In this document: positions 1-64,000 of the stretch, one piece after another | Layout: each line of letters starts with the position of its first letter | Numbering within the stretch: the first letter of the stretch is position 1 | Origin: Hufsiella ginkgonis | GTDB taxonomy: Bacteria; Bacteroidota; Bacteroidia; Sphingobacteriales; Sphingobacteriaceae | DNA length: 64,000 nucleotides | Direction: 5' to 3' | Assembly: GCF_009834915.1 (NCBI RefSeq) | Contig: NZ_WVHS01000002.1 | Coordinates: 558,001-622,000 of the forward strand | Made by a program: the position numbers and the translations under genes | Notes under the pieces: generated by a model | The model's input: only the letters and a program-made list of their open reading frames with translations | Told to the model about the DNA's origin: nothing | Databases searched by the model: none

Positions 1-269
1 TGAAGCGCAGCTTCCAGCACTTTGAAGCCGATCACAAATCCAAAAATACCGTTAAACACCAGTTCGGCAATGGTTGCCGGCTCCCCTACCGTTACCGTTC
101 TTTTAAAAGGGTGAAGAATACCTTCCGCTTCTTTACGCTTAAGTTCCTGCGAAAATGCCCAGTAAGCAGCCATGAAAGCCAGCGCGACAAAGAAGCCGAA
201 AGTTTGAAAAGGAAGCGGCAGCCGAAAACCGGTTAGATACTCTATCAGGTATGAGATGGTTGGAAACAT
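1..269 (-). CDS. lgt: Prolipoprotein diacylglyceryl transferase-like protein, N-terminal part
   Basis: The frame opens with ATG at 269 and runs off the window edge, so only the first 89 residues are visible. They begin [12 protein letters not shown] and contain hydrophobic segments at about 20-40 and 68-85. This beginning matches what I recall of Bacteroidota Lgt-family proteins, which transfer diacylglycerol from phosphatidylglycerol to the lipobox cysteine of prolipoproteins in the inner membrane. The catalytic region lies outside the window, so activity cannot be judged. A near-consensus -7 word, TATCTTTA, lies just upstream of the ATG. The gene reads in the same direction as mtaB, 34 bp downstream of it. 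Confidence 0.7.
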
Positions 270-303
270 GGGCTAAAGATAGCGGTTGAAAGTCTATTTT
301 ATG

Positions 304-1623
304 TTAATGCACAAATATCTCTGCGGCTTCTTCAACCTCTACGTTACCGTCGGCGGCAATAGCCGTAAGCGTTACGTGGCGTACTTCATTAACGGCCAGC
401 GGATCATACCTGGCCCTCACTTTCACATAGTTTTGTGTAAAACCATGCATTATGCCGTCCTTATGTTCCATTTCGAAGATCACGTCATATTTTTTACCGA
501 GGTTTTTCTCATAAAAAGCACGCCGTTTTTTATCTGAAAGAATATGCAGCATCTTGCTGCGGTCGGAGCGGTGCGATCCCGGTACGGAGCCCTCCATCTG
601 CGCAGCGATGGTATTTTCGCGCTCGGAGTAAGTAAACACGTGGAGGTAAGAAATATCTAGCCCGTTCAAAAAGTCGTAGGTTTCAAGAAAGTCCTCCCTG
701 GTTTCGCCGGGGAAGCCGGTGATCACATCCACCCCGATACAACAATCGGGCATCAGCGTTTTAATGGCTGCCACACGACCTTCAAACAGGTCCTTGCGAT
801 AGCGGCGGCGCATCAGTCCCAGGATTTTGTCGGAGCCAGACTGCAGCGGAATGTGAAAATGCGGTACAAACCGATTCGATTGTGCCACGAATTCTATGAT
901 CTCGTTGCTCAGCAGGTTGGGCTCGATCGAAGAGATCCGGATCCGGTCGATCCCTTCCACTTCGTCGAGCGCTTTTACAAGGTCGAAGAAACGTTCTTCG
1001 CGCTTACCGTTTCGAATGCCAAAGTCGCCGATATTTACGCCGGTGAGCACGATCTCCTTAACTCCTTCTGCCGCGATTGACCGGGCCCGGGTGATGATAT
1101 TTTCGATGCTATCGCTCCGGCTCGATCCCCTTGCCAGTGGGATGGTACAAAAAGTACAGGAATAATCGCAACCGTCCTGCACCTTAAGAAAGGTACGTGT
1201 GCGGTCATTCATTGAGTAGGAAGCGTTAAAGTGAATGGCCTCGTGAATCGGCCCGTTAAGCACCAGCGCTTTGGGACGCTTCACCAATTCAGTAAGGTGC
1301 TCGGTGATGCGAAACTTTTCGGCGGCGCCCAGTACCATGTCCACGCCGGGGATCTCCGAGATCTCCGCCGGCTTTAACTGGGCATAACAGCCCACGATCA
1401 CCACATACGCATCCGGCGAATGCTTCAGCGCTTCTTTTACCAGTTTGCGGCATTTTCGGTCCGCGTGGTCGGTAACAGAACAGGTATTGATCACATACAC
1501 GTCCGGCTGCGCCGTAAACTCCACGGTATCAAACCCTGCCTGGTTAAACAACCGGCCGATGGTAGAGGTTTCCGAATAATTGAGCTTACAACCTAATGTG
1601 TAAAAGGCTACTTTTTTACGCAT
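304..1623 (-). CDS. mtaB: tRNA (N6-threonylcarbamoyladenosine(37)-C2)-methylthiotransferase MtaB
   Basis: A radical SAM methylthiotransferase that would convert t6A37 to ms2t6A37 in ANN-decoding tRNAs. From the ATG at 1623 the protein is 439 aa, normal for the family. The N-terminal UPF0004 domain has cluster cysteines at C12, C48 and C79. The radical SAM motif is C152-xxx-C156-xx-C159. A TRAM-like domain ends the protein. The frame is open three codons further to a TTG at 1632, but that lies inside the promoter word at 1630-1637, so the ATG is preferred. MtaB rather than MiaB or RimO is inferred from overall similarity to Bacteroidota MtaB sequences. Confidence 0.9.
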   Translation of the reverse strand: MRKKVAFYTLGCKLNYSETSTIGRLFNQAGFDTVEFTAQPDVYVINTCSVTDHADRKCRKLVKEALKHSPDAYVVIVGCYAQLKPAEISEIPGVDMVLGAAEKFRITEHLTELVKRPKALVLNGPIHEAIHFNASYSMNDRTRTFLKVQDGCDYSCTFCTIPLARGSSRSDSIENIITRARSIAAEGVKEIVLTGVNIGDFGIRNGKREERFFDLVKALDEVEGIDRIRISSIEPNLLSNEIIEFVAQSNRFVPHFHIPLQSGSDKILGLMRRRYRKDLFEGRVAAIKTLMPDCCIGVDVITGFPGETREDFLETYDFLNGLDISYLHVFTYSERENTIAAQMEGSVPGSHRSDRSKMLHILSDKKRRAFYEKNLGKKYDVIFEMEHKDGIMHGFTQNYVKVRARYDPLAVNEVRHVTLTAIAADGNVEVEEAAEIFVH

Positions 1624-1629
1624 AAGGTG

Positions 1630-1637
1630 CAAAGATA
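1630..1637 (-). promoter_or_regulatory. -7 promoter element TATCTTTG of mtaB
   Basis: An exact match to the Bacteroidota -7 consensus TAnnTTTG on the minus strand. Its final G is 7 nt before the first base of the mtaB ATG, so transcription would start at or next to the start codon (leaderless). No start site has been measured. Confidence 0.65.
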
Positions 1638-1644
1638 AGGAATA

Positions 1645-2211
1645 TTACGATTCTCCCCAGCGATAGGAGGGTAAATCAAGTCCTGCGAGGTCGAGCACAC
1701 GGTCGACCACCGTGGCGGCAACGTCTTCCAGGGTTACCGGTTTACTGTAAAACGAAGGGTTTGCGGGGCAGATAATTCCTCCCGCCTCGGTTACCGTTTT
1801 CATATTATTGAGGTGAATAAGGCTAAAAGGCGTATCCCTGACCACCAGGATCAGCTTTCGCCTCTCCTTAAGGATTACGTCGGCGGCGCGGCACACCAGG
1901 TCGTCGGAAGTACCGGCGGCGATCCGCCCGAGCGTTCCCATCGAACAAGGACAAATGATCATGGTATCGTACTTCGCCGAACCTGAGGCGAAGGGGGCCA
2001 TAAAATCATGCTTATGGTAGCTGGCAAACGGGTAATTATCGTCGTATCCGGCACCCAGCTCATGCTTCCAAACAGTTTTCGCGTTGTCAGACATCACCAC
2101 ACCCACCGCTTCCAGCTGGTCGCTTAAATCTGCCAGCTTATCCAGCAATACCTTGGCATATACCGAACCGCTCGCACCCGTAACAGCCACCACAATCTTC
2201 TTTTTTTTCAT
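1645..2211 (-). CDS. ubiX: UbiX family flavin prenyltransferase
   Basis: The 188-aa protein has the UbiX/Pad1 flavoprotein fold. A nucleotide-binding start, VAVTGASGS, is followed by a conserved central stretch, ICPCSMGTLG, and by VVRDTPFS, which carries the phosphate-binding arginine. UbiX prenylates FMN with dimethylallyl phosphate to make prFMN, the cofactor of UbiD decarboxylases. A UbiD family gene is present in the same window, but 56 kb away at 58687-60507. The gene lies 10 bp downstream of mgtE on the same strand and is probably co-transcribed with it. The family assignment is firm; the pairing with the distant ubiD is inferred from biochemistry. Confidence 0.9.
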   Translation of the reverse strand: MKKKKIVVAVTGASGSVYAKVLLDKLADLSDQLEAVGVVMSDNAKTVWKHELGAGYDDNYPFASYHKHDFMAPFASGSAKYDTMIICPCSMGTLGRIAAGTSDDLVCRAADVILKERRKLILVVRDTPFSLIHLNNMKTVTEAGGIICPANPSFYSKPVTLEDVAATVVDRVLDLAGLDLPSYRWGES

Positions 2212-2221
2212 AACATGTTAA

Positions 2222-3571
2222 TTACAACAGCAGCTTGCTCGCCAGTCCCAGCAGCAGCAAAAATCCGAACACGTCGGTAAAAGTGGTGATGATAATTGAC
2301 GATGCGATGGCCGGGTCGATCCCTACCCGCTTGAGGATTAAGGGAATAGAAGAACCCGCAATACCGGCGATGACGAGATTACCGATCATCGATAAAAATA
2401 TCACCAGGCTGAACATAGGGTTGCTGTCGAGGTACATAGACACCAGCAGCACGATAAATCCGTTCACGGCGCCGTTGATCAACCCAACGGTAAACTCTTT
2501 GAGCACGGTGCGGTAGGCCTGGTTATCGGTAAGGTCGGCAAGCGAGATACGCCTGATGGTTACCGCCAGCGCCTGGGTGGCGGTATTCCCCCCCATTCCG
2601 GCGATCATGCCCATATATCCCACCAGCATGGGGATCATTTTGATGGTGCTATCGAAGTGCCGCGAGACCGAGGCCGCGAGAAACGCCGTGCCGAGGTTTA
2701 GCACCAGCCAGGGCAGGCGGCTCTTTACCGCCTCCTTCCAGTTTCCGGAGAGTTCCTCGTCTTCGGATACCCCGGAAAACTTCAGGATGTCTTCCGTATT
2801 TTCTTCCTGCAGTACGTCTATTACATCGTCGAAGGTGATCCGGCCCAGCAGCCGCATGTCATCATCCACCACCGGGATACTGGTCAGGTTATACTGGGAG
2901 ATGAGCCTGGCAACCTCTTCCTGGTCGGTTTCCGCTTTCACATATACGAACTCCGGGTTCACCAGGTCGTTAATAACGGTGGAATATTTTGCTTTAATAA
3001 TATCTTTAAGCGATACGATGCCTTTGAGGTAATTTTCGTCGTCGACCACGTTAATGGTATAAAACTCCTCCATCTCTTCGGATTGGCGGATAATCTCGTT
3101 CAGGGCATCTTTCTTGGTGTAATTTCCGTTCACCTTGATCACCTGCGTGTTCATCAGCCCGCCGGCGGTGTCTTCGGGGTAATTTAACAGCGTACGGATA
3201 TGGGAGGCGTCTTCTTCGTCGATCTCCCGGAGGATCTCTTTCTGCTGGTGTTCCGGAAGCTGGCTGATAATGTCGGTCGCATCATCATAATCCAGCTCTT
3301 CCATGATCTCCGACCGTTTGCCGGGATGCATGTTTTCAATGATCTTCTCGGGGTGGATCTCGTAATCCATTTCCGCGATCACTTCCGAGGCGATATCGGA
3401 AGGCAGTATATGGATGATGCGGTCGCGCGCCTCCTGCGGAAGGCTTTCGAAAATAATGGCAATCTCCGATGCATGATACTCCGACAACAAGGCAGTCAGA
3501 ACCGCTTCGTCTCCGTCAAGCGCCTGCCTGATACGCTGGATATCGGTTTTATCAAGCTCGAAGGACTGCAT
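2222..3571 (-). CDS. mgtE: Magnesium transporter MgtE
   Basis: The 449-aa protein has the MgtE order of parts. A helical MgtE_N domain (about 20-125) is rich in acidic residues. A CBS pair follows (about 130-255). A membrane domain of about five helices (about 285-449) contains the pore-type sequence GYMGMIAGMGGNTATQ. MgtE is a Mg2+-gated channel in the inner membrane whose N and CBS domains close the pore when cytosolic Mg2+ is high. The ATG at 3571 is 5 nt after a -7 word. The gene probably leads a mgtE-ubiX transcript. CorA, a second unrelated Mg2+ channel, is encoded at 38454-39572. Confidence 0.95.
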   Translation of the reverse strand: MQSFELDKTDIQRIRQALDGDEAVLTALLSEYHASEIAIIFESLPQEARDRIIHILPSDIASEVIAEMDYEIHPEKIIENMHPGKRSEIMEELDYDDATDIISQLPEHQQKEILREIDEEDASHIRTLLNYPEDTAGGLMNTQVIKVNGNYTKKDALNEIIRQSEEMEEFYTINVVDDENYLKGIVSLKDIIKAKYSTVINDLVNPEFVYVKAETDQEEVARLISQYNLTSIPVVDDDMRLLGRITFDDVIDVLQEENTEDILKFSGVSEDEELSGNWKEAVKSRLPWLVLNLGTAFLAASVSRHFDSTIKMIPMLVGYMGMIAGMGGNTATQALAVTIRRISLADLTDNQAYRTVLKEFTVGLINGAVNGFIVLLVSMYLDSNPMFSLVIFLSMIGNLVIAGIAGSSIPLILKRVGIDPAIASSIIITTFTDVFGFLLLLGLASKLLL

Positions 3572-3575
3572 GGTG

Positions 3576-3583
3576 CGAAAGTA
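3576..3583 (-). promoter_or_regulatory. -7 promoter element TACTTTCG of mgtE
   Basis: The TAnnTTCG form of the Bacteroidota -7 word on the minus strand. It ends 5 nt before the mgtE ATG, implying a leaderless mRNA. Confidence 0.55.
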
Positions 3584-3599
3584 ACATTTTTTGTGTTAT

Positions 3600-3697
3600 A
3601 CGTCGGGCGTAATACGCATTACGTTCCTATCAGGCACAGCACGCACCCTACCGGAACGTCGAACGTCCCACCTATAACATACAACGCTTAACTCTCC
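3600..3697. repeat. Degenerate 7-bp tandem repeat, ACGTnnn family (mgtE-aroQ gap)
   Basis: Units starting acgt, gcgt, acgc and acgt occur at 3600, 3607, 3614 and 3621. After a phase slip, units acgtcga, acgtccc, acctata, acataca and acgctta follow at 3656-3690, each exactly 7 bp apart. The TAA stop codon of aroQ on the minus strand is part of the unit at 3684-3690. The array fills the whole gap between the mgtE promoter and the aroQ end. Confidence 0.75.
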
Positions 3698-4107
3698 AAC
3701 AAGTTTAATACCGCCAACCGGTACCCATCCATACCGAAGCCTGTGAGCACTCCCCTGCAGTTCTTCCCGGTAAGCGAAACGTGGCGAAACTCTTCCCGGG
3801 CATATATATTGGAAATATGCACTTCAACAACGGGCGTTTTTATTGCTGCAATGGCATCGGCGATGGCAACGGATGTATGGGTATATCCTCCCCCGTTCAA
3901 CACGATCCCGTCATACGAAAACCCCACCTCATGCAGTTTGTTAATCAGCTCGCCTTCCACATTGCTCTGGTAATAATCGAACTCCACGTCCGGGAATTTT
4001 GCACGAAGCGTTTCCAGGTAATCCGCAAAGCTGCTGCTGCCGTAAATTGATTTCTCGCGTATCCCCAGTAAGTTTAAATTCGGCCCGTTGATAATTTGTA
4101 TCTTCAT
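3688..4107 (-). CDS. aroQ: 3-dehydroquinate dehydratase, type II
   Basis: This enzyme performs the third step of the shikimate pathway, anti-elimination of water from 3-dehydroquinate. The start chosen is ATG 4107, giving 139 aa that begin KIQIINGPNLNLLG. The lid-loop arginine (R17) and catalytic tyrosine (Y22) are in place, and the later motifs LNGGGYTHTS and EVHISN match type II enzymes. The frame is open a further 40 codons upstream, but that extension is unlike any AroQ, overlaps the divergent xerD start and contains the -7 word. The gene is divergent from xerD. Confidence 0.93.
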   Translation of the reverse strand: MKIQIINGPNLNLLGIREKSIYGSSSFADYLETLRAKFPDVEFDYYQSNVEGELINKLHEVGFSYDGIVLNGGGYTHTSVAIADAIAAIKTPVVEVHISNIYAREEFRHVSLTGKNCRGVLTGFGMDGYRLAVLNLLES

Positions 4108-4113
4108 AGGGTT

Positions 4114-4121
4114 CAAATTTA
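4114..4121 (-). promoter_or_regulatory. -7 promoter element TAAATTTG of aroQ
   Basis: An exact TAnnTTTG on the minus strand. The last G is 7 nt before the aroQ ATG at 4107, again near-leaderless. Its position rules out the longer aroQ reading frame. Confidence 0.65.
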
Positions 4122-4148
4122 GTAAAAAGGCGGCAGGTTTGATGCTAT

Positions 4149-4195
4149 ACGCCTGACCTTCAACATATAACGTAAAACATCCAACGTACCATATA
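4149..4195. repeat. Degenerate 7-bp tandem repeat, ACGTnnn family (aroQ-xerD gap)
   Basis: Units acgcctg, accttca, acatata, acgtaaa, acatcca, acgtacc and atataat run from 4149 without a single phase slip, each beginning with A. The array ends at the ATG of xerD (4196), so it forms the complete upstream region of that gene. No -7 word is seen between it and xerD. Confidence 0.8.
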
Positions 4196-5116
4196 ATGGA
4201 CTGGCAATCAACCACTTCCGGTTTCAAATCCTACCTTCGCATCGAGCGTTCGCTTTCTGCCAACAGTGTGGATGCCTACCTCCGGGATGTGCGCAGGCTG
4301 CAGGAATATGCAGAATCGGTTGGCGGGATCGCCCCGGATAAAGTAACCGTAACCGATCTGAAAAAATTCGTAGTGTGGGTAAATGAGCTGGGGATGCTGG
4401 CTGCCACACAGGCCAGGGTGCTTTCGGGGCTGCGGGCCTTTTTTAAGTTCATGGTGCTCGAAAACATCACCACCGACGATCCTTCCGCCCTGCTCGAAAG
4501 CCCGCGGCTGTCGCGCAAGCTGCCGGATGTGCTTAGTCTCGATGAGATCAACCGGATGATCGACGCCATCGACCTCTCGAAACCGGAAGGGATGCGCAAT
4601 AAAGCGATGCTCGAGGTGCTGTACGGGTGCGGCCTGCGTGTCTCGGAACTTACCGGGCTGCTTATCTCCAACCTGCATTTTAGCGAGGGATTTATCAGGA
4701 TCGTAGGCAAGGGCAACAAAGAACGTTTTGTACCCATCGGCTCGTACGCGATTAAATACCTGCGCATTTACCTGGACGAAGTGCGGGTACACATACCGGT
4801 GAAACACGGGAAAGAAGATTTCGCTTTTCTTAACCGGCGGGGCGCCCCGCTTACCCGGGTGATGGTTTTCATTATTATCCGCGACCTGGCGTTAAGAGCG
4901 GGCATTCTGAAAGCCATCAGTCCCCATACCTTCAGGCACTCCTTCGCTACGCACCTCATCGAAAACGGGGCCGACCTGCGGGCTATCCAGGATATGCTTG
5001 GGCACGAAAGCATTACCACCACCGAGATCTACACGCACCTCGACCGCGATTACCTGCGTTCTACCATCATTTCGCACCATCCGCGGGGCCGCGAACGGCG
5101 TAAAATCAAGCAGTGA
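4196..5116 (+). CDS. xerD: Tyrosine site-specific recombinase XerC/XerD
   Basis: The 306-aa protein has an N-terminal SAM-like core-binding domain (about 5-90) and a catalytic domain carrying all six expected residues: R148 (GCGLRVSEL), K172 (GKGNKER), H244 and R247 (HTFRH), H270 (LGHESI) and nucleophile Y279. Xer recombinases resolve chromosome dimers at dif. Chromosomal location and length fit the housekeeping enzyme rather than an integron or conjugative integrase. XerD rather than XerC is a guess from the usual annotation beside aroQ in relatives. No dif-like site was identified. Confidence 0.9.
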   Translation: MDWQSTTSGFKSYLRIERSLSANSVDAYLRDVRRLQEYAESVGGIAPDKVTVTDLKKFVVWVNELGMLAATQARVLSGLRAFFKFMVLENITTDDPSALLESPRLSRKLPDVLSLDEINRMIDAIDLSKPEGMRNKAMLEVLYGCGLRVSELTGLLISNLHFSEGFIRIVGKGNKERFVPIGSYAIKYLRIYLDEVRVHIPVKHGKEDFAFLNRRGAPLTRVMVFIIIRDLALRAGILKAISPHTFRHSFATHLIENGADLRAIQDMLGHESITTTEIYTHLDRDYLRSTIISHHPRGRERRKIKQ

Positions 5117-5117
5117 A

Positions 5118-5148
5118 TTTGTCACTCTGCAGGTAAATGATAAATTTG
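5118..5148 (+). promoter_or_regulatory. Full Bacteroidota promoter (TTTG -33, 19-bp spacer, TAAATTTG -7)
   Basis: TTTG at 5118-5121 and TAAATTTG at 5141-5148 are 19 bp apart, the classical Bacteroidota arrangement. Transcription would start near 5154, giving a leader of about 17 nt before the ATG at 5171. This is the most complete promoter seen in the window and should drive both histidine kinase genes. Confidence 0.75.
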
Positions 5149-5170
5149 AGATTAAATTCACTACGCACCT

Positions 5171-6526
5171 ATGAAGTTTTCTGTTCTCCCGTTCATTATC
5201 GTCCTTATTATTTACGGCCGGCTGCGTAAATCGCTAAAAGAACAGAACCTGCTTCCTAAGTGGGAGAAACAGCTAAAATGGATGTTATTCGGCGGCATTG
5301 CGCTGTTCGCACTGGGATCCACGTTCATGCTCGAAACGTTTACCGCCTGGACCTGGCACCTGTTTATGCTGCTGATCGTGGCGGCCATCTACCGCGAAAA
5401 AGATTTTGCGGCAGGCCGCCAGCTGGCATTGGGCATCCTCCCCTATATCGTTGTCTCTATCGTCGAAGATATTTTCAAAGCGATCTCGAAAGACGTGTTC
5501 GAAACGGTGGAGAGTTATTTCAGCAATGCCATCCTGGTATCCGTTATCTGGATGATCACCCTCTGGATCACCTACAACAGGCAGCAAAAAGCACTTGACA
5601 AGGAACGGGAGAAACGGCGTATGGAAAACGAAATGAACCGCGCTATCGCCGAACGTAAAGCGCAGCTGGAAGACATCGTGGTAGAACGTACCGCAGAGCT
5701 TACCCGGCAAAAAGAAGCGCTCGAGCTTACCCTCTCCGAACTGAAATCTACCCAGGACCAGCTCATACAACAGGAAAAGCTGGCATCGCTTGGCGAGCTC
5801 ACTGCCGGCATCGCCCACGAGATCCAGAACCCGCTTAACTTTGTCAATAATTTCTCGGAAGTGAGCATCGAGCTCCTCGATGAACTGGAATCCGAGCTTA
5901 ACAACGGCGACACCGAAGAGGTGATCGCCCTGACTGCGGATATCAAACAAAACCTGCAAAAGATCAGCCAGCACGGCAAACGCGCCGACAGCATCGTAAA
6001 GGGCATGCTCCAGCATTCGAGGAAAAGCACCGGTCAGAAAGAGCAGACGGACATCAACGACCTGGCCGATGAATATTTACGCCTCAGCTATCATGGTCTC
6101 AGGGCAAAGGATAAATCCTTTAACGCCGTACTCCAAACCGATTATGATCCCGAAGCAGGAACGATTGCGGCGGTACCGCAGGAGCTCGGCCGCGTGGTGC
6201 TCAACATCATCAACAATTCGTTTTACGCGGTGAACGAAAAAAGAAAGCAACAGCTTGCCGGGTATGAGCCAACGGTAAGCATCAGTACCAAAAATCATGG
6301 CGACGAGGTGGTGCTGCGGATCCGCGACAATGGAATCGGTATTCCCCAAAAAGTGCTGGACAAGATCTTTCAGCCCTTTTTTACTACCAAACCTACCGGC
6401 GAAGGAACTGGGCTCGGCCTCTCCCTCAGCTATGATATCATTACCAAAGTACATGGCGGCGAGCTGGAAGTAGATACAAAAGAGGGTGAATTTACCGAGT
6501 TCCTGATCACCCTGCCCCGTTCCTGA
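5171..6526 (+). CDS. Membrane sensor histidine kinase (first of tandem pair)
   Basis: This 451-aa protein has four or five predicted membrane helices in its first 135 residues and almost no extracellular part. A coiled coil (about 140-200) leads into the transmitter. The H-box GIAHEIQNPLN carries the phospho-accepting H216. The ATPase domain shows an N-box (LNIINNSFYAV), a G1 box (DNGIGIPQ), an F-like segment (FQPFFTTKP) and a G2 box (GEGTGLGLSLS). The transmitter is very similar to that of the next gene, so the two probably arose by duplication with a different sensor. The ligand is unknown. Likely partners are the receivers encoded at 10.9-12.3 kb. Confidence 0.9.
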   Translation: MKFSVLPFIIVLIIYGRLRKSLKEQNLLPKWEKQLKWMLFGGIALFALGSTFMLETFTAWTWHLFMLLIVAAIYREKDFAAGRQLALGILPYIVVSIVEDIFKAISKDVFETVESYFSNAILVSVIWMITLWITYNRQQKALDKEREKRRMENEMNRAIAERKAQLEDIVVERTAELTRQKEALELTLSELKSTQDQLIQQEKLASLGELTAGIAHEIQNPLNFVNNFSEVSIELLDELESELNNGDTEEVIALTADIKQNLQKISQHGKRADSIVKGMLQHSRKSTGQKEQTDINDLADEYLRLSYHGLRAKDKSFNAVLQTDYDPEAGTIAAVPQELGRVVLNIINNSFYAVNEKRKQQLAGYEPTVSISTKNHGDEVVLRIRDNGIGIPQKVLDKIFQPFFTTKPTGEGTGLGLSLSYDIITKVHGGELEVDTKEGEFTEFLITLPRS

Positions 6527-6555
6527 AACCGTTTCATCCGCTAAATCAGGTAAGT

Positions 6556-8697
6556 TTGAAAAAGATCCTATCCATATGTTTACTGCTGGGCCTTGGGGCT
6601 TGCACTTTTGCGCAGGGCAGGCTGCCTTCGCGGTTTAACCTGCCGGCGAATAGCGACACCGCCTTTAACCTGCCCGGTAAGTATTTCCAGGTATTAAGGG
6701 ATACAGGCATGGCGCTCACCTTTAACCAGGTAAGGACAAACACGTGGCTGGCGAAATTTGAAGGGGGCGAAAAGAAATATCCGCCCGGGCATCCCATGAG
6801 CTCCCACGTATTATGGACCAGGTATCTTCTCCACAACCGGGCTAATAAAGCTAAGGAGATCGCACTTTCAACGGAATATTCCACCGTCGACTTCTACTTT
6901 CGAAAGGCGGGCGAAAAATGGCTGCATAAAACAACCGGTTACCGGGTTCCTTATAGCAAACGTAATGACCTGAAGCTCATTAACACGGTTACCTACACGC
7001 TCGAACCCGGTGAGCATGTACTTATTTACGAACGGCAATACAACAACTGGCAAACTATCAGCCCCGGCGTCAGGATCGGCTTTGCCCGCACTACCATCCA
7101 GCAGGAGTACATCAGCGAGCGGAAACAAACCATGAAACTGGTGCTGGCATTAATCGCCGGCGTAGTACTGTTCGCGGCGGTGATCAACTTCTTTTTCTTT
7201 TTTATGATCCGTGAGCGTGTGTATCTCTACTACGGACTCACGTTACTGTTCGGCGACTGGTGTTACTTTCATCTCTGGATCCAGGACCTTATCCCCGAAG
7301 ATCCCGCCCGGTCATCGGACGCCGGGAACACCATCTTGTTATTCGCCATCTTCTTTTCCCTGTTCACGGTCCGCCATTTCCTGCGTACCAACCTGCACTA
7401 CCCCCGGTGGGATAAGTTCCTGCACTGGCTCTCGTGGATCATGCTGATCTTCGTCCCCCTGGCGGTCATCGCCCCAAACGATCGCTTTAACATTATACGG
7501 TCCATCCCGCAGGTCATCATCTTTACCGTCCTTGGGGCCCTGGCGGTTACCCCACTCCTGTTCCTGGGAAAGAGATTCTCTGAAGCACGCCTTTTCCTTC
7601 TCGCTTTTGCGCCTTTCGTGGCTTTCCTGGTAAGTTTGCTGATCACGCTCGGTTTAAAATACCGCGGTCTGCAGCCTTACCTGGCTTCGGTAATGCTGTT
7701 CAGCGTGTTGTGGGCTATCCTGGTCTTGTCCTGGTCGCTGTTCCTCCGGTTTAAGCGCCTGCTGAACGAAAATGCGCGGCAGGCACTCGAAAAAGAGCGC
7801 ATGGCCCGCGAAAAGGAAACTGAACGTAACGAGCTTATCGCCCGGCAAAAGGTGGAACTGGAAAAAGAAGTACAGGAACGCACCGCCGAGCTGAAGCAAT
7901 CTCTGCACGAGCTGAAAGCTACCCAGGCACAGCTGATCCAGTCAGAGAAGATGGCATCGCTGGGAGATCTTACCGCGGGCATTGCGCATGAGATCCAGAA
8001 CCCGCTCAATTTCGTCAACAATTTCTCGGAAGTAAGCATGGAGATGCTCGAAGAGATGGAGGAGGAAATGGGAAACGGCGAATGGGAAATAGCCGGCGAA
8101 ATTGCGAAAGATGTGAAGCTGAACCTGGAGAAGATCAACCACCATGGTAAACGGGCCGACGCCATCGTGAAGGGTATGCTGCAGCATTCGCGGAGCAGCT
8201 CGGGACAAAAAGAACCTACGGACCTGAATGCCCTGGCCGATGAATACCTGCGCCTTTGTTTCCACGGGTTGCGTGCCAAGGACAAGTCGTTTAATTCGAA
8301 GCTGGTAACTGATTATGACCACGCTCTTCCCCCCGTTTCGGTAGCCAAACAGGATCTGGGCAGGGTACTGCTTAACCTCTTCGCTAACGCGTTTTATTCC
8401 GTTGCCGCTAAAAAGAAACGGCTTGGTGACGGATATGAGCCGACAGTAACCGTGCAAACCAGGCTCATCGATCAGGAGATCGAGATCAGTGTTACCGACA
8501 ATGGTTCCGGCATCCCGCAAAAAGTGCTGGACAAGATCTACCAGCCATTCTTTACTACCAAGCCCACCGGCGAAGGCACCGGCCTTGGCCTTTCGTTAAG
8601 CTATGATATCGTAACGAAAGGCCATGGCGGCACCCTCCTGGCGGAAACGGAGGAAGGAGAATTTGCAAGGTTTAGGATCAGGGTTCCCCGCGACTAG
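6556..8697 (+). CDS. 7TM-DISM-type sensor histidine kinase (second of tandem pair)
   Basis: The 713-aa protein starts with TTG at 6556, the only start that keeps the signal peptide (KKILSICLLLGLGACTFAQ). The periplasmic region (about 20-185) resembles the 7TMR-DISM extracellular beta-sandwich. About seven membrane helices follow (190-400), then a coiled coil and a transmitter with H478 in GIAHEIQNPLN, N, G1 and G2 boxes. The transmitter closely matches that of the upstream kinase, 29 bp away, and the two are probably one operon. DISM domains bind small extracellular ligands, often carbohydrates, but the ligand here is unknown. Confidence 0.88.
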   Translation: MKKILSICLLLGLGACTFAQGRLPSRFNLPANSDTAFNLPGKYFQVLRDTGMALTFNQVRTNTWLAKFEGGEKKYPPGHPMSSHVLWTRYLLHNRANKAKEIALSTEYSTVDFYFRKAGEKWLHKTTGYRVPYSKRNDLKLINTVTYTLEPGEHVLIYERQYNNWQTISPGVRIGFARTTIQQEYISERKQTMKLVLALIAGVVLFAAVINFFFFFMIRERVYLYYGLTLLFGDWCYFHLWIQDLIPEDPARSSDAGNTILLFAIFFSLFTVRHFLRTNLHYPRWDKFLHWLSWIMLIFVPLAVIAPNDRFNIIRSIPQVIIFTVLGALAVTPLLFLGKRFSEARLFLLAFAPFVAFLVSLLITLGLKYRGLQPYLASVMLFSVLWAILVLSWSLFLRFKRLLNENARQALEKERMAREKETERNELIARQKVELEKEVQERTAELKQSLHELKATQAQLIQSEKMASLGDLTAGIAHEIQNPLNFVNNFSEVSMEMLEEMEEEMGNGEWEIAGEIAKDVKLNLEKINHHGKRADAIVKGMLQHSRSSSGQKEPTDLNALADEYLRLCFHGLRAKDKSFNSKLVTDYDHALPPVSVAKQDLGRVLLNLFANAFYSVAAKKKRLGDGYEPTVTVQTRLIDQEIEISVTDNGSGIPQKVLDKIYQPFFTTKPTGEGTGLGLSLSYDIVTKGHGGTLLAETEEGEFARFRIRVPRD

Positions 8698-8743
8698 TCA
8701 CACTGTTGTAGCTCACGGGAGATAACTTCCGGCCACCTCGCTA

Positions 8744-10492
8744 CTATGGAAACACCTGGATCGCATCCACTTTGGTTGTTATGCTGGCTGTTTTGCTGTG
8801 GTATATCCTGATCCAATTAATCGCATTGAGATTAGGGGTACCGCCGGTGGTCGACGCCGTGGCAAACGTTTTAGTCACCAGGTTCCACCCGTTTACCAGG
8901 GGGCCGATGTTCCAGTTGTATTCGTTAACATCGGCTGCTCCCCCGCTTCCCACTTCGATCTGGTTGGAAGCACTGAACCTGGTAATATCAGACACATAAT
9001 ACCAGAACTGGATTTTACCGGTCGCAACCGATGCACCCGAATTAAATGGGGTAAACACCTTCTTGAATTCATCGGTACCGCTGCCAACCGATTGAAGTGA
9101 AGCGGTGCCCTCTTTCTTATCAGTTGTATTGACGGACAGGGTATTTGCCGAGATCCAGCCTGTGCTGGCATCGCAAACGTCGAGATAATTGGTATAGGGG
9201 GTGGTATGGGTGGCCTGGTACGGGATAATCCCTTTCACCATTTTTCCGCCGTTATTTACCAGGCGCAAGTAGAAGTCCTTAGAACAAGCCACCCCGTCTG
9301 CGTCCAGTGTCAGGAAATATTTGCCTGCCGGGATCTGCGACGCATCCTCGGCGCATTTAAAAATGGAGGTTGCTTCCTGTGCTTCATCGAACATGGCAAC
9401 ATATACACTTTGTACGCCGGCGTTCCGCATGCCAGCGAATTGCGACCACATAAAATTACCGTACATGCGCTTGATCTGGTTTTGCGGCGAGCTGGCTCCG
9501 TTGGTGTTGTAAAAGGCCGTTCCCGGGTAGCTCATCGCCTGGTAGTCCAGCCCATTGGCGTTACAATAAGCCAGGTCGCTTGTATAAGTGGCCTGGAAGC
9601 CTCCTTGTTTACCTACATGCCAGGGCATGATCATGTCGCAGGCGTTATAGGCAGGCTGGTTTGGAGTATCCGTAGCAAAATTGGCCAGCGGCGCCCCTAT
9701 TACATAACATCCCTGGGCCTTAAACCAATTGATCTTAGTCAGCCAATCGGCGGTTGTTCCACGTCCCGATTTGCCCACTCCCCAGAAGCAAACTACCGGT
9801 TTCCCATTCTGTTTTGCATAATTGGGTGAAGCCACCAGGTTAAGGGTACCGGTGATGGTACTCGTCCAGTCTGCGTCTATCGGGTCCGTAGCGCTGCAAT
9901 CATACATGATATAAAATTTACGGCCATATGTTTGAGCGGCATTTTTCATCCGCGTAGCAATACCGTCGAACTGGGCCTTTTTAACGCTGCCCGCTACAAT
10001 AGCGCTGCCAAATCGCTGGAGCGCGATACAATCTATCCCGTTTTGTTGCATCCAAAGCGCGTGTACGTTAGATACCTGCTGATCGTACGAAGAAAACATC
10101 TTCGCTGGCTGGCCATTACCCAGGTTTCCAAAATAGCCCGGCTGCGTTACACCGGCCTGGGTAAACGGGCTTCCCGCGTAAGTAGACGTATATTCCGAGC
10201 AATCGGGCCACATTTCAAGGTTCTGGTGCTGCCAGCTATTATAAGGAGAGCCGTCGCCGGCTGCCGCAAACCATCCCTGGTAGCCAACCGTTACTTTACC
10301 CACCACATCGCCCACGGGTGAGCCGAAAACAGATGCGCCGAACTTATTCCCCGACGATTCACTTCCCGAACCGTCGTACAAATCGTTTTGAGAGCAGGAA
10401 ACAAGCGCAATTGCCAACAGGCCGAATGCTACTGATTTTTTCGTTCCGGGCGCAGCAGCCCTGGCTTTAAAGCCATTCATGTTTGGTTTCAT
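8744..10492 (-). CDS. Glycoside hydrolase family 71/99-like lipoprotein
   Basis: A 582-aa secreted lipoprotein. The long n-region is followed by a hydrophobic stretch and a lipobox ending ALVSC. From about residue 65 the sequence (VGYQGWFAA, NLEMWPDC, QQNGIDCIALQRF, MPWHVGK, VYVAMFDEAQEATS) resembles GH71/GH99-like (beta/alpha)8 proteins annotated as xylosidase or endo-mannanase-like. The last 150 residues look like a carbohydrate-binding beta-sandwich. The substrate is not predictable. The gene stands alone, with no SusC/SusD pair beside it, and is convergent with the histidine kinase gene. The family call is from remembered similarity. Confidence 0.75.
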   Translation of the reverse strand: MKPNMNGFKARAAAPGTKKSVAFGLLAIALVSCSQNDLYDGSGSESSGNKFGASVFGSPVGDVVGKVTVGYQGWFAAAGDGSPYNSWQHQNLEMWPDCSEYTSTYAGSPFTQAGVTQPGYFGNLGNGQPAKMFSSYDQQVSNVHALWMQQNGIDCIALQRFGSAIVAGSVKKAQFDGIATRMKNAAQTYGRKFYIMYDCSATDPIDADWTSTITGTLNLVASPNYAKQNGKPVVCFWGVGKSGRGTTADWLTKINWFKAQGCYVIGAPLANFATDTPNQPAYNACDMIMPWHVGKQGGFQATYTSDLAYCNANGLDYQAMSYPGTAFYNTNGASSPQNQIKRMYGNFMWSQFAGMRNAGVQSVYVAMFDEAQEATSIFKCAEDASQIPAGKYFLTLDADGVACSKDFYLRLVNNGGKMVKGIIPYQATHTTPYTNYLDVCDASTGWISANTLSVNTTDKKEGTASLQSVGSGTDEFKKVFTPFNSGASVATGKIQFWYYVSDITRFSASNQIEVGSGGAADVNEYNWNIGPLVNGWNLVTKTFATASTTGGTPNLNAINWIRIYHSKTASITTKVDAIQVFP

Positions 10493-10861
10493 TTTTAAAT
10501 AGTAAGGCGATGCGCTGCCAGGCAGTTTAATCGCCGGTTTATAATTGGGTTAGTTGTTCGCACGAAATACACGGTACACCTGCACCAGGATACCATGCTG
10601 CCGGTTTGGCGGCCGGGAGCGTTACCGGTAACCGGCGATAATAAGAGGCTAATTATCAACTAATTTATAGGCAGCCCATAATATTTTGTTAATAACTCCT
10701 TAATGAACGGATCGCCGCCGCAGATAATGATCATTGACGGCAATATTGTTCGGGGCCCGGTGGCTTTTGATGATAAAGCAAACATGGCATCTTGCCTATT
10801 CCCGCTTTTTAAACTAAATTTGAGTGATCCGAATGTTCACTATTTTAATCCTGCCTTACAC
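10493..10861. other. 369-bp divergent intergenic region
   Basis: This gap separates the GH-like lipoprotein (minus) from the receiver gene (plus). It holds the -7 word at 10815-10822 and a perfect 12-bp palindrome, GTTACCGGTAAC, at 10621-10632 that could be an operator. A frame is open from an ATG at 10703 into the receiver gene, but its 53 residues have no receiver similarity and the promoter lies inside it. Nothing else was recognised. Confidence 0.5.
10815..10822 (+). promoter_or_regulatory. -7 promoter element TAAATTTG of the receiver-cyclase operon
   Basis: An exact -7 word. Transcription would start near 10828 and leave a leader of about 34 nt before ATG 10862. A TTG at about 10795-10797 lies at an acceptable distance for a weak -33 element. 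Confidence 0.6.
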
Positions 10862-11239
10862 ATGAAGATACTTGTCGTTGACGACGAAACAGACGTGCAG
10901 CCCCTGTTCTTACAGCGTTTCAGAAAGGAGATACGCAACCACGAGATCGATTTCACATTTGCCCTTTCGGGCGAAGAAGCATTGTCGTACCTTGAGCAAA
11001 ACCCTTCCGAGATCGTGCTCATTCTTTCGGACATTAACATGCCCGGAATGAGCGGCCTCGACCTGCTCGAGCGTATCCGCGAGAAGTACGATACTCCACC
11101 GCCGGTGGTGATGATGATTACGGCGTACGGCGATGAGGACAACCGCAAATATGCCATAGAGCACGGCGCGAACGACTTCCTGACAAAGCCGCTGGATTTT
11201 AATACATTAAAAGAGAAACTTAGAAGCTTAGAGATATAA
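10862..11239 (+). CDS. Single-domain response regulator (CheY-like)
   Basis: A 125-aa receiver with the acidic pair D7/D8, phospho-acceptor D57 (LSDINMPGMSG), T/S switch in MMITAYG and the conserved lysine in FLTKPLDF. There is no output domain. The start was placed at ATG 10862, where the receiver fold begins, because the promoter word lies inside the longer frame. Its stop overlaps the ATG of the next gene (TAATG at 11237-11241), so the two are translationally coupled. It probably relays phosphate between the nearby kinases and another protein. Confidence 0.9.
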   Translation: MKILVVDDETDVQPLFLQRFRKEIRNHEIDFTFALSGEEALSYLEQNPSEIVLILSDINMPGMSGLDLLERIREKYDTPPPVVMMITAYGDEDNRKYAIEHGANDFLTKPLDFNTLKEKLRSLEI

Positions 11240-12282
11240 TGGCCAAGATACTGGTAGTTGACGATGAGGCCGACCTGGAGCTGCTGGTAAAACAGAAGTT
11301 CCGTCGCAAGATCCGGGAGAATTTATATGAATTTGTTTTTGCTCATAACGGCATCGAGGCGCTGGAACGCCTGGCCGAAAATCCTGATATCGATATCGTG
11401 CTCAGCGATATCAACATGCCCGAAATGGATGGGCTCACCCTCCTGACGAGGCTCCCTGCAGCCAACCCGCTGATCAAAGCCGTAATGGTTTCCGCCTATG
11501 GCGATATGGAAAACATCCGCATGGCGATGAACCGCGGTGCATTCGATTTCGTGTGCAAACCGGTGAATTTCGAGGACCTGGAGCTTACCATGGATAAAAC
11601 CGTGCTGCACGTACAGCAGCTGCGGGAAACCATGAAGGCCATTAAGGAGAACAACATCCTGAAAATGTACGTGGATGAAAACGTGCTCAATTTCATGACC
11701 CACAAGGAGTTTGAGCACAGCCTGCTGGCCAACGAAACGCTCGACGCCACCGTTATGTTCATCGATATCTGCGGTTTTACCGCGATCTCGGAGCACTTAC
11801 CCGCCAACACCGTGGTACAGCTGATCAACAAGCTGTTCGACCTGATGGTAAAGGAGATCATCGCCCAGAAAGGGCATGTCGATAAATTTATGGGTGATGC
11901 CGTGATGGCCGTTTTCCGTGGCGATTACCACCTCGACCGTGCCATCGACGTGGCCCTGGCCATTCGCGAGCAGTTTAAAACTGCCGAAGAGATCGCCCTG
12001 GAAGGAAAGGTATTCACTCCGCAGATCTCTGTAGGCATCAATGCCGGCGAAATGGTGTCGGGAAACATCGGCTCTGCCTCGCTCCGCCGGCTGGACTATA
12101 CGGTGATCGGTGATTCTGTGAACCTCGCACAGCGTTTGCAGTCGGCGGCACAGCCCGGCCAGATCGTGATCTCTGAAGAGGTGTACGAACGCGCAAAAGA
12201 ATCCTTTAATTGCCAGCGCATCGGCGAAGTAAATCTGAAGAACAAGGCGAAGGCAGTGATGATTTATGAAGTAGTGGACTGA
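11239..12282 (+). CDS. Response regulator with class III adenylate cyclase output
   Basis: The 347-aa protein joins a receiver (D8/D9, phospho-acceptor D57, K107) through a helical linker (about 115-165) to a class III nucleotide cyclase domain. Metal-binding D176 (FIDICGFT) and D220 (KFMGDAVM) are present. The adenine-recognition positions are K216 and T288 (DYTVIGD), and the transition-state residues N295 and R299 are intact. This set predicts an active adenylate rather than guanylate cyclase. The role is inferred: a two-component signal would be turned into cAMP. It is coupled by TAATG to the upstream receiver and lies 2.5 kb downstream of two kinases. Confidence 0.9.
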   Translation: MAKILVVDDEADLELLVKQKFRRKIRENLYEFVFAHNGIEALERLAENPDIDIVLSDINMPEMDGLTLLTRLPAANPLIKAVMVSAYGDMENIRMAMNRGAFDFVCKPVNFEDLELTMDKTVLHVQQLRETMKAIKENNILKMYVDENVLNFMTHKEFEHSLLANETLDATVMFIDICGFTAISEHLPANTVVQLINKLFDLMVKEIIAQKGHVDKFMGDAVMAVFRGDYHLDRAIDVALAIREQFKTAEEIALEGKVFTPQISVGINAGEMVSGNIGSASLRRLDYTVIGDSVNLAQRLQSAAQPGQIVISEEVYERAKESFNCQRIGEVNLKNKAKAVMIYEVVD

Positions 12283-12301
12283 GGAAGGAGGTTGGGAGGT
12301 T

Positions 12302-12356
12302 ACGCTGAACGTCTCCCATCCGGCGACATGCCGTTACGTCGGACGTATACCTCATC
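12302..12356. repeat. Degenerate 7-bp tandem repeat, ACGTnnn family (cyclase-yitT gap)
   Basis: Units acgctga, acgtctc, ccatccg, gcgacat, a 6-bp slip, then acgtcgg, acgtata and cctcatc. The array fills most of the 81-bp gap between the two convergent genes. Confidence 0.65.
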
Positions 12357-12363
12357 CAACCTG

Positions 12364-13245
12364 TCAATGTCTTGCTCTTTTCTTCAGCACTCCGCCCGCA
12401 GCCTCCTTAATGGTATTGGTGAACACGAATGCTTTTTCATCGATCTCGTGTACCAGGTTGCGGAGCCTGCGTACTTCCAGGCGCGTGATGATGGTGAAAA
12501 TGATATCTGCCGGCTGGCTGATGTGAAAGCTGTCTCTCAGGAAACCGCGTTCCCCCTTATAAATAGTGATACCGCGACCGAGCTTCATCACCAGCTGCTC
12601 TTTAATTTCTTCGCTCTTGCCCGAAATAATGGTCACACCGGTGTATTCTTCCAGGCCTTCGATCACGAAAGAAATGGTGCGGGAGGCAGTATAATAGGTA
12701 AGCACGGAATATAAGGCTGTCGCCAGGCCGCTAAAGAGGGCCGCAATGAGGAAGATGATCACATTGATACCGAGAATGATCTCGCTGATGGTAAAGCTGC
12801 TCCGTTTAAGCGTGTACAGGGCCAGCACTTCGATGCCATCCAGTGCGCATCCGCCACGCATGGCCAGGCCGATCCCGATCCCCATAAAAACCCCGCCAAA
12901 AATGGCAGCGAGCAATTTGTCGTCGGCGATATGCGCCACCTCGAAATTAAAAAAATACAGGCTGATAGAGAGCCCTACGATACACGCCATGGTTTTAACG
13001 GCAAAATGCCGGCTCACCTGGAATGCGCTGAGCACCACGAACGGGATATTGGTGAGAATAATGGCATAAGTAATGTTGATGTGCGTATACTCATGGATCA
13101 ACAGCGACATCCCGGTTACCCCACCGTCGAGAAACTGGTTTGGCATCAGGAACCCTTTCAGCGCAAACGAACAAAATAATATACCCGCAATAATATAGAT
13201 CGTATCCTTTATTACTGATGGAACTGAAGTAGTTAATATTTGCAT
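12364..13245 (-). CDS. YitT family membrane protein (DUF161/DUF2179)
   Basis: The 293-aa protein has five or six membrane helices in the first 200 residues, including the family segment PNQFLDGGVTGMSLLIH and a glycine-rich MGIGIGLAMRGG. A C-terminal soluble DUF2179 domain (about 205-285) follows. YitT proteins are widespread inner-membrane proteins of unproven function, sometimes proposed as transporters. Its ATG overlaps the TAA of the HD-domain gene (TAATG), so the two form an operon. The family assignment is secure and the function open. Confidence 0.85.
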   Translation of the reverse strand: MQILTTSVPSVIKDTIYIIAGILFCSFALKGFLMPNQFLDGGVTGMSLLIHEYTHINITYAIILTNIPFVVLSAFQVSRHFAVKTMACIVGLSISLYFFNFEVAHIADDKLLAAIFGGVFMGIGIGLAMRGGCALDGIEVLALYTLKRSSFTISEIILGINVIIFLIAALFSGLATALYSVLTYYTASRTISFVIEGLEEYTGVTIISGKSEEIKEQLVMKLGRGITIYKGERGFLRDSFHISQPADIIFTIITRLEVRRLRNLVHEIDEKAFVFTNTIKEAAGGVLKKRARH

Positions 13246-13829
13246 TAAGGCTGCTGCATTTTAAGTTTGATTGATTGAAGGTGCTTTATCTTCGTTGCTT
13301 TTCTCAGTTGAATAGCGGTATCGGTAAAATACCGGTGGGTTTCCAGGAAACTGACTTGTCGCGTATTCCATTCTGCTTCACTATTTACCAACGCCGCCGC
13401 AGATAGCTCCTGAAAAAAGCGCTCCGCCACGATAAAATAATCGCCCCTGCCAAGATAGTCAAGATCTGCGTCGCAAAGTATTTCCTCAAGATGATTTTTT
13501 GGTGACTGCGGCAGTTTAGTAGCCCGGATCATTCCACAAATGGCGGTAATCTCCTTTTCGGTATAGCCAAATCCCGGCAGGTATGACATCGCAAGCCGGC
13601 AGGACTCGTCTTCGTGCCCCGCCGCTTTCGACAGGTAGCCGGAATCATGAAACATCGCCGCCGTTTGTAACAGGGTCTTTTCGTATCCCGTTACGCCTTC
13701 CGCTGTTGCGAGCGTTTCTGCGGCGCGTAGTACATCGAGCGTATGTGCCAGGGTATGATATGTTAAATAAGGCGGCAGCTCCTTATTTAACTTTTCCGCT
13801 ATAAAATCACGGGCTTGTTCAAATTGCAT
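13245..13829 (-). CDS. Stand-alone HD-domain phosphohydrolase
   Basis: A 194-aa protein with an HD-type metal site: YHTLAHTLDV near residue 25, FHDSGYL near 73 and a later H-E plus CDADLDYLG. This fits a soluble metal-dependent phosphohydrolase. Nothing in the sequence identifies the substrate. Similar small HD proteins are common in Sphingobacteriaceae. It is translationally coupled to the YitT gene downstream, which is the only functional hint. The gene begins with an ATG 8 nt after a TAnnTTCG word. Confidence 0.75.
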   Translation of the reverse strand: MQFEQARDFIAEKLNKELPPYLTYHTLAHTLDVLRAAETLATAEGVTGYEKTLLQTAAMFHDSGYLSKAAGHEDESCRLAMSYLPGFGYTEKEITAICGMIRATKLPQSPKNHLEEILCDADLDYLGRGDYFIVAERFFQELSAAALVNSEAEWNTRQVSFLETHRYFTDTAIQLRKATKIKHLQSIKLKMQQP

Positions 13830-13836
13830 GTTAGCG

Positions 13837-13844
13837 CGAAGATA
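13837..13844 (-). promoter_or_regulatory. -7 promoter element TATCTTCG of the HD-yitT operon
   Basis: The TAnnTTCG variant on the minus strand, 8 nt before the ATG at 13829. A leaderless or nearly leaderless start is implied. Confidence 0.5.
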
Positions 13845-13861
13845 AGGATGAATCTTTAATG

Positions 13862-13894
13862 AACAACGGAGAAGTTGTTTACTTCTCCGTTGTT
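13862..13894 (-). terminator. Hairpin downstream of prmC
   Basis: A perfect 14-bp stem, AACAACGGAGAAGT, with a 5-nt loop. It lies 35 bp past the prmC stop and just upstream of the HD-gene promoter. The U-tract is poor, so termination efficiency is uncertain. Confidence 0.6.
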
Positions 13895-13928
13895 AAAAGA
13901 CCGCTATCTCACAGCCTCACGAATCCCT

Positions 13929-14816
13929 TTACAATTTTGCAGCGCGAACCATTCTCGCCCTCCCCATCATGTCTTTTTTCAATTGGACAGAAGCGAAACC
14001 CGCGTTAGAAATTAGCTGAACAACCTGTTCGCCGTATGCCTCGTTAATTTCAAAAAAAAGCAGACCGCCTGGTACTAGCAACCGGACGGCGAGTGCCGTA
14101 ATTCTCCGGTAGAACAGCAGGGGGTCCGGGTCATCTACGAACAACGCGGTATGTGGTTCGAAATCAAGTACATTCCGGTGCATCGAATCTTTCTCTGCTT
14201 CGGCGATATAGGGCGGGTTGCTAACGATCATGCTGAACTGCCTGCCTGCGATCTTCCGGTCAATTTCTTCACTAAGCATATCTCCTTGTAAAAAACGTAC
14301 TTCAGCCTTGTTTTTCACCGAATTATAAAGCGCCACCTCCAGCGCGTCAAAAGAAATATCGTTCGCCCAAACATCCGCGTGCGGCAGGTGTTTCTTCAGC
14401 GAAATGGCGATGCAGCCGGAACCGGTACCAATATCCAGGAGAGTTAATGGCTGATAGCCTGCGGCTGATAGCTGGTAGCGGTTAGCTGATAGCTCTGCCC
14501 TGATCCAGTCGACGAGTTCTTCTGTTTCGGGGCGTGGGATCAATACGGCGGGCGTTACCTTAAAGGTTAAGCCGTAAAAAGGTGCTTCGCCGATAATGTA
14601 TTGGATGGGTTTACCGGTTAGCAGCCCGTCTTCCATTTGCGCCAGGGAGGTCTCTTCCATCAGCGAAAGCGGGCGGTCGCGATTTATCAGCAATTGCGGG
14701 CGGCTGAGGCTGCAAACATGCTCTAAAGCGTATTGTGCGAGGCTGGCGGCTTCAACAGGATCGTAAATTTGCAGGAGACGGTCGGTCAGGAGACGCTCAG
14801 CTGTAGCCAATGTCAT
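13929..14816 (-). CDS. prmC: Peptide chain release factor N5-glutamine methyltransferase
   Basis: PrmC methylates the glutamine of the GGQ motif of release factors RF1/RF2. The 295-aa protein has the helical N-domain (about 1-90, with the family signature YYG-like FYGL and LIPRPETEELV), SAM motif I (LDIGTGSGCIA, 127-137) and the catalytic NPPY at 200-203. The linker at about 107-124 (ELSANRYQLSAAGYQPL) is encoded by a degenerate 7-bp repeat array, which is unusual for a housekeeping enzyme and should be a surface loop. A one-mismatch -7 word precedes the ATG. The gene is divergent from speA. Confidence 0.92.
   Translation of the reverse strand: MTLATAERLLTDRLLQIYDPVEAASLAQYALEHVCSLSRPQLLINRDRPLSLMEETSLAQMEDGLLTGKPIQYIIGEAPFYGLTFKVTPAVLIPRPETEELVDWIRAELSANRYQLSAAGYQPLTLLDIGTGSGCIAISLKKHLPHADVWANDISFDALEVALYNSVKNKAEVRFLQGDMLSEEIDRKIAGRQFSMIVSNPPYIAEAEKDSMHRNVLDFEPHTALFVDDPDPLLFYRRITALAVRLLVPGGLLFFEINEAYGEQVVQLISNAGFASVQLKKDMMGRARMVRAAKL
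14451..14499. repeat. 7-bp tandem repeat inside prmC (CTGATAG family)
   Basis: On the plus strand seven units run in perfect phase: ctgatag, cctgcgg, ctgatag, ctggtag, cggttag, ctgatag, ctctgcc. They lie wholly inside the prmC coding sequence and encode the linker before SAM motif I. On the minus strand the unit is CTATCAG, the same family as the CAGCTAT arrays at 40221-40297. Confidence 0.8.
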
Positions 14817-14876
14817 TTGACAAAGTAAATAAAAACATTACCCAAAATTTTTACATTTTTGCGAAAACTATATTGA

Positions 14877-16268
14877 ATGCAGAGTTACGAGGAATTTATT
14901 GATCTGAGCGTGGGCTTCCCGCAGGAAGGCTTCGAGGTGATCGACGATGAGCTATATTTTCACGACCTGAACCTGATGGAAATGATCGAAACGTATGGCA
15001 CCCCCCTGCGCTTTACGTACCTGCCGATTATCAGTAAAAAGATCCAGCAAGCTAAGCTGCTGTTTAAAAAAGCGATCGTTAACAACAACTATCGCGGCAG
15101 CTATAAATATTGTTATTGTACCAAAAGCTCGCATTTTAAACATGTGGTTGAAGAGGCGCTGAAGAACAATATCCACCTGGAAACGTCTTCTGCCTTCGAC
15201 ATGCCGATGATCGACGCGCTGCAGAAAAAAGGCGTGGTAAAAAAGGACATGACGGTAATTTGCAACGGGTTTAAAACTTACCAGTATAAGCAATACATTA
15301 TCGACATGCTGCACGACGGGTACATCAACATTATCCCCGTACTCGACAATAAAGAGGAGTTCAACATCTACGACGATGAGGTGGAGATGGACACGCCCTG
15401 TAACCTGGGCATCCGCATAGCGGCAGAAGAACAGCCCGACTCGCAATTTTATACTTCGCGGCTGGGTATACGCATGGAAGACGTGATCGAGTTCTATAAC
15501 AGCAAGGTAGCGCATAATCCCGCCTTCCGGGTGAAACTGCTGCATTTCTTTATCAACTCGGGGATTTCAGACACGCCTTACTATTGGAACGAGCTCGAGA
15601 AATATGTAACGCTCTATTGCAAGTTCAAAAAGATTAACCCGCACCTGGACACGCTGGATATAGGCGGCGGAATGCCTTTTAAAGATTCGCTGGTATTTGA
15701 TTTCGATTACGAGTACATGGTGAACGAGATCGTAAAACGAATCAAAGAGATCTGCGCGGAAAACGACGTGGTGGAACCGGATATCATTACCGAATTCGGG
15801 AAATACACGGTGGCGGAAGCGTCCGGGATACTTTACAAAGTATTAGGCCGCAAACAGCAGAACGACCGCGAACGCTGGCTGATGCTCGACGGTTCATTTA
15901 TCACCAACCTGCCCGATGTCTGGGCCCTGAACCAAAAATACATCCTGCTCCCCATCAACAACTGGGATGCTGAATACGAACGTGTAAATCTTGGCGGAAT
16001 CACTTGCGACGGCCAGGACTACTACAACCAGGAAGCCCATATGAACAGCGTGTTCATGCCCAAAACCAGGAAACTCCAATATATCGGATTCTTCCACACC
16101 GGTGCTTACCAGGAAGTATTAAGCGGGTATGGCGGTATTCACCACTGCCTGCTGCCCTCGCCCAAACATGTCATTATCCGCAGGAACCGCGATGAGACGT
16201 TTAACTTCGAAGTATTCGGAGAAGAGCAGAACTCAAAACAGGTGTTGAAGATATTGGGATATGTGTAG
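14877..16268 (+). CDS. speA: Arginine decarboxylase, fold-III PLP type
   Basis: The 463-aa protein matches the shorter Bacteroidota enzymes annotated as arginine decarboxylase, which convert arginine to agmatine for polyamine synthesis. It has an alanine-racemase-like barrel with the probable PLP lysine K83 in YCTKSSH. A glycine loop, LDIGGGMPF, lies near residue 262 for phosphate binding, and a C-terminal beta domain carries the family's GCY-like substrate segment. It is shorter than the E. coli SpeA (about 650 aa). The upstream CATTTTTG is a one-mismatch -7 word. Substrate specificity is inferred from annotation practice. Confidence 0.82.
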   Translation: MQSYEEFIDLSVGFPQEGFEVIDDELYFHDLNLMEMIETYGTPLRFTYLPIISKKIQQAKLLFKKAIVNNNYRGSYKYCYCTKSSHFKHVVEEALKNNIHLETSSAFDMPMIDALQKKGVVKKDMTVICNGFKTYQYKQYIIDMLHDGYINIIPVLDNKEEFNIYDDEVEMDTPCNLGIRIAAEEQPDSQFYTSRLGIRMEDVIEFYNSKVAHNPAFRVKLLHFFINSGISDTPYYWNELEKYVTLYCKFKKINPHLDTLDIGGGMPFKDSLVFDFDYEYMVNEIVKRIKEICAENDVVEPDIITEFGKYTVAEASGILYKVLGRKQQNDRERWLMLDGSFITNLPDVWALNQKYILLPINNWDAEYERVNLGGITCDGQDYYNQEAHMNSVFMPKTRKLQYIGFFHTGAYQEVLSGYGGIHHCLLPSPKHVIIRRNRDETFNFEVFGEEQNSKQVLKILGYV

Positions 16269-16271
16269 AAA

Positions 16272-16306
16272 ACGTTCGACTGCTCACGTTCAACGTTGCT
16301 GCCGTG
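16272..16306. repeat. Degenerate 7-bp tandem repeat, ACGTnnn family (after speA)
   Basis: Units acgttcg, actgctc, acgttca, acgttgc and tgccgtg begin 3 bp after the speA stop codon and keep perfect 7-bp phase. A possible 9-bp hairpin (16327-16354, one G-U pair) follows and may end the speA transcript. Confidence 0.7.
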
Positions 16307-16384
16307 AGCTTCTATCCGGAGATGGTTATGTTGTTAGTTACCGTCAATAACATACGAATTAAAATACGGGGTCATCTATAACGT

Positions 16385-16392
16385 TATATTTG
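16385..16392 (+). promoter_or_regulatory. -7 promoter element TATATTTG of the DUF695 lipoprotein
   Basis: An exact -7 word, 17 nt before ATG 16409, leaving a leader of about 11 nt. Confidence 0.6.
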
Positions 16393-16408
16393 CTTATTAT
16401 CACCCGGT

Positions 16409-16942
16409 ATGCGACTGATCTTGATTGTCCTCTTTATTCCCTTATTGGCCTGTACCAATCATCCGTCAACCATGGCCAGTTCCGGCACGACGGAAGTGCG
16501 CGATTCGCTGCCCCGTGAGCGCTTCGTACTCCTGCCATTCATGATGGGCACCGACAAGGCGGTGATCTCGATCGACACCACTTACAAGAAATTCGGCCAA
16601 AAGGCAGCCTTCCCGATTTCATTATTCATTACTATCAACACTGAAGAAAAGGATGCAGACGGATTCCCGACCGCGAAGGAAGCGGCTGTTTTCACGTCGA
16701 TTGAAACGAAGCTGACCACAGCGCTTGCGCCCTTTAAAACCTGTTACATCGGCAAAACCACGGTAAAGGGCTACCGCGATATGATCTTCTACATCAAAAA
16801 AGAAGATCAGCCAAAAATCAGCCGGGTGGTTGGGGAAATCAAAAAGAAGCAAGCACGGCTGAAAGAATTCACGTTTGAAAACGATGCACTGTGGGAAGGG
16901 GTTGGGGAATTTTACGGGGCGGTTGGGGAGAATAGAAAATAG
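16409..16942 (+). CDS. Lipoprotein with DUF695-like domain
   Basis: A 177-aa protein with a short signal peptide and lipobox (IPLLAC, C15). The mature part contains the features I recall of DUF695, including FPISLFITINTEEKD, DGFPTAKEA and TCYIGKTTVKGYRDMIFYIK. DUF695 has no established function. It is transcribed alone from the promoter at 16385 and is convergent with the pseudouridine synthase gene. Location at the inner or outer membrane is inferred from the lipobox only. Confidence 0.7.
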   Translation: MRLILIVLFIPLLACTNHPSTMASSGTTEVRDSLPRERFVLLPFMMGTDKAVISIDTTYKKFGQKAAFPISLFITINTEEKDADGFPTAKEAAVFTSIETKLTTALAPFKTCYIGKTTVKGYRDMIFYIKKEDQPKISRVVGEIKKKQARLKEFTFENDALWEGVGEFYGAVGENRK

Positions 16943-16976
16943 TTTCCATTCCCTGCGCTCTATCTCTGTCCCCTTC

Positions 16977-17696
16977 TCAGGAATCGAACTTTTCCAGCAG
17001 CTTCAGCAACGTAGCGAAATCCTTTGGATAGGGAGCTTCGAACGTCATCTCATCCGTTTCGTTGATCCGGAACGTAGTGCTTTTAGCGTGGAGGGCGAAA
17101 CGCTTCATGACCGGTTGCTCCTCCTGTTCTTTACCGAGACGGTAACCGCGCTTCAGCGAGGATAAAAAAACGGGCTTGCCGCCATACATTTCATCTCCGG
17201 CGATAGAAGCGCGCTGCGTAGCAAGGTGTATGCGGATCTGGTGCATCCTGCCTGTTACCGGCCGGCACTCTGCCAGGGTATAGTGCTTAAAATACACCAG
17301 GGAGTTAAACCACGTCTCTGCAGGCTTACCTTCCTGGCGGTTGATGCTCACATTCTTATTGCCCATGTTCAGGATCGGCAGGTCTACCTGTAGCTCATTA
17401 AACACGTGTGTGCCATCGATAATTGCGTGGTACACCTTCTTCACCTTACGCCGCTCGAACTGCATAGACACCAGCCGGTAACTTTCCGGGTTCCGTGCGA
17501 TGATGAGCACGCCCGAAGTTTCCTTATCGAGCCGGTGACATACCTGCGCATCGGGCGAATATTGCTTTGCCAGCCGGAGGATATTTATTTCCCCGCCCTC
17601 CCGCTCATCCAGGGAGCTGATAAAAGGGGGCTTGTTGATCACGATGAGGTCGTCGTTTTCGAATAGTATGAGGTCTTGGAATTTGGGGAATTTCAT
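16977..17696 (-). CDS. RluA family pseudouridine synthase
   Basis: The protein is 239 aa from ATG 17696. The catalytic motif HRLDKETSGVLIIA carries the nucleophilic aspartate, and the C-terminal RMHQIRIHLA segment is typical of RluA. The N-terminal S4 domain is missing, so it resembles short RluA/TruC-type enzymes. It isomerises uridines in rRNA or tRNA, but the target cannot be read from the sequence. The frame is open six codons further to a TTG, but ATG begins where homologous proteins begin. Confidence 0.85.
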   Translation of the reverse strand: MKFPKFQDLILFENDDLIVINKPPFISSLDEREGGEINILRLAKQYSPDAQVCHRLDKETSGVLIIARNPESYRLVSMQFERRKVKKVYHAIIDGTHVFNELQVDLPILNMGNKNVSINRQEGKPAETWFNSLVYFKHYTLAECRPVTGRMHQIRIHLATQRASIAGDEMYGGKPVFLSSLKRGYRLGKEQEEQPVMKRFALHAKSTTFRINETDEMTFEAPYPKDFATLLKLLEKFDS

Positions 17697-17720
17697 GTTT
17701 TTCTCTTTGTACAACCAGAG

Positions 17721-17762
17721 CCGGTAGTCAATGGCCGGCAGCCATCAGCTCAAATGACAGCT
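17721..17762. repeat. Weak 7-bp periodicity between pseudouridine synthase and rnz
   Basis: Units ccggtag, tcaatgg, ccggcag, ccatcag, ctcaaat and gacagct show a loose 7-bp phase (ccgg and cag words). The divergence is high, so this is the least certain array. Confidence 0.35.
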
Positions 17763-18672
17763 ACAAAGTAAACGTATTTCCTTCAACAGCCAGCAACGTA
17801 TTCGTAAATACGGTGCGGCACTCGTCGAGAAGCGGGGCCAGGTCGCGGTAGCGGGCGGAAAAGTGACCGATCAGGAGATACCCGATACCGGCGTCCGCCG
17901 CCGCCTGTCCGGCCTGCAATGCCGTGGTATGGAAGGTTTCCCGGGCACGGTCTATCATATCGTGCATAAAAGTAGCTTCGTGGTAAAGTGTATTCGCCCG
18001 GGCGATCGCGGGGAAATAGCTGCCGTCGCAAAGTGTATCCGAGCAGTAAGCATATGACCTGGGCACCTCCGCTTCACGGGTGAGGTCGGCGGCCAGGTGT
18101 ACCACGCCCTGCTTATCGGTAAAATCGATCCCGCGTTTCAGCAGCGGAATACATTCCGGCGGGATACCCAGCTCGTCTATCTTCTCTTTGATCACCCGGC
18201 GTTGCCTTCTTTTCTGGGTAAACCTGAAACCGGTGGTCGGGATGCGGTGGTTTAGCGCGAAGGTTTCTACAGTGATGTCGTTATTCTGGAAGATCACGCC
18301 CGGTGCAGCCGGATCCGTTGCATAAAATAGGATGGGGTACCGCAGGTTGGTTTGTGAATACAGCAGCTGGATGTCGATGATCTCTTTCAACTCCGGCGGA
18401 CCGAAAACATTCATAGGTTTCGATCTGCCATTCAGGTGCAAAGAGGATAGCAGGCCGACAAGGCCCAGGTAATGGTCGCCATGGAGATGGCTGATAAAGA
18501 TATAGTCGATGCGCTGCGCTTTTAACCCGAACCGGATCAACTGGAGCTGAGTTCCTTCACCGCAGTCGATGAGGAAATACTTTTCATTAATATTGAGGAG
18601 CTGTGCGCTGGGGTTCCTGTTAAAAATGGGTGTTGCCGAACTGCTGCCTAAAATGGTTACCTCGAATCTCAT
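17761..18672 (-). CDS. rnz: Ribonuclease Z
   Basis: This endonuclease trims the 3' ends of pre-tRNAs. The 303-aa length fits the short bacterial form. The metallo-beta-lactamase zinc motif is SHLHGDHYLGL (near residue 60). Further metal ligands lie in YCSDTLCDGSY, YHEATFMHD (with the exosite side) and LLIGHFSARY. The gene is 16 bp downstream of the STAS-domain gene on the same strand, so a shared transcript is likely, with no obvious functional link. Confidence 0.93.
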   Translation of the reverse strand: MRFEVTILGSSSATPIFNRNPSAQLLNINEKYFLIDCGEGTQLQLIRFGLKAQRIDYIFISHLHGDHYLGLVGLLSSLHLNGRSKPMNVFGPPELKEIIDIQLLYSQTNLRYPILFYATDPAAPGVIFQNNDITVETFALNHRIPTTGFRFTQKRRQRRVIKEKIDELGIPPECIPLLKRGIDFTDKQGVVHLAADLTREAEVPRSYAYCSDTLCDGSYFPAIARANTLYHEATFMHDMIDRARETFHTTALQAGQAAADAGIGYLLIGHFSARYRDLAPLLDECRTVFTNTLLAVEGNTFTL

Positions 18673-18688
18673 GCTGGTTTCACAGCAA

Positions 18689-19066
18689 TTATCTCGCCTC
18701 TTTCTTAAGGTCTTTCTCGATTTCTTCCATAAAGATCAGGTCGATCCCTTCCTCTACCGTAGGTACGATGTTAAGCACATTCTCGAGCTGCGAAATATTT
18801 ACGAGCCTGGTGATGTTATCGTTGATGCCGGTAATGATAAACGACCCGTCGGCATTGTTGCAAAGGCGATGCCCTACAAGCAGGCTGCTGAGACCAGACG
18901 AGTCGGAATATTTTACGGATGACAAGTCAAGAATAATATTCCGTTGTCCTTCCGCATTGATCAATATCAGCTCAGACTTAAGCTGAGGGGTGATCAGGGT
19001 ATTCAGTTTAGGTTCGTTCAGCTTTATTAAAACGTATTTTTCGTGCTTATCTAGCGTAAATTTCAT
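18689..19066 (-). CDS. STAS-domain anti-anti-sigma-like protein
   Basis: A 125-aa single STAS domain. The region around the phosphorylatable serine (SVKYSDSSGLSSLLVG) matches SpoIIAA/RsbV-type antagonists, which bind anti-sigma kinases when unphosphorylated. No kinase (SpoIIAB/RsbW) or RsbU-type phosphatase gene is in the window, so the partner is unknown. It sits upstream of rnz and downstream of purC. Confidence 0.85.
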   Translation of the reverse strand: MKFTLDKHEKYVLIKLNEPKLNTLITPQLKSELILINAEGQRNIILDLSSVKYSDSSGLSSLLVGHRLCNNADGSFIITGINDNITRLVNISQLENVLNIVPTVEEGIDLIFMEEIEKDLKKEAR

Positions 19067-19112
19067 ATCCGGTAACCCTTATAGGTTTGCACAATATTAG
19101 GAAATAATCCGT

Positions 19113-20060
19113 TTAATTCAAACGATTCAAAAATTCGGTAATGTTTCTCTCCACGCGGGCTATCACTTCTTCGCCGTCTGTTTTGCGGAAGGTTTCGCCG
19201 GTGATATGCTCATACAATTCGATGTAACGTTCTGAAATAGAGGACACGATTTCGGGGGTCATAGCCGGTACTACCTGGTCTTCCTTTCCCTGGAAGCCGT
19301 TCTCGATCAGCCATTTCCGCACAAACTCCTTTGAAAGCTGGCGCTGCGGTGATCCGCTGGCCTGCAGTTGGTGGTAGCCATCCTGGTAAAAATAGCGCGA
19401 CGAATCAGGGGTGTGTATTTCGTCGATCAGGATCACCTTCCCGTCGGCTTTGCCGAATTCGTATTTGGTATCCACAAGGATCAATCCGCGTGCTGCGGCC
19501 ATTTCGGTACCGCGCTGGAACAACTGCCGGGTGAACGACTCGAGCTGGACGTAATCCGCCTCCGAAACGATGCCCCTTTTCAGGATCTCTTCGCGGGAGA
19601 TGTCTTCGTCGTGCCCTACAGATGCTTTGGTGGTGGGTGTAATGATCGGCTCGGGAAGCTTATCATTCTCTCTAAGGCCTTCGGGCAATGAAACACCGCA
19701 AACCGACCGCCGACCGGCATTGTATTCGCGCCAGGCGTGCCCGGCGAGGTATCCCCTGATCACCATTTCCACTTTAAAGGGCTCGCAAATGCGGCCGATG
19801 GTAACGCTCGGGTCAGGCACGTCGATCACCCAGTTGGGAACGATGTCCTGTGTAGCATTTAAAAACTTTGCAGCGATCTGGTTAAGTACCTGGCCTTTGT
19901 AAGGGATAGCCTCGGGCAGCACCACATCGAACGCCGAAATACGGTCGGAGACCACCATGACCAGGTATTTATCGCTGATCGTATAAACATCACGGACCTT
20001 GCCTTTGTAGAAATGGGTCTGTCCGGGTAAGGAAAAGTGGGTTTCTTTGATTGATGACAT
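19113..20060 (-). CDS. purC: Phosphoribosylaminoimidazole-succinocarboxamide synthase
   Basis: This enzyme joins aspartate to CAIR with ATP in purine synthesis. The 315-aa protein begins with the typical GKVRDVYTI segment and contains [21 protein letters not shown], the family's [13 protein letters not shown], and [11 protein letters not shown] with a [10 protein letters not shown] signature. It is of the longer type found in Bacteroidota and yeast rather than the E. coli 237-aa form. The region before its ATG is a 7-bp repeat array beginning 9 bp upstream, with no clear -7 word. Confidence 0.95.
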
Positions 20061-20068
20061 TTTGGTTG

Positions 20069-20169
20069 ACGTTTTACGTGGGACGTTAGACGCTTGTTTA
20101 TTGCCAGGTATTAAGATAATTCTTGTGTTGAGCTTGAATCCACGTCAAATATTTAACGTAACACCTTAC
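20069..20169. repeat. Two ACGTnnn 7-bp arrays in the phoH-purC gap
   Basis: Array one (20069-20096) has units acgtttt, acgtggg, acgttag and acgcttg. Array two (20142-20169) has acgtcaa, atattta, acgtaac and accttac. Each is in perfect 7-bp phase. The stop codon of phoH (minus strand TAA at 20166-20168) is inside the last unit, the same arrangement as at aroQ. A non-periodic 45-bp stretch separates the two. Confidence 0.75.
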
Positions 20170-21125
20170 TGAATATCCCCATACGCTTCCAGGATCCGTT
20201 TCACCAGTTTGTGCCTTACCACATCTTCGCCGGTGAGGTAGATGATGTCGATGCCTTTGATGTCTGCAAGGATGCGCAGTGCGGTATGTAAGCCTGATTG
20301 CTGTTTTTTGGGAAGATCGATCTGTGTCACGTCACCGGTAACGATAAACTTCGCCGAGGGGCCCATCCTGGTCAGGAACATTTTGAGCTGCATATCGGTG
20401 GCGTTCTGCGCTTCATCGAGGATCACGAAACAATTGTCGAGGGTCCTTCCGCGCATAAACGCCAGCGGGGCGATCTCGATGGTGCGGTTTTCCAGGTATA
20501 GCTTTAGTTTTTCGGCAGGGATCATGTCATCCAGCGCATCGTATAACGGGCGGAGGTAGGGATCGATCTTTTCCTTGAGGTCGCCGGGAAGGAAACCCAG
20601 GTTCTCTCCTGCTTCAACTGCCGGACGCGTTAAGATAATGCGCTTGATCTCTTTGTTTTTTAACGCCCGCACGGCAAGCGCTACGGCCGTATAAGTTTTA
20701 CCGGTTCCGGCAGGGCCGATGGCGAACAGGATATCGGAGGTGTTGATGCTCTCCACCATGCGCCGCTGGTTCTTGGTGCGTGCTTTCACCACGATGCCGT
20801 TCGGGCCGAAAACGATAGCTTCTCCGCTCCCCGGCTTATCGGCCGGCGACTCGCCGCCACCCGAAACGGGCACGCGCGCGCCCAGCATGCTTTCGAGGTC
20901 GTTAATGCTTAACGACTCGAATTTCTCTACATGCTTTACCAACTCGGTGAAACGCAAGTTAAAGGCATTGAGCTCATTCTCGTCGCCAAGTACCTTTACT
21001 TCGCTCCCGCGCGCTACGATCTTTATCTTAGGAAACTGCCTTTTTATAATTTCGAAGTACTCATTATTTGGTCCCCAGAGCACCACGGGGTTGATGTTTT
21101 CAAGAGATAGTTTCAGTTCGTTCAA
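20166..21125 (-). CDS. phoH: PhoH family ATPase
   Basis: A 319-aa PhoH-like protein. A KH-like N-terminal region (about 15-80) precedes the ATPase, with Walker A GPAGTGKT at 137-144 and Walker B CFVILDEAQNA near 232. The family is linked to RNA metabolism and often lies near ybeY, but no ybeY is seen here. The start is TTG at 21125, since no in-frame ATG precedes the conserved region. Confidence 0.88.
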   Translation of the reverse strand: MNELKLSLENINPVVLWGPNNEYFEIIKRQFPKIKIVARGSEVKVLGDENELNAFNLRFTELVKHVEKFESLSINDLESMLGARVPVSGGGESPADKPGSGEAIVFGPNGIVVKARTKNQRRMVESINTSDILFAIGPAGTGKTYTAVALAVRALKNKEIKRIILTRPAVEAGENLGFLPGDLKEKIDPYLRPLYDALDDMIPAEKLKLYLENRTIEIAPLAFMRGRTLDNCFVILDEAQNATDMQLKMFLTRMGPSAKFIVTGDVTQIDLPKKQQSGLHTALRILADIKGIDIIYLTGEDVVRHKLVKRILEAYGDIQ

Positions 21126-21224
21126 AATGGCTTTTTTTAGTTCCTGATATTTTTATGGGATTAAAATTCAATATTTGCAGGGGCAACTCCCTATGCAAGA
21201 TTAATAATAATTATTCACATTTTA

Positions 21225-22004
21225 ATGGCAATAATCACTCTGACGACCGACCTCGGTTATAAAGATTTTTACCAGGCCGCCCTCAAAGGGAGTATCCTGA
21301 GCCTGGCGCCAAATGTGACTCTTGTAGATATAACACACGACATTTCCGCCTTCAATATTCCCCAGGCAGCCTTCGTTTTAAAGAATGCCTTCAACTATTT
21401 CCCCAAGGGTTCGGTACACCTCATCGGCATCGATTCGGTATTTAACCAGGATACCCGCTACCTGGCTACCCGCTACAAAGGGCACTTTTTCGTAGGCTCC
21501 GATAACGGTATCTTTTCGCTTCTTTTCGATGAAGCGCCGGAGGAGATCGTGGAGCTGAACATAATGCAGGACCTGAAATTCCTGCACTTTCCGCTAACGG
21601 ACATATTCGCTAAAGCTGCCTGCCACCTCGCCAAAGGCGGAAAGCTGAAAGAGATCGGGCTTCCGGTTGAAGACCTGGAAGAAAAGATGAGCCTGCAGCC
21701 GGTGATCGAGCGCAATATCATCCGCGGAAGCGTGATCTATGTGGACATCTTCCAGAACGTGATCACCAACATTACCAAAGACCTGTTTACCAGGATACAA
21801 AAGAACCGTGAGTTTACGCTCTTTTTCAGGCGTAACGAATCGATCTCGCAATTAAGCTGGCATTACAACGAAGTGCCGGAAGGCGAAAAACTATGCTTGT
21901 TCGGGATCAGTAATCACCTGGAAATTGCCATCAATAAAGGAAACGCAAGCGGCCTGCTGGGTTTAAACGTGGGAGATATCGTGAGGATTGAGTTTTATCC
22001 GTAG
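21225..22004 (+). CDS. S-adenosyl-L-methionine hydroxide adenosyltransferase family (DUF62)
   Basis: The 259-aa protein shows the DUF62 layout: an N-terminal ITLTTDLGYKDFYQAALKG and a DITHDI motif, then VHLIGIDSVF, VGSDNGIFSLL and a C-terminal barrel with DIFQNVITNI. Characterised members hydrolyse SAM to adenosine and methionine; fluorinase is a relative. A near -7 word (AATATTTG) lies about 50 nt upstream. It is divergent from phoH. Confidence 0.88.
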   Translation: MAIITLTTDLGYKDFYQAALKGSILSLAPNVTLVDITHDISAFNIPQAAFVLKNAFNYFPKGSVHLIGIDSVFNQDTRYLATRYKGHFFVGSDNGIFSLLFDEAPEEIVELNIMQDLKFLHFPLTDIFAKAACHLAKGGKLKEIGLPVEDLEEKMSLQPVIERNIIRGSVIYVDIFQNVITNITKDLFTRIQKNREFTLFFRRNESISQLSWHYNEVPEGEKLCLFGISNHLEIAINKGNASGLLGLNVGDIVRIEFYP

Positions 22005-22008
22005 TGAT

Positions 22009-22158
22009 CAGTTGTTAATTTCCAGCGATCGGTCAGGGAAGAACTTAATTATCGGGTTAGTTGTTAATATGCAGTTTACACAAAAAAATCGATAACATTT
22101 TTACCAGCAGGACCTGTTAAAAACTGGTCTATGAAAGCTGATCACTGATAACTTTATG
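22009..22158. repeat. CAGTnnn/CTGATnn 7-bp units flanking the 22.0-22.16 kb gap
   Basis: Left units cagttgt, taatttc, cagcgat and cggtcag (22009-22036). Right units ctggtct, atgaaag, ctgatca, ctgataa and ctttatg (22124-22158) are the opposite-strand form. GTGATCAG on the left can pair with CTGATCAC on the right. The ATG of the next gene (22156) is inside the last right-hand unit. Confidence 0.6.
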
Positions 22159-22659
22159 AAAAAACTCCTCCTCCTGGTCCTGTTTTCCCTTCCCGGGATT
22201 TCGTTTGCCCAGCAAAGTAACCCGGCTTACGATCTGCAGCGCGACAAGATCAATACGCTGCTGGATAATCGTGCGGGCGACTACGGGCAATACCAGGAAA
22301 GCCTTACGAAACGTACCGGGATCTTTGGCCTTAAAACCAAGAAAGACATGCAGCGATCGATCGATATCCTTTCCGGGATCATCGAAACGGATAATAACAT
22401 CCTGCGCGAAACCAAGGTGCTGCTCGATTACAAAGACCTGGAAAAAACACGGGTGGAAATAAAGGCCACCAACGTAGAAGAGCGGGTGAACGCGTACATG
22501 GCCACCATTACCAAACTTCAGCAGCAGAACGAACAACTGAAGGCAGCGGCAGAGAAGGCCGACAGCAAAAACAGCAAACTGCAATTCGGCTTATTTGCCT
22601 GTATAGCAATTATTTTAATCTTGCTATTTGTAGCAAAAAATAAGCTGAAAGGGCGTTAG
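22156..22659 (+). CDS. Secreted coiled-coil protein with C-terminal membrane anchor
   Basis: No family was recognised. The 167-aa protein has a signal peptide (cleavage after FAQ near residue 19), a charged helical middle (30-135) with probable coiled coil at about 105-135, and a single membrane helix at 144-161 followed by KNKLKGR. It should sit in the inner membrane with its coiled coil on the periplasmic side. Its stop codon TAG is part of the 7-bp array that follows. Confidence 0.65.
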   Translation: MKKLLLLVLFSLPGISFAQQSNPAYDLQRDKINTLLDNRAGDYGQYQESLTKRTGIFGLKTKKDMQRSIDILSGIIETDNNILRETKVLLDYKDLEKTRVEIKATNVEERVNAYMATITKLQQQNEQLKAAAEKADSKNSKLQFGLFACIAIILILLFVAKNKLKGR

Positions 22660-22687
22660 ACGCCGCACGTTTTACATCGGCCATTCG
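22653..22687. repeat. Degenerate 7-bp tandem repeat, ACGTnnn family (22.65 kb)
   Basis: Units gcgttag, acgccgc, acgtttt, acatcgg and ccattcg in perfect phase. The first unit contains the stop codon of the preceding gene. Confidence 0.7.
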
Positions 22688-22766
22688 ATCCCCGGCTTAA
22701 AGATATATTTTAACACCTGGCAATTAAACTTAAATTAATCGATCGGCGTGTAACCTTAAACGTACT

Positions 22767-24152
22767 ATGAAACTTACCATACACGGTGCGGCCAGGCAAG
22801 TGACCGGGAGCATGCACCTGCTGGAGCTCGACCATTATAAAATCCTGGTAGATTGCGGCCTCGACTACGAAAAAGGCACCTGGCAGGAAGAAAACGCGTT
22901 ATTCCCCTTTGACCCGGCGGAGATCGACGTGGTATTGCTCACCCATGCTCATATCGACCATTCGGGGAACCTGCCAACGCTGGTGCGGATGGGATTCGAA
23001 GGACAGATCCTGTGCACCGGCCCTACCGCAGACCTCAGCGAGCTGCTCCTGCTCGATTCGGTGAACGTTTTTTTAAGCCGGGAGCGCCGGCATTCGAAAA
23101 GAAAACGGGGAAATTCAGGCCCGAAGCCTTTATACCTGCAAAAACATGTGATGGATACCGTGCAACGGTTCGTGACCATCGGCTTTAATAAACCATTCAG
23201 GCTGAACGGCGACGTGGAAGTCACTTTTATCCCCGCCGGACATTTACTGGGCGCCGCTTTTATCGTGCTGCGGGTACAGGACAGGGGTGAGGAAAAGACG
23301 ATCGCTTTTACCGGAGACGTTGGCCGGAAAAATTACCCGGTGCTGAACGATCCCGCAATGATCCCGCCTGTTAATTACCTTGTAAGCGAATCTACTTATG
23401 GCGGCCGTTTTCACAGCAAAGACAAAACGCTGACCAAGATGCTGACGGAGGTGATCAATGAGGCCTGCATAAAAAACCCGGGGCGCCTCATCATTCCCGC
23501 CTTCAGCATCGGGCGCACACAGGCACTGGTATATTCGCTTAACAAGATATTTACGAATGGGTTATTGCCACCAGTTAAAGTATATGTTGATAGCCCGCTC
23601 GCTGCCCTTGCCACAGACGTTTTCAGAAAGCACCATCACCTCGTGAACCAGGAAGCACAGGAGTTTTATCGCCGCGAAGGCGATGAATTTGAATTTGAGA
23701 ACCTCGTGTATGTCCAGGACATGAAAGAGAGCCGCGAACTGGCCAATTATTTTGAGCCTGGTATCATTATCTCTTCGGCGGGAATGCTGGAAGGCGGCCG
23801 CATCCAGGACCATCTTTTTTACAACATCCAGAACTACTACTGTACCATCCTGTTCATTGGCTACTGTGCGAAGGGAACGTTAGGTCACCGGTTGCTTCGC
23901 GGCGATTCTGTGGTACATATCCGCGACCGCGAGCTGGCTGTATATGCCACGATCAGGCAAACGGATTTGTTAAGCGGGCATGGCGACCATAGCGACCTGG
24001 TAAATACTATTACACACCAGGACCCTGCGAAGTTGCGCAGGATCTTCCTGGTACATGGCGAGACGCAAAGCATGCAACTGCTACAAGAAGACTTGTTTGA
24101 CAGGGGCTACCGGGTAGAGATCCCCGAAAAGGGTCAGGTGTTTGAATTGTAG
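22767..24152 (+). CDS. Beta-CASP metallo-beta-lactamase RNA nuclease (CPSF-like)
   Basis: The 461-aa protein has metal motif H60-x-H62-x-D64-H65 (THAHIDHSG), GHLLGAAF, FTGDVGR, a beta-CASP domain (about 195-345), and the C-terminal RMM-type HGDHSDL and HGETQSM segments. The same layout occurs in archaeal and bacterial KH-less CPSF homologues, which act as RNA endo- or 5' exonucleases. The target RNA is unknown. Its last 19 bp overlap the 3' end of the convergent amine oxidase gene. Confidence 0.88.
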   Translation: MKLTIHGAARQVTGSMHLLELDHYKILVDCGLDYEKGTWQEENALFPFDPAEIDVVLLTHAHIDHSGNLPTLVRMGFEGQILCTGPTADLSELLLLDSVNVFLSRERRHSKRKRGNSGPKPLYLQKHVMDTVQRFVTIGFNKPFRLNGDVEVTFIPAGHLLGAAFIVLRVQDRGEEKTIAFTGDVGRKNYPVLNDPAMIPPVNYLVSESTYGGRFHSKDKTLTKMLTEVINEACIKNPGRLIIPAFSIGRTQALVYSLNKIFTNGLLPPVKVYVDSPLAALATDVFRKHHHLVNQEAQEFYRREGDEFEFENLVYVQDMKESRELANYFEPGIIISSAGMLEGGRIQDHLFYNIQNYYCTILFIGYCAKGTLGHRLLRGDSVVHIRDRELAVYATIRQTDLLSGHGDHSDLVNTITHQDPAKLRRIFLVHGETQSMQLLQEDLFDRGYRVEIPEKGQVFEL

Positions 24153-25429
24153 GTCATTAAACCGGCCGCTTTTAACCCGCTGTTTAATGCTGCTTCTACG
24201 GTTCCCATAAGCGGGCCGTCGTAAAGGGCCTCGCCGGCAAAGTAAAGGGTTTCGGCAACAGGTTCGCTGAGCATGGTTCTTGCGTGGTGAGTATCCACGG
24301 TTGCGTATGCGTAAGAGCCGCGGGAAAACGGTTCCTCGCTCCAGTTAGCTACCCGGGAGTAAACCAGGTTCTGCCTGAGCCATGCCACCTCTACGCCGAA
24401 GATCGCTGAAAGAGATTGGAGCGCATGCGCCACTATCGTATCATCTGGTGATGCGGCATATTCGCCCGCAGGCGGTCCGCCTAACCAACCGGTAAGTAAG
24501 TTGCTTCGGGCAGGAAGCTGGGTCCACCAGGTAGGCACTTTTTCTTCAGAAAAGAACATGGCCACGTTAGAAAGATCGGCGCCATTTCCGGCTCTTTCCC
24601 AAAATGGCCCGGTGAATCCGAGCAATACCTTCACCACCTGTCCAACACCAATGTGGCGGTAGGCCTTGGTAATATCCGGCAAAGGCGGAGAAAATACGGG
24701 CGCTTCGGCGGTCTCCGGTCTTTGCATCACTCCTGCCGGGATGGTGACCAGTACTTTTGCTGCCCGGTAGGAGTCCCCGTCACCCGTAACAACAACCGCT
24801 TCGCCGCTGCGCCACCTGATCTCCTTTACGGTCCTGCCGGTCAGTATAGTTCCTCCCAGCCGTCTTATTTTGCCCGCTAAAAAGTCTGCGAGCCGCACAT
24901 ACCCCCCATCAATGCGGTATTGATCTTCGTCTTCGCCGAACCACTCGTCTTTTAAAGCCAGTATACTCACCTTTCGGGGGTCGGCGGTATCATAGCCGGA
25001 GGCAAATCGCTCAATGGCATTCCGTAAGCCGGCATAGCGCCGGTCACTGAAATAGGTTTGAAGAAACTCACTTAGCGGTATATCGGCGGTGAGCCCATTA
25101 ATAGCTTTTTCAAACTCAACCCAATCACCGGGACCTTCCTCTTCCGCGGACGATCCATTGCCATTTAGGTGGATACGTGTTCCGGTGATCTTTTCAAAGG
25201 GGATTCCCGCTTCTTGCAGCAGGCCGATGGTAACGGGCAGGTTGCCATGGATAAATTCTGCGCCTAGTTCAATGACCTGGCCGGCAACGCCGGAAACAAT
25301 GGTGTTGATCCTTCCGCCGATGCGGTCTCTCGCTTCGAGTACCAGCACTTGCAGGCCTGATTCTGCCAATTGACGGGCGGCGGCTAAGCCCGAGATCCCG
25401 GCGCCGATGATGATCCTGTCTGGTTGCAT
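24134..25429 (-). CDS. Flavin monoamine oxidase-like FAD oxidoreductase
   Basis: The 431-aa protein starts with the FAD-binding GxGxxG motif IIIGAGISGLAAA and the EARDRIGGR segment typical of the amine oxidase family. It ends with the second FAD motif TLYFAGEALYDGPLMGTVEAALNSG (approximately 400-425). Substrates could be polyamines or other amines; a role with the arginine decarboxylase elsewhere in the window is only a speculation. It overlaps the 3' end of the convergent nuclease gene by 19 bp. Confidence 0.85.
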   Translation of the reverse strand: MQPDRIIIGAGISGLAAARQLAESGLQVLVLEARDRIGGRINTIVSGVAGQVIELGAEFIHGNLPVTIGLLQEAGIPFEKITGTRIHLNGNGSSAEEEGPGDWVEFEKAINGLTADIPLSEFLQTYFSDRRYAGLRNAIERFASGYDTADPRKVSILALKDEWFGEDEDQYRIDGGYVRLADFLAGKIRRLGGTILTGRTVKEIRWRSGEAVVVTGDGDSYRAAKVLVTIPAGVMQRPETAEAPVFSPPLPDITKAYRHIGVGQVVKVLLGFTGPFWERAGNGADLSNVAMFFSEEKVPTWWTQLPARSNLLTGWLGGPPAGEYAASPDDTIVAHALQSLSAIFGVEVAWLRQNLVYSRVANWSEEPFSRGSYAYATVDTHHARTMLSEPVAETLYFAGEALYDGPLMGTVEAALNSGLKAAGLMTYNSNT

Positions 25430-25430
25430 T

Positions 25431-25458
25431 ACAGATTACAAATTAAAGATTCAAATTG
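25431..25458. repeat. Short A/T-rich 7-bp array upstream of the amine oxidase
   Basis: Four units (acagatt, acaaatt, aaagatt, caaattg) start one base from the amine oxidase start codon. Few copies and simple sequence make this less certain than the ACGT arrays. Confidence 0.45.
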
Positions 25459-25532
25459 TTTAGACACCCGCTTTGCTTTTCCGGGCGTTCAATGGTTCAC
25501 GCAATGAAACAAGACCTTCGCAAGCGCAAAGA

Positions 25533-26780
25533 TCAGAGTTCGTCGACCTGGTGAATAAGTAACCCGGCACGAAACTTCGGTTCGAACCACGTCGATTTGG
25601 GGGGCATTACCTCACCTGAGTCGGCCACGCGGATGAGCTCATCTATCGAAGTGGGATACAAGGTAAATGCAATGGCAGTCCCGCCATCGTCCACCATCCT
25701 GGACAGCTCCTGGAGCGGTGTGGTACCCCCTATAAACTGGATCCTGTTATCGGTACGGGGATCGCCTATCCCTAATATAGGATTGAGTACCAGGTCCTGC
25801 AATAAGCTTACATCAAGTTCCGCTACAGGATTGTCATTGCCCGGATGCTGATCTTTTAACGAAAGCAGGTACCATTTACCGGCGTGATACATCCCGAATC
25901 GGCGGGGACCTGGTGGTTTTAGCGGTTCGTTTGCCGGGGAATTTTCCAGGATAAAATGTGTTCGCAACTGTTCGAGCAACGCGGTGGTACTTAGCCCCCT
26001 GGTGTCGCTTATCAGCCGGTAGAATTCGTAAACTTTCAGTTGCCCGGTGGACATATACACCGACGTGAAGAAATTGTACTCCTCTGTTCCCCGGTGTTTA
26101 AGGTTCAGTTTGCGGCGTTCGATCCCATACCCGCAGGCCGATGCCGCGCGGTGGTGACCGTCGGCTATATACGTTCTGCCTAGGTTCGAGAAAATACCGA
26201 CCAACTCTTGCAGGCGGTCCGGCTCGTTTATGCACCATAACTTGTGGCGCTCGCCTTCGCTGGCAAACTCCAGTAACGGTGCGGTCTCCATCGCAGTTCT
26301 TATCACGCGGTCAATCTGTTCGTTAGGCAGGTGGGCAATTAGCACCGGGTTGGCGTCGATGCCAGTTTGACGGATATATTCAATCAATGCATTTTCGCGC
26401 TCTTTGCGGGTGTGCTCGTGTTTACGTACCGTATTATCGAGATAATCGTCTATGGAAGTTACTGTCCATATCCCACACTGGGTCAATCCGTTGTGAGAAA
26501 TTTCATAAACATATACAGCCGCTTTCTCATCTCTTACCAGGATGCCCTGTTCCAGGAAATCATTAAAATTTTCGTTGATGATTTTATAAGCCAGCTCCTT
26601 ACGCGAGCCCCTCAGGTAGGGATTCAGGATCTTAGGCACCAGCATGTTCACGTACGAGTACGGGTTTTCCTGCCGGATCGTTTTGGCGTCGTCCAGGCTC
26701 AGGTTTTCCAGCTGCAGTGCTACCTTGGCAGCGATTGCAGGGGAAGGATGAATACCGGGGAAAGGTTTGATCTTTGGCAT
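25533..26780 (-). CDS. DUF1015 family protein
   Basis: The 415-aa protein begins with PFPGIHPSPAIAAKVA and has YIADGHHRAASA and the FFTSVYM region typical of DUF1015 (SerA-associated). The biochemical function is not established. The order serC-serA-DUF1015 on one strand is common in Bacteroidota and suggests a link to serine synthesis. It probably ends the transcript that begins at serC. Confidence 0.85.
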   Translation of the reverse strand: MPKIKPFPGIHPSPAIAAKVALQLENLSLDDAKTIRQENPYSYVNMLVPKILNPYLRGSRKELAYKIINENFNDFLEQGILVRDEKAAVYVYEISHNGLTQCGIWTVTSIDDYLDNTVRKHEHTRKERENALIEYIRQTGIDANPVLIAHLPNEQIDRVIRTAMETAPLLEFASEGERHKLWCINEPDRLQELVGIFSNLGRTYIADGHHRAASACGYGIERRKLNLKHRGTEEYNFFTSVYMSTGQLKVYEFYRLISDTRGLSTTALLEQLRTHFILENSPANEPLKPPGPRRFGMYHAGKWYLLSLKDQHPGNDNPVAELDVSLLQDLVLNPILGIGDPRTDNRIQFIGGTTPLQELSRMVDDGGTAIAFTLYPTSIDELIRVADSGEVMPPKSTWFEPKFRAGLLIHQVDEL

Positions 26781-26793
26781 GTAAATCTGGTTA

Positions 26794-26907
26794 AAGCTGG
26801 AAGCCGGAGGTATAAGTCTGAACGCCCGGGTCTACTCAACTAATTGTCCTGTTCATAACGAAACACTTCGGCACCCAACTTTAAATTTCCAGCTTCAACC
26901 TTCGAAC
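26794..26907. repeat. Short 7-bp units and inverted pair between DUF1015 gene and serA
   Basis: Left units aagctgg, aagccgg, aggtata and agtctga start at 26794. Right units ttccagc, ttcaacc and ttcgaac (26887-26907) are complementary in part (AAGCTGGAA against TTCCAGCTT). Copies are few, so the array nature is tentative. Confidence 0.4.
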
Positions 26908-26911
26908 AAAT

Positions 26912-27868
26912 TTACTTTTTATCCGAAAAAAACTCAATGATCAGGCTTGCCAGCTCTGTTCCGATCCGTTCCTGGGCTTCGTTGGTAGAAGCGCCGATAT
27001 GCGGGGTAAGGGAAACTTTCGGGTGAATGAGCAGCTCGCCAAGCGGAGTTGGCTCGTTATCGAACACGTCCAGTCCGGCGAATGCCACCTGGCCAGAATC
27101 AAGCGCATCAAGCAACGCATTTTCGTCGATGGTACCACCTCGCGAGCAGTTGACCACACCGACGCCTTTTTTCATTTTGCTGAACTCTTCTTCGCCAAGG
27201 ATCGGTTTATCCAGGAAAGGAATGTGAAGACTAATGAAATCAGACTGGCTGATCAATTCGTCAAACGCAGCTTTTTGCACAGGAACGCTTACGGTGATAC
27301 CGCCCGCCAGGGTAAGCTCCAGCGAGGTAGGGAAATCATAAACGTCGAAGGCAAGCACTTCCATGCCAAGACCGAGCGCTACTTTGGCGGTCTCCCGCCC
27401 GATCCGCCCGAAACCGATAATGCCGATCTTTTTGCCGCGCAGCTCGATGCCTTTGGCATATGCCTTTTTCAGGTCATTAAATTTAGAACCGCCTGTAACA
27501 GGCATCTTGCGGTTCGAATCGTGCAAGAAGCGAACACCAGTAAATAAGTGCGCGAACACCAGCTCCGCTACCGACAAGGAAGAAGAAGCGGGTGTATTTA
27601 CAACTGCCAGCCCTTTCGAGCGTGCATAATCCACATCGATGTTATCCATTCCAACGCCACCGCGGCCGATCAGCTTAAGACTTGGTACCGCATCGATCAG
27701 GTCTTTGCGCACTTTCGTGGCGCTCCTTACCGTAATGGCATCATACGCATGCAATTTTTCCGCGAGCTCGGCCTGCGGGATATTTTCGGTGTCTACTATA
27801 AATCCGGCTTCTTCCAGTAATTTTTTGCCTATGGGATCAATACCATCATTGGCGAGTATTTTTATCAT
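26912..27868 (-). CDS. serA: D-3-phosphoglycerate dehydrogenase
   Basis: First step of phosphorylated serine synthesis. The protein is 318 aa from ATG 27868 and lacks the C-terminal ASB/ACT domains of E. coli SerA, as in many Bacteroidota. Seen: NAD-binding GFGRIGRETA, catalytic arginine in NCSRGG, glutamate in FDNEP and the TPHIGAST histidine. The frame continues four codons to a TTG that is not needed. The upstream region between serA and serC is filled by CAGTnnn arrays, which could form a hairpin in the serC-serA transcript. Confidence 0.9.
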   Translation of the reverse strand: MIKILANDGIDPIGKKLLEEAGFIVDTENIPQAELAEKLHAYDAITVRSATKVRKDLIDAVPSLKLIGRGGVGMDNIDVDYARSKGLAVVNTPASSSLSVAELVFAHLFTGVRFLHDSNRKMPVTGGSKFNDLKKAYAKGIELRGKKIGIIGFGRIGRETAKVALGLGMEVLAFDVYDFPTSLELTLAGGITVSVPVQKAAFDELISQSDFISLHIPFLDKPILGEEEFSKMKKGVGVVNCSRGGTIDENALLDALDSGQVAFAGLDVFDNEPTPLGELLIHPKVSLTPHIGASTNEAQERIGTELASLIIEFFSDKK

Positions 27869-27892
27869 TCCAGTTATCAAGTTTTCGGTGGT

Positions 27893-28037
27893 CAGTGGTC
27901 AGTGGTCAGTTTTCAGTGGTCAGTTTTCAGTGGTCAGTTTTCAGTTTTCAGTTTAGTTATCAGCGGTCTGTAAAGGCTGTGATGTTTAGGCACCGCGCCG
28001 GAACTGATCACTGATACCTGACCACTGACAACTATTC
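27893..28037. repeat. Inverted pair of CAGTnnn 7-bp arrays between serC and serA
   Basis: Left arm: nine units alternating cagtggt and cagtttt in perfect phase (27893-27955), then cagcggt. Right arm: actgatc, actgata, cctgacc, actgaca and actattc (28003-28037), the reverse-strand form. CAGTGGTCAG and CTGACCACTG pair exactly, so the RNA of the serC-serA operon could fold into a long imperfect stem. Confidence 0.85.
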
Positions 28038-28038
28038 C

Positions 28039-29106
28039 CTATTTATTTTTTTCAGCGAAATCCTGCATCGCTTCAATCAGCCGGTGTACGCTGGTGATCG
28101 GCAGTGCGTTATACATAGAGGCCCTGAAGCCGCCTACGCTGCGGTGGCCTTTAAGGCCGATGATATCGAGGTCTTCTGTAAACTTAAGGAACGGTTTTTC
28201 GAACTCCGGGTTTTCCATTACGAAACAGATATTCATTCTCGAGCGGTCTTCCACCTTGCAGGTACCTTTAAACAGCGGGTTACGGTCGATCTCCTCGTAT
28301 AAAGCACGCGCCTTAGCAGCGTTTTCTTTATCGATCTCGGCGATGCCTCCTTTTGACTTGAGCCATCTCAGGTTAAGCATGGATACATAAATAGAGAATA
28401 CCGGCGGTGTATTGTACATAGAACCGCCCTCGATCTGCACCTGGTAATCGAGCATGGAAGGGAGCTTACGGTCCACTTTTCCAAGCAGCTCGTCTTTAAC
28501 GATCACTACCGTGACGCCTGCCGGGCCAATGTTCTTTTGCGCCCCGGCATAAATCAGGCCGAAGTCGGCCACGTTTACCGGGCGGCTGAAGATATCCGAA
28601 GACATATCGCAAACCAACGGAACGGCCGTTTCAGGGAACTTGTGCAGCTCAGTACCATAAATGGTGTTATTGGAAGTAACATGGAAATATGCCGCATCAG
28701 CCGGTACTTCGTAATCCTTGGGGATGTACGTATAATTCTCCGCTTTGGAGGAGGCCACTACGTTTACGTTGCCGAAGAGCTTTGCTTCCTTTACCGCTTT
28801 ATTCGCCCATACCCCGGTATCTAGGTAAGCCGCTGCCTGGTCGCTGTTAAGCAGGTTCATAGGCACCATTGAAAACTGGAGGCTTGCCCCACCCTGGAGA
28901 AACACCACCGAGTAGCCTTCGGGCACTCCGAGCAGTTCCTTTACCAGGCGCACCGATTCATCTACCACCGCTTCAAATTCAGGAGTACGATGCGAGATCT
29001 CCAGGATGGAAAGGCCCGTATCGTTAAAATTTAACACCGCCTGTGAAGCTTGTTTAAACACTTCCTGCGGTAAGATGCATGGTCCGGCACCGAAATTATA
29101 TTTCAT
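28039..29106 (-). CDS. serC: Phosphoserine aminotransferase
   Basis: This enzyme makes phosphoserine from 3-phosphohydroxypyruvate. The start is ATG 29106 (355 aa); the TTG nine bases upstream is not favoured. The N-terminal YNFGAGPC and LEISHRT are diagnostic, and the PLP lysine is in [11 protein letters not shown]. The C-terminus has [15 protein letters not shown]. It heads the serC-serA-DUF1015 set. serB was not found in the window. Confidence 0.96.
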
Positions 29107-29126
29107 ATTTTTCAAGTTAATGGTGT

Positions 29127-29134
29127 CAAAATTA
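29127..29134 (-). promoter_or_regulatory. -7 promoter element TAATTTTG of serC
   Basis: An exact -7 word on the minus strand, with a leader of about 15 nt to ATG 29106. It should drive the serC-serA-DUF1015 genes. Confidence 0.65.
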
Positions 29135-29154
29135 GCAGAATAATATTGTTTTCT

Positions 29155-31572
29155 TTATTTGTTTTTAATCTTTGCAATCAGCCGGATATTTAGCTGTCGC
29201 GAAGTAAGATAATTGGGTACCGCGTAGAGGTTATTATTTACATCTTTTATCCAGAGGTACGACACTGTATTATTGATATTCAGGAGGTTAAACACCTCGG
29301 CGTAAGCCACGAAAGAATGAAAATATTTCTCCAGGAACCGTGGTTTTTTGGATAGCTGTTCGTCGAGGAAATCCTTCGAAAAGCCTATATCCACCCGCCG
29401 GTAGGCCGGAATCTTAAATACATCGCGGTAGCGTTCTGCCGACGGCGGACCGGCCGGGAGCGCCGAGCCATATAAGAGATTAAGGTGCACTTTGTAGGCG
29501 GGATTCTGCAGCAGCTGGTCCTGGAAAAACACCGAGAAATTGATCCGCTGGTCCGTAGGCCTTTTCAGGTACCCAGGCGTTACCCGGGTTGTATTTCCTG
29601 CCGCATCTTTGACAAAATAAAAATCGTTTTGAATATCCTCCGCCGTTTTCATGAGCGAAAGGCGGAATGCCGATTCGAGGCCTGGCACGAACTGTCCGCT
29701 CAGGTTCAGGTCGGCGCCAGCCGCATATCCTTTCGCCAGTTGGTCGGCAAGGTAGCGGATGCGCAGGTTTTCGATCTTGTAGGGCACCAGTCTATCGAGT
29801 TTCTTGTAATAAAGCTCGGAGGTAAACGTAAGCGTAGTACCCAGTCCCTGGAATACATAATCCGCCCCGGTGAGGAAATGTAACGAGCGCTGTGCTTTGG
29901 TAGAGAGATTTAAAGTTCCGTCGAAATTGCGAAGTTCCCGGTAATAGGGCGGTTGATTATAGGAGCCGGCGGCGAGGCGAAAGGAGAACCGGTTATTGTC
30001 AGGCAGGCGGTACATCAGGCTAACGCGGGGGCTTAGCAGCAATTCTTCCGTGAGCGTATTGAAGTTGCTGCGCACACCCGCAGAAAACTTAAGCCCGTAA
30101 GAAAGATCATAGGTACTTTGCAGGTACATGCTCACCTTGTCTGCTTTCACGCGGTTGTCGGCGCTGATATAATCTCCGGAAGGAAGCTTCGCCGGTAAGA
30201 TGTAACCGGCAGAATCCGTTACGCTGTATTCCCTCAGCTGGTCGCGGATATGCGAGAATTCGTACCGTGCGCCCCACTCCCAGAAGGACGTACTTTTTTG
30301 CTGGTAGGCACGGATCTCCGTGCTGTATATCCGCGAAGAGAGCTCGTTCCTGGCATGGTCGAGGTAAGAGCCTGTACCGCGGTTGATCTTGAGCTCGCCT
30401 GCTGATGCGCCCGTCATGGTTTCCTCGAGACGGTATGCGCCCTCGATATCAAAATTTTCTTGCTCATTGGCACGTGTAACCGCATTTATCCATTTAATGT
30501 TCAGGATATCCGACGGCTTGTAAAGAAGCGTCAGAGCGCCTGTAAACGTATCGTAACGGTCGGATTCTTTTCCGCGGTAAGCAACATCCAGCCTGAGGTA
30601 ACGTTCACTGGTACCGAAAGTAGTTTCCCGGGACGCAGGAACGAGCACAAAACGGTTGTAATTGTAGCCCGCCAGCAGCGAAGCCGCAAGCTTGGGGTGA
30701 ATATCCCGCTGGTAGAGGAACTGGAAATCGTAAAAGTCGGGCTGATAACTTCCTTTTACCTCCTGCCCCCGGAGCAAGCCCTGGTTATTTTTGCTGCGCA
30801 TTCCCAGCAGGTAATAGCTCTTTTTATCTTTCGCAGGAGATTTTACCGCTGCCGAAATGCCCAGCAGGCCGATAGAGACCCTGGTCTCGCCGGTGTCGGG
30901 CCGCGTATAGCGGATATCCAGCACAGATGACAGCTTATCGCCATACCGTGCTTCATAACCGCCCGCGAAAAAGCTGACCCTTCCTGCCAGGTCGGGGTTA
31001 ATGATGCTTAAACCCTCCTGCTGCCCGTTACGCACAAGCAGCGGGCGATAGATCTCGATGTCGTTTATATATACCAGGTTCTCGTCGAAATTACCTCCCC
31101 TCACCGAATACTGCGAGCTCAGCTCGTTATTGGCAGAAACGCCTGGAAGCATCTTAAGTATGGATTCGAAATTACCGGAAGCGCCGGGAAAATTAGCAAT
31201 GGACCCGGCGTTCATGATATTTGCGCTTCCTGCCCTTGCCGCCTGGATCCTGATCTCTTCGAGCGGACGAACGTCCTTTTGCATCGTCACGTCCTGTATA
31301 AATACATTCCCCACGGAGAACTGGATCTCGATGGTTTGAGCCAGGTAGCCTGTACATGAAAAGGTGAGATTGGAATTCCTGTTCCTGATGGTGATGGCGT
31401 AGACGCCGTTATTGTCGCTTTGCGCGATGATCTTCTCACCGTTCACCTTGATGGTGACGTGCGAAAGCGGTTCTCCCTGGGAATTTTTGATCGTGCCGGT
31501 TACCTGTCTGGCGGTTTGTGCCGCTGCGATACCAGCCACAAACATGAAGATAACCAGCAGCACCGCTTTCAT
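29155..31572 (-). CDS. TonB-dependent outer-membrane receptor with carboxypeptidase-like domain
   Basis: The 805-aa protein has a signal peptide (cleaved after AAAQ near 19), a carboxypeptidase-regulatory-like beta-sandwich (about 22-105: VTGTIKNSQGEPLSHV), a plug domain (about 110-230, with YSVRGGNFDENLVYINDI and ARYGDKLSSVLDI) and a 22-strand-type barrel to the C-terminus. The last residues, LNIRLIAKIKNK, fit outer-membrane insertion. It is shorter than SusC (about 1000 aa) and no SusD follows, so a starch-utilisation role is not supported. The start is 2 bp after the rpe stop, suggesting co-transcription with rpe. Confidence 0.88.
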   Translation of the reverse strand: MKAVLLVIFMFVAGIAAAQTARQVTGTIKNSQGEPLSHVTIKVNGEKIIAQSDNNGVYAITIRNRNSNLTFSCTGYLAQTIEIQFSVGNVFIQDVTMQKDVRPLEEIRIQAARAGSANIMNAGSIANFPGASGNFESILKMLPGVSANNELSSQYSVRGGNFDENLVYINDIEIYRPLLVRNGQQEGLSIINPDLAGRVSFFAGGYEARYGDKLSSVLDIRYTRPDTGETRVSIGLLGISAAVKSPAKDKKSYYLLGMRSKNNQGLLRGQEVKGSYQPDFYDFQFLYQRDIHPKLAASLLAGYNYNRFVLVPASRETTFGTSERYLRLDVAYRGKESDRYDTFTGALTLLYKPSDILNIKWINAVTRANEQENFDIEGAYRLEETMTGASAGELKINRGTGSYLDHARNELSSRIYSTEIRAYQQKSTSFWEWGARYEFSHIRDQLREYSVTDSAGYILPAKLPSGDYISADNRVKADKVSMYLQSTYDLSYGLKFSAGVRSNFNTLTEELLLSPRVSLMYRLPDNNRFSFRLAAGSYNQPPYYRELRNFDGTLNLSTKAQRSLHFLTGADYVFQGLGTTLTFTSELYYKKLDRLVPYKIENLRIRYLADQLAKGYAAGADLNLSGQFVPGLESAFRLSLMKTAEDIQNDFYFVKDAAGNTTRVTPGYLKRPTDQRINFSVFFQDQLLQNPAYKVHLNLLYGSALPAGPPSAERYRDVFKIPAYRRVDIGFSKDFLDEQLSKKPRFLEKYFHSFVAYAEVFNLLNINNTVSYLWIKDVNNNLYAVPNYLTSRQLNIRLIAKIKNK

Positions 31573-31574
31573 GG

Positions 31575-32240
31575 TTATGCCTGCATTACTTCGGGGCTGA
31601 GGTTTTTAAGACCTGCAATTACCTGCCTCGGATCGGGAGCGCTGAATACAAAGTTTCCGGCCACCAGCACGTTGGCGCCTGCCGCCAGTAACGCCCCGGC
31701 ATTGCTGCTGCTCACGCCGCCATCGATCTCGATATGTACCGCGTGCCCGGCCGCCATGGCCGCCAGTTTGCGGGTCTTCTCAAAAGTATGACCGATAAAC
31801 TGCTGCCCGCCAAAACCGGGATTAACCGACATAAGCAGTACCTGGTCGATATCTTCCAGGATATCTTCCAGCACGTGCACCGGGGTGTGGGGGTTCAGGG
31901 CCACTCCTGCCATACAGCCTGCCTCGCGGATGGCGTGAACGGTGCGGTGTAAATGTGTGCAGGCCTCATAATGGACGCTGATCACCGCTGCGCCGGCATC
32001 CCGGAAACGGGTAATATAACGGTCGGGGTCTACAATCATCAGGTGAACGTCGAGCGGCTTTTTTGCGTGTTTAGCGATGGCCTCGGCCACGGGAAACCCG
32101 AAAGATATATTGGGAACGAAAACGCCGTCCATAATATCTACGTGGATCCAGTCGGCCTCGCTTTCGTTGATCATTTCAACATCGCGCTGCAGGTTAGCAA
32201 AGTCAGCTGCGAGAATAGATGGGGCAACCAGGTGCTTCAT
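31575..32240 (-). CDS. rpe: Ribulose-phosphate 3-epimerase
   Basis: This enzyme interconverts ribulose-5-P and xylulose-5-P. The 221-aa TIM barrel has metal ligands in HVDIMDG, PLDVHLM and the EIDGGV motif, plus SVNPGFGGQ. It is 5 nt downstream of a -7 word, so its mRNA is probably leaderless, and is followed after 2 bp by the TonB receptor gene. Confidence 0.97.
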   Translation of the reverse strand: MKHLVAPSILAADFANLQRDVEMINESEADWIHVDIMDGVFVPNISFGFPVAEAIAKHAKKPLDVHLMIVDPDRYITRFRDAGAAVISVHYEACTHLHRTVHAIREAGCMAGVALNPHTPVHVLEDILEDIDQVLLMSVNPGFGGQQFIGHTFEKTRKLAAMAAGHAVHIEIDGGVSSSNAGALLAAGANVLVAGNFVFSAPDPRQVIAGLKNLSPEVMQA

Positions 32241-32244
32241 GGCT

Positions 32245-32252
32245 CAAACTTA
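32245..32252 (-). promoter_or_regulatory. -7 promoter element TAAGTTTG of rpe
   Basis: An exact -7 word whose last G is 5 nt before the A of the rpe ATG. With start sites usually a few bases past this word, no room is left for a Shine-Dalgarno leader. Confidence 0.65.
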
Positions 32253-32363
32253 CAGCAATAATGTAAGAGACACAAAAAGTTCAATGTTTCGTTATCCACA
32301 ACGCATAGAAGGCACCGCGAAGTCATCGGGGAATATACCGCTAAACGGATCTATTAAACAAGA

Positions 32364-32388
32364 AAGCCGCCCCGGAATGGGACGGCTT
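32364..32388 (-). terminator. Intrinsic terminator of pnp
   Basis: A hairpin with arms AAGCCGTCCC and GGGGCGGCTT (one mismatch) starts about 24 bp past the pnp stop and is followed on the minus strand by TTCTTGTTT. Confidence 0.75.
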
Positions 32389-32411
32389 CAAATTAACTTC
32401 TAAGCGGGTTA

Positions 32412-34556
32412 TTATTCAGCGCCTTTTTCGTCGGGACGAGGAGGACGCGGTAACAGCGCTTTTCTCGATAACTTAAGTTTACCCTGTTTATCGATATCGA
32501 GCAGTTTTACGCGTACTTCGTCGCCTACTTTAAAGATGCCATCCATGGTTTCGTACCGTTTCCAGTCGATCTCCGAGATGTGCAGCAAGCCGTCTTTGCC
32601 TGGCATGATCTCCACGAACGCACCGAAAGGCATGATGGATTTCACTTTTCCTTCATAGATCTCGCCTACTTCCGGACGGGCAGCAATTGCGCGGATACGG
32701 GATACGGCTTTATCGATAGCCGCTTTATTATCAGCGAAGATCTCTACGATACCCTGGTTGTCGACCTCCTCGATGGAGATCGTGGCACCGGTTTCACGCT
32801 GCATTTCCTGGATGATCTTTCCGCCCGGCCCGATCACGGCGCCGATAAATTCCTTATCGATACGAAGCGTAACGATGCGTGGCGCATGCGGTTTATAATC
32901 TTCGCGAGAAGCAGAAATGGTTTTCTTCATCTCGCCAAGGATATGTAAGCGGGCTTCTTTAGCCTGGTTAAGTGCCGCAGTGAGCACTTCCCAACGTAAA
33001 CCGTTGATCTTAAGGTCCATCTGGCAGGCAACGATACCTTTTTCGGTGCCGGTTACTTTAAAGTCCATATCGCCCAGGTGATCTTCATCACCGAGAATAT
33101 CGCTCAGGATGGCATATTTGCCTGTTTTCTCATCGGTGATCAATCCCATTGCAATTCCCGAAACAGGTGCTTTGATCTTGATGCCGGCATCCATCAGTGC
33201 AAGTGTACCGGCACAAACGGTCGCCATAGAAGATGAGCCGTTCGACTCGAGAATATCCGAAACGATGCGGATGGTATAAGGGTTAAGGTCTGAATCAGGC
33301 AATACTTTCTTCAAAGAACGCATGGCCAGGTTCCCGTGACCGATCTCGCGTCGGCCTGCGCCACGGTTCGGACGCACTTCGCCGGTCGAGAAGCCGGGGA
33401 AGTTGTAATGCAGCAGGAACTTGTTATAGCCGTTGATAAAAGCGCCATCGATCATCTGCTCATCAGATTTTGCACCCAGCGTAACAGTGGTTAACGATTG
33501 AGTTTCACCACGGGTGAACACAGCCGATCCGTGGGCGGAAGGCAGGTAACCTACTTCGCTCCAGATCGGGCGTACGGTGCGTACATCGCGGCCGTCGAGG
33601 CGCATGCCTTCGTCGAGGACCAGATTGCGGATGGCATCGTACTGCACATCGTGGAAATATTTCTTAGCCAGGAAGCCGGTCACGTTATCGATCTCTTCGC
33701 CTAAGCTGGCGATAAAGTCCATTAATACGGCGCCGAACTGGTCGCCGCGCTCATGCTTAGGCAACTGTAGTTTGGCGATGGCGTAAACTTTGTCGTATGT
33801 AGCGGCGAAAACCTGCTCACGAAGCTCAGGGTTGCTCGGCTCGTGGTTGTACTCGCGTTTTTTTGTTTTGCCCACCATCTCTGCAAGCTCGATCTGTGCC
33901 TGCACCTGGATCTTGATGGCTTTGTGCGCAAATTCGATCGCTTCGATCATCTCCGATTCAGAGATCTCGCTGGCTTCACCTTCCACCATGCCGATGTCGT
34001 TCATAGAACCGGCAACGATAAACTCGAGGGTTGCACGCTCAAGATCGCTCATCAGGGGGTTGATCACCAGTTGTCCGTCGATCTTCGCCACACGCACTTC
34101 AGAGATCGGTCCGTTAAACGGGATATCCGATACGGCAAGCGCCGCAGAAGCTGCGAGGCCGGCAAGGCTGTCGGGCATGATGTTTTTGTCGGCAGAGATC
34201 AGGGTGATCATTACCTGCGTGTCGGCGTGGTAATTATCAGGGAACATCGGGCGCAGCGCACGGTCAACCAGGCGTGAAATTAATACTTCGTAGTCTGATA
34301 AACGTGCCTCGCGGCGTAAGAAACCTCCCGGGATGCGGCCCGTGGAAGCATATTTCTCCTGGTAATCCACGGATAGTGGTAGAAAGTCGATGCCTTCTTT
34401 TGCATCCCTGGTCGAAACCACGGTTGCCAGCAGCATCGTGTCGCCCATTTTTACCACTACGGAGCCATCCGCCTGTTTTGCAAGCTTACCGGTCTCGATT
34501 TCGATCATACGGCCATCGCCCTGATCGAACGTTTTTTTAATTGCGTTGTAACTCAT
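32412..34556 (-). CDS. pnp: Polyribonucleotide nucleotidyltransferase
   Basis: PNPase degrades RNA by phosphorolysis from the 3' end. From ATG 34556 it is 714 aa. Two RNase PH core domains are joined by a helical domain. A KH domain ([15 protein letters not shown]) and an S1 domain ([20 protein letters not shown]) follow. The second core has the catalytic-site sequence [16 protein letters not shown]. The seven-codon upstream extension begins with GTG and is not conserved. It lies downstream of rpsO, the usual bacterial order, with a rpsO terminator between them. Confidence 0.97.
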
Positions 34557-34634
34557 GTTGTTTTGCTTTCGGTGCACTTTTCCTCTTTTGAGCGCACCTT
34601 GTTTTATTGGGTTTTGTTTTGTTGCGAAAAATAA

Positions 34635-34664
34635 AAAGCCACCCCGTAAACTTGAGATGGCTTT
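34635..34664 (-). terminator. Terminator/hairpin between rpsO and pnp
   Basis: AAAGCCA and TGGCTTT arms around a 16-nt loop, followed on the minus strand by TTTTT. It would separate rpsO mRNA from pnp or give partial read-through. Confidence 0.65.
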
Positions 34665-34682
34665 AATGTGCTTGGCAAAGAA

Positions 34683-34961
34683 TTATTTGATGATATCCCT
34701 TAATTCCAATGCTTTGATAATGGCACGATACCGGTTGATATCTTTTTTGTAAAGATATGCCAGGATGGCGCGGCGTTTACCTACCAGTTTCTGCAGGGCA
34801 AGCTGTGTTGAAAAATCCTTTTTGTTCTTTTTCAAATGCCCTGTTAAATGAGCGATACGCGAGGTAAACAATGCTACCTGACCTTCGGCCGAGCCTGTGT
34901 CAGCTGCACTTTTACCGTGCTTAGCGAAAATATTCGCTTTGTACTCTGTACTTAAATACAT
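34683..34961 (-). CDS. rpsO: 30S ribosomal protein S15
   Basis: The 92-aa S15 starts at ATG 34961 (MYLSTEYKANIFAKHG). Conserved parts are DTGSAEGQVALFTSRIAHLTGHLKK and KLVGKRRAILAYL (about residues 19-43 and 55-70). It binds 16S rRNA helices 20-22. The frame stays open for 56 more codons upstream, but the promoter at 35006-35013 falls inside that stretch. A leader of about 45 nt offers room for autoregulation as in E. coli, but no such structure was demonstrated. Confidence 0.97.
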   Translation of the reverse strand: MYLSTEYKANIFAKHGKSAADTGSAEGQVALFTSRIAHLTGHLKKNKKDFSTQLALQKLVGKRRAILAYLYKKDINRYRAIIKALELRDIIK

Positions 34962-35005
34962 TACCTGAATAATATTAAAGTGGTTAAAAATTTTATAATT
35001 GGGTG

Positions 35006-35013
35006 CAAAGGTA
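35006..35013 (-). promoter_or_regulatory. -7 promoter element TACCTTTG of rpsO
   Basis: An exact -7 word on the minus strand, giving one of the longer leaders in the window (about 40 nt) before the rpsO ATG. Confidence 0.65.
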
Positions 35014-35073
35014 ATAATTAATGAACAATTAACAATGGGAATCAACAATATTGTATCACACGTGTTTCGCTGG

Positions 35074-35688
35074 TTAAATCGTACCCAGGTAAGTACTCTT
35101 AACCCCGCTGATATCCCCCACCATGTCAATCATGCGGTTAACGTTTCCTTTCGCAATTGCGATTTCAAGGAGGCATCGGTTGTCAAACTGCTGGTGGATA
35201 ACCGGAAGATCGTGCTGCTTAATAAGTTTCATCACGTCGTTCATTACGGCGTAACCAAATTCAATTCGATAAATATCGCTGATGGTACGTTCAACGATAT
35301 CCGCGGAGGCGAGCGCCTGAACCGTTACGGTTTTGTAAGCGTTGATGAGGCCGGGCACTCCAAGCAGCGTACCGCCGAAATAGCGCACCACTACTACAAA
35401 TATGTTGGTAACATCGGCCGATAACAGCGTGTTGAGGATCGGTCTCCCGGCAGATCCCGCCGGCTCGCCGTCGTCGCTGATACGAAAAACCGACCGATCG
35501 GGCGTAAGGCGCATTGCACGGCAAAAATGAACAGCCCGGGGATGCTGCTTACGTAAAGCGTCTAATAAAGGTTTAGCCTGTTCTTCGGCAGTGACAGGGT
35601 AAGCAAAGGCGATGAAACGACTGCCGCGATCGGTGAAAGCCGCTTCGGAAGGAGCGGCTATGGTTTTATAGGTATCGGAGAACAGCAC
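35074..35688 (-). CDS. yigZ: YigZ/IMPACT family protein
   Basis: The 204-aa protein has an N-terminal UPF0029/IMPACT domain (AAFTDRGSRFIAFAYPV, RISDDGEPAGSAGRPI, VVVRYFGGTLLGVPGLI) and a C-terminal DUF1949 ferredoxin-like domain. IMPACT proteins are linked to translation control in eukaryotes; the bacterial role is unclear. The start is GTG at 35688, as no ATG is available upstream in frame before the previous stop. It is third in a tight minus-strand group with spacings of 4 bp. Confidence 0.88.
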   Translation of the reverse strand: MLFSDTYKTIAAPSEAAFTDRGSRFIAFAYPVTAEEQAKPLLDALRKQHPRAVHFCRAMRLTPDRSVFRISDDGEPAGSAGRPILNTLLSADVTNIFVVVVRYFGGTLLGVPGLINAYKTVTVQALASADIVERTISDIYRIEFGYAVMNDVMKLIKQHDLPVIHQQFDNRCLLEIAIAKGNVNRMIDMVGDISGVKSTYLGTI

Positions 35689-35692
35689 CAGG

Positions 35693-35887
35693 TTAGATTT
35701 TTACCATCCGGGAATCCGTCTCCAGGCGTTCCACTGATGCTATACGCAACATATCATGGTACCCGGGAAAGAGCAGGTTTAACAAATAATTGTATTCCAA
35801 CGGGTATATCAATCCATCGCTAACGGTCAATTCGATGCAGATCACAAAAACAACCAGCTGAGGAGCGATACCAATAATCGTCGCCAT
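35693..35887 (-). CDS. Small hypothetical protein, 64 aa
   Basis: Not recognised. The first 20 residues are hydrophobic (IIGIAPQLVVFVICIEL) and the rest is polar. Its ATG is 4 bp after the DUF5990 stop and its stop is 4 bp before the yigZ GTG, a spacing typical of a genuine co-translated gene. No homologue is known to me, so it could still be a spurious frame. Confidence 0.5.
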   Translation of the reverse strand: MATIIGIAPQLVVFVICIELTVSDGLIYPLEYNYLLNLLFPGYHDMLRIASVERLETDSRMVKI

Positions 35888-35891
35888 ATGC

Positions 35892-36332
35892 TTATTTATT
35901 TTCGAGTTTCCAACCTTTAAACGGTTTCACGGTCGCACAATTCGGCGTACCGTCGCTGCCCTTGCCGGGAACCTGCGCCTGCAATACAAAGGACTCTTCG
36001 TTTAACAGGATATTCACCGTATCCCAGCCGATGCCCCTCAGGGGCACTTTTAACCTGCGTGTCCATTCAGAATCCCACTGGCCGGCGCTTTTACCGATGT
36101 CGATATAAATAAAGCGGTCGCCGGTAGCGCCATGCACCTGCTTACCAAGAAAATCGGGGGCGTCGTCCTTACCTTGCTTAACCCTGACAATACATTCGAA
36201 AACCAGGTTGGCGCCATCTGATCGTTGCTTTTGCACGATCTTGTAGTTATTGCCGCCGCCTTCCTGGAGACTAAAGTCAACACCTTCGTTCGGGCTTTCG
36301 AGCACAATCCTGCATATGAATTCCTGGTTCAT
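35892..36332 (-). CDS. DUF5990 family protein
   Basis: The 146-aa protein (FICRIVLESPNEGVDFSLQEG, a GATGDRFIYIDIGKSAGQ segment and VPLRGIGWDTV) matches Bacteroidota proteins annotated as DUF5990. No signal peptide is present, so it is cytosolic. Function unknown. It leads the group DUF5990, 64-aa protein, yigZ. Confidence 0.75.
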   Translation of the reverse strand: MNQEFICRIVLESPNEGVDFSLQEGGGNNYKIVQKQRSDGANLVFECIVRVKQGKDDAPDFLGKQVHGATGDRFIYIDIGKSAGQWDSEWTRRLKVPLRGIGWDTVNILLNEESFVLQAQVPGKGSDGTPNCATVKPFKGWKLENK

Positions 36333-36366
36333 AGGTTAAGATTAAGGTTTTCAGATACAAAAACCT

Positions 36367-36374
36367 AATTTCGA
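36367..36374 (+). promoter_or_regulatory. -7 promoter element TAATTTCG of the thioesterase-sulfatase pair
   Basis: A TAnnTTCG word with about 15 nt to the thioesterase start codon. Confidence 0.5.
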
Positions 36375-36388
36375 AAAAAAATGCGTTT

Positions 36389-36811
36389 ATGACCAACGAT
36401 TTCGCATATAGTCGTTTTACCACCGAGTTCCGGGTGCGGCCGGACGATATCGATATGTTTCAGCATGTGCATAACAGTAAATATTTCGATTATGTGCTTG
36501 CCGCCCGTTACGACCAAATGGAGCGCTTTTATAAAATGCCCATGGAAGAGTTTATGGAACAAGGGTACGGATGGGTGGTAAAAACGGCACACGTAGATTA
36601 CAAACGCCCTATGAGCATGGGCGACGAATTTATCGTAGAAACAGGCATAGAAAACATGAGCGGGAAAGGATGTAGGGTACAGTTTAACATCACGATAAAG
36701 AAAACGGGCAAGATCGCCTGCGACGGCTGGTTCGACTATGTGCTGATCGACATCAAATCCGGGCGGAGTATGCCTGTTACGGAAGAGATGATCGGAAGGT
36801 ATTCGATTTGA
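36389..36811 (+). CDS. Acyl-CoA thioesterase (4HBT hotdog family)
   Basis: The 140-aa hotdog protein has the 4HBT motif RPDDIDMFQHVHNSKYFDYV, where D in DMFQH is the likely catalytic residue. It resembles FadM/YbgC-type thioesterases acting on acyl-CoA. The substrate is not predictable. It lies 22 bp upstream of the sulfatase gene and may be co-transcribed with it. Confidence 0.88.
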   Translation: MTNDFAYSRFTTEFRVRPDDIDMFQHVHNSKYFDYVLAARYDQMERFYKMPMEEFMEQGYGWVVKTAHVDYKRPMSMGDEFIVETGIENMSGKGCRVQFNITIKKTGKIACDGWFDYVLIDIKSGRSMPVTEEMIGRYSI

Positions 36812-36833
36812 AGGGCTAAAGAGAATTGAAAAA

Positions 36834-38435
36834 ATGAGGAAAAGGAGATTATTTACAGGGGCGCTGATGATGCTGGGGGTGATTTCGATGGGGTTCGTGC
36901 AGGCAGTAAAGCGACCGAACGTTATTATTATCCTGGCGGACGACATGGGTTACTCAGATATCGGGTGTTTTGGCGGCGACGCCCGGACCCCGAACCTGGA
37001 TGCCCTGGCGGCCGGCGGCTTAAAGATGACACAGTTTTACAATGCGTCGCGGTGCTGTCCATCGCGCGCATCGCTGCTTACCGGCTTGTACCCGCACCAG
37101 GCGGGTGTGGGCGATATGGTAAATACCCGGGTACAGCCCGCCTACCAGGGATACCTGAACCAGAATTCGGTAACGATTGCAGAAGCGATGAAGCGCAGTG
37201 GATACAACACCTATATGGCGGGGAAATGGCACGTAGGCCAGGCCCCGGAGCATTGGCCGGTAAAACGGGGATTCGACCGGTATTTCGGACTGATCGACGG
37301 TGCGAACAGCTATTTTGGAAATATCCCCTACCGCCCTAACCAAACGCTAACCATCGCGCTGGATGATAAGCCGTACGATCCTGGTCCCGGCTACTACAGC
37401 ACCGATGCCTATACCGATTATGCGATCAAATTTATTGACGAAGGGCAGCCATCGGGTAAACCGTTTTTCCTGTACCTCGCTTACCAGGCTCCGCATTGGC
37501 CGCTGCAGGCGCTCCCGGAAGATATCCAAAAATACAAAGGCAAGTTTATGGCGGGTTGGGATGAGCTTCGCATGCAGCGATTTAAACGAATGAAAGCAAG
37601 CGGGATCCTGCCGGCAAATGCGGTATTGTCTCCCCGCGATTCGTCGTTACGCGACTGGAACACGCTGAACACCGACGAAAAAGTACGTTGGGATGACCAG
37701 ATGGCTGTTTATGCGGCCATGATCGACCGAATGGACCAGAACATTGGCCGGCTGCGTAAAAAATTGCGGGAGCTGAAGCAGGATAAAAACACGGTGATCA
37801 TGTTCCTGTCTGATAACGGGGCGAGCCACGAAAAAATTAACCCGACCGGCTTTACTCCCCAAATGTTCGCCAACAGCCAGAAGATGGCCAGCGAACCAGG
37901 TTCCTTTACGGCCTATGGCATTCCCGGCGCCAATGTCAGCAATACACCGTTCAGGATGTTCAAGCATTGGGAATACGAAGGCGGCACCTCTACCCCATTC
38001 ATCGCTTATGGGCCGGGCATTGTTAAACCAGGCATAAAAAGCGACCGTCCGGCGCATTTAATCGACCTGATGCCTACCTGTCTCGGGCTGGCCGCAGCTC
38101 CCTACCCGAAACAGTATCGTGGCAACACCATCACCCCTGCCGAGGGCGTCAGCCTGCTGCCCGTCTTCCGCGGAAACCTGTGGAAAGGACATCCGGCCCT
38201 TTTCTTCGAACATGAGGGAAGCAGGGCGGTGCGCCAGGGCGACTGGAAACTTGTCTCGGAATTCCCGGCAAACAAGTGGCAGCTGTATAACATACGTTCA
38301 GACAGGGCGGAAATACACGACCTGGGCGCTAAAAACCCGGCAAAAGTGAAAGAGCTGGTCGGCCTTTATGAAAATTGGACAAAACATGCCGGGGTGATCG
38401 ACTTCGACAAACTGGAGAAGAAAAGAAGCGATTGA
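36834..38435 (+). CDS. Secreted type I arylsulfatase
   Basis: The 533-aa protein has a signal peptide (to about residue 24) and the alkaline-phosphatase-superfamily sulfatase fold. Metal ligands D35/D36 lie in ILADDMGYSD. The activation motif C74-C-P-S-R78 (C-x-P-x-R) is followed by ASLLTG, so C74 should be converted to formylglycine. GKWHVG and FLSDNGAS are also present. It resembles the S1_4 group (arylsulfatase A-like). No sulfatase-maturing enzyme is in this window, so it must be encoded elsewhere. It lies 22 bp after the thioesterase gene. Substrate unknown. Confidence 0.92.
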   Translation: MRKRRLFTGALMMLGVISMGFVQAVKRPNVIIILADDMGYSDIGCFGGDARTPNLDALAAGGLKMTQFYNASRCCPSRASLLTGLYPHQAGVGDMVNTRVQPAYQGYLNQNSVTIAEAMKRSGYNTYMAGKWHVGQAPEHWPVKRGFDRYFGLIDGANSYFGNIPYRPNQTLTIALDDKPYDPGPGYYSTDAYTDYAIKFIDEGQPSGKPFFLYLAYQAPHWPLQALPEDIQKYKGKFMAGWDELRMQRFKRMKASGILPANAVLSPRDSSLRDWNTLNTDEKVRWDDQMAVYAAMIDRMDQNIGRLRKKLRELKQDKNTVIMFLSDNGASHEKINPTGFTPQMFANSQKMASEPGSFTAYGIPGANVSNTPFRMFKHWEYEGGTSTPFIAYGPGIVKPGIKSDRPAHLIDLMPTCLGLAAAPYPKQYRGNTITPAEGVSLLPVFRGNLWKGHPALFFEHEGSRAVRQGDWKLVSEFPANKWQLYNIRSDRAEIHDLGAKNPAKVKELVGLYENWTKHAGVIDFDKLEKKRSD

Positions 38436-38453
38436 TGCCTTAGATGTCCAACG

Positions 38454-39572
38454 TTACTTAAACCACCCTTTCCGGTAGAAATAAAAGACCTGTATTGCGG
38501 CCAGCAACCCCATAGCCAGCAATGTGTACAGGTAACCGTTTTCCGCGTATAGCTCGGGCATGTTGTGATGCAGCACCTTCCCGGTTTCGGGATCGGTGTA
38601 GGAGAAATTCATGCCGTATACGCCTGCGATAAAGGTAAGCGGGATAAAAATCGAAGAAATGATGGTAAGCACCTTCATGATCTCGTTCATGCGATTGCTG
38701 ATGATCGAGAGGTTCATGTCGATGAGCGTGGTGGTTACGTCTTTGTAGCTCTCCACCAGGTCCACAACCTGCATACAATGGTCGTAAATATCTTTCAGGA
38801 ACGTTTTGGTATCCTGGGTGATCAGCGGCGAGTCGCTGCGTATCATATCATTGATCTTGTCGCGTTCGGGCCACGCCGCACGGCGGATGAGGATCATAGC
38901 CCGCTTAATCTCCTGGATCTTGTACATAATGCTTTTGTCGGGCTTACGGTATAACAGCTCTTCGATCATGTCGAGCTCGTCGCCAAGCCGGTAGATCAGT
39001 CCGAAATAATTATCAATGATCACGTCCATCAGCGTGTACATCAGGTAAGATGATCCCGCGAAGCGGATATTGCCTTTTCCGCCTTCGAGCCTGGTAACTA
39101 CCGGGTGCAGGCAATCCTGGTAGTTTTCCTGGAAGCTGATGAGGATATCGGGCATCAGGATGAACGACATCTGTTCGTTCTCGATCTCCAGGTTGTCGTT
39201 GAGGTAGAGCATGCGGCTGGTAGCAAAAAGATATCCATCATATTCATCGAGCTTGGGGCGCTGGAGCGTACCCGCGATATCTTCGAGCACCAGTTTATGG
39301 ATGTTAAAGCGCTTGCCGATGTATTCGAACAGCTCCATGCTTCCCAGCCCGCGGATATCTACCCAGTGCGTAAGGCCCTGGTGTTTTGCCAGGTGCGCAT
39401 CAAGCTCACCGGAATTTTTAATCTCCTGGCTGATGAGCTCGCTTTCGCTGTAAGAAAAAACGGTGATCAGCGGTTCCAGGGCGTCTGCATCGAGCTCGAT
39501 CACGCCCGGACTGTTACCTGCTACCTGGCGGTATTTTTTTGGTTTGATGGTTATGCGCCTGATCTTCGACAT
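38454..39572 (-). CDS. corA: Magnesium/cobalt transporter CorA
   Basis: The 372-aa protein has an acidic N-terminal cytoplasmic domain, a long stalk helix (about 215-300) and two C-terminal membrane helices. The signature is YGMNFSY and the C-terminus ends in YRKGWFK. CorA forms a pentameric Mg2+ channel. The TAA stop lies in a 7-bp unit ACGTTAC at 38451-38457. It starts 2 bp after wbqC. Confidence 0.95.
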   Translation of the reverse strand: MSKIRRITIKPKKYRQVAGNSPGVIELDADALEPLITVFSYSESELISQEIKNSGELDAHLAKHQGLTHWVDIRGLGSMELFEYIGKRFNIHKLVLEDIAGTLQRPKLDEYDGYLFATSRMLYLNDNLEIENEQMSFILMPDILISFQENYQDCLHPVVTRLEGGKGNIRFAGSSYLMYTLMDVIIDNYFGLIYRLGDELDMIEELLYRKPDKSIMYKIQEIKRAMILIRRAAWPERDKINDMIRSDSPLITQDTKTFLKDIYDHCMQVVDLVESYKDVTTTLIDMNLSIISNRMNEIMKVLTIISSIFIPLTFIAGVYGMNFSYTDPETGKVLHHNMPELYAENGYLYTLLAMGLLAAIQVFYFYRKGWFK

Positions 39573-39574
39573 AG

Positions 39575-40183
39575 TTAAAGGTACGCCGAACTACCGGGTC
39601 CCTGGCTGAATAACAAATCTATTACGCTTAAGTTGGAGGCAAATCCGTTTCGGTCGGCAAACAGCTGGAAATAAGGCTTTGCCTGGAAGTCAGACCGCGT
39701 TTTGGGGTGAATGCTACCGCGAAGATCGGCCACGGCTGCGGACGGAGGCTGGTAACCGGTCGTATATGTCCATTGAATGTGCATTTTCAGGAACTTAAGC
39801 AACAGGCGGAGCAGGGCCTCGTTATAATCGAACAGGAAAGTAGTTTTTTCTTCGTAGAACGATGCGAGCTCATCTTCGTAAAACTCGAAATAAGCGGCGC
39901 TCCGGTAGCAGGTTTGCAGGCTCATCCAATGCTGGCGCTGCCAGTTGAAGTCATAGCTGATTTTTACATCCTTAAAAGGTGTGTGCACTTTCGAGCCTTT
40001 TATCACCGGTATGATCAGGTCGAGCTTGCCATTGTGCGAACTGATCACCGCCCTGTTGCGGTAGGTTTGTTTTGGGAAATGCTCGTTGCGCTCGAGCAAT
40101 ACCGTATCTTTTGCATGCTTCAGCTCGCTGAAATATTGTACCGGCGGCAAGTAAAATAATGGGAATATCGTGCCTTTATCCAT
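39575..40183 (-). CDS. WbqC family protein
   Basis: The 202-aa protein begins TIFPLFYLPPVQYFSELKHA, as WbqC-like proteins of Bacteroidota do. It is related to proteins encoded in polysaccharide gene clusters, with unproven activity (possibly amide or sugar modification). It shares a divergent promoter region with the glycosyltransferase gene. CorA follows after 2 bp. Confidence 0.8.
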   Translation of the reverse strand: MDKGTIFPLFYLPPVQYFSELKHAKDTVLLERNEHFPKQTYRNRAVISSHNGKLDLIIPVIKGSKVHTPFKDVKISYDFNWQRQHWMSLQTCYRSAAYFEFYEDELASFYEEKTTFLFDYNEALLRLLLKFLKMHIQWTYTTGYQPPSAAVADLRGSIHPKTRSDFQAKPYFQLFADRNGFASNLSVIDLLFSQGPGSSAYL

Positions 40184-40192
40184 CCTATCCTG

Positions 40193-40200
40193 TATGTTTG
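40193..40200 (+). promoter_or_regulatory. -7 promoter element TATGTTTG of the glycosyltransferase
   Basis: An exact -7 word. A transcript from about 40206 would begin inside or next to the CAGT array at 40221. Confidence 0.55.
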
Positions 40201-40207
40201 CTGGCGC

Positions 40208-40215
40208 CGAAAGTA
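40208..40215 (-). promoter_or_regulatory. -7 promoter element TACTTTCG of wbqC-corA
   Basis: A TAnnTTCG word on the minus strand with about 20 nt of leader to ATG 40183. It lies just beyond the plus-strand -7 word at 40193-40200, so the two divergent promoters overlap and polymerase can use only one at a time. Confidence 0.5.
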
Positions 40216-40220
40216 ATAAA

Positions 40221-40297
40221 TAGTTATCAGTGATCAGGGGTCAGTTATCAGTTATCAGCGGTCAGCTATCAGCCGTCAGCTATCAGCCGTCGGCTTC
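40221..40297. repeat. Unbroken CAGTnnn/CAGCnnn 7-bp array, eleven units
   Basis: Units tagttat, cagtgat, caggggt, cagttat, cagttat, cagcggt, cagctat, cagccgt, cagctat, cagccgt and cggcttc follow with no phase slip. The array lies between promoter and the conserved start of the glycosyltransferase and is open in that gene's reading frame. Confidence 0.9.
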
Positions 40298-41324
40298 TGT
40301 TCCGAAAGTGGCCGTGGTGATCATCAATTGGAACGGACGGCATTTCCTGGAGCGGTTCCTGCCGGCTGTTTGCGGCTCTACTTATCCCAACCTGGAGGTG
40401 GTACTGGGCGATAATGCGTCGACGGACGATTCGCTGGAATTTACCCGCCTGCACTTCCCGCAGGTGCGAATCTGTGTAAACGACCGGAATTATGGTTATG
40501 CCGGCGGCTACAACCGGTTGCTGGAACATATAGATGCCGATTATTTCGTATTGCTCAACTCGGACGTGGAAGTTGTTCCTGGCTGGATAGAGCCCGTTAT
40601 TAAGCTCATGGAAAGCGACCCGGCCATCGCGGCAGCACAACCCAAGATCCTTTCGTGGCATAAGCGGCAATATTTTGAGCACGCAGGTGCGGCCGGTGGC
40701 TATATCGACCGGTATGGCTACCCGTTTTGCCGCGGCAGGATATTCGATTCGGTAGAGGAAGATTCGGGTCAGTACGACACTGCCGGGGAGATCTTCTGGG
40801 CATCGGGCGCGGCTTTTTTTATCCGCAAAAGTTGCTGGGATGCCTGCGGCGGGTTCGACGCCGATTTTTTTGCACACATGGAAGAGATCGATCTCTGCTG
40901 GCGGCTTAAAAACCGCGGCTACAAGGTAATGTCGTGCCCGGAAAGCACCGTGTACCACGTAGGCGCCGGCACCCTGCAAAGCGACAGTCCGTTTAAGACT
41001 TACCTAAACTTCAGGAATAACCTGGTGATGCTGAAAAAGAACCTCCCACCCAATAAGGCAGGCATGATACTTTTCATTCGTTTCTGGCTTGATCTTATTT
41101 CGCTCCTGCGCTTTATACTACAAGGGAAATTTAAACTCGCCGGCGCGATAAGCCATGCCCACCGGTACTTCACCTGGAACTACAGAAAAATAAGCCGGAA
41201 GCGTGAAAAGAATTTCGCCGAATTTAACGCCAAGGGCCAATGGGACGGCAGCGTGGTGTGGGCGTATTTTGCGAAAGGGAAAAGGAAGTTTGCGCAGGTG
41301 GTGAAGGGGGGGAAGGAGGAATAG
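40230..41324 (+). CDS. Family 2 glycosyltransferase
   Basis: The 364-aa protein has a GT-A fold with VAVVIINWNGRHFLERFLPAV at the start of the domain, the LGDNASTDDS loop, the DXD-like LLNSDVEV and the acceptor-side HMEEIDLCWRL. It resembles rhamnosyl- or mannosyl-transferase-like WcaA/RfbF proteins. The frame opens with GTG at 40230 inside the 7-bp array, giving 26 repeat-derived residues; a GTG at 40308 would start at the conserved VAVV and is equally possible. The stop TAG at 41322 lies in the first AATAGAG unit of the next array. The product is likely cytosolic with a C-terminal amphipathic region. Confidence 0.85.
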   Translation: MIRGQLSVISGQLSAVSYQPSASVPKVAVVIINWNGRHFLERFLPAVCGSTYPNLEVVLGDNASTDDSLEFTRLHFPQVRICVNDRNYGYAGGYNRLLEHIDADYFVLLNSDVEVVPGWIEPVIKLMESDPAIAAAQPKILSWHKRQYFEHAGAAGGYIDRYGYPFCRGRIFDSVEEDSGQYDTAGEIFWASGAAFFIRKSCWDACGGFDADFFAHMEEIDLCWRLKNRGYKVMSCPESTVYHVGAGTLQSDSPFKTYLNFRNNLVMLKKNLPPNKAGMILFIRFWLDLISLLRFILQGKFKLAGAISHAHRYFTWNYRKISRKREKNFAEFNAKGQWDGSVVWAYFAKGKRKFAQVVKGGKEE

Positions 41325-41521
41325 AGAATAGGGAGTAGAAAGTAGAAAATAGAAAACAGAAAATAGAGAATAGGAAATAGAAAAATAGGCAATAGAAAAT
41401 AGAGAAAAAGGGAACGGGTAATGAGGATTTCTATTCTATGTTTCCTATTTTCTGTTTTCTATTCTCTATTTTCTGTTTTCTGTTCTCTGTTCTCTACTCC
41501 CTATTCCCCATTTTCCCAACT
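41320..41521. repeat. Long inverted pair of AATAGAR / CTATTYT 7-bp arrays
   Basis: The left arm (41320-41425, about 15 units such as aatagag, agtagaa, aacagaa) and the right arm (41431-41521, 13 units such as ctatttt, ctgtttt, ctattcc) are reverse complements in consensus. They fill the gap between two convergent genes and could fold into a hairpin of about 90 bp, serving as a two-way transcription block. The left arm contains the stop codon of the glycosyltransferase. Confidence 0.9.
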
Positions 41522-41523
41522 TC

Positions 41524-41832
41524 CTACAGTATCAGGATCAGCACCAGGATGATGATGATGATGGCACCTACAGAAAGGTATACGCCGCCACCCATCGCAC
41601 GGGCTTCTTTCTTCATGGCTTTCAGCTCGCTTTTCAGCTCTTTGCGTTCTTCGCGGCTGAGGCTCGATTTATCCATCGACTTGATCTCTTCAACTCTTTG
41701 TTTTATTTCCTGGATCCGTACTTGCTGCTGTTCAGTAAGCTCGGGCGCTTTTTTGTCGTCCTTAACATCAGCGGCCATCGTAGTGAATCCCATCATGAGG
41801 AATGCAACCAGAACATAGATTTTCTTTTTCAT
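41524..41832 (-). CDS. Small secreted helical protein with C-terminal membrane helix
   Basis: Not assigned to a family. The 102-aa protein has a signal peptide (after about residue 20, TTMAA), a strongly charged helical part (25-80, KELKSELKAMKKEAR) and a C-terminal hydrophobic helix (83-102) ending at the last residue. It may be a tail-anchored periplasmic helix. It is transcribed towards the inverted repeat. Confidence 0.6.
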   Translation of the reverse strand: MKKKIYVLVAFLMMGFTTMAADVKDDKKAPELTEQQQVRIQEIKQRVEEIKSMDKSSLSREERKELKSELKAMKKEARAMGGGVYLSVGAIIIIILVLILIL

Positions 41833-41946
41833 GTTGTTGAGTTTATTTTGTTGTAATAGCTACATAAGCAGGCAACAGGAAAAATTGTTTTAACGCATTA
41901 AAAAATTGCATTTTTGCGCTCCGCTCACAGGCGGGTACTGATACAT

Positions 41947-43185
41947 ATGGCGACACCTAGAAAAGCAGCGATGGGGTTCATTTTCGTCACGCTCCTGATA
42001 GACACGATCGGGTTCGGACTTATTTACCCCGTATTACCGCGGCTGATTGAACAAATGATCCATGGCGACCTTAGCCAGGCCTCCCGGTGGAATGCGTGGC
42101 TGATGTCGGCCTATGCCGTTACCCAATTTATTTGTGCGCCGGTCATCGGGAGCCTGAGTGATAAATATGGGCGCCGGCCGGTATTGCTCTTGTCGTTGTT
42201 TGGATTCGGGCTGGATTATATCCTGCTGTCGCTGGCGCCCACCATCTGGTGGCTGGTGGCCGGCCGCGTGATCGCAGGTATTACCGGCGCGAGCTTCACT
42301 ACCGCATCGGCTTACATCGCAGACATCAGCACGGCCGAAGACCGGGCAAAAAACTTCGGCATGATCGGGGCCGCTTTCGGGCTTGGCTTTATCATCGGCC
42401 CTGCCATCGGCGGCTTACTGGGAGAGCTTGGCCCGCGCGTGCCATTTATTGTAGCCGCGTGCCTCACCTTAATGAATTTTATTTACGGTTATTTCGTACT
42501 TCCTGAATCATTATCAGCCGAAAACCGCCGCCCTTTTTCCTGGGTAAGATCCAACCCGCTGGGCTCGGTGCTCCAGCTTAAACAATATAAAGGGGTTGGC
42601 GGCCTCATCCTGGCGCTGGTATTCGTATACATCGGCGGTTATGCCGTTCAAAGCACCTGGGCATATGTCAATATCGAGAAGTTCAACTGGGGCGAAGGCC
42701 TCATTGGTATTTCGTTAACCGTAGTGGGCGTATTGGTGGCGGGTGTGCAAGGCGGATTGATCCGTTTTACCAACCCGCGGTTAGGGAACGAAAAAAGTAT
42801 TTACGTCGGTCTTGGGCTTTATGCGGCCGGCCTCGTACTGTTCGCGTTCGCTAACCAGGGGTGGATGATGTTTGCATTCCTGGTGCCTTATTGCCTTGGC
42901 GGGATCGCGGGGCCGGCGCTTCAATCAGTGATCACCGAACATGTGCCATCAAACGAGCAGGGTGAGCTGCAGGGAACGCTTACCAGCCTCATGAGCCTTA
43001 CCATGATCTTCGGACCGATGCTGATGAACAACCTATTTTCCTGGTGTACGGGCAAAGGCGCCGCGATCTATTTCCCGGGAGCTCCTTTCCTGGCGGGAGC
43101 TATTTTTATGGTCATCAGCATCGTTATCGCGGCAGCAAGTATGAAGAAACCTTCGTTCATAAACCGGGGAACCGGGAAAGCGTAA
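41947..43185 (+). CDS. MFS transporter, TCR/Tet-like
   Basis: A 12-helix major facilitator of 412 aa from ATG 41947. The loop 2-3 signature [12 protein letters not shown], motif [17 protein letters not shown] and the N-terminal [13 protein letters not shown] match the TCR1/DHA1 group that includes TetA. The substrate is not predictable; tetracycline resistance is not implied. The frame continues upstream to a TTG at 41914, which lies at the near-consensus -7 word CATTTTTG, so that start is less likely. Its stop abuts the stop of the next gene. Confidence 0.88.
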
Positions 43186-45447
43186 TTACCGCACCAGCGT
43201 GATGTATCCGGAACGCCGGATCTCTTTTTTCCTGAAATCGTCGAAAGAGTCGAACACCCAGTAATAAGTGCCTATGGGCGCTTTTTTGCTTCGGTGCGTG
43301 CCGTCCCAAAACTGGTTCAGGTCCGCTGTTTCGAACACCGGCTCGCCCCAGCGGGTATAAATGCGAAAGTACACCACCCGCAGGAAGCCTGTGATATCCA
43401 ACTTAAAGAAATCGTTCACCCCATCGCCATTGGGGGTAAAAGTGTTGATGGAAGTCACCACCGGGTCGTCAGGCGGTTTGATGAGGATATACACCGGTTT
43501 GGTAACACTGCAGCCACCGGCGTTGGTGGCCGTAACATAATAAGTACCGGTGATGTTCACCGCAGTTTTTTTCACCGGCTTTTTACCGGCTTCATCCAGT
43601 GAATAAGTATAGGTTTGCCCATCCTTAACCGTACTGATCAACGACGGGAGGCTGATAGCGGTGGGGTAAACTACCGCTTCCGGTTGTATTAAGGTAAACT
43701 CGGGCAATTGGTAAACGGTAACCTTCACCGGCGAGATCCCGGAGCAACCGGCGGAATTTGTTCCTTTAATGTAATAGGTATTGGATTCGGTGATAGCCGC
43801 CGGGCTCTCGAGGACCTTTGAAGCATCCGCGTCCGTATAATACGTATAAAACAACCCGCTGCTGCTGCCCGCTGTTACAGAGGAGGCAGTGATATTTGCC
43901 GTGACGCAGGCCATCACCGGCGCGGTTTTGATCACCGGCACGGTACCCACTACCACGCTGATCGGCCTGACGGCATAACATCCTTTTTTATCGGCGGCCT
44001 TAATGTAATAAGTGCCGGTTAAATCGATGGCGGTTGGATTGAGCACACGCCTGGTGGCCTGGCTATCAGACCAGTAAGATAGGGTTACGCCGACATCGGT
44101 GCCTGCGGTGATCTCCGGCCGTGTAATATCCGTGGTTAAAGGGTAACATACGTTGGGCGGGCTCTTCACTATTAATACGGGCGGCTCATTCACGATGACG
44201 TTCACCGCCTTTATCACAAAACAACCCGAGGGAATATATCCCTTTACGTACACCGTGCCGCTGGATGTGATCGACTTGGGATTGGGGTAAAAGAAGCGCC
44301 CTTCCGGGTCGGTATGATAAGTATACTTCAAATAAGGCGTGCTGCCCGCTACATAAGCCGGGCTTGTGAGGTCAACCGGTTCCGTTCGGCAGGCGACGAT
44401 GGTTTCGGGCAGGTTTAACAGTATCGGCTCGTTATAGGCGGTTATAACGGCATAAAGGGTAGTTTCACAACCATAACCGGGGTAAGGAACGATCTTCAGG
44501 GGGAATATGGTACCAACTGCCGGCAGGTTATCGATGGTGAGCGTATATTCGTTACCAAGCACCTTGCTAAAATCTGATGTGTACCAGGTATAAGACGCAT
44601 AGCCCGACGGCCCGACCAGCGTCATGGTGTTACCTGATCCCGGACAAATGGTACTGCCCGCTATCGGCGACGTACAATTTTCATTTACATCGATGTAAGC
44701 GTAGCCGAAATGGCCGCCCATGGTGCAATCCATCGTGGTGAACTCCAGCCGGATCTCTCTTCCGGCATACGCCGAAAGGTCGAGATTTACAGCCGACCAC
44801 GGTTTGAAATAGACCGTAGCCGGGCCGTTATTGTTTCCCCCTCCCTGGCCGTTACCACGCCCGGTGTCGGGGCATCCCGGGGGGCGGCCCGCATTTCCCC
44901 TGGCATCCGATCTCTGAAACCCGGGAATAGCCGAGGAAGAAACATAATCCGCAGAGCCGCAAAGCTCAACGCGGCCTGTAGCCACATCGTACACTTTGGC
45001 CACGAAGCGCGGCTGCTCGCTGGCTCCATGTTCAGGATCTTCAAAAACGACCGCGTAATTGTAAGTAACCGTATAGTTTTTGGCGCCGTCAGGAATCTTA
45101 AAAGTATACGAGATTGATTCGGTTTCCTTACAAGTTGAGTTATTTCCAAGCTTTACGGTAAAGTTACTGCCATTAGGGCAAAGGATGGGGAAATTACCGT
45201 AAGGATCCACTTCAGCATAGCTGGCGCTGTTAATGATGGTATGACGGCCCAGCACAACGCCCGTGTTAAGAAGGCCTACATCGGTATCGCCGGTTTTGCA
45301 TACCCATCCTGTAAAATCGCCCTGTTCAAAACCGATATTCGGCGGACATTCAACATAAGGAATGCCTTGCGCGCACAATCTCACAGAAAAAAACAGCATA
45401 AGCCCTGTAATCCCAGGAAGAAAAATAGGCTTGATCCTTATCTCCAT
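43186..45447 (-). CDS. Surface protein with gliding-motility type C-terminal domain
   Basis: The 753-aa protein has a signal peptide (after about residue 27), an N-terminal domain (30-260) and repeated PKD-like or Ig-like units (about 270-660; recurring TYYIKA, GTYYVTA). A C-terminal CHU_C-type domain begins at FTPNGDGVNDFFKL and ends KEIRRSGYITLVR. This C-terminal domain marks cargo of the type IX secretion system (type B signal). The machinery genes are not in the window. Function is probably adhesive or structural. Confidence 0.85.
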   Translation of the reverse strand: MEIRIKPIFLPGITGLMLFFSVRLCAQGIPYVECPPNIGFEQGDFTGWVCKTGDTDVGLLNTGVVLGRHTIINSASYAEVDPYGNFPILCPNGSNFTVKLGNNSTCKETESISYTFKIPDGAKNYTVTYNYAVVFEDPEHGASEQPRFVAKVYDVATGRVELCGSADYVSSSAIPGFQRSDARGNAGRPPGCPDTGRGNGQGGGNNNGPATVYFKPWSAVNLDLSAYAGREIRLEFTTMDCTMGGHFGYAYIDVNENCTSPIAGSTICPGSGNTMTLVGPSGYASYTWYTSDFSKVLGNEYTLTIDNLPAVGTIFPLKIVPYPGYGCETTLYAVITAYNEPILLNLPETIVACRTEPVDLTSPAYVAGSTPYLKYTYHTDPEGRFFYPNPKSITSSGTVYVKGYIPSGCFVIKAVNVIVNEPPVLIVKSPPNVCYPLTTDITRPEITAGTDVGVTLSYWSDSQATRRVLNPTAIDLTGTYYIKAADKKGCYAVRPISVVVGTVPVIKTAPVMACVTANITASSVTAGSSSGLFYTYYTDADASKVLESPAAITESNTYYIKGTNSAGCSGISPVKVTVYQLPEFTLIQPEAVVYPTAISLPSLISTVKDGQTYTYSLDEAGKKPVKKTAVNITGTYYVTATNAGGCSVTKPVYILIKPPDDPVVTSINTFTPNGDGVNDFFKLDITGFLRVVYFRIYTRWGEPVFETADLNQFWDGTHRSKKAPIGTYYWVFDSFDDFRKKEIRRSGYITLVR

Positions 45448-45472
45448 GATATAATGGCAATTGGCTGTTAAC

Positions 45473-45480
45473 CAAATTTA
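45473..45480 (-). promoter_or_regulatory. -7 promoter element TAAATTTG of the T9SS-type surface protein
   Basis: An exact -7 word on the minus strand. It gives a leader of about 20 nt to the ATG at 45447. Confidence 0.6.
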
Positions 45481-45557
45481 CAGTATTGCTATTGTATATT
45501 AGTCGTTACGAGAAATAATAACGATTGGTTTGCTCAAACCCGATTTATCCCGGCAGA

Positions 45558-45668
45558 CTAGAGCATGCTGAAATAGATCACCCTCATAAGGACGAGTATT
45601 ACAGTCACGGCCAGCACATAAATGAAGGTGTCGGAAACCCCGCGGCGGCTATGTTTTGAGAGATTCAT
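45558..45668 (-). CDS. Possible 36-aa single-pass membrane peptide
   Basis: A short frame encoding a polar, basic start (NLSKHSRRG) and one hydrophobic helix (about residues 14-34). It is the only coding candidate in the 344-bp gap 45448-45791. No promoter word or strong ribosome site is visible, so it may be chance; the clean helix with positive N-terminal flank is the main support. Confidence 0.35.
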   Translation of the reverse strand: MNLSKHSRRGVSDTFIYVLAVTVILVLMRVIYFSML

Positions 45669-45791
45669 ATCCCAATAACAAGCGTTTAATGAAACTGTTT
45701 TTGTCGGCAACCGTTAAATTGATATAAATTCCCGGGTAAACTTCCGGCACAGAAATTGACCGGCAGCCAGTAAAAAAAGTAAAAGAACCCA

Positions 45792-46076
45792 ATGGAAATC
45801 AAGCACCAGGAAAACAGTCAGAAAGGGTCGTTCTACGTTGAAACCGACGGCACGCTGCTGGCAGAAATGACCTATAGTTTTGCGGGGATCGACAAGATCG
45901 TGATCGACCATACTTTCGTGTCGGATATTTTGCGCGGGCAGGGCGTGGGTAACCTTCTTGTTGATGCGGCAGTGAGCTATGCCCGCGACAATTCTTTCAA
46001 GATCTTCCCTATCTGCCCGTTTGCGCGTTCCGTATTCGGGAAGGTGGCGGCCTACAACGACGTTTACATCAGGTAA
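45792..46076 (+). CDS. GNAT-like N-acetyltransferase (COG2388 type)
   Basis: The 94-aa protein is a minimal GNAT domain with the acetyl-CoA loop in LRGQGVGNLLVDAAVSYAR, and ends with the FPICPFARSVF segment common to COG2388 proteins. Target unknown. It is convergent with the PPK2 gene, with 1 bp between stops. Confidence 0.8.
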   Translation: MEIKHQENSQKGSFYVETDGTLLAEMTYSFAGIDKIVIDHTFVSDILRGQGVGNLLVDAAVSYARDNSFKIFPICPFARSVFGKVAAYNDVYIR

Positions 46077-46077
46077 A

Positions 46078-46956
46078 CTACTCTTTCAGAAGCTGTTCGC
46101 GGCAGCGTTCAAGCTCCGCCGTCGCTTCGCCCGTTAATTTCGGTAATTCCAGGTCGAGGGATTCGAGGGCGTTTACGATACATCTCGCTACCGCGATGCG
46201 CGCAAACCATTTTTTATCGGCAGGAATAACGTACCATGGCGCATGAGAGGTTGATGTGGCAGACATCGCTCTTTCATAAGCGTCCATATAGTCGTCCCAG
46301 CGCTCACGCTCAACAAGATCAGCAGCAGAAAATTTCCAGTTCTTAAGCGGATCTGCTATCCGATCTAAAAAGCGCTCTTTTTGTTCCGCTTTTGATACAT
46401 GAAGAAAGAATTTAACCACCACAGTACCGTTGCGCGAAATATGTTTCTCGAAATTTACAATACTCTGATATCGCCGCTTCCAGAAGCCGGCCTTAATATC
46501 GGCGGCCTTATTAATGCCTTCATGGTTTTCTTTCAGTACGAACTCAGGATGGACACGTGTTACCAGCACCGACTCGTAATGCGAGCGGTTATGGATACCG
46601 ATACTCCCCTTTCCCGGAAGGGCGTTGTTATGGCGCCATAAAAAATCGTGCTTAGATTCCTCCAGCGACGGTTGCTTAAAACTATATACCTGGCATCCCT
46701 GCGGATTTATACCACTCATTACATGCATAATGGTACTATCTTTACCTGCCGCGTCCATCGCCTGGAAGATCAGCAGGAGCGAATATTTACCACCAGCGTA
46801 TAATTTCTCCTGTAACCCGCTCATACGCAGTTTCAGGTCGTTGAGCAAGGTTACCGCATCTTCTTTTTCGATGTCGCCGGTAAAATCTGTTGCGTGTTCA
46901 GCCAGTGAGACGTGCGCGCCTTCAGCCACCCTGAATTTTTTAATCCATGAATCCAT
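46078..46956 (-). CDS. Polyphosphate kinase 2 family phosphotransferase
   Basis: The 292-aa protein has the PPK2 core. Walker A is FQAMDAAGKDST (near 66-77), the lid has NRSHYESVLVTRV and the family has a FFLHVSKAEQKERFLDR stretch. It transfers phosphate between polyphosphate and nucleotides (class I or III by length). The direction (AMP, ADP or NDP substrate) cannot be told from sequence. It is convergent with the GNAT gene and divergent from the PBP gene. Confidence 0.9.
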   Translation of the reverse strand: MDSWIKKFRVAEGAHVSLAEHATDFTGDIEKEDAVTLLNDLKLRMSGLQEKLYAGGKYSLLLIFQAMDAAGKDSTIMHVMSGINPQGCQVYSFKQPSLEESKHDFLWRHNNALPGKGSIGIHNRSHYESVLVTRVHPEFVLKENHEGINKAADIKAGFWKRRYQSIVNFEKHISRNGTVVVKFFLHVSKAEQKERFLDRIADPLKNWKFSAADLVERERWDDYMDAYERAMSATSTSHAPWYVIPADKKWFARIAVARCIVNALESLDLELPKLTGEATAELERCREQLLKE

Positions 46957-47113
46957 TTGTAAGTTTATATATTTATCGCTGTAATTTTAATTGCCCGAAT
47001 TCGTTATCAAAGCTGGTTTTATGCAAAGGTGCAAAAGCGAAAAAGGTTTCACTGACGGGACGCCATTTTGCGCTTAACATAAAACATTAATCTAGTTTTT
47101 TTGCTAATCAGTT

Positions 47114-49546
47114 ATGTTCAAAGAGATCAGGAATAAGCCTCTCCGTTATGCCGTTATTTTCATCTATTCCGTTATCCTTTTCTTTTGTGCGCTCGAACTC
47201 AATTTCCTCTGGCTTTTCGGTTATTCTGTGGATATCAACGATATACGTAAGCCGAACATGCGCATTGCTTCAGAGCTATATACGGCAGACAGCGTACTCA
47301 TAGGCAGGTACTACCGCGAAAACCGTTCGCCGGTGGCCTTCGATAAGATCGCGCCCAGTGTGATCCATGCATTGGTGGCCACAGAAGACGTGCGATTTTA
47401 CAAACATTCGGGAGTCGATATTATTTCCCTGATCTCCAGCGGGATATCTACAGCGTCCGGCGATAAGCGCGGCGGCAGCACCATTACCCAACAGCTCGCA
47501 AAAAATCTCTATCGTACACGTTATAATAAATCGCAGGGGCTGATCAGGCACATCCCGCTCGTGCGGACCATTGTGTTCAAACTAAAGGAATGGTCGACCG
47601 CATTTAAGCTTGAAAGCCACTATTCCAAAGACGAGATCCTGACGCTTTACCTGAACACCGTTCCCTTCGGCAACAACACTTATGGGATAAAAACCGCTGC
47701 GAAACGCTTCTTTAACCGTGAACCCGGCATGCTTCGTACAGAGGAATCGGCCACGCTGGTAGGCATGCTGAAAGGCACCACGCTGTATAACCCGATTAAC
47801 AACCCACAGGACGCGCTGAAAAGGCGGAACGTAGTGCTTTCGCAAATGCGGAAATATGACTACATCACCGATGCTGAGTTTAAGGCAGACACCGTAAAGC
47901 CGCTGAAGGTCTCGCAGGGAAACCTGGAGAACGACAGCCAGGGCGATTCCTACCTGCGCAACGCGGTGGCCCGTTACCTGGATAAATGGTGCGAAGAAAA
48001 CGACCGCGACCTGAATGAAGACGGACTGAAAATTTACACCACCATCGATTCACGGCTCCAGGGCCATGCCGAAGAAGCCGTAGCCGAACAAATGAAGCTG
48101 CTGCAGCGGCGGTTTGACAACATCTGGAGCGGCCAGAACCCCTGGCGTGATTCGAAGGGCGTGGAAATCCCTGATTTTATCGACAAAACCGTTCAGCGAT
48201 TGCCGGTATACGAATACCTCAGGAAACGTTTCGCCGGCAATGCCGACTCGATCGGTTTTTACCTGAACCGCAAAAAGAAAATGAAGATCTTCAGCTGGGG
48301 CGGCAATAAGGAGGTGGAATATTCCACCATCGACTCGGTGACCTACTATGTAAAGCTGTTAAATACCGGCATGATGACACTGGACCCGTTTTCCGGGAAG
48401 ATCAAAGTTTGGGTGGGTGGCATCGATTTCAACTATTTTAAATACGATCACGTAAACCAGTCGAAACGGCAGGCAGGCTCTACCTTTAAGCCTTTTGCTT
48501 ACCTCGCCGCGCTCGAAGCCGGTATGTCTCCCTGCGATACGATGATCGATCGCCCGGTGCGCATTCCATACCAGGAAGACGGCAAAACCGAATACTGGGA
48601 ACCTAAAAACTCCGACTGGAACTTTAGCTGGCGCCCTATGTCGCTGCGCTGGGCGATGGGTAAATCGGTAAACTCTATTACGGCGCAGGTTACCGAAAAG
48701 GTAGGATGGGACAACGTGGTTAAATATGCCCACGCCTGTGGTATCGAAAGCCCGCTTAAATCCGTGCCTTCGGTAAGCCTCGGACCGAATGATGTGTCGG
48801 TTTTTGAAATGGTAAAAGCGTATGGCACCTTCCTGAATAAAGGAATGAAGACCGAGCCCATCCTGGTAGAAAAAATCATGGACCAGGACGGTACGCTGCT
48901 GGCGGAGTTCCAGCCCAAGCAGGAACGTGCCATTTCCGAAGAAATCGCCTGGCTGATGCTGTATATGTTCCGCGGGGGCATGGAAGAGCCCGGCGGTACT
49001 TCACAATCCCTTTGGGAGTTTCCCGATCTATGGAAAAAGGGCAACCAGATCGGTGGTAAAACAGGCACCTCCTCCGATTTCGTAGACGGTTGGTACATGG
49101 GCATCACCAAAGACCTGGTAACAGGGATATGGGTGGGTTGCGACGACCGCAGCATTCATTTTAACTCCTCCGGCACCGGCGAAGGCGCGCATACCGCCCT
49201 TCCCATCTTCGGACGGTTTATGGATAAGGTGTATAAAGATCCCAAAACCGGGATCACCCAGGGGCCCTTCCCGAAAGCCGGTGTAAAAATAAACCGCAAT
49301 TATTACTGCCCCACCCCGCAATATTTCGAGCCAGACAGCACCACTTCAGACAGCACGGCGATCGATTCATTGATCATTCCCCCGGGTGAAGAGCCCCTTC
49401 CAGAGCCCGGAACAGGCAATAACCCCGGCGCCGGAACACGGGACCAGGGCGGCAAACAGCCATCAAGCCTGAGAAAGATCATCGCAGATGTTCCTGGCGA
49501 AAAAAGGCTCATAGGCCGCAGGCTATTTCATCTTGATTTCATGTAA
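47114..49546 (+). CDS. Class A penicillin-binding protein (PBP1A type)
   Basis: The 810-aa bifunctional cell-wall synthase has a short cytoplasmic tail and one membrane helix (about 12-35). The GT51 glycosyltransferase has catalytic E91 (ATEDVRFYKHSG) and GGSTITQQLAKNLY. The transpeptidase has S456-x-x-K459 (GSTFK), S518-V-N and K649-T-G (GGKTGTSSDF). The C-terminal tail (about 760-790) is proline/glycine-rich, in line with an extracellular linker. It is 157 bp from the divergent PPK2 gene. Confidence 0.94.
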   Translation: MFKEIRNKPLRYAVIFIYSVILFFCALELNFLWLFGYSVDINDIRKPNMRIASELYTADSVLIGRYYRENRSPVAFDKIAPSVIHALVATEDVRFYKHSGVDIISLISSGISTASGDKRGGSTITQQLAKNLYRTRYNKSQGLIRHIPLVRTIVFKLKEWSTAFKLESHYSKDEILTLYLNTVPFGNNTYGIKTAAKRFFNREPGMLRTEESATLVGMLKGTTLYNPINNPQDALKRRNVVLSQMRKYDYITDAEFKADTVKPLKVSQGNLENDSQGDSYLRNAVARYLDKWCEENDRDLNEDGLKIYTTIDSRLQGHAEEAVAEQMKLLQRRFDNIWSGQNPWRDSKGVEIPDFIDKTVQRLPVYEYLRKRFAGNADSIGFYLNRKKKMKIFSWGGNKEVEYSTIDSVTYYVKLLNTGMMTLDPFSGKIKVWVGGIDFNYFKYDHVNQSKRQAGSTFKPFAYLAALEAGMSPCDTMIDRPVRIPYQEDGKTEYWEPKNSDWNFSWRPMSLRWAMGKSVNSITAQVTEKVGWDNVVKYAHACGIESPLKSVPSVSLGPNDVSVFEMVKAYGTFLNKGMKTEPILVEKIMDQDGTLLAEFQPKQERAISEEIAWLMLYMFRGGMEEPGGTSQSLWEFPDLWKKGNQIGGKTGTSSDFVDGWYMGITKDLVTGIWVGCDDRSIHFNSSGTGEGAHTALPIFGRFMDKVYKDPKTGITQGPFPKAGVKINRNYYCPTPQYFEPDSTTSDSTAIDSLIIPPGEEPLPEPGTGNNPGAGTRDQGGKQPSSLRKIIADVPGEKRLIGRRLFHLDFM

Positions 49547-49682
49547 CGTTTTTAATTTGGCACCTGTACGATCGATCGCCTTAAAACAATTTGATTACCA
49601 ATTGATTTAATCATAACCAGGCCGCCAACCGTAAACCAGAAAAATACGTAACTTAGAATATATTCCAATCTATACATTTTAT

Positions 49683-52600
49683 ATGCAACACACAGACTTA
49701 CCGCGGTATAAAGCTCCTCTCCGCTTTTTCTCCGTAATTACTTTAGTCGCGTTGCTGGCTGCGGTCACTCCTGCCAGCGCTCAATATTTTGGACAAAACA
49801 AGGTTCGCTACAAGAACCTGAAATTCAAAGTCTACCAGACCCCGCATTACGAGCTTTATTATTACCTTAATAATGACAGCCTTATCAAGCGTTTTGCCAA
49901 GGAAAGCGAAACATGGTACGATCTTCACCAGCAGGTGTTCCGCGATACGTTTAAGCGCAAGAACCCCATTATCCTGTACGAAAACGCGCCTGACTTCCAG
50001 CAGACCACGGCGATTGACGGAGAGATCGGGGTGGGGACCGGCGGTGTTACCGAAGGGATGAAAAACCGTGTGGTAATGCCGATCACGCAGATAAACGCAC
50101 AAACACGGCACGTTCTCGGGCATGAGCTGGTGCACGCATTCCAGTATCACTCGCTGATCGAAGGGGATTCGACCAACCTGGAGAACATCGGAAACCTGCC
50201 GTTATGGATGGTTGAAGGGATGGCAGAATACCTCTCTATCGGCAAACGGGATTCGTACACCTCGATGTGGATGCGGGATGCATACCTGAATAAAGACATT
50301 CCATCATTAAGGGACCTTACCGAAAGCAATAAATATTTCCCTTATCGTTACGGACAGGCGTTCTGGTCTTATATCGGGTCGACCTATGGGGACACGATCA
50401 TCGTACCGTTTTTCAAGATGACCGCCAAATACGGTTACCAGATGGCCATTCGCCGCACCTTCGGCTATGACGAGCGTACGCTGTCGAGCTTGTGGAAAAC
50501 AAGCGTGGAAAACACCTACAAGCCTTTCTTAAAAGATACTTCGCAAATCCCTACCGGGCGTAAGATCATTGATGAAAAGAACGGCGGCGAGACCTATAAC
50601 GTGGCGCCGGCTGTTTCGCCCGACGGGAGATACGTAGCTTTCCTCTCGGAGAAGGACCTGCTGAGCATCGACCTTTTCCTCGCGGATGCACAAACAGGCA
50701 AAATCGTACGTAAGCTCACCAGTAAAGCCCGCAACTCGCATATCGACGAATTCAGCTTTATCGAGTCGGCAGGCGCCTGGTCGCCGGATGGCAGCAAATT
50801 CGCATTCAGCGCATACAGCTCGGGCAAGATCCGGTTGTTTATAGTCGACGCTAACTCCGGACGAAACCTTGCCACCGAAAGTATGGACGAGGTGGGTGAG
50901 TTTGGAAATTTAACCTGGTCGCCAAACGGGCAGGATATTGCTTTTGCAGGTCTCAAAAATGGCCAGAGCGATCTCTACCTGTTTAACCTGAACGCGAAAC
51001 GCATCACGCAGCTTACCAATGATAAATATTCTGATTATCACCCGAGCTTCTCGAGAGACGGAAAACGTATCGTGTTCAGCACAGACCGAACTACCTATGA
51101 CAGCAGCGATAAAACAGTAGAAATACCTTTCAGCCTGGCTATTATCGACGTCGCTACCAAAAAAGTGACCGGCCTGAACGCGTTCGAGGGCGCCAATAAC
51201 CTGAACCCGCAGTTTTCGGCAAACGATTCCCAGATCTATTTCCTGTCTAACCGCGATGGATTCCGCAACATGTACCGTTACACGGTGGCAACCGGCGGCA
51301 TCGAGCAGCTTACCGATTACTTTACCGGTATCAGCGGCATTACCGAGTTCTCGCCAGCACTAAGCGTTTCCAGGAACGACGACATTATTTATTCTTATTA
51401 CCGCGCGCAACGCTACACCATTTATAATGCAAAACCGAAGGATTTTAAGGCGGTGAAGGTAGAGACCAACGACCTGAACTTCGACGCAGCCAACCTCCCT
51501 CCTGCCAAGTCGATGGGCGTGGACCTGATCAACGCCAACCTCGACAACTTCGAACGGTTTGAAGAGATCCCCAACGACTCGATCCGGACCGTTCCTTACC
51601 GCTCCCAATTTAAGCTTGATTATTTATCCAGCAATGGCGTAGGGGCTTCGGTAGGACGTTTCAGTTCCGGCTTATCCAGCGGGATCCAGGGCATTTTTAG
51701 TGACATCCTCGGCCGCAACCAAATTTATAGCGCACTTTCTATCAATGGCGAGATCTACGATTTTGGCGGATCTGTAGCTTATGTGAACCAGAAGAGCCGG
51801 ATCAACTGGGGTGGTGCAGTATCGCACATCCCTTATGTGTCTGCCTATTCGTCCTACGGCGTCGAAGATCAGTACTACCGCTCGAGCTATGATATTATCC
51901 GCACTTTTGAAGACCAGTTCCAGGTATTTGGCAGCTATCCCTTCTCCAGAACGGCCAGGTTCGAGTTAGGTGGCGCTTACTCGCGCTATTATTATCGTGT
52001 CGACCGTTACAGCGATTATTACGACCAGAGCGGCGCTTACCGTGGCTCCGATCGTAACAAGATTTCGCTTGACGAGGCCAACGCAAGCTACAATCAATAC
52101 GGGCTGAACTTTGTTAACTTCAATGTATTCGGGGTAAACTCCGCCTTCGTGGGAGATAATACCTTTTTCGGCGTAACCAGCCCTTTAAGCGGTTTCCGCT
52201 ACCGCTTCGGCGTATCGAATTATATGGGCGATTATAAATTCGGAACGCTTATCGCGGATGCGCGACGTTATATCCGCCTGAAGCCAGTTACCATTGCGGG
52301 ACGCTTGTACAATACCAGCCGTTTCGGTCCCGACCAGGGCAAGCTTTACGGTGAATTTGTTGGTTATCCAAACCTGATCAGGGGTTACGAATACAATTCG
52401 TTTTACAAAAATGGTGTACTGCGCGGTTCTAATGAAGGATTTAGCCTGAACCAATTGATCGGTACAAAAATAGCAGTTGCCAATCTCGAGTTAAGGTTGC
52501 CTTTTACCGGCCCTGAAAAACTATCCGCTTTTGCATCAAAGTTCCTGTTCTCCGACCTGAATGTGTTCTTCGATATGGGACTGGCTTATGACAACGACTC

Positions 52601-52847
52601 GAAAGTAGCGTTCCGCGGCACACCTCGCGCAGTTGGCATACAACGTGATATTAATGGTCAGCCAATTACCGACCAGCAGGGAAACTCCTTGATATCTTAC
52701 GAACGCATACCCGCAATGAGTGCCGGTGTATCTTTACGTGTGAATGTGTTCGGGTACTTTGTACTTGAGCCCTACGCAGCGTTTCCGTTCCAGCGTAAAG
52801 ATGTAAGCGGACCTGTTTTCGGACTTAATTTCGCGCCAGGCTGGTAA
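49683..52847 (+). CDS. Outer-membrane protein: metallopeptidase-like, beta-propeller and barrel
   Basis: The 1054-aa protein has a signal peptide (to about residue 35, ASAQ). The peptidase-MA-like domain has zinc motif H147-E-x-x-H151 (GHELVHAF) and third ligand E178 in WMVEGMAEYLS. TolB/PD40-type propeller blades (about 290-560) contain SPDGRYVAFLS, WSPDGSKFAF, SPNGQDIAF and FSRDGKRIVF. The last 400 residues are rich in alternating aromatic and polar residues and end QRKDVSGPVFGLNFAPGW, like an Omp85-type surface antigen barrel. It would carry protease and propeller at the cell envelope. Families are recognised but the combined function is unknown. Confidence 0.78.
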   Translation: MQHTDLPRYKAPLRFFSVITLVALLAAVTPASAQYFGQNKVRYKNLKFKVYQTPHYELYYYLNNDSLIKRFAKESETWYDLHQQVFRDTFKRKNPIILYENAPDFQQTTAIDGEIGVGTGGVTEGMKNRVVMPITQINAQTRHVLGHELVHAFQYHSLIEGDSTNLENIGNLPLWMVEGMAEYLSIGKRDSYTSMWMRDAYLNKDIPSLRDLTESNKYFPYRYGQAFWSYIGSTYGDTIIVPFFKMTAKYGYQMAIRRTFGYDERTLSSLWKTSVENTYKPFLKDTSQIPTGRKIIDEKNGGETYNVAPAVSPDGRYVAFLSEKDLLSIDLFLADAQTGKIVRKLTSKARNSHIDEFSFIESAGAWSPDGSKFAFSAYSSGKIRLFIVDANSGRNLATESMDEVGEFGNLTWSPNGQDIAFAGLKNGQSDLYLFNLNAKRITQLTNDKYSDYHPSFSRDGKRIVFSTDRTTYDSSDKTVEIPFSLAIIDVATKKVTGLNAFEGANNLNPQFSANDSQIYFLSNRDGFRNMYRYTVATGGIEQLTDYFTGISGITEFSPALSVSRNDDIIYSYYRAQRYTIYNAKPKDFKAVKVETNDLNFDAANLPPAKSMGVDLINANLDNFERFEEIPNDSIRTVPYRSQFKLDYLSSNGVGASVGRFSSGLSSGIQGIFSDILGRNQIYSALSINGEIYDFGGSVAYVNQKSRINWGGAVSHIPYVSAYSSYGVEDQYYRSSYDIIRTFEDQFQVFGSYPFSRTARFELGGAYSRYYYRVDRYSDYYDQSGAYRGSDRNKISLDEANASYNQYGLNFVNFNVFGVNSAFVGDNTFFGVTSPLSGFRYRFGVSNYMGDYKFGTLIADARRYIRLKPVTIAGRLYNTSRFGPDQGKLYGEFVGYPNLIRGYEYNSFYKNGVLRGSNEGFSLNQLIGTKIAVANLELRLPFTGPEKLSAFASKFLFSDLNVFFDMGLAYDNDSKVAFRGTPRAVGIQRDINGQPITDQQGNSLISYERIPAMSAGVSLRVNVFGYFVLEPYAAFPFQRKDVSGPVFGLNFAPGW

Positions 52848-52866
52848 TCATCACATACTTGAAATA

Positions 52867-52904
52867 AAAAAGCGGCTACTTAAAACAGCCGCTTTTTGTT
52901 TTTT
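52867..52904 (+). terminator. Intrinsic terminator after the barrel protein
   Basis: Arms AAAAAGCGGCT and AGCCGCTTTTT around a 9-nt loop are followed by GTTTTTT. A strong, symmetric rho-independent terminator. Confidence 0.85.
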
Positions 52905-53081
52905 AGTACGCTGCAAATCAATTATTTAATAAGGGCAGGAAAAGAGAAAGGCAACAACTCGTCCAAAAATGAGTTTATTATATAGAAGTTAATTTAATAA
53001 CAACACAATTAAAGGAAGGATTAACATACGGAATATTCTACACAACCAAAGCAATTGAATAAAAACCAAAAGCAGAACGTT

Positions 53082-53759
53082 ATGAAAAAGTCCGTTTTAA
53101 TTTTAGCCGTTAGCGCATCAGCGATCTTGTTTTCAACTTCATCGGATGCTCAGGTGATCGACAGTTCAAAAAAGGCTATTGCCACCCGGCAGGTTCCCGT
53201 AACCAAACAGGATAGCAGTCGTTCTACCGCTACCACGAGTGTTCAGACACAAACTCCCGCTGCCCAGGCCGCTACCGAAGGAAAAGTAGCCGGCGGTGTA
53301 TTAATGGTACCTGGCAAAAGCATCATTGACAATACCTCCAAAGCGGCCGAACTTACTTCGCTGGTAAGTGCAATTAAAGCGACAGGCCTTACAGACACCC
53401 TTGCAGCAAGCGGCAATTTTACCGTGTTTGCACCGACAAACGACGCGTTTAAGAAATTACCGCAGGGAAGCATCGACACCACTACCGCAGCCGGTAAGGA
53501 CAAGCTTGAAAATGTAGTGAAGTACCATGTAATTCCGGGGAAATTCACCAAGAAGGATATCGCCTTGGCTATTGCCAAAGGAAAAGGCAAAGCCGAATTA
53601 ACCACGGTTGAAGGTGATGTGATCACCGCATCGGTAAATGAAAATCACAACCTGGAGCTTACCGATTCAAATGGGAACAAAGCATTGGTTACCACGTTCG
53701 ATGCAGAACAATCCAATGGCGTAGTACACGTAATTAATAACGTGTTACTGCCTAAGTAA
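53082..53759 (+). CDS. Secreted fasciclin (FAS1) domain protein
   Basis: The start ATG 53082 gives 225 aa with signal peptide (cleavage after SDAQ near 25), then a Ser/Thr/Gln-rich linker (30-70) and one FAS1 domain (85-225). Seen are the H1 segment FAPTNDAFKKLP, the YHVIPG box and the C-terminal DAEQSNGVVHVINNVLLP. FAS1 domains mediate adhesion. A TTG at 53055 extends the frame by nine residues but is not needed. Confidence 0.9.
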   Translation: MKKSVLILAVSASAILFSTSSDAQVIDSSKKAIATRQVPVTKQDSSRSTATTSVQTQTPAAQAATEGKVAGGVLMVPGKSIIDNTSKAAELTSLVSAIKATGLTDTLAASGNFTVFAPTNDAFKKLPQGSIDTTTAAGKDKLENVVKYHVIPGKFTKKDIALAIAKGKGKAELTTVEGDVITASVNENHNLELTDSNGNKALVTTFDAEQSNGVVHVINNVLLPK

Positions 53760-53776
53760 ACAGTTTAAATGTTACC

Positions 53777-53820
53777 TATGGAAGAGAGCTTTCCATAACC
53801 AGGTTTCAACGTGGTTATGG
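53777..53820 (+). terminator. Two overlapping stem-loops after the fasciclin gene
   Basis: Stem one, TATGGAA/TTCCATA (53777-53797), and stem two, CCATAACCA/TGGTTATGG (53793-53820), share CCATA and so cannot form together. A U-tract is weak. Confidence 0.5.
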
Positions 53821-53908
53821 GGAGCTTTCTTAGCTTTTACCTTGTTCTAAGCAGATAAGGACAACTTAGGAGATCACCCCTGAACCTGCGGAGACAATAA
53901 TCAGGGCA

Positions 53909-53934
53909 ATAAAGATCATTTAAATGATCATTAT
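53909..53934. promoter_or_regulatory. 26-bp near-perfect palindrome
   Basis: The core GATCATTTAAATGATC (16 bp) is perfect. The flanking ATAA and TTAT extend it with one mismatch on each side. It could be a dimeric regulator site or a cruciform; no adjacent promoter is obvious. Confidence 0.45.
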
Positions 53935-54502
53935 CTTAATATAATAAGTTCCTGTTGCTGCTCCGATGGCGTGTTCCTGTTTTTACGCAAATTCTCCATA
54001 TGGTTTCCAGAAACGATTACAGCGACCGTATCGCGGCGGCGTACAGCCACAACAATGTGGCCCCAGTTATCTCCCAGTTACATCGGATTAAGCAATATAT
54101 TGGGAAGGCTTAACCTGTTCCTCTCCCCTTTCGGAGCTCTCTCCAAAGGCATAGCCGTCCAACAAGCGTTTTAATGGTTACTATATTTCATAGTTAATAT
54201 AAGGAATCCGCCCGAACGGCTGACAGCGACTTCCCCTTATCGGCACCTTACGGTCCACAGGATTAACTCAGGATCAGTTCGTGAAACTTTGGGGCGGCTT
54301 GTTTACACCGTGCTTACCCGTTTTAACACAATTTGCGGCCTGTTAACTGGCTGACAAATTCTTTGAGGCGTGCCGGAATTCGCAATATAGCTGTCGGCGA
54401 TCTATAAGTCTTCAGCAAGTGGTAATGATCACGGCCGAAACGATTGTATGAATTATACAAGACTATTTTCATGGTACAATCTACTCCGGGCGAAGGATGG
54501 CA

Positions 54503-54847
54503 TCAAAACAAACTAATCACCTGCTGTTGCTGCGCCGCGTGGCGGGTAAACATCACCTTTTCATAATTTAAGCCGATAGAAAGATCAAGCCAATCCGGGT
54601 TTACCGGGCGTATCAACCGTTCTTTTTGCATACGTGTAAACCTGCTGATTAATTTAAAACGCTGCAAGGCGGTTTCCTCTGAGTTGAGCTCCTCAAAATA
54701 AACGAGCCGCGTTAATTGCTGACCCGAATCAAAGAACAGGTTGGGCATTTCCCTGTAAAACTTCATGGTTTTCGCCAGGTCGGCGCTCATTCCTACATGC
54801 AGCGAGCTGCGGTTTCGGTCGGTCACTACATATACATACTTTTTCAT
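54503..54847 (-). CDS. GIY-YIG-like nuclease domain protein
   Basis: The 114-aa protein has the GIY-YIG-like opening YVYVVTDRNRSSLHVGMS and the family's later part (LVYFEELNSEETALQRFKLISRF, RLIRPVNPDWLDLS). The usual GIY and YIG triplets are degenerate (VYV, HVG) and R/E/N positions are only partly clear, so catalysis is uncertain. It is divergent from a LexA-like repressor and shares its regulatory region, so it may be a target of that repressor. DNA-repair use is speculation. Confidence 0.7.
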   Translation of the reverse strand: MKKYVYVVTDRNRSSLHVGMSADLAKTMKFYREMPNLFFDSGQQLTRLVYFEELNSEETALQRFKLISRFTRMQKERLIRPVNPDWLDLSIGLNYEKVMFTRHAAQQQQVISLF

Positions 54848-54872
54848 TATTATATTGCTTAATTGTTGCCGG

Positions 54873-54887
54873 ACTAATTGTATTAGT
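54873..54887. promoter_or_regulatory. Palindromic operator-like site ACTAAT-TGT-ATTAGT
   Basis: Perfect 6-bp arms with a 3-bp spacer, immediately upstream of the -7 word at 54889-54896. It shares the core CTAA/TTAG with the site at 54935. Confidence 0.65.
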
Positions 54888-54888
54888 T

Positions 54889-54896
54889 TATTTTTG
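54889..54896 (+). promoter_or_regulatory. -7 promoter element TATTTTTG of the LexA-like repressor
   Basis: An exact -7 word located between operator-like palindromes. Transcription would start near 54902, leaving a leader of about 70 nt that contains further half-sites. Confidence 0.65.
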
Positions 54897-54911
54897 CTGT
54901 GTTAAAAATAT

Positions 54912-54953
54912 TTACTAATTTTATGAGCATAAAGTTACTAACTAATTTAGTAA
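54912..54953. promoter_or_regulatory. TTACTAA half-site and TTACTAA-N5-TTAGTAA palindrome
   Basis: The half-site is at 54912-54918 and the 19-bp palindrome with perfect 7-bp arms at 54935-54953. Both lie downstream of the predicted start of transcription, where a bound repressor would block elongation. Confidence 0.65.
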
Positions 54954-54971
54954 ATCCAAATTTATTTTAAA

Positions 54972-55748
54972 ATGAGCAACATCTCCTCCAATCTCCGTTT
55001 CCTTCGCAGGAAAAAAGGGCTAACACAACAGCAATTCGCTGATAATATGGATATTAAGAGGTCTCTTGTAGGAGCTTATGAAGAAGACCGTGCAGAGCCG
55101 AAATATGAATTGCTAAAAAAGTTCGCAGATTTTTACGAGCTCAGTATGGATGAGCTGGTAAATGAGAAGATCAACGAGAAGTGGAAGCCAAGGCAAAAAA
55201 CCGATGCGGGTAACCTGCGGATCCTGAGTATTTCGGTGGATCAGCACGACCGGGAGAATATAGAATTAGTACCGGTGAAAGCGAGCGCGGGCTACCTCAA
55301 TGGTTACGGAGACCCCGAGTTTATCGGGGAACTGCCAAAATTCCACCTGCCGATCTTTAGGCAGGGAACCTATCGCGCGTTCGAGTTAACCGGCGATTCC
55401 ATGCTTCCTATCCAACCGGGGTCGATCATTATCGGCGAATACCTGGAGAACTGGAACGATGTTAAGATCGGCGAAACATACATCGTGATCAGTAAGTCGG
55501 AAGGAATTGTTTATAAACGTGCGGGCAGCAAATTCAGGGAAAACAAGTCCATCAAACTAATATCAGACAATACGGTCTACGAACCTTATTCCATTCCTGC
55601 CGACGATATCCTGGAGATCTGGGGCTCAAAAGCCTATATTTCTACCAGCTTCCCTGAGCCGACACCCGAGCCTACGATGGAAAGCCTTACCGCTATGATG
55701 TCGCAAATGCAAAAATCGATCGCAACGCTTCAAAAAGGCAACAACTAA
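54972..55748 (+). CDS. XRE/LexA-like repressor with S24 peptidase domain
   Basis: The 258-aa protein has an HTH_3 domain (about 5-63: LTQQQFADNMDIKRSLVGAYE) and a C-terminal S24 domain. The self-cleavage site is A106-G107 (KASAGYLN), nucleophile S143 (TGDSMLP) and general base K182 (IVYKRAG). The combination is that of CI-type or HdiR/ImmR-like repressors that self-cleave after DNA damage. It sits alone, without phage genes, flanked by palindromes in its own promoter, so autoregulation is likely. Whether it controls an SOS-like set is unknown. Confidence 0.88.
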   Translation: MSNISSNLRFLRRKKGLTQQQFADNMDIKRSLVGAYEEDRAEPKYELLKKFADFYELSMDELVNEKINEKWKPRQKTDAGNLRILSISVDQHDRENIELVPVKASAGYLNGYGDPEFIGELPKFHLPIFRQGTYRAFELTGDSMLPIQPGSIIIGEYLENWNDVKIGETYIVISKSEGIVYKRAGSKFRENKSIKLISDNTVYEPYSIPADDILEIWGSKAYISTSFPEPTPEPTMESLTAMMSQMQKSIATLQKGNN

Positions 55749-55827
55749 GTTACAAAAATCACTATCAACCCAATTAAACTTATCAATACCTTAGGAGTCT
55801 ATTACTAAAATATCAAAATAACCAAAG

Positions 55828-56298
55828 ATGAAAAAAGTACTATTTATTGTTGCTCTGCTGGTAAGCACAGCTTCATTAAGCATGGCTCAGGGTGGTGGTC
55901 AAGGCGGCGGCCGTCCGATGGGAACTCCGGAAGAAAGAGCAAAAATGACAATTGACGGTCAGCGTCTTACTTCGCTGGCGCTTACCGATGACCAGAAAGC
56001 CAAATTGCTTCCGTTGCTGGTTAAGGCTAACAAGTCCATAGATAGCTTAAGAGCTACAGCTCCACAGGGCGACAGGGATGCTATGATGGCTCTTATGCCA
56101 AAAATGACGGCTTTTACCGCTCCGGCAGAAACCGCGCTTATTTCATGGTTAACTCCAGAGCAGAAAAAAGCTTATGATGCTGCATTGGCAGCTGCAAAAG
56201 AAAGAAACCCCAATGCTACAGGCATCCTTGGTGGCGGCTTCGGCGGCAGAGGTGGCCAGGGTGGCGGCCAAGGCGGTCAGCGTCCGGCTAACAACTAA
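55828..56298 (+). CDS. Periplasmic Spy/CpxP-like protein with glycine-rich tail
   Basis: The 156-aa protein has a signal peptide (after SMAQ near 21), GGGQGGGRP, a helical core (35-125) with TDDQKAKLLPLL and LTPEQKKAYDAAL, and a Gly/Gln-rich tail (about 133-156). The helical core resembles Spy/LTXXQ-type periplasmic chaperones and related Bacteroidota proteins. It is 80 bp downstream of the repressor gene and could be in its regulon. Confidence in the family is moderate. Confidence 0.6.
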   Translation: MKKVLFIVALLVSTASLSMAQGGGQGGGRPMGTPEERAKMTIDGQRLTSLALTDDQKAKLLPLLVKANKSIDSLRATAPQGDRDAMMALMPKMTAFTAPAETALISWLTPEQKKAYDAALAAAKERNPNATGILGGGFGGRGGQGGGQGGQRPANN

Positions 56299-56319
56299 TT
56301 AAAGTCGTTAGGACTTAAG

Positions 56320-56348
56320 AGCCCCCGGCCAATGGCCGGGGGCTTTTT
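56320..56348 (+). terminator. Intrinsic terminator after the first Spy-like gene
   Basis: An 11-bp G+C-rich stem (AGCCCCCGGCC with GGCCGGGGGCT) and 3-nt loop, followed by TTTTT. Confidence 0.9.
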
Positions 56349-56542
56349 GCTTGGGCATAACTGTGGGGAAGGACTATGGATCATGTAATATTATCGGGTA
56401 GATCCGGCCTATTCCTCCTCCTTTTGTGGCTCTCCCAAGATTTATCGCATGATCCACTGCTACTCTTTAACACTTTTTAACACTCTCCCGCTTAAACCAT
56501 CGTCGTTTCATACACTCTATCATATATACAAAAACAAGAGAT

Positions 56543-56929
56543 ATGAAGAAGTTAATGATCACCGCCGCACTGTTCCTGGCCGTTACCGGGGCAGCCATGG
56601 CACAAACGGGTCCCGGAAAAAGAGAGCAGGCGACCCCGGAGCAACGCGCAGAAAAAATGACCGCTCACCTGGATAAAAGCCTTTCGCTATCTTCCGCCCA
56701 ACGCGAGAAAATATACGCCATTAATCTTGACCGCGCTAAGACTATGAACGGAAAGCGCGGAAAAGCAGACAAACAAGAGTGGAAAAAATCGGCGGAAGCC
56801 AACGAAAACAAATTGCTTTCCGTGTTAAATAGCGACCAGAAAAAAGCATACCAAAAAATAAAGGCAGATCGCCATGCTAAACATGCCGGCCGAAAAGGCA
56901 AAAACCATCCCGGTAAGCAGAAAGTGTAG
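56543..56929 (+). CDS. Periplasmic Spy/CpxP-like protein, basic
   Basis: The 128-aa protein has a signal peptide (after AMAQ near 21), TPEQRAEKMTAHLDKSLSLS and NSDQKKAYQKI motifs and a strongly basic tail. It is related in style to the gene just upstream, from which it is separated by a terminator. Spy-like proteins bind unfolded proteins in the periplasm; here the function is inferred. Confidence 0.6.
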   Translation: MKKLMITAALFLAVTGAAMAQTGPGKREQATPEQRAEKMTAHLDKSLSLSSAQREKIYAINLDRAKTMNGKRGKADKQEWKKSAEANENKLLSVLNSDQKKAYQKIKADRHAKHAGRKGKNHPGKQKV

Positions 56930-56952
56930 TTCTATTTAATCCTATGAATATC

Positions 56953-56990
56953 GAAAGCGGCATTGTTTACAGTGCCGCTTTCTTATTTTT
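56953..56990 (+). terminator. Intrinsic terminator overlapping a longer bioF frame
   Basis: A perfect 10-bp stem (GAAAGCGGCA/TGCCGCTTTC), a 10-nt loop and TTATTTTT. It ends the Spy-like transcript and shows that the ATG at 56944 is not the real start of bioF. Confidence 0.85.
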
Positions 56991-56991
56991 G
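56984..56991 (+). promoter_or_regulatory. -7 promoter element TATTTTTG of bioF-bioD
   Basis: An exact -7 word inside the T-tract of the terminator. The predicted start near 56997 leaves about 10 nt before the TTG at 57007. Confidence 0.6.
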
Positions 56992-57006
56992 GTCAAATAT
57001 TCACGA

Positions 57007-58131
57007 TTGGAAAGTATAACAAACCACATCAAAGCCAGGCTATACCAGCGTGAGCTGGACAATGCGCTGCGCGTACTTCGTCCGCCTGCCAGCCTGGTTG
57101 ACTTCTGTTCGAACGACTACCTCGGCTTTGCTTCCTCCGCAAGATTAAAAGAAATGGTCCTGGCAGGCTTAGACGCGAATCCCGGCTATACAACCGGTTC
57201 CACCGGATCTCGCTTAATTTCGGGAAACGACACATTTACAGAGGATCTTGAACAGCAAATAGCCGATTTCCACCAGGAGGAGGCAGGTTTAATATTTAAC
57301 TCCGGCTATGCGGCTAACGTTGGATTATTTTCTTCACTGGCGCAACGCGGCGACACCATTATCACCGATGAGCTGATCCACGCTTCTGTAATAGACGGCG
57401 CAAGGATGAGCCATGCCAACAAGTACATTTTTAAACATAACGATCCCGGAAGCCTGGAAGAAAAGCTCAAAGTTGCGAAAGGCAGGATATACATTGCCGT
57501 GGAAAGCGTTTATTCCATGGATGGCGATGAAGCACCGTTGAACGAGATCGCCGAACTGGCAGAAAAATATGGAGCCGGTTTGATCGTTGATGAAGCACAT
57601 GCGGTAGGTATTAAAGGACCGGGCGGGCGGGGCTGCGTAAACCTGCACGGTTTGCAGAACACAGCGCTCGCGCGTGTAATTACCTTCGGCAAGGCACTGG
57701 GCTGCCATGGTGCGATCGTGGTGGGAAGCCGGGCGCTTCGTTCGTATCTCATTAACTTTGCCCGCTCATTCGTTTATTCTACCGCTGCGGCATTTTATAC
57801 TCACCTTTCGGTAAAAATGGCTTACCAATATTTACAGGAAACCGACCACCAGGTGTCTATCGAAAAAAAGATTTCCTTATTCCAGGCGCTTAGCCGCCAC
57901 CTGCCGGTAGCGATCTCCGACAGCCAATCGGCCATCCAGGGCATTATTACTTGCGGTAATGAACGGACCAAGGGACTTTCGTTAAAGCTGGCAAGTCATG
58001 GATTTGACGTGCGAGCCATCCTCCATCCCACTGTGCCCGCCGGCAAAGAGCGGCTAAGGGTTTGCCTGCATACCTTCAACAGCGATGAAGAGATCAGCGG
58101 TTTAATTAACACATTACAAAATCACCTATGA
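57007..58131 (+). CDS. bioF: 8-amino-7-oxononanoate synthase-like aminotransferase
   Basis: The AOS-family enzyme joins pimeloyl-thioester with alanine in biotin synthesis. The start at TTG 57007 gives 374 aa starting ESITNHIKARLYQREL, in line with family length. Seen are FCSNDYLGFAS, GSTGSRLISGN, VDEAHAVGIKG, the PLP lysine in ITFGKALGCHG and the VRAILHPTVP C-terminus. The frame also opens at ATG 56944, but this part holds a terminator and the promoter. It overlaps bioD by ATGA (58128-58131), so both are co-translated. Confidence 0.9.
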   Translation: MESITNHIKARLYQRELDNALRVLRPPASLVDFCSNDYLGFASSARLKEMVLAGLDANPGYTTGSTGSRLISGNDTFTEDLEQQIADFHQEEAGLIFNSGYAANVGLFSSLAQRGDTIITDELIHASVIDGARMSHANKYIFKHNDPGSLEEKLKVAKGRIYIAVESVYSMDGDEAPLNEIAELAEKYGAGLIVDEAHAVGIKGPGGRGCVNLHGLQNTALARVITFGKALGCHGAIVVGSRALRSYLINFARSFVYSTAAAFYTHLSVKMAYQYLQETDHQVSIEKKISLFQALSRHLPVAISDSQSAIQGIITCGNERTKGLSLKLASHGFDVRAILHPTVPAGKERLRVCLHTFNSDEEISGLINTLQNHL

Positions 58132-58742
58132 AACCAATTTTTGTTACCGGAATCGGCACGGGGATCGGCAAAACTATCGTTTCGGCTGTGTTAACCGAAC
58201 TACTGCAGGCCGATTACTGGAAGCCTATCCAGGCCGGCGATCTTGAACAAACTGATACGATGACGGTACAGGGCTTGGTTATAAATCCCAGATCGGGGTT
58301 TCATCCCGAAGCCTACCGGTTAACGCAGCCTTTTTCTCCCCATAAATCGGCAGCGCTGGATGGGATCACGCTGGATCCTGAACGGATCAACATTCCTGAA
58401 ACAGGTAACCGCCTGGTTATTGAAGGCGCGGGCGGTTTGATGGTACCTATTAACGATCATTTCCTGATGCTCGACCTCATCAAGAAGTTTGATGCGGAGG
58501 TGGTACTGGTTTCCGCTAATTATCTCGGCAGCATTAACCACACCTTGCTATCGCTGGAGGTATTGAGAATGCACGGGGTCGCGGTAAAAGGAATTATTTT
58601 TAATGGTGATGCAGACCATTCCTCAGAAAAATATATCCTGCAATACTCAGATATCTTTTACCTCGGACGCATTCCGAAAATGTCGCCTATAGATATTTCG
58701 TCAGCAGTTGGTCCACTTTCCTTTCTATGGAAGGATCTTTGA
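58128..58742 (+). CDS. bioD: Dethiobiotin synthetase
   Basis: The 204-aa protein has the P-loop GIGTGIGKT (8-16) and the substrate residues in YWKPIQAGDLEQTDT. The ATP-dependent closure of the ureido ring is the last-but-one step in biotin synthesis. It follows bioF with a 4-bp overlap. bioA and bioB are not in the window. The final 56 bp overlap the 3' end of the convergent ubiD gene. Confidence 0.93.
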   Translation: MKPIFVTGIGTGIGKTIVSAVLTELLQADYWKPIQAGDLEQTDTMTVQGLVINPRSGFHPEAYRLTQPFSPHKSAALDGITLDPERINIPETGNRLVIEGAGGLMVPINDHFLMLDLIKKFDAEVVLVSANYLGSINHTLLSLEVLRMHGVAVKGIIFNGDADHSSEKYILQYSDIFYLGRIPKMSPIDISSAVGPLSFLWKDL

Positions 58743-60507
58743 TCAGCTCGGGTGCATGGTGCGGTTTTTTTCGTGCATCAATGATCAGCGGGCCTCTGCA
58801 GCCCCAATGCTTGTGCTCTGTAAAGCTGCCGATGCCGAACAAGTCGTGGGATGGATTGCTTCTCGTAAAAGTTATCCACACTAAATTATCCAGGGTTTGG
58901 GCGGCGAAAGCGGCGTCATCACATAAAACAAGTATCGCTATTCCAGAAAGATCTTCGTTTTTTAAACGTTCCTCCAGCAGCCTGATCTCATCCGTTGTTT
59001 TCTCCACATTTGTATAGGCGGGCGACTGCAGTGTTACTACACCCGGCATCGCAAAATAGCGGGCGGTAAACAAGTCGGGAAGCGCAGTATCGGCGGGCCA
59101 CTCACTTTTCAATTCGCGCAATGGAGGCCCGGCGGCGGCAATAACTACTTTCGAACCTGCATTCAGGTCCGTTCCGCTATAATCCAGTGTATCGATGGTG
59201 GTACGCGTATAAAAATGAAGGTCGCGTCGAAAATCAACCCGTTCCAGCATGTGCTTTAAAAATTTCCCGACATCATGTGTATGCAGCCCCGGATCGTCTT
59301 CCCGGCAGGCGATCAACACATATTTAGCCAGGCTTAGCTGGTTTTTTCCAAGGATATGATTTGCGATAGTTAACAGTTCCTGGGGACGCCGGTCTGCTAA
59401 AAATGGCGTATACCGTTCGCTCCCGATAGCAAACAATAGCGGGTGTACACCAGCAGCATCTACCGCATTCACTTCGTGCAGCCCGGGAATCTCTTTTGGA
59501 ATGGCGGCACCCGAAATCTCATGGATCAGCGCACCAAAACTCGTATCTTCCTGGGGCGGTCTTCCCACGACAGTGAAAGACCAAACCGCATCCTTACGAT
59601 GGTATACGTTGTGCACTTTCATCAACGGGAACGGGTGGGTAAGGCTATAATATCCCAGGTGATCGCCAAAGGGACCTTCCGGCTTATTTTCCTGCGGATA
59701 TACCGTACCCGTGATCACAAAATCCGCATCGGCGGATATGCAGAAACCCTCCGAATCATAAAAATACCTGAACCTGCGATTTCCAAGCGCACCAGCAAAA
59801 GTCATTTCGGAGAGACCCTCAGGCAGCGGCATCACGGCCGCCAGGGGATGCGAAGGAGGCCCGCCTACAAAGATACTCACTTTCAGCGGCTGCCCTTTGG
59901 CATTCGACTTTGCCTGATGGATCCCGATGCCGCGGTGCAGCTGGTAGTGAAGCCCCACTTCCCTGTCTGGAATATACTCATTACCAGATAACTGGATGCG
60001 ATACATTCCCAGGTTTGCCTGCATGATGCCCGGCTTATCGGCGTCTTCGGTATAAACCTGCGGCATGGTAACAAATGCCCCTCCGTCAAGCGGCCAGTTT
60101 ACTATTTGCGGCAGTTCGCCGATCGTTGTCCTTCCATAACTTACCGGCGCGTGAGTGCCTACCTTCATCGGCAATGCCGAAAAGGCGGTAAGGGCAACAT
60201 TTAAATACTTAAAGGGGTTACGGATGCCTTGTACGGGGTCATTTTTAAGGTCCACCAGTACCTTTATCTTCTCCAGGGTATCCCTGAACATAAATCTAGA
60301 CCGGTCGAGCGTTCCGAAAAGGTTGGATACCGCCGGGAACTTGCTTCCCTTTACGTTCTCGAAAAGGATGGCAGGCCCCTGCTGCTCATAGACGCGCAGG
60401 TGAATGGCGGCCATTTCAAGAAAAGGATCAACTTCTTCGCAGACCCGGATCAGGTGGCCATGATGTTCGAGATCAGTAATACATTCCCGCAGATTCTTAT
60501 AACCCAT
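58687..60507 (-). CDS. ubiD: UbiD family prFMN-dependent decarboxylase
   Basis: The 606-aa protein has the UbiD layout, with FVTMPQVYTEDADKPG, NLGMYRIQL, QLHRGIG and ICADADFVITGTVYP. The typical acidic segment in PFGDHLGYYS supplies the active-site glutamate/aspartate area. UbiD enzymes decarboxylate aromatic or unsaturated acids with prenyl-FMN from UbiX (1645-2211). Both are needed for menaquinone or other quinone routes in many bacteria, but substrate is unproven. Its ATG is 5 nt from a -7 word. Confidence 0.9.
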   Translation of the reverse strand: MGYKNLRECITDLEHHGHLIRVCEEVDPFLEMAAIHLRVYEQQGPAILFENVKGSKFPAVSNLFGTLDRSRFMFRDTLEKIKVLVDLKNDPVQGIRNPFKYLNVALTAFSALPMKVGTHAPVSYGRTTIGELPQIVNWPLDGGAFVTMPQVYTEDADKPGIMQANLGMYRIQLSGNEYIPDREVGLHYQLHRGIGIHQAKSNAKGQPLKVSIFVGGPPSHPLAAVMPLPEGLSEMTFAGALGNRRFRYFYDSEGFCISADADFVITGTVYPQENKPEGPFGDHLGYYSLTHPFPLMKVHNVYHRKDAVWSFTVVGRPPQEDTSFGALIHEISGAAIPKEIPGLHEVNAVDAAGVHPLLFAIGSERYTPFLADRRPQELLTIANHILGKNQLSLAKYVLIACREDDPGLHTHDVGKFLKHMLERVDFRRDLHFYTRTTIDTLDYSGTDLNAGSKVVIAAAGPPLRELKSEWPADTALPDLFTARYFAMPGVVTLQSPAYTNVEKTTDEIRLLEERLKNEDLSGIAILVLCDDAAFAAQTLDNLVWITFTRSNPSHDLFGIGSFTEHKHWGCRGPLIIDARKKPHHAPELIKDPSIERKVDQLLTKYL

Positions 60508-60511
60508 ACGG

Positions 60512-60519
60512 CAAAGGTA
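60512..60519 (-). promoter_or_regulatory. -7 promoter element TACCTTTG of ubiD
   Basis: An exact -7 word, 5 nt before the ubiD ATG on the minus strand (leaderless geometry). Confidence 0.65.
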
Positions 60520-60635
60520 TAAGGATCGCTGATTTCATCTATTTTTTTCCGCAAAAAGCACGAGCCATCCACGTAGTTGCGATTGATTCGTTTAAAATGG
60601 GCCATTCCAAATACCTTTTTGACATACTAATGAGT

Positions 60636-60643
60636 TAGTTTTG
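60636..60643 (+). promoter_or_regulatory. -7 promoter element TAGTTTTG of the DUF4905 gene
   Basis: An exact -7 word, 5 nt before ATG 60648 (leaderless geometry). Confidence 0.65.
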
Positions 60644-60647
60644 GCCA

Positions 60648-61403
60648 ATGCAAGGTTTACCGACAATACTGCTGCATGAAAAATTCAGCGGCATAATCTG
60701 GAAGGTCGAAATTGACGGAAGAAAGGATATGATCGCCATCGAATCGCGGGATGCGTCGTCGCGTGCCGCGGCGTTCTCTGCTTTTAACTTTAGGACCGGG
60801 CATTGCTATTTCAGGGAAGTCAGCCCCGAACATAGCTGGTGGTTCGGTCTCGACAAGGTGCATGAGGGCATGGTCTTCCTGCACGGCTATGCTGCCGGGA
60901 ATACACCGGAGCGAAAAGGGATCGTAGCGATCCATGCCTTTACGGGAGGTATTGCGTGGCAGCAACACCATATGGCGCTCGATCACGTCACCGAAGACGG
61001 TTTAATGGCCTACGCCACCAGCTTCACACCCAAACGCCTGCAGCTGCTGTCGCCGGTTACCGGAGAGACGACCGTGGTGCAGAACGGGTTACCTGCACCA
61101 ATTATCCAGGATATTCGTTTTCCACAAGTATGGCCGTCGGCAATGCCGCTGCCCGCATTTATTGCTGACGCAGCGGGACCGGTATTATATGCCTTGGCAG
61201 GCGACAAAACATGCTGGGCTTATCACCGTGAAAGGCAGGGCAAATATGACCAGGTACTCTTGATCATGAAGGATAACGCACCGGTGATTCGCGTTTTTTT
61301 GGACGAAAACATACAAAAATTTAATCCCGAAGCGTTCTTTATCCACAGCAACCAATTGTTCTGTATAAGGAACAAGGTTGAAATTGTTTCGTATTTAGTA
61401 TAA
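60648..61403 (+). CDS. DUF4905 family protein
   Basis: The 251-aa protein has no signal peptide. It shows repeated beta-rich stretches (HSWWFGLDKVHEGMVFLHGYA, GIVAIHAFTGGIAWQQ) like a partial propeller and matches DUF4905, a family of Sphingobacteriales. The function is unknown. It is in the same direction as the LysM gene, which starts 27 bp after its stop. Confidence 0.75.
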   Translation: MQGLPTILLHEKFSGIIWKVEIDGRKDMIAIESRDASSRAAAFSAFNFRTGHCYFREVSPEHSWWFGLDKVHEGMVFLHGYAAGNTPERKGIVAIHAFTGGIAWQQHHMALDHVTEDGLMAYATSFTPKRLQLLSPVTGETTVVQNGLPAPIIQDIRFPQVWPSAMPLPAFIADAAGPVLYALAGDKTCWAYHRERQGKYDQVLLIMKDNAPVIRVFLDENIQKFNPEAFFIHSNQLFCIRNKVEIVSYLV

Positions 61404-61430
61404 TTGCAACCGTTTATTAATGCTCAACTA

Positions 61431-62318
61431 ATGCAGTTCAGATATCTATTCACCTTCCTTTTCCTTAGCTTTTCCACTTCTCTTTTTGCCGGATCCATTG
61501 TCGATTCGATTGGTGTGGAAAACTCAAACGGGAAAGAAGTGATCATTTATAAAGTCGAGGCGAAAGACACCTATTACCAGCTAGGCAGGAAGTTCAGCAT
61601 CCCGGCTAAAACCATCCAGTTATTTAATGATTCGAAAGCACTTAAACCGGGAATGCTGGTTAAAATTCCGACCGAAAGACCTTTTGAGCATCCGAAACAG
61701 GTACAGGCAGGCGACGGAAAGCCGGCGGTTCAAAAAGATGCTCCCATTATTGAGTATAAAGTGGGGCCAAAAGAGACCCTATATGCCATTTCCAAGCGGT
61801 TTAACACTACGGTAGAAGACCTCTCGGAACTAAATAACCTGAAAGACAACAACCTGGTTGTCGGCCAGGTGCTCAAAGTCAGGCAACAGGCGCCGGGGCA
61901 GGCTGTGGCTCCCGAGGAAAAGAAAGCCCCGGTCGTTACACCGGCCCCGGTACAAAATGAGCCAAAAACGGTGATAGCGCCACCAGATACGAATACGGTA
62001 GACGCTAAATTGAAGCAAAACAAGTATGGACTGCGCGAACATGATGAGCGCGGTGTCGGCGTATGGATCGCGGACGAAAACCTTGACGGCTCGAAGATGC
62101 TTGCGCTTCACCGGTCCGTTCCTCCCGGAACCGTGATCAAAGTAACGAATCCGATGACGGGAATAAGCGCTTATGTGAAAGTACTCGGAAAATTCACTGA
62201 AAACGAGACTACGAAAGACGTGATCATCGTGATCACCAAAGCAGTAGCCGACCGGATCGGAATATTGGATAAACGTTTCCAGATAACTATCGTATACGGC
62301 GTTTCGAATGACAATTAA
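61431..62318 (+). CDS. LysM-repeat envelope protein with C-terminal RlpA-like barrel
   Basis: The start ATG 61431 gives 295 aa: signal peptide (after LFAG near 21), LysM one (YKVEAKDTYYQLGRKFSIP), LysM two (YKVGPKETLYAISKRFNTT), a proline-rich linker (about 150-180) and a C-terminal double-psi-barrel-like part (GVGVWIADENLDG, HRSVPPGTVIKVTNPMTG). It should bind peptidoglycan. The 3' end overlaps udk by 11 bp. A TTG nine codons upstream is a less good start. Confidence 0.82.
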   Translation: MQFRYLFTFLFLSFSTSLFAGSIVDSIGVENSNGKEVIIYKVEAKDTYYQLGRKFSIPAKTIQLFNDSKALKPGMLVKIPTERPFEHPKQVQAGDGKPAVQKDAPIIEYKVGPKETLYAISKRFNTTVEDLSELNNLKDNNLVVGQVLKVRQQAPGQAVAPEEKKAPVVTPAPVQNEPKTVIAPPDTNTVDAKLKQNKYGLREHDERGVGVWIADENLDGSKMLALHRSVPPGTVIKVTNPMTGISAYVKVLGKFTENETTKDVIIVITKAVADRIGILDKRFQITIVYGVSNDN

Positions 62319-62958
62319 ACCTTATGTGATCGGCATCGCCGGGGGCAGCGGCTCGGGCAAAACTTTCTTTCTTCATTGCTTCCTGAACCATTTTAATAAA
62401 GACGAGGTATGTCTCGTTTCCCAGGATGATTACTATATCCCGGCCGGCGAGATGACACAGGAAGAGAACAAGCTCTACAATTTCGACCTGCCGTCGACCA
62501 TTGATGATTCCCATTTTTTGAAGGACATCCAGGATCTTATAGAGGGCAAAACGGTGTATAAAAAAGAATATACTTTTAATAACCCCAATGCCGTTCCTAA
62601 GTTGCTGGAGATCAAGCCCGCCCCGGTGCTGATCATTGAAGGGCTCTTTATTCTGCATTTCCAGGAGATCGCCTCGTTAATGGACCTGAAAATCTTTATA
62701 GATACCGAAGAGGAGATCGCGCTGAAGCGGCGGTTAAAACGCGACCTGATTGAACGTGGTTATTTCGAGGAAGACGTGATGTACAAATGGATAAATCATG
62801 TGATGCCGGCTTACCGTGAATTCTTGTTACCGTACAAGCCGGGCTGCCAAAAAGTGATCACCAATAATACCCACGTTGCCGAAGATATTATCAGGATCAC
62901 CGAATCAATTTCGAATGAGCTTCGTGAATCCGTTCTGCCAAAACGGATCGGGGGGTGA
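62308..62958 (+). CDS. udk: Uridine kinase
   Basis: The 216-aa protein has Walker A GGSGSGKT (12-19), substrate segment SQDDYYIP and YNFDLPSTIDD, plus LIIEGLFILH. It phosphorylates uridine or cytidine. It overlaps the upstream LysM gene by 11 bp, and its stop abuts the alaS stop on the other strand. Confidence 0.9.
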   Translation: MTIKPYVIGIAGGSGSGKTFFLHCFLNHFNKDEVCLVSQDDYYIPAGEMTQEENKLYNFDLPSTIDDSHFLKDIQDLIEGKTVYKKEYTFNNPNAVPKLLEIKPAPVLIIEGLFILHFQEIASLMDLKIFIDTEEEIALKRRLKRDLIERGYFEEDVMYKWINHVMPAYREFLLPYKPGCQKVITNNTHVAEDIIRITESISNELRESVLPKRIGG

Positions 62959-64000
62959 TCAGCCCATAAAGGTCCGTGCCTTTTTCAGCACGTTATCCAG
63001 TCCGTTAACATCTTTGCCGCCGGCTGTGGCATAAAACGGCTGGCCGCCGCCGCCGCCCTGGATTTCTTTTGCAAGATCCCTAATGATATTTCCGGCGTGC
63101 AGCCCGCGTTCGTTTACTACATTTTCGCTGATCATTACCGTGATATTCGGCTTTCCATCCAGGTCGGCCACCAGCACCAGGAACAGGTCGGTAACAATGT
63201 CCTTCAGGTTATAAGCCAGGTTTTTGATTGCTTCCGGGTTCGGAAGGTCTACTTTCGCTAAAATGAAGTTTATGCCGTTTACCTGCTCGACCTTATTTAC
63301 CAGGTCATGTTTTAAACCCGCGGCCTTTTCCACGACGCCCTTCTCTAATTCTTTACGCAGCCGGTTATTCTCCTCCAATAAGTTTTCAACCGACTTCGCG
63401 ATCTCTCCGGGATTCTTCAACAGGGTCTTCAGGTCGCTAACCAATGTCAACTGCTGATTAATAAAGATTTCCGAAGTTTCGCCTGTAATGGCTTCGATAC
63501 GCCTCACTCCTGCTGCCACCGCACTTTCAGAAACGATCTTGAAGAAGCCGATCTGGCCGGTAGCCTTCACGTGCGTACCGCCGCAGAGCTCCTTCGAAAA
63601 TTGTTCATCAAAGGTGATCACGCGGACAAAATCTCCATATTTTTCGCCGAACAGGGCAGTTACGCCGCTGCTCACCGCCAATTGATAGGCTACTTCGCGC
63701 TCTTCCCCGAGTGGGATATTCTCACGGACCTTTTCATTCACGATCGCCTCGATCTGCGCGATCTCTTCCCCGGTTACTTTACTAAAATGAGAAAAGTCAA
63801 ATCGCAGGTAGTCTCCGTTAACCAAGGAACCTTTCTGATTCACGTGGGCGCCTAGCACCTGTTTCATAGCGGCATGCAGCAAATGTGTTGCCGTATGGTT
63901 GCTTTCGATATTTGTCCGGCGTTTACCATCAACGATCGCCGTGAGCGCATCGGAAGGGTTGCTGGGCAAACGATCGGCAAAGTGAACGATAAGGCCGTTT
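62959..64000 (-). CDS. alaS: Alanine-tRNA ligase, C-terminal part
   Basis: The frame runs off the window edge; 347 residues are visible. The first complete part (NGLIVHFADRLPSNP) belongs to the region before the editing domain. HTATH and CGGTH are the zinc-binding editing-site motifs. The DHHA1 domain with GGGGGQPFYATAGG forms the C-terminus. The synthetase core lies outside the window. A TTG at 63969 is internal and not a start. Confidence 0.95.
   Translation of the reverse strand, partial: NGLIVHFADRLPSNPSDALTAIVDGKRRTNIESNHTATHLLHAAMKQVLGAHVNQKGSLVNGDYLRFDFSHFSKVTGEEIAQIEAIVNEKVRENIPLGEEREVAYQLAVSSGVTALFGEKYGDFVRVITFDEQFSKELCGGTHVKATGQIGFFKIVSESAVAAGVRRIEAITGETSEIFINQQLTLVSDLKTLLKNPGEIAKSVENLLEENNRLRKELEKGVVEKAAGLKHDLVNKVEQVNGINFILAKVDLPNPEAIKNLAYNLKDIVTDLFLVLVADLDGKPNITVMISENVVNERGLHAGNIIRDLAKEIQGGGGGQPFYATAGGKDVNGLDNVLKKARTFMG

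Follow-up and report, generated by a model that had tools for sequence, protein, structure and literature searches.

A putative non-canonical LexA repressor of Hufsiella ginkgonis and its divergent GIY-YIG-like neighbour, probably not an active nuclease

Within the 64,000-nucleotide stretch of the Hufsiella ginkgonis genome that was analysed (the window), a gene for a LexA-like repressor and a gene for a small GIY-YIG-like protein are read divergently from one intergenic region. As the preliminary description of this DNA had it, the second gene (ORF 54503-54847, minus strand) reads away from the first across exactly 124 bp. The following features were assigned to the locus.

54503..54847, minus strand: 114-aa protein with a predicted, catalytically degenerate GIY-YIG fold, encoded divergently from lexA
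54873..54887 (core 54874-54886), no strand: distal operator ACTAATTGTATTAGT, upstream of the -33 element and nearest the GIY-YIG-like gene
54893..54896, plus strand: probable -33 element TTTG of the lexA promoter, 19 bp before TAATTTTA
54915..54927, no strand: middle operator CTAATTTTATGAG, with one core mismatch, overlapping the -7 element and identical with the half-site TTACTAATTTTATGAG of the preliminary description
54916..54923, plus strand: probable -7 element TAATTTTA of the lexA promoter; almost all aligned promoters of the family have TAAYTTTA
54935..54953 (core 54938-54950), no strand: proximal operator TTACTAACTAATTTAGTAA, between the promoter and the lexA start codon
54972..55748, plus strand: putative non-canonical LexA, 258 aa, with HTH (residues 8-62), S24 domain (130-218), cleavage bond A106-G107 and dyad S143/K182

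Searches with Pfam profiles found HTH_3 (PF01381) in the N-terminus of the repressor (5.6e-12, 46 bits; cut-off 23) and Peptidase_S24 behind it (2.9e-6, 27.4 bits; cut-off 23.3), the HTH being of the XRE/phage-CI type. The bond A106-G107 and the residues S143 and K182, which had been picked out from the sequence beforehand, are all present and were invariant in 19 family orthologues, as was much of the HTH. A single full-length copy of the repressor could be found in the genome (next-best match 8.6e-10), which also encodes one RecA. The LexA winged-helix DNA-binding domain (PF01726) had no match when the whole genome was searched; the same profile matched 10 of 14 control genomes, E. coli and B. 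subtilis among them. With a phage-CI-type HTH in N-terminal position, and with no LexA winged-helix domain encoded in the genome, the repressor is not canonical LexA. The earlier reading of a LexA-like, autoregulated repressor, cleavage-competent as judged by residues and domains, is supported.

By its domains, catalytic residues, operator and regulon sites, the repressor belongs to the non-canonical LexA family of Bacteroidetes, in the group that recognizes CTAA-N5-TTAG. This family was described in 2021 by Sanchez-Osuna et al. (PMC8565304), whose main text reports binding of CTAA-N5-TTAG by the Pontibacter actiniarum repressor, established by EMSA and mutagenesis, a mitomycin C-inducible regulon for that repressor, and the occurrence of non-canonical LexA with large regulons in Sphingobacteriaceae. 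The likeness to the system as set out there covers the CI-type HTH joined to S24, the Ala-Gly bond, the Ser-Lys dyad, the operator and autoregulation, the frequent presence of two or more sites per promoter, and a regulon with dinB, imuA-imuB, splB and an exonuclease-GIY-YIG gene. As regards the repressor, a known kind of regulator, the locus adds another genome to those with the SOS system already described.

A CI-type HTH would also suit a prophage repressor or a single-locus repressor, a remnant that controls its own divergent pair only, and the RstR phage repressor profile was matched in part (58 bits, against a cut-off of 80). Such a reading is nonetheless highly improbable. The preliminary description had noticed no phage genes around the pair, and none were seen in the 21 kb inspected here (window 43-64 kb; ORF inspection, with four ORFs scanned against Pfam). 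The repressor gene is kept in nearly all complete genomes of the family, mostly at 55-83% identity, and its sites stand before unlinked repair genes, as described below. With no phage genes seen in those 21 kb, and with conservation throughout the family, a prophage origin of the present locus was rejected.

In the 124 bp region, two perfect palindromes and a half-site had been described. All three exist, with the palindromes at 54873-54887 and 54935-54953, and all three are copies of one CTAA-N5-TTAG motif; a division into two palindrome classes was ruled out on this ground. ACTAATTGTATTAGT and TTACTAACTAATTTAGTAA both hold the motif exactly and are its sole exact copies in the 64 kb window. 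In 20,000 randomized versions of the 124 bp (mononucleotide shuffling), two copies never arose, and a single copy arose in 0.5%. For comparison with relatives, two overlapping sets were used, namely 58 loci sampled from the family and 80 named loci, the latter largely from Pedobacter and Daejeonella. The core of the proximal operator is exact in all 80 named loci and in all but four of the 58 family loci; in four loci it is the middle site that is exact, and the proximal one imperfect. The centre of the middle site lies 23 bp from that of the proximal site in 49/58 family loci and 80/80 named loci, and this constant spacing suggests cooperative binding at the two sites. An exact distal site is found in some relatives only and is missing from many.

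The Bacteroidota -7 consensus is TAnnTTTG, and the sequence TAAYTTTA contained in the middle site fits such an element. By eye, the TTTG-N19 arrangement could also be seen in several orthologous promoters, and TTTG-N19-TAATTTTA is probably the lexA promoter. An earlier candidate, TTG-N20-TATTTTTG (54866-54896), was dropped because it is TTTG-N19-TAATTTTA that recurs in the aligned promoters.

The genome was searched for further sites, a check that had been proposed with the preliminary description. Exact CTAA-N5-TTAG cores numbered 25, compared with 48 for a reversed control; by itself, then, the core shows no genome-wide over-representation. The extended form WTRCTAA-N5-TTAGYAW occurred 11 times, as against once for the reversed control, a contrast that is somewhat favourable to the extended motif because its exact flanks were picked after the sites had been seen. 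Ten of these 11 sites coincide with the start of a gene or stand shortly in front of it. The genes concerned are the repressor itself; a Y-family polymerase (dinB-like); an ORF followed by an IMS-domain gene, which were assigned as imuA-imuB by gene order, the first ORF being without a Pfam match; a radical-SAM gene (splB-like by sequence); a radical-SAM/helix-hairpin-helix gene; a 2OG-Fe(II) oxygenase (AlkB-like); and genes for a DUF763 protein, a 2'-5' RNA ligase-like protein, a Panacea-domain protein and a DUF3072 protein. An exonuclease-GIY-YIG gene, also a target in the main text of PMC8565304, has a core site in front of it as well, and for recA one-mismatch sites only were found. The additional sites before dinB, imuA-imuB, the splB-like, exonuclease-GIY-YIG, AlkB-like and other genes mark the repressor, as far as operator sequences can tell, as the master gene of an SOS regulon that extends over the genome. 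What had been taken for a small DNA-damage-responsive module is thus no small, isolated one, since its sites precede unlinked repair genes across the genome.

Four observations were made in passing on individual sites. The sole other exact TTACTAA-N5-TTAGTAA in the genome precedes the 2'-5' RNA ligase-like gene (L133:6844-7437, C12). The Panacea (SocA-like) antitoxin-domain gene and a short gene downstream of it (L132:4480-5555, C1) have their extended site ~40 bp upstream and are a candidate SOS-controlled toxin-antitoxin operon. The DUF3072 gene, of 88 residues (L130:1001-1291, C19), begins just after the site TTACTAAATATATTAGCAT and is possibly a new SOS gene. Alongside the eleventh extended site (L056:1501, C19) there is no recognisable target gene.

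The divergent partner scored 18.6 bits with the Pfam GIY-YIG profile, below the gathering cut-off of 22.6. Its homology was upheld despite this score by profile comparison, in which hhalign against canonical GIY-YIG paralogues gave 99.3% probability, and by a predicted structure of moderate confidence (pLDDT 75), the best matches of which were UPF0213 and Slx1. By prediction, the partner has the GIY-YIG fold of Slx1 and of the small GIY-YIG nucleases (COG2827/UPF0213-like), with 32% identity to canonical paralogues in the same family; a search of solved structures by sequence with the partner profile gave no match. The designation as a GIY-YIG gene in the preliminary description accordingly holds for the predicted fold, but the catalytic residues are lost. 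At the positions of the second Tyr, the Arg and the catalytic Glu the protein has H17, T27 and F64, and all three residues are replaced in all 56 family members aligned, the second Tyr by His in 42, the Arg by Thr in 43, and the Glu by Phe in 44 and otherwise by Leu, Tyr or Lys. In 15 canonical paralogues, by contrast, Tyr and Glu are present in 15/15 and Arg in 14/15. The partner has conserved residues of its own, TDRNR, FFD and RLVYFEE, that set it apart from canonical GIY-YIG nucleases. A beta-clamp motif in the C-terminal tail (QVISLF here) was, by eye, not common to relatives.

With its catalytic residues lost, the partner is not expected to cleave DNA by the usual chemistry; that the divergent GIY-YIG gene probably encodes no active nuclease is what is new here. 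It might still be an active, SOS-induced endonuclease that carries out its chemistry with other residues; the predicted fold, the retained Asn and first Tyr (Y/F), and the position adjoining an SOS repressor would all suit such an enzyme. The replacement of second Tyr, Arg and Glu throughout the 56 members, set against their retention in the canonical paralogues, makes this quite unlikely. In six pairs of related species, dN was ~0.01-0.04 and dS 0.5-1.1 (dN/dS ~0.02-0.04), and this low dN relative to dS points to strong purifying selection on a protein that is maintained and not decaying.

Conservation of the pair in relatives, also proposed as a check, was borne out. Two outcomes that had been named as refuting, namely a lack of further sites in the genome and a lack of the pair in relatives, thus did not arise. 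Of the 58 family loci sampled, 56 have the partner opposite lexA, in one case at a distance of 1.3 kb, and it is divergent from lexA in 80/80 named loci, a figure that measures linkage and not presence because these loci were chosen by similarity to the partner. In 20 lexA loci examined in other families no partner gene was found, whereas the repressor is class-wide in distribution; the class-wide matches to the partner profile beyond the family (E ~1e-18 or weaker) resemble ordinary GIY-YIG proteins. Both family loci that lack the partner belong to one genus and have a Y-family polymerase homologue in the same slot, divergent from lexA (L117:300-1409 and L118:297-1409). As judged by eye against this genome's own polymerase, the catalytic acidic motifs of these homologues look broken (HLRPDNFF / HLRPENFY, DRF).

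No conserved promoter for the GIY-YIG-like gene could be found by eye, and its SOS control consequently rests on operator proximity. This, and the lack of a perfect distal site in many relatives, would be expected if the gene were not SOS-regulated but a constitutive neighbour held by synteny. Such an explanation is considered unlikely in view of the shared intergenic region, which as a whole spans 85-144 bp in most family loci and holds two or three operators, and of the polymerase homologue that takes the same slot where the partner is missing.

It is considered very likely that a single non-canonical LexA represses itself, its divergent partner and a dispersed SOS regulon, and that cleavage derepresses all of these; the partner is most likely a binding protein. 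In undamaged cells, repressor dimers would lie on CTAA-N5-TTAG sites. At their own promoter they would occupy the site downstream of the transcription start and, probably cooperatively, the weaker site over the -7 element, as well as the distal site facing the divergent gene, so that both the repressor and the GIY-YIG-like gene would be limited. Once DNA is damaged, RecA filaments would prompt the S143/K182 dyad to cleave the A106-G107 bond, with release of lexA, the GIY-YIG-like gene and the dispersed SOS regulon. Repression and cleavage by this repressor are put forward on its close agreement with the tested system. The SOS-induced partner would act by binding and not by cutting, and would either modulate the repressor or RecA or bind branched or damaged DNA; it is put forward as a co-repressed SOS protein.

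For such an arrangement, the UmuDAb-DdrR pair of Acinetobacter offers a parallel, in which DdrR is a co-repressor encoded divergently from UmuDAb (PMC7273328, PMC11332147). There too, an S24 repressor is divergent from a small lineage-restricted gene with one shared operator region, but the likeness is one of position and a functional analogy only, with a putative function for the partner in the present case. Tentatively, the partner may have been recruited from a nuclease as a dedicated co-regulator of non-canonical LexA, one that would bind to the repressor, to RecA filaments or to damaged DNA. If so, it would tune the SOS response in Sphingobacteriaceae and be functionally analogous to DdrR.

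A literature search on GIY-YIG, LexA and Bacteroidetes found only PMC8565304. In the main-text sections of that paper that were compared, the small GIY-YIG-like partner and the fixed 23 bp pair over the -7 element were not found; its supplements may list the partner. The less expected part of the locus is this neighbour with a predicted GIY-YIG fold and lost nuclease residues, kept beside the master repressor almost throughout Sphingobacteriaceae and held under strong selection after those residues had been replaced, which makes it a concrete candidate accessory factor in the SOS response under non-canonical LexA. The family includes cultured genera, and many of the loci compared are from Pedobacter. 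On the 3' side of the repressor, two small genes were observed (window 55828-56929), one LTXXQ/Spy-like and one with DUF4890, and similar-looking genes lie near lexA in several relatives.
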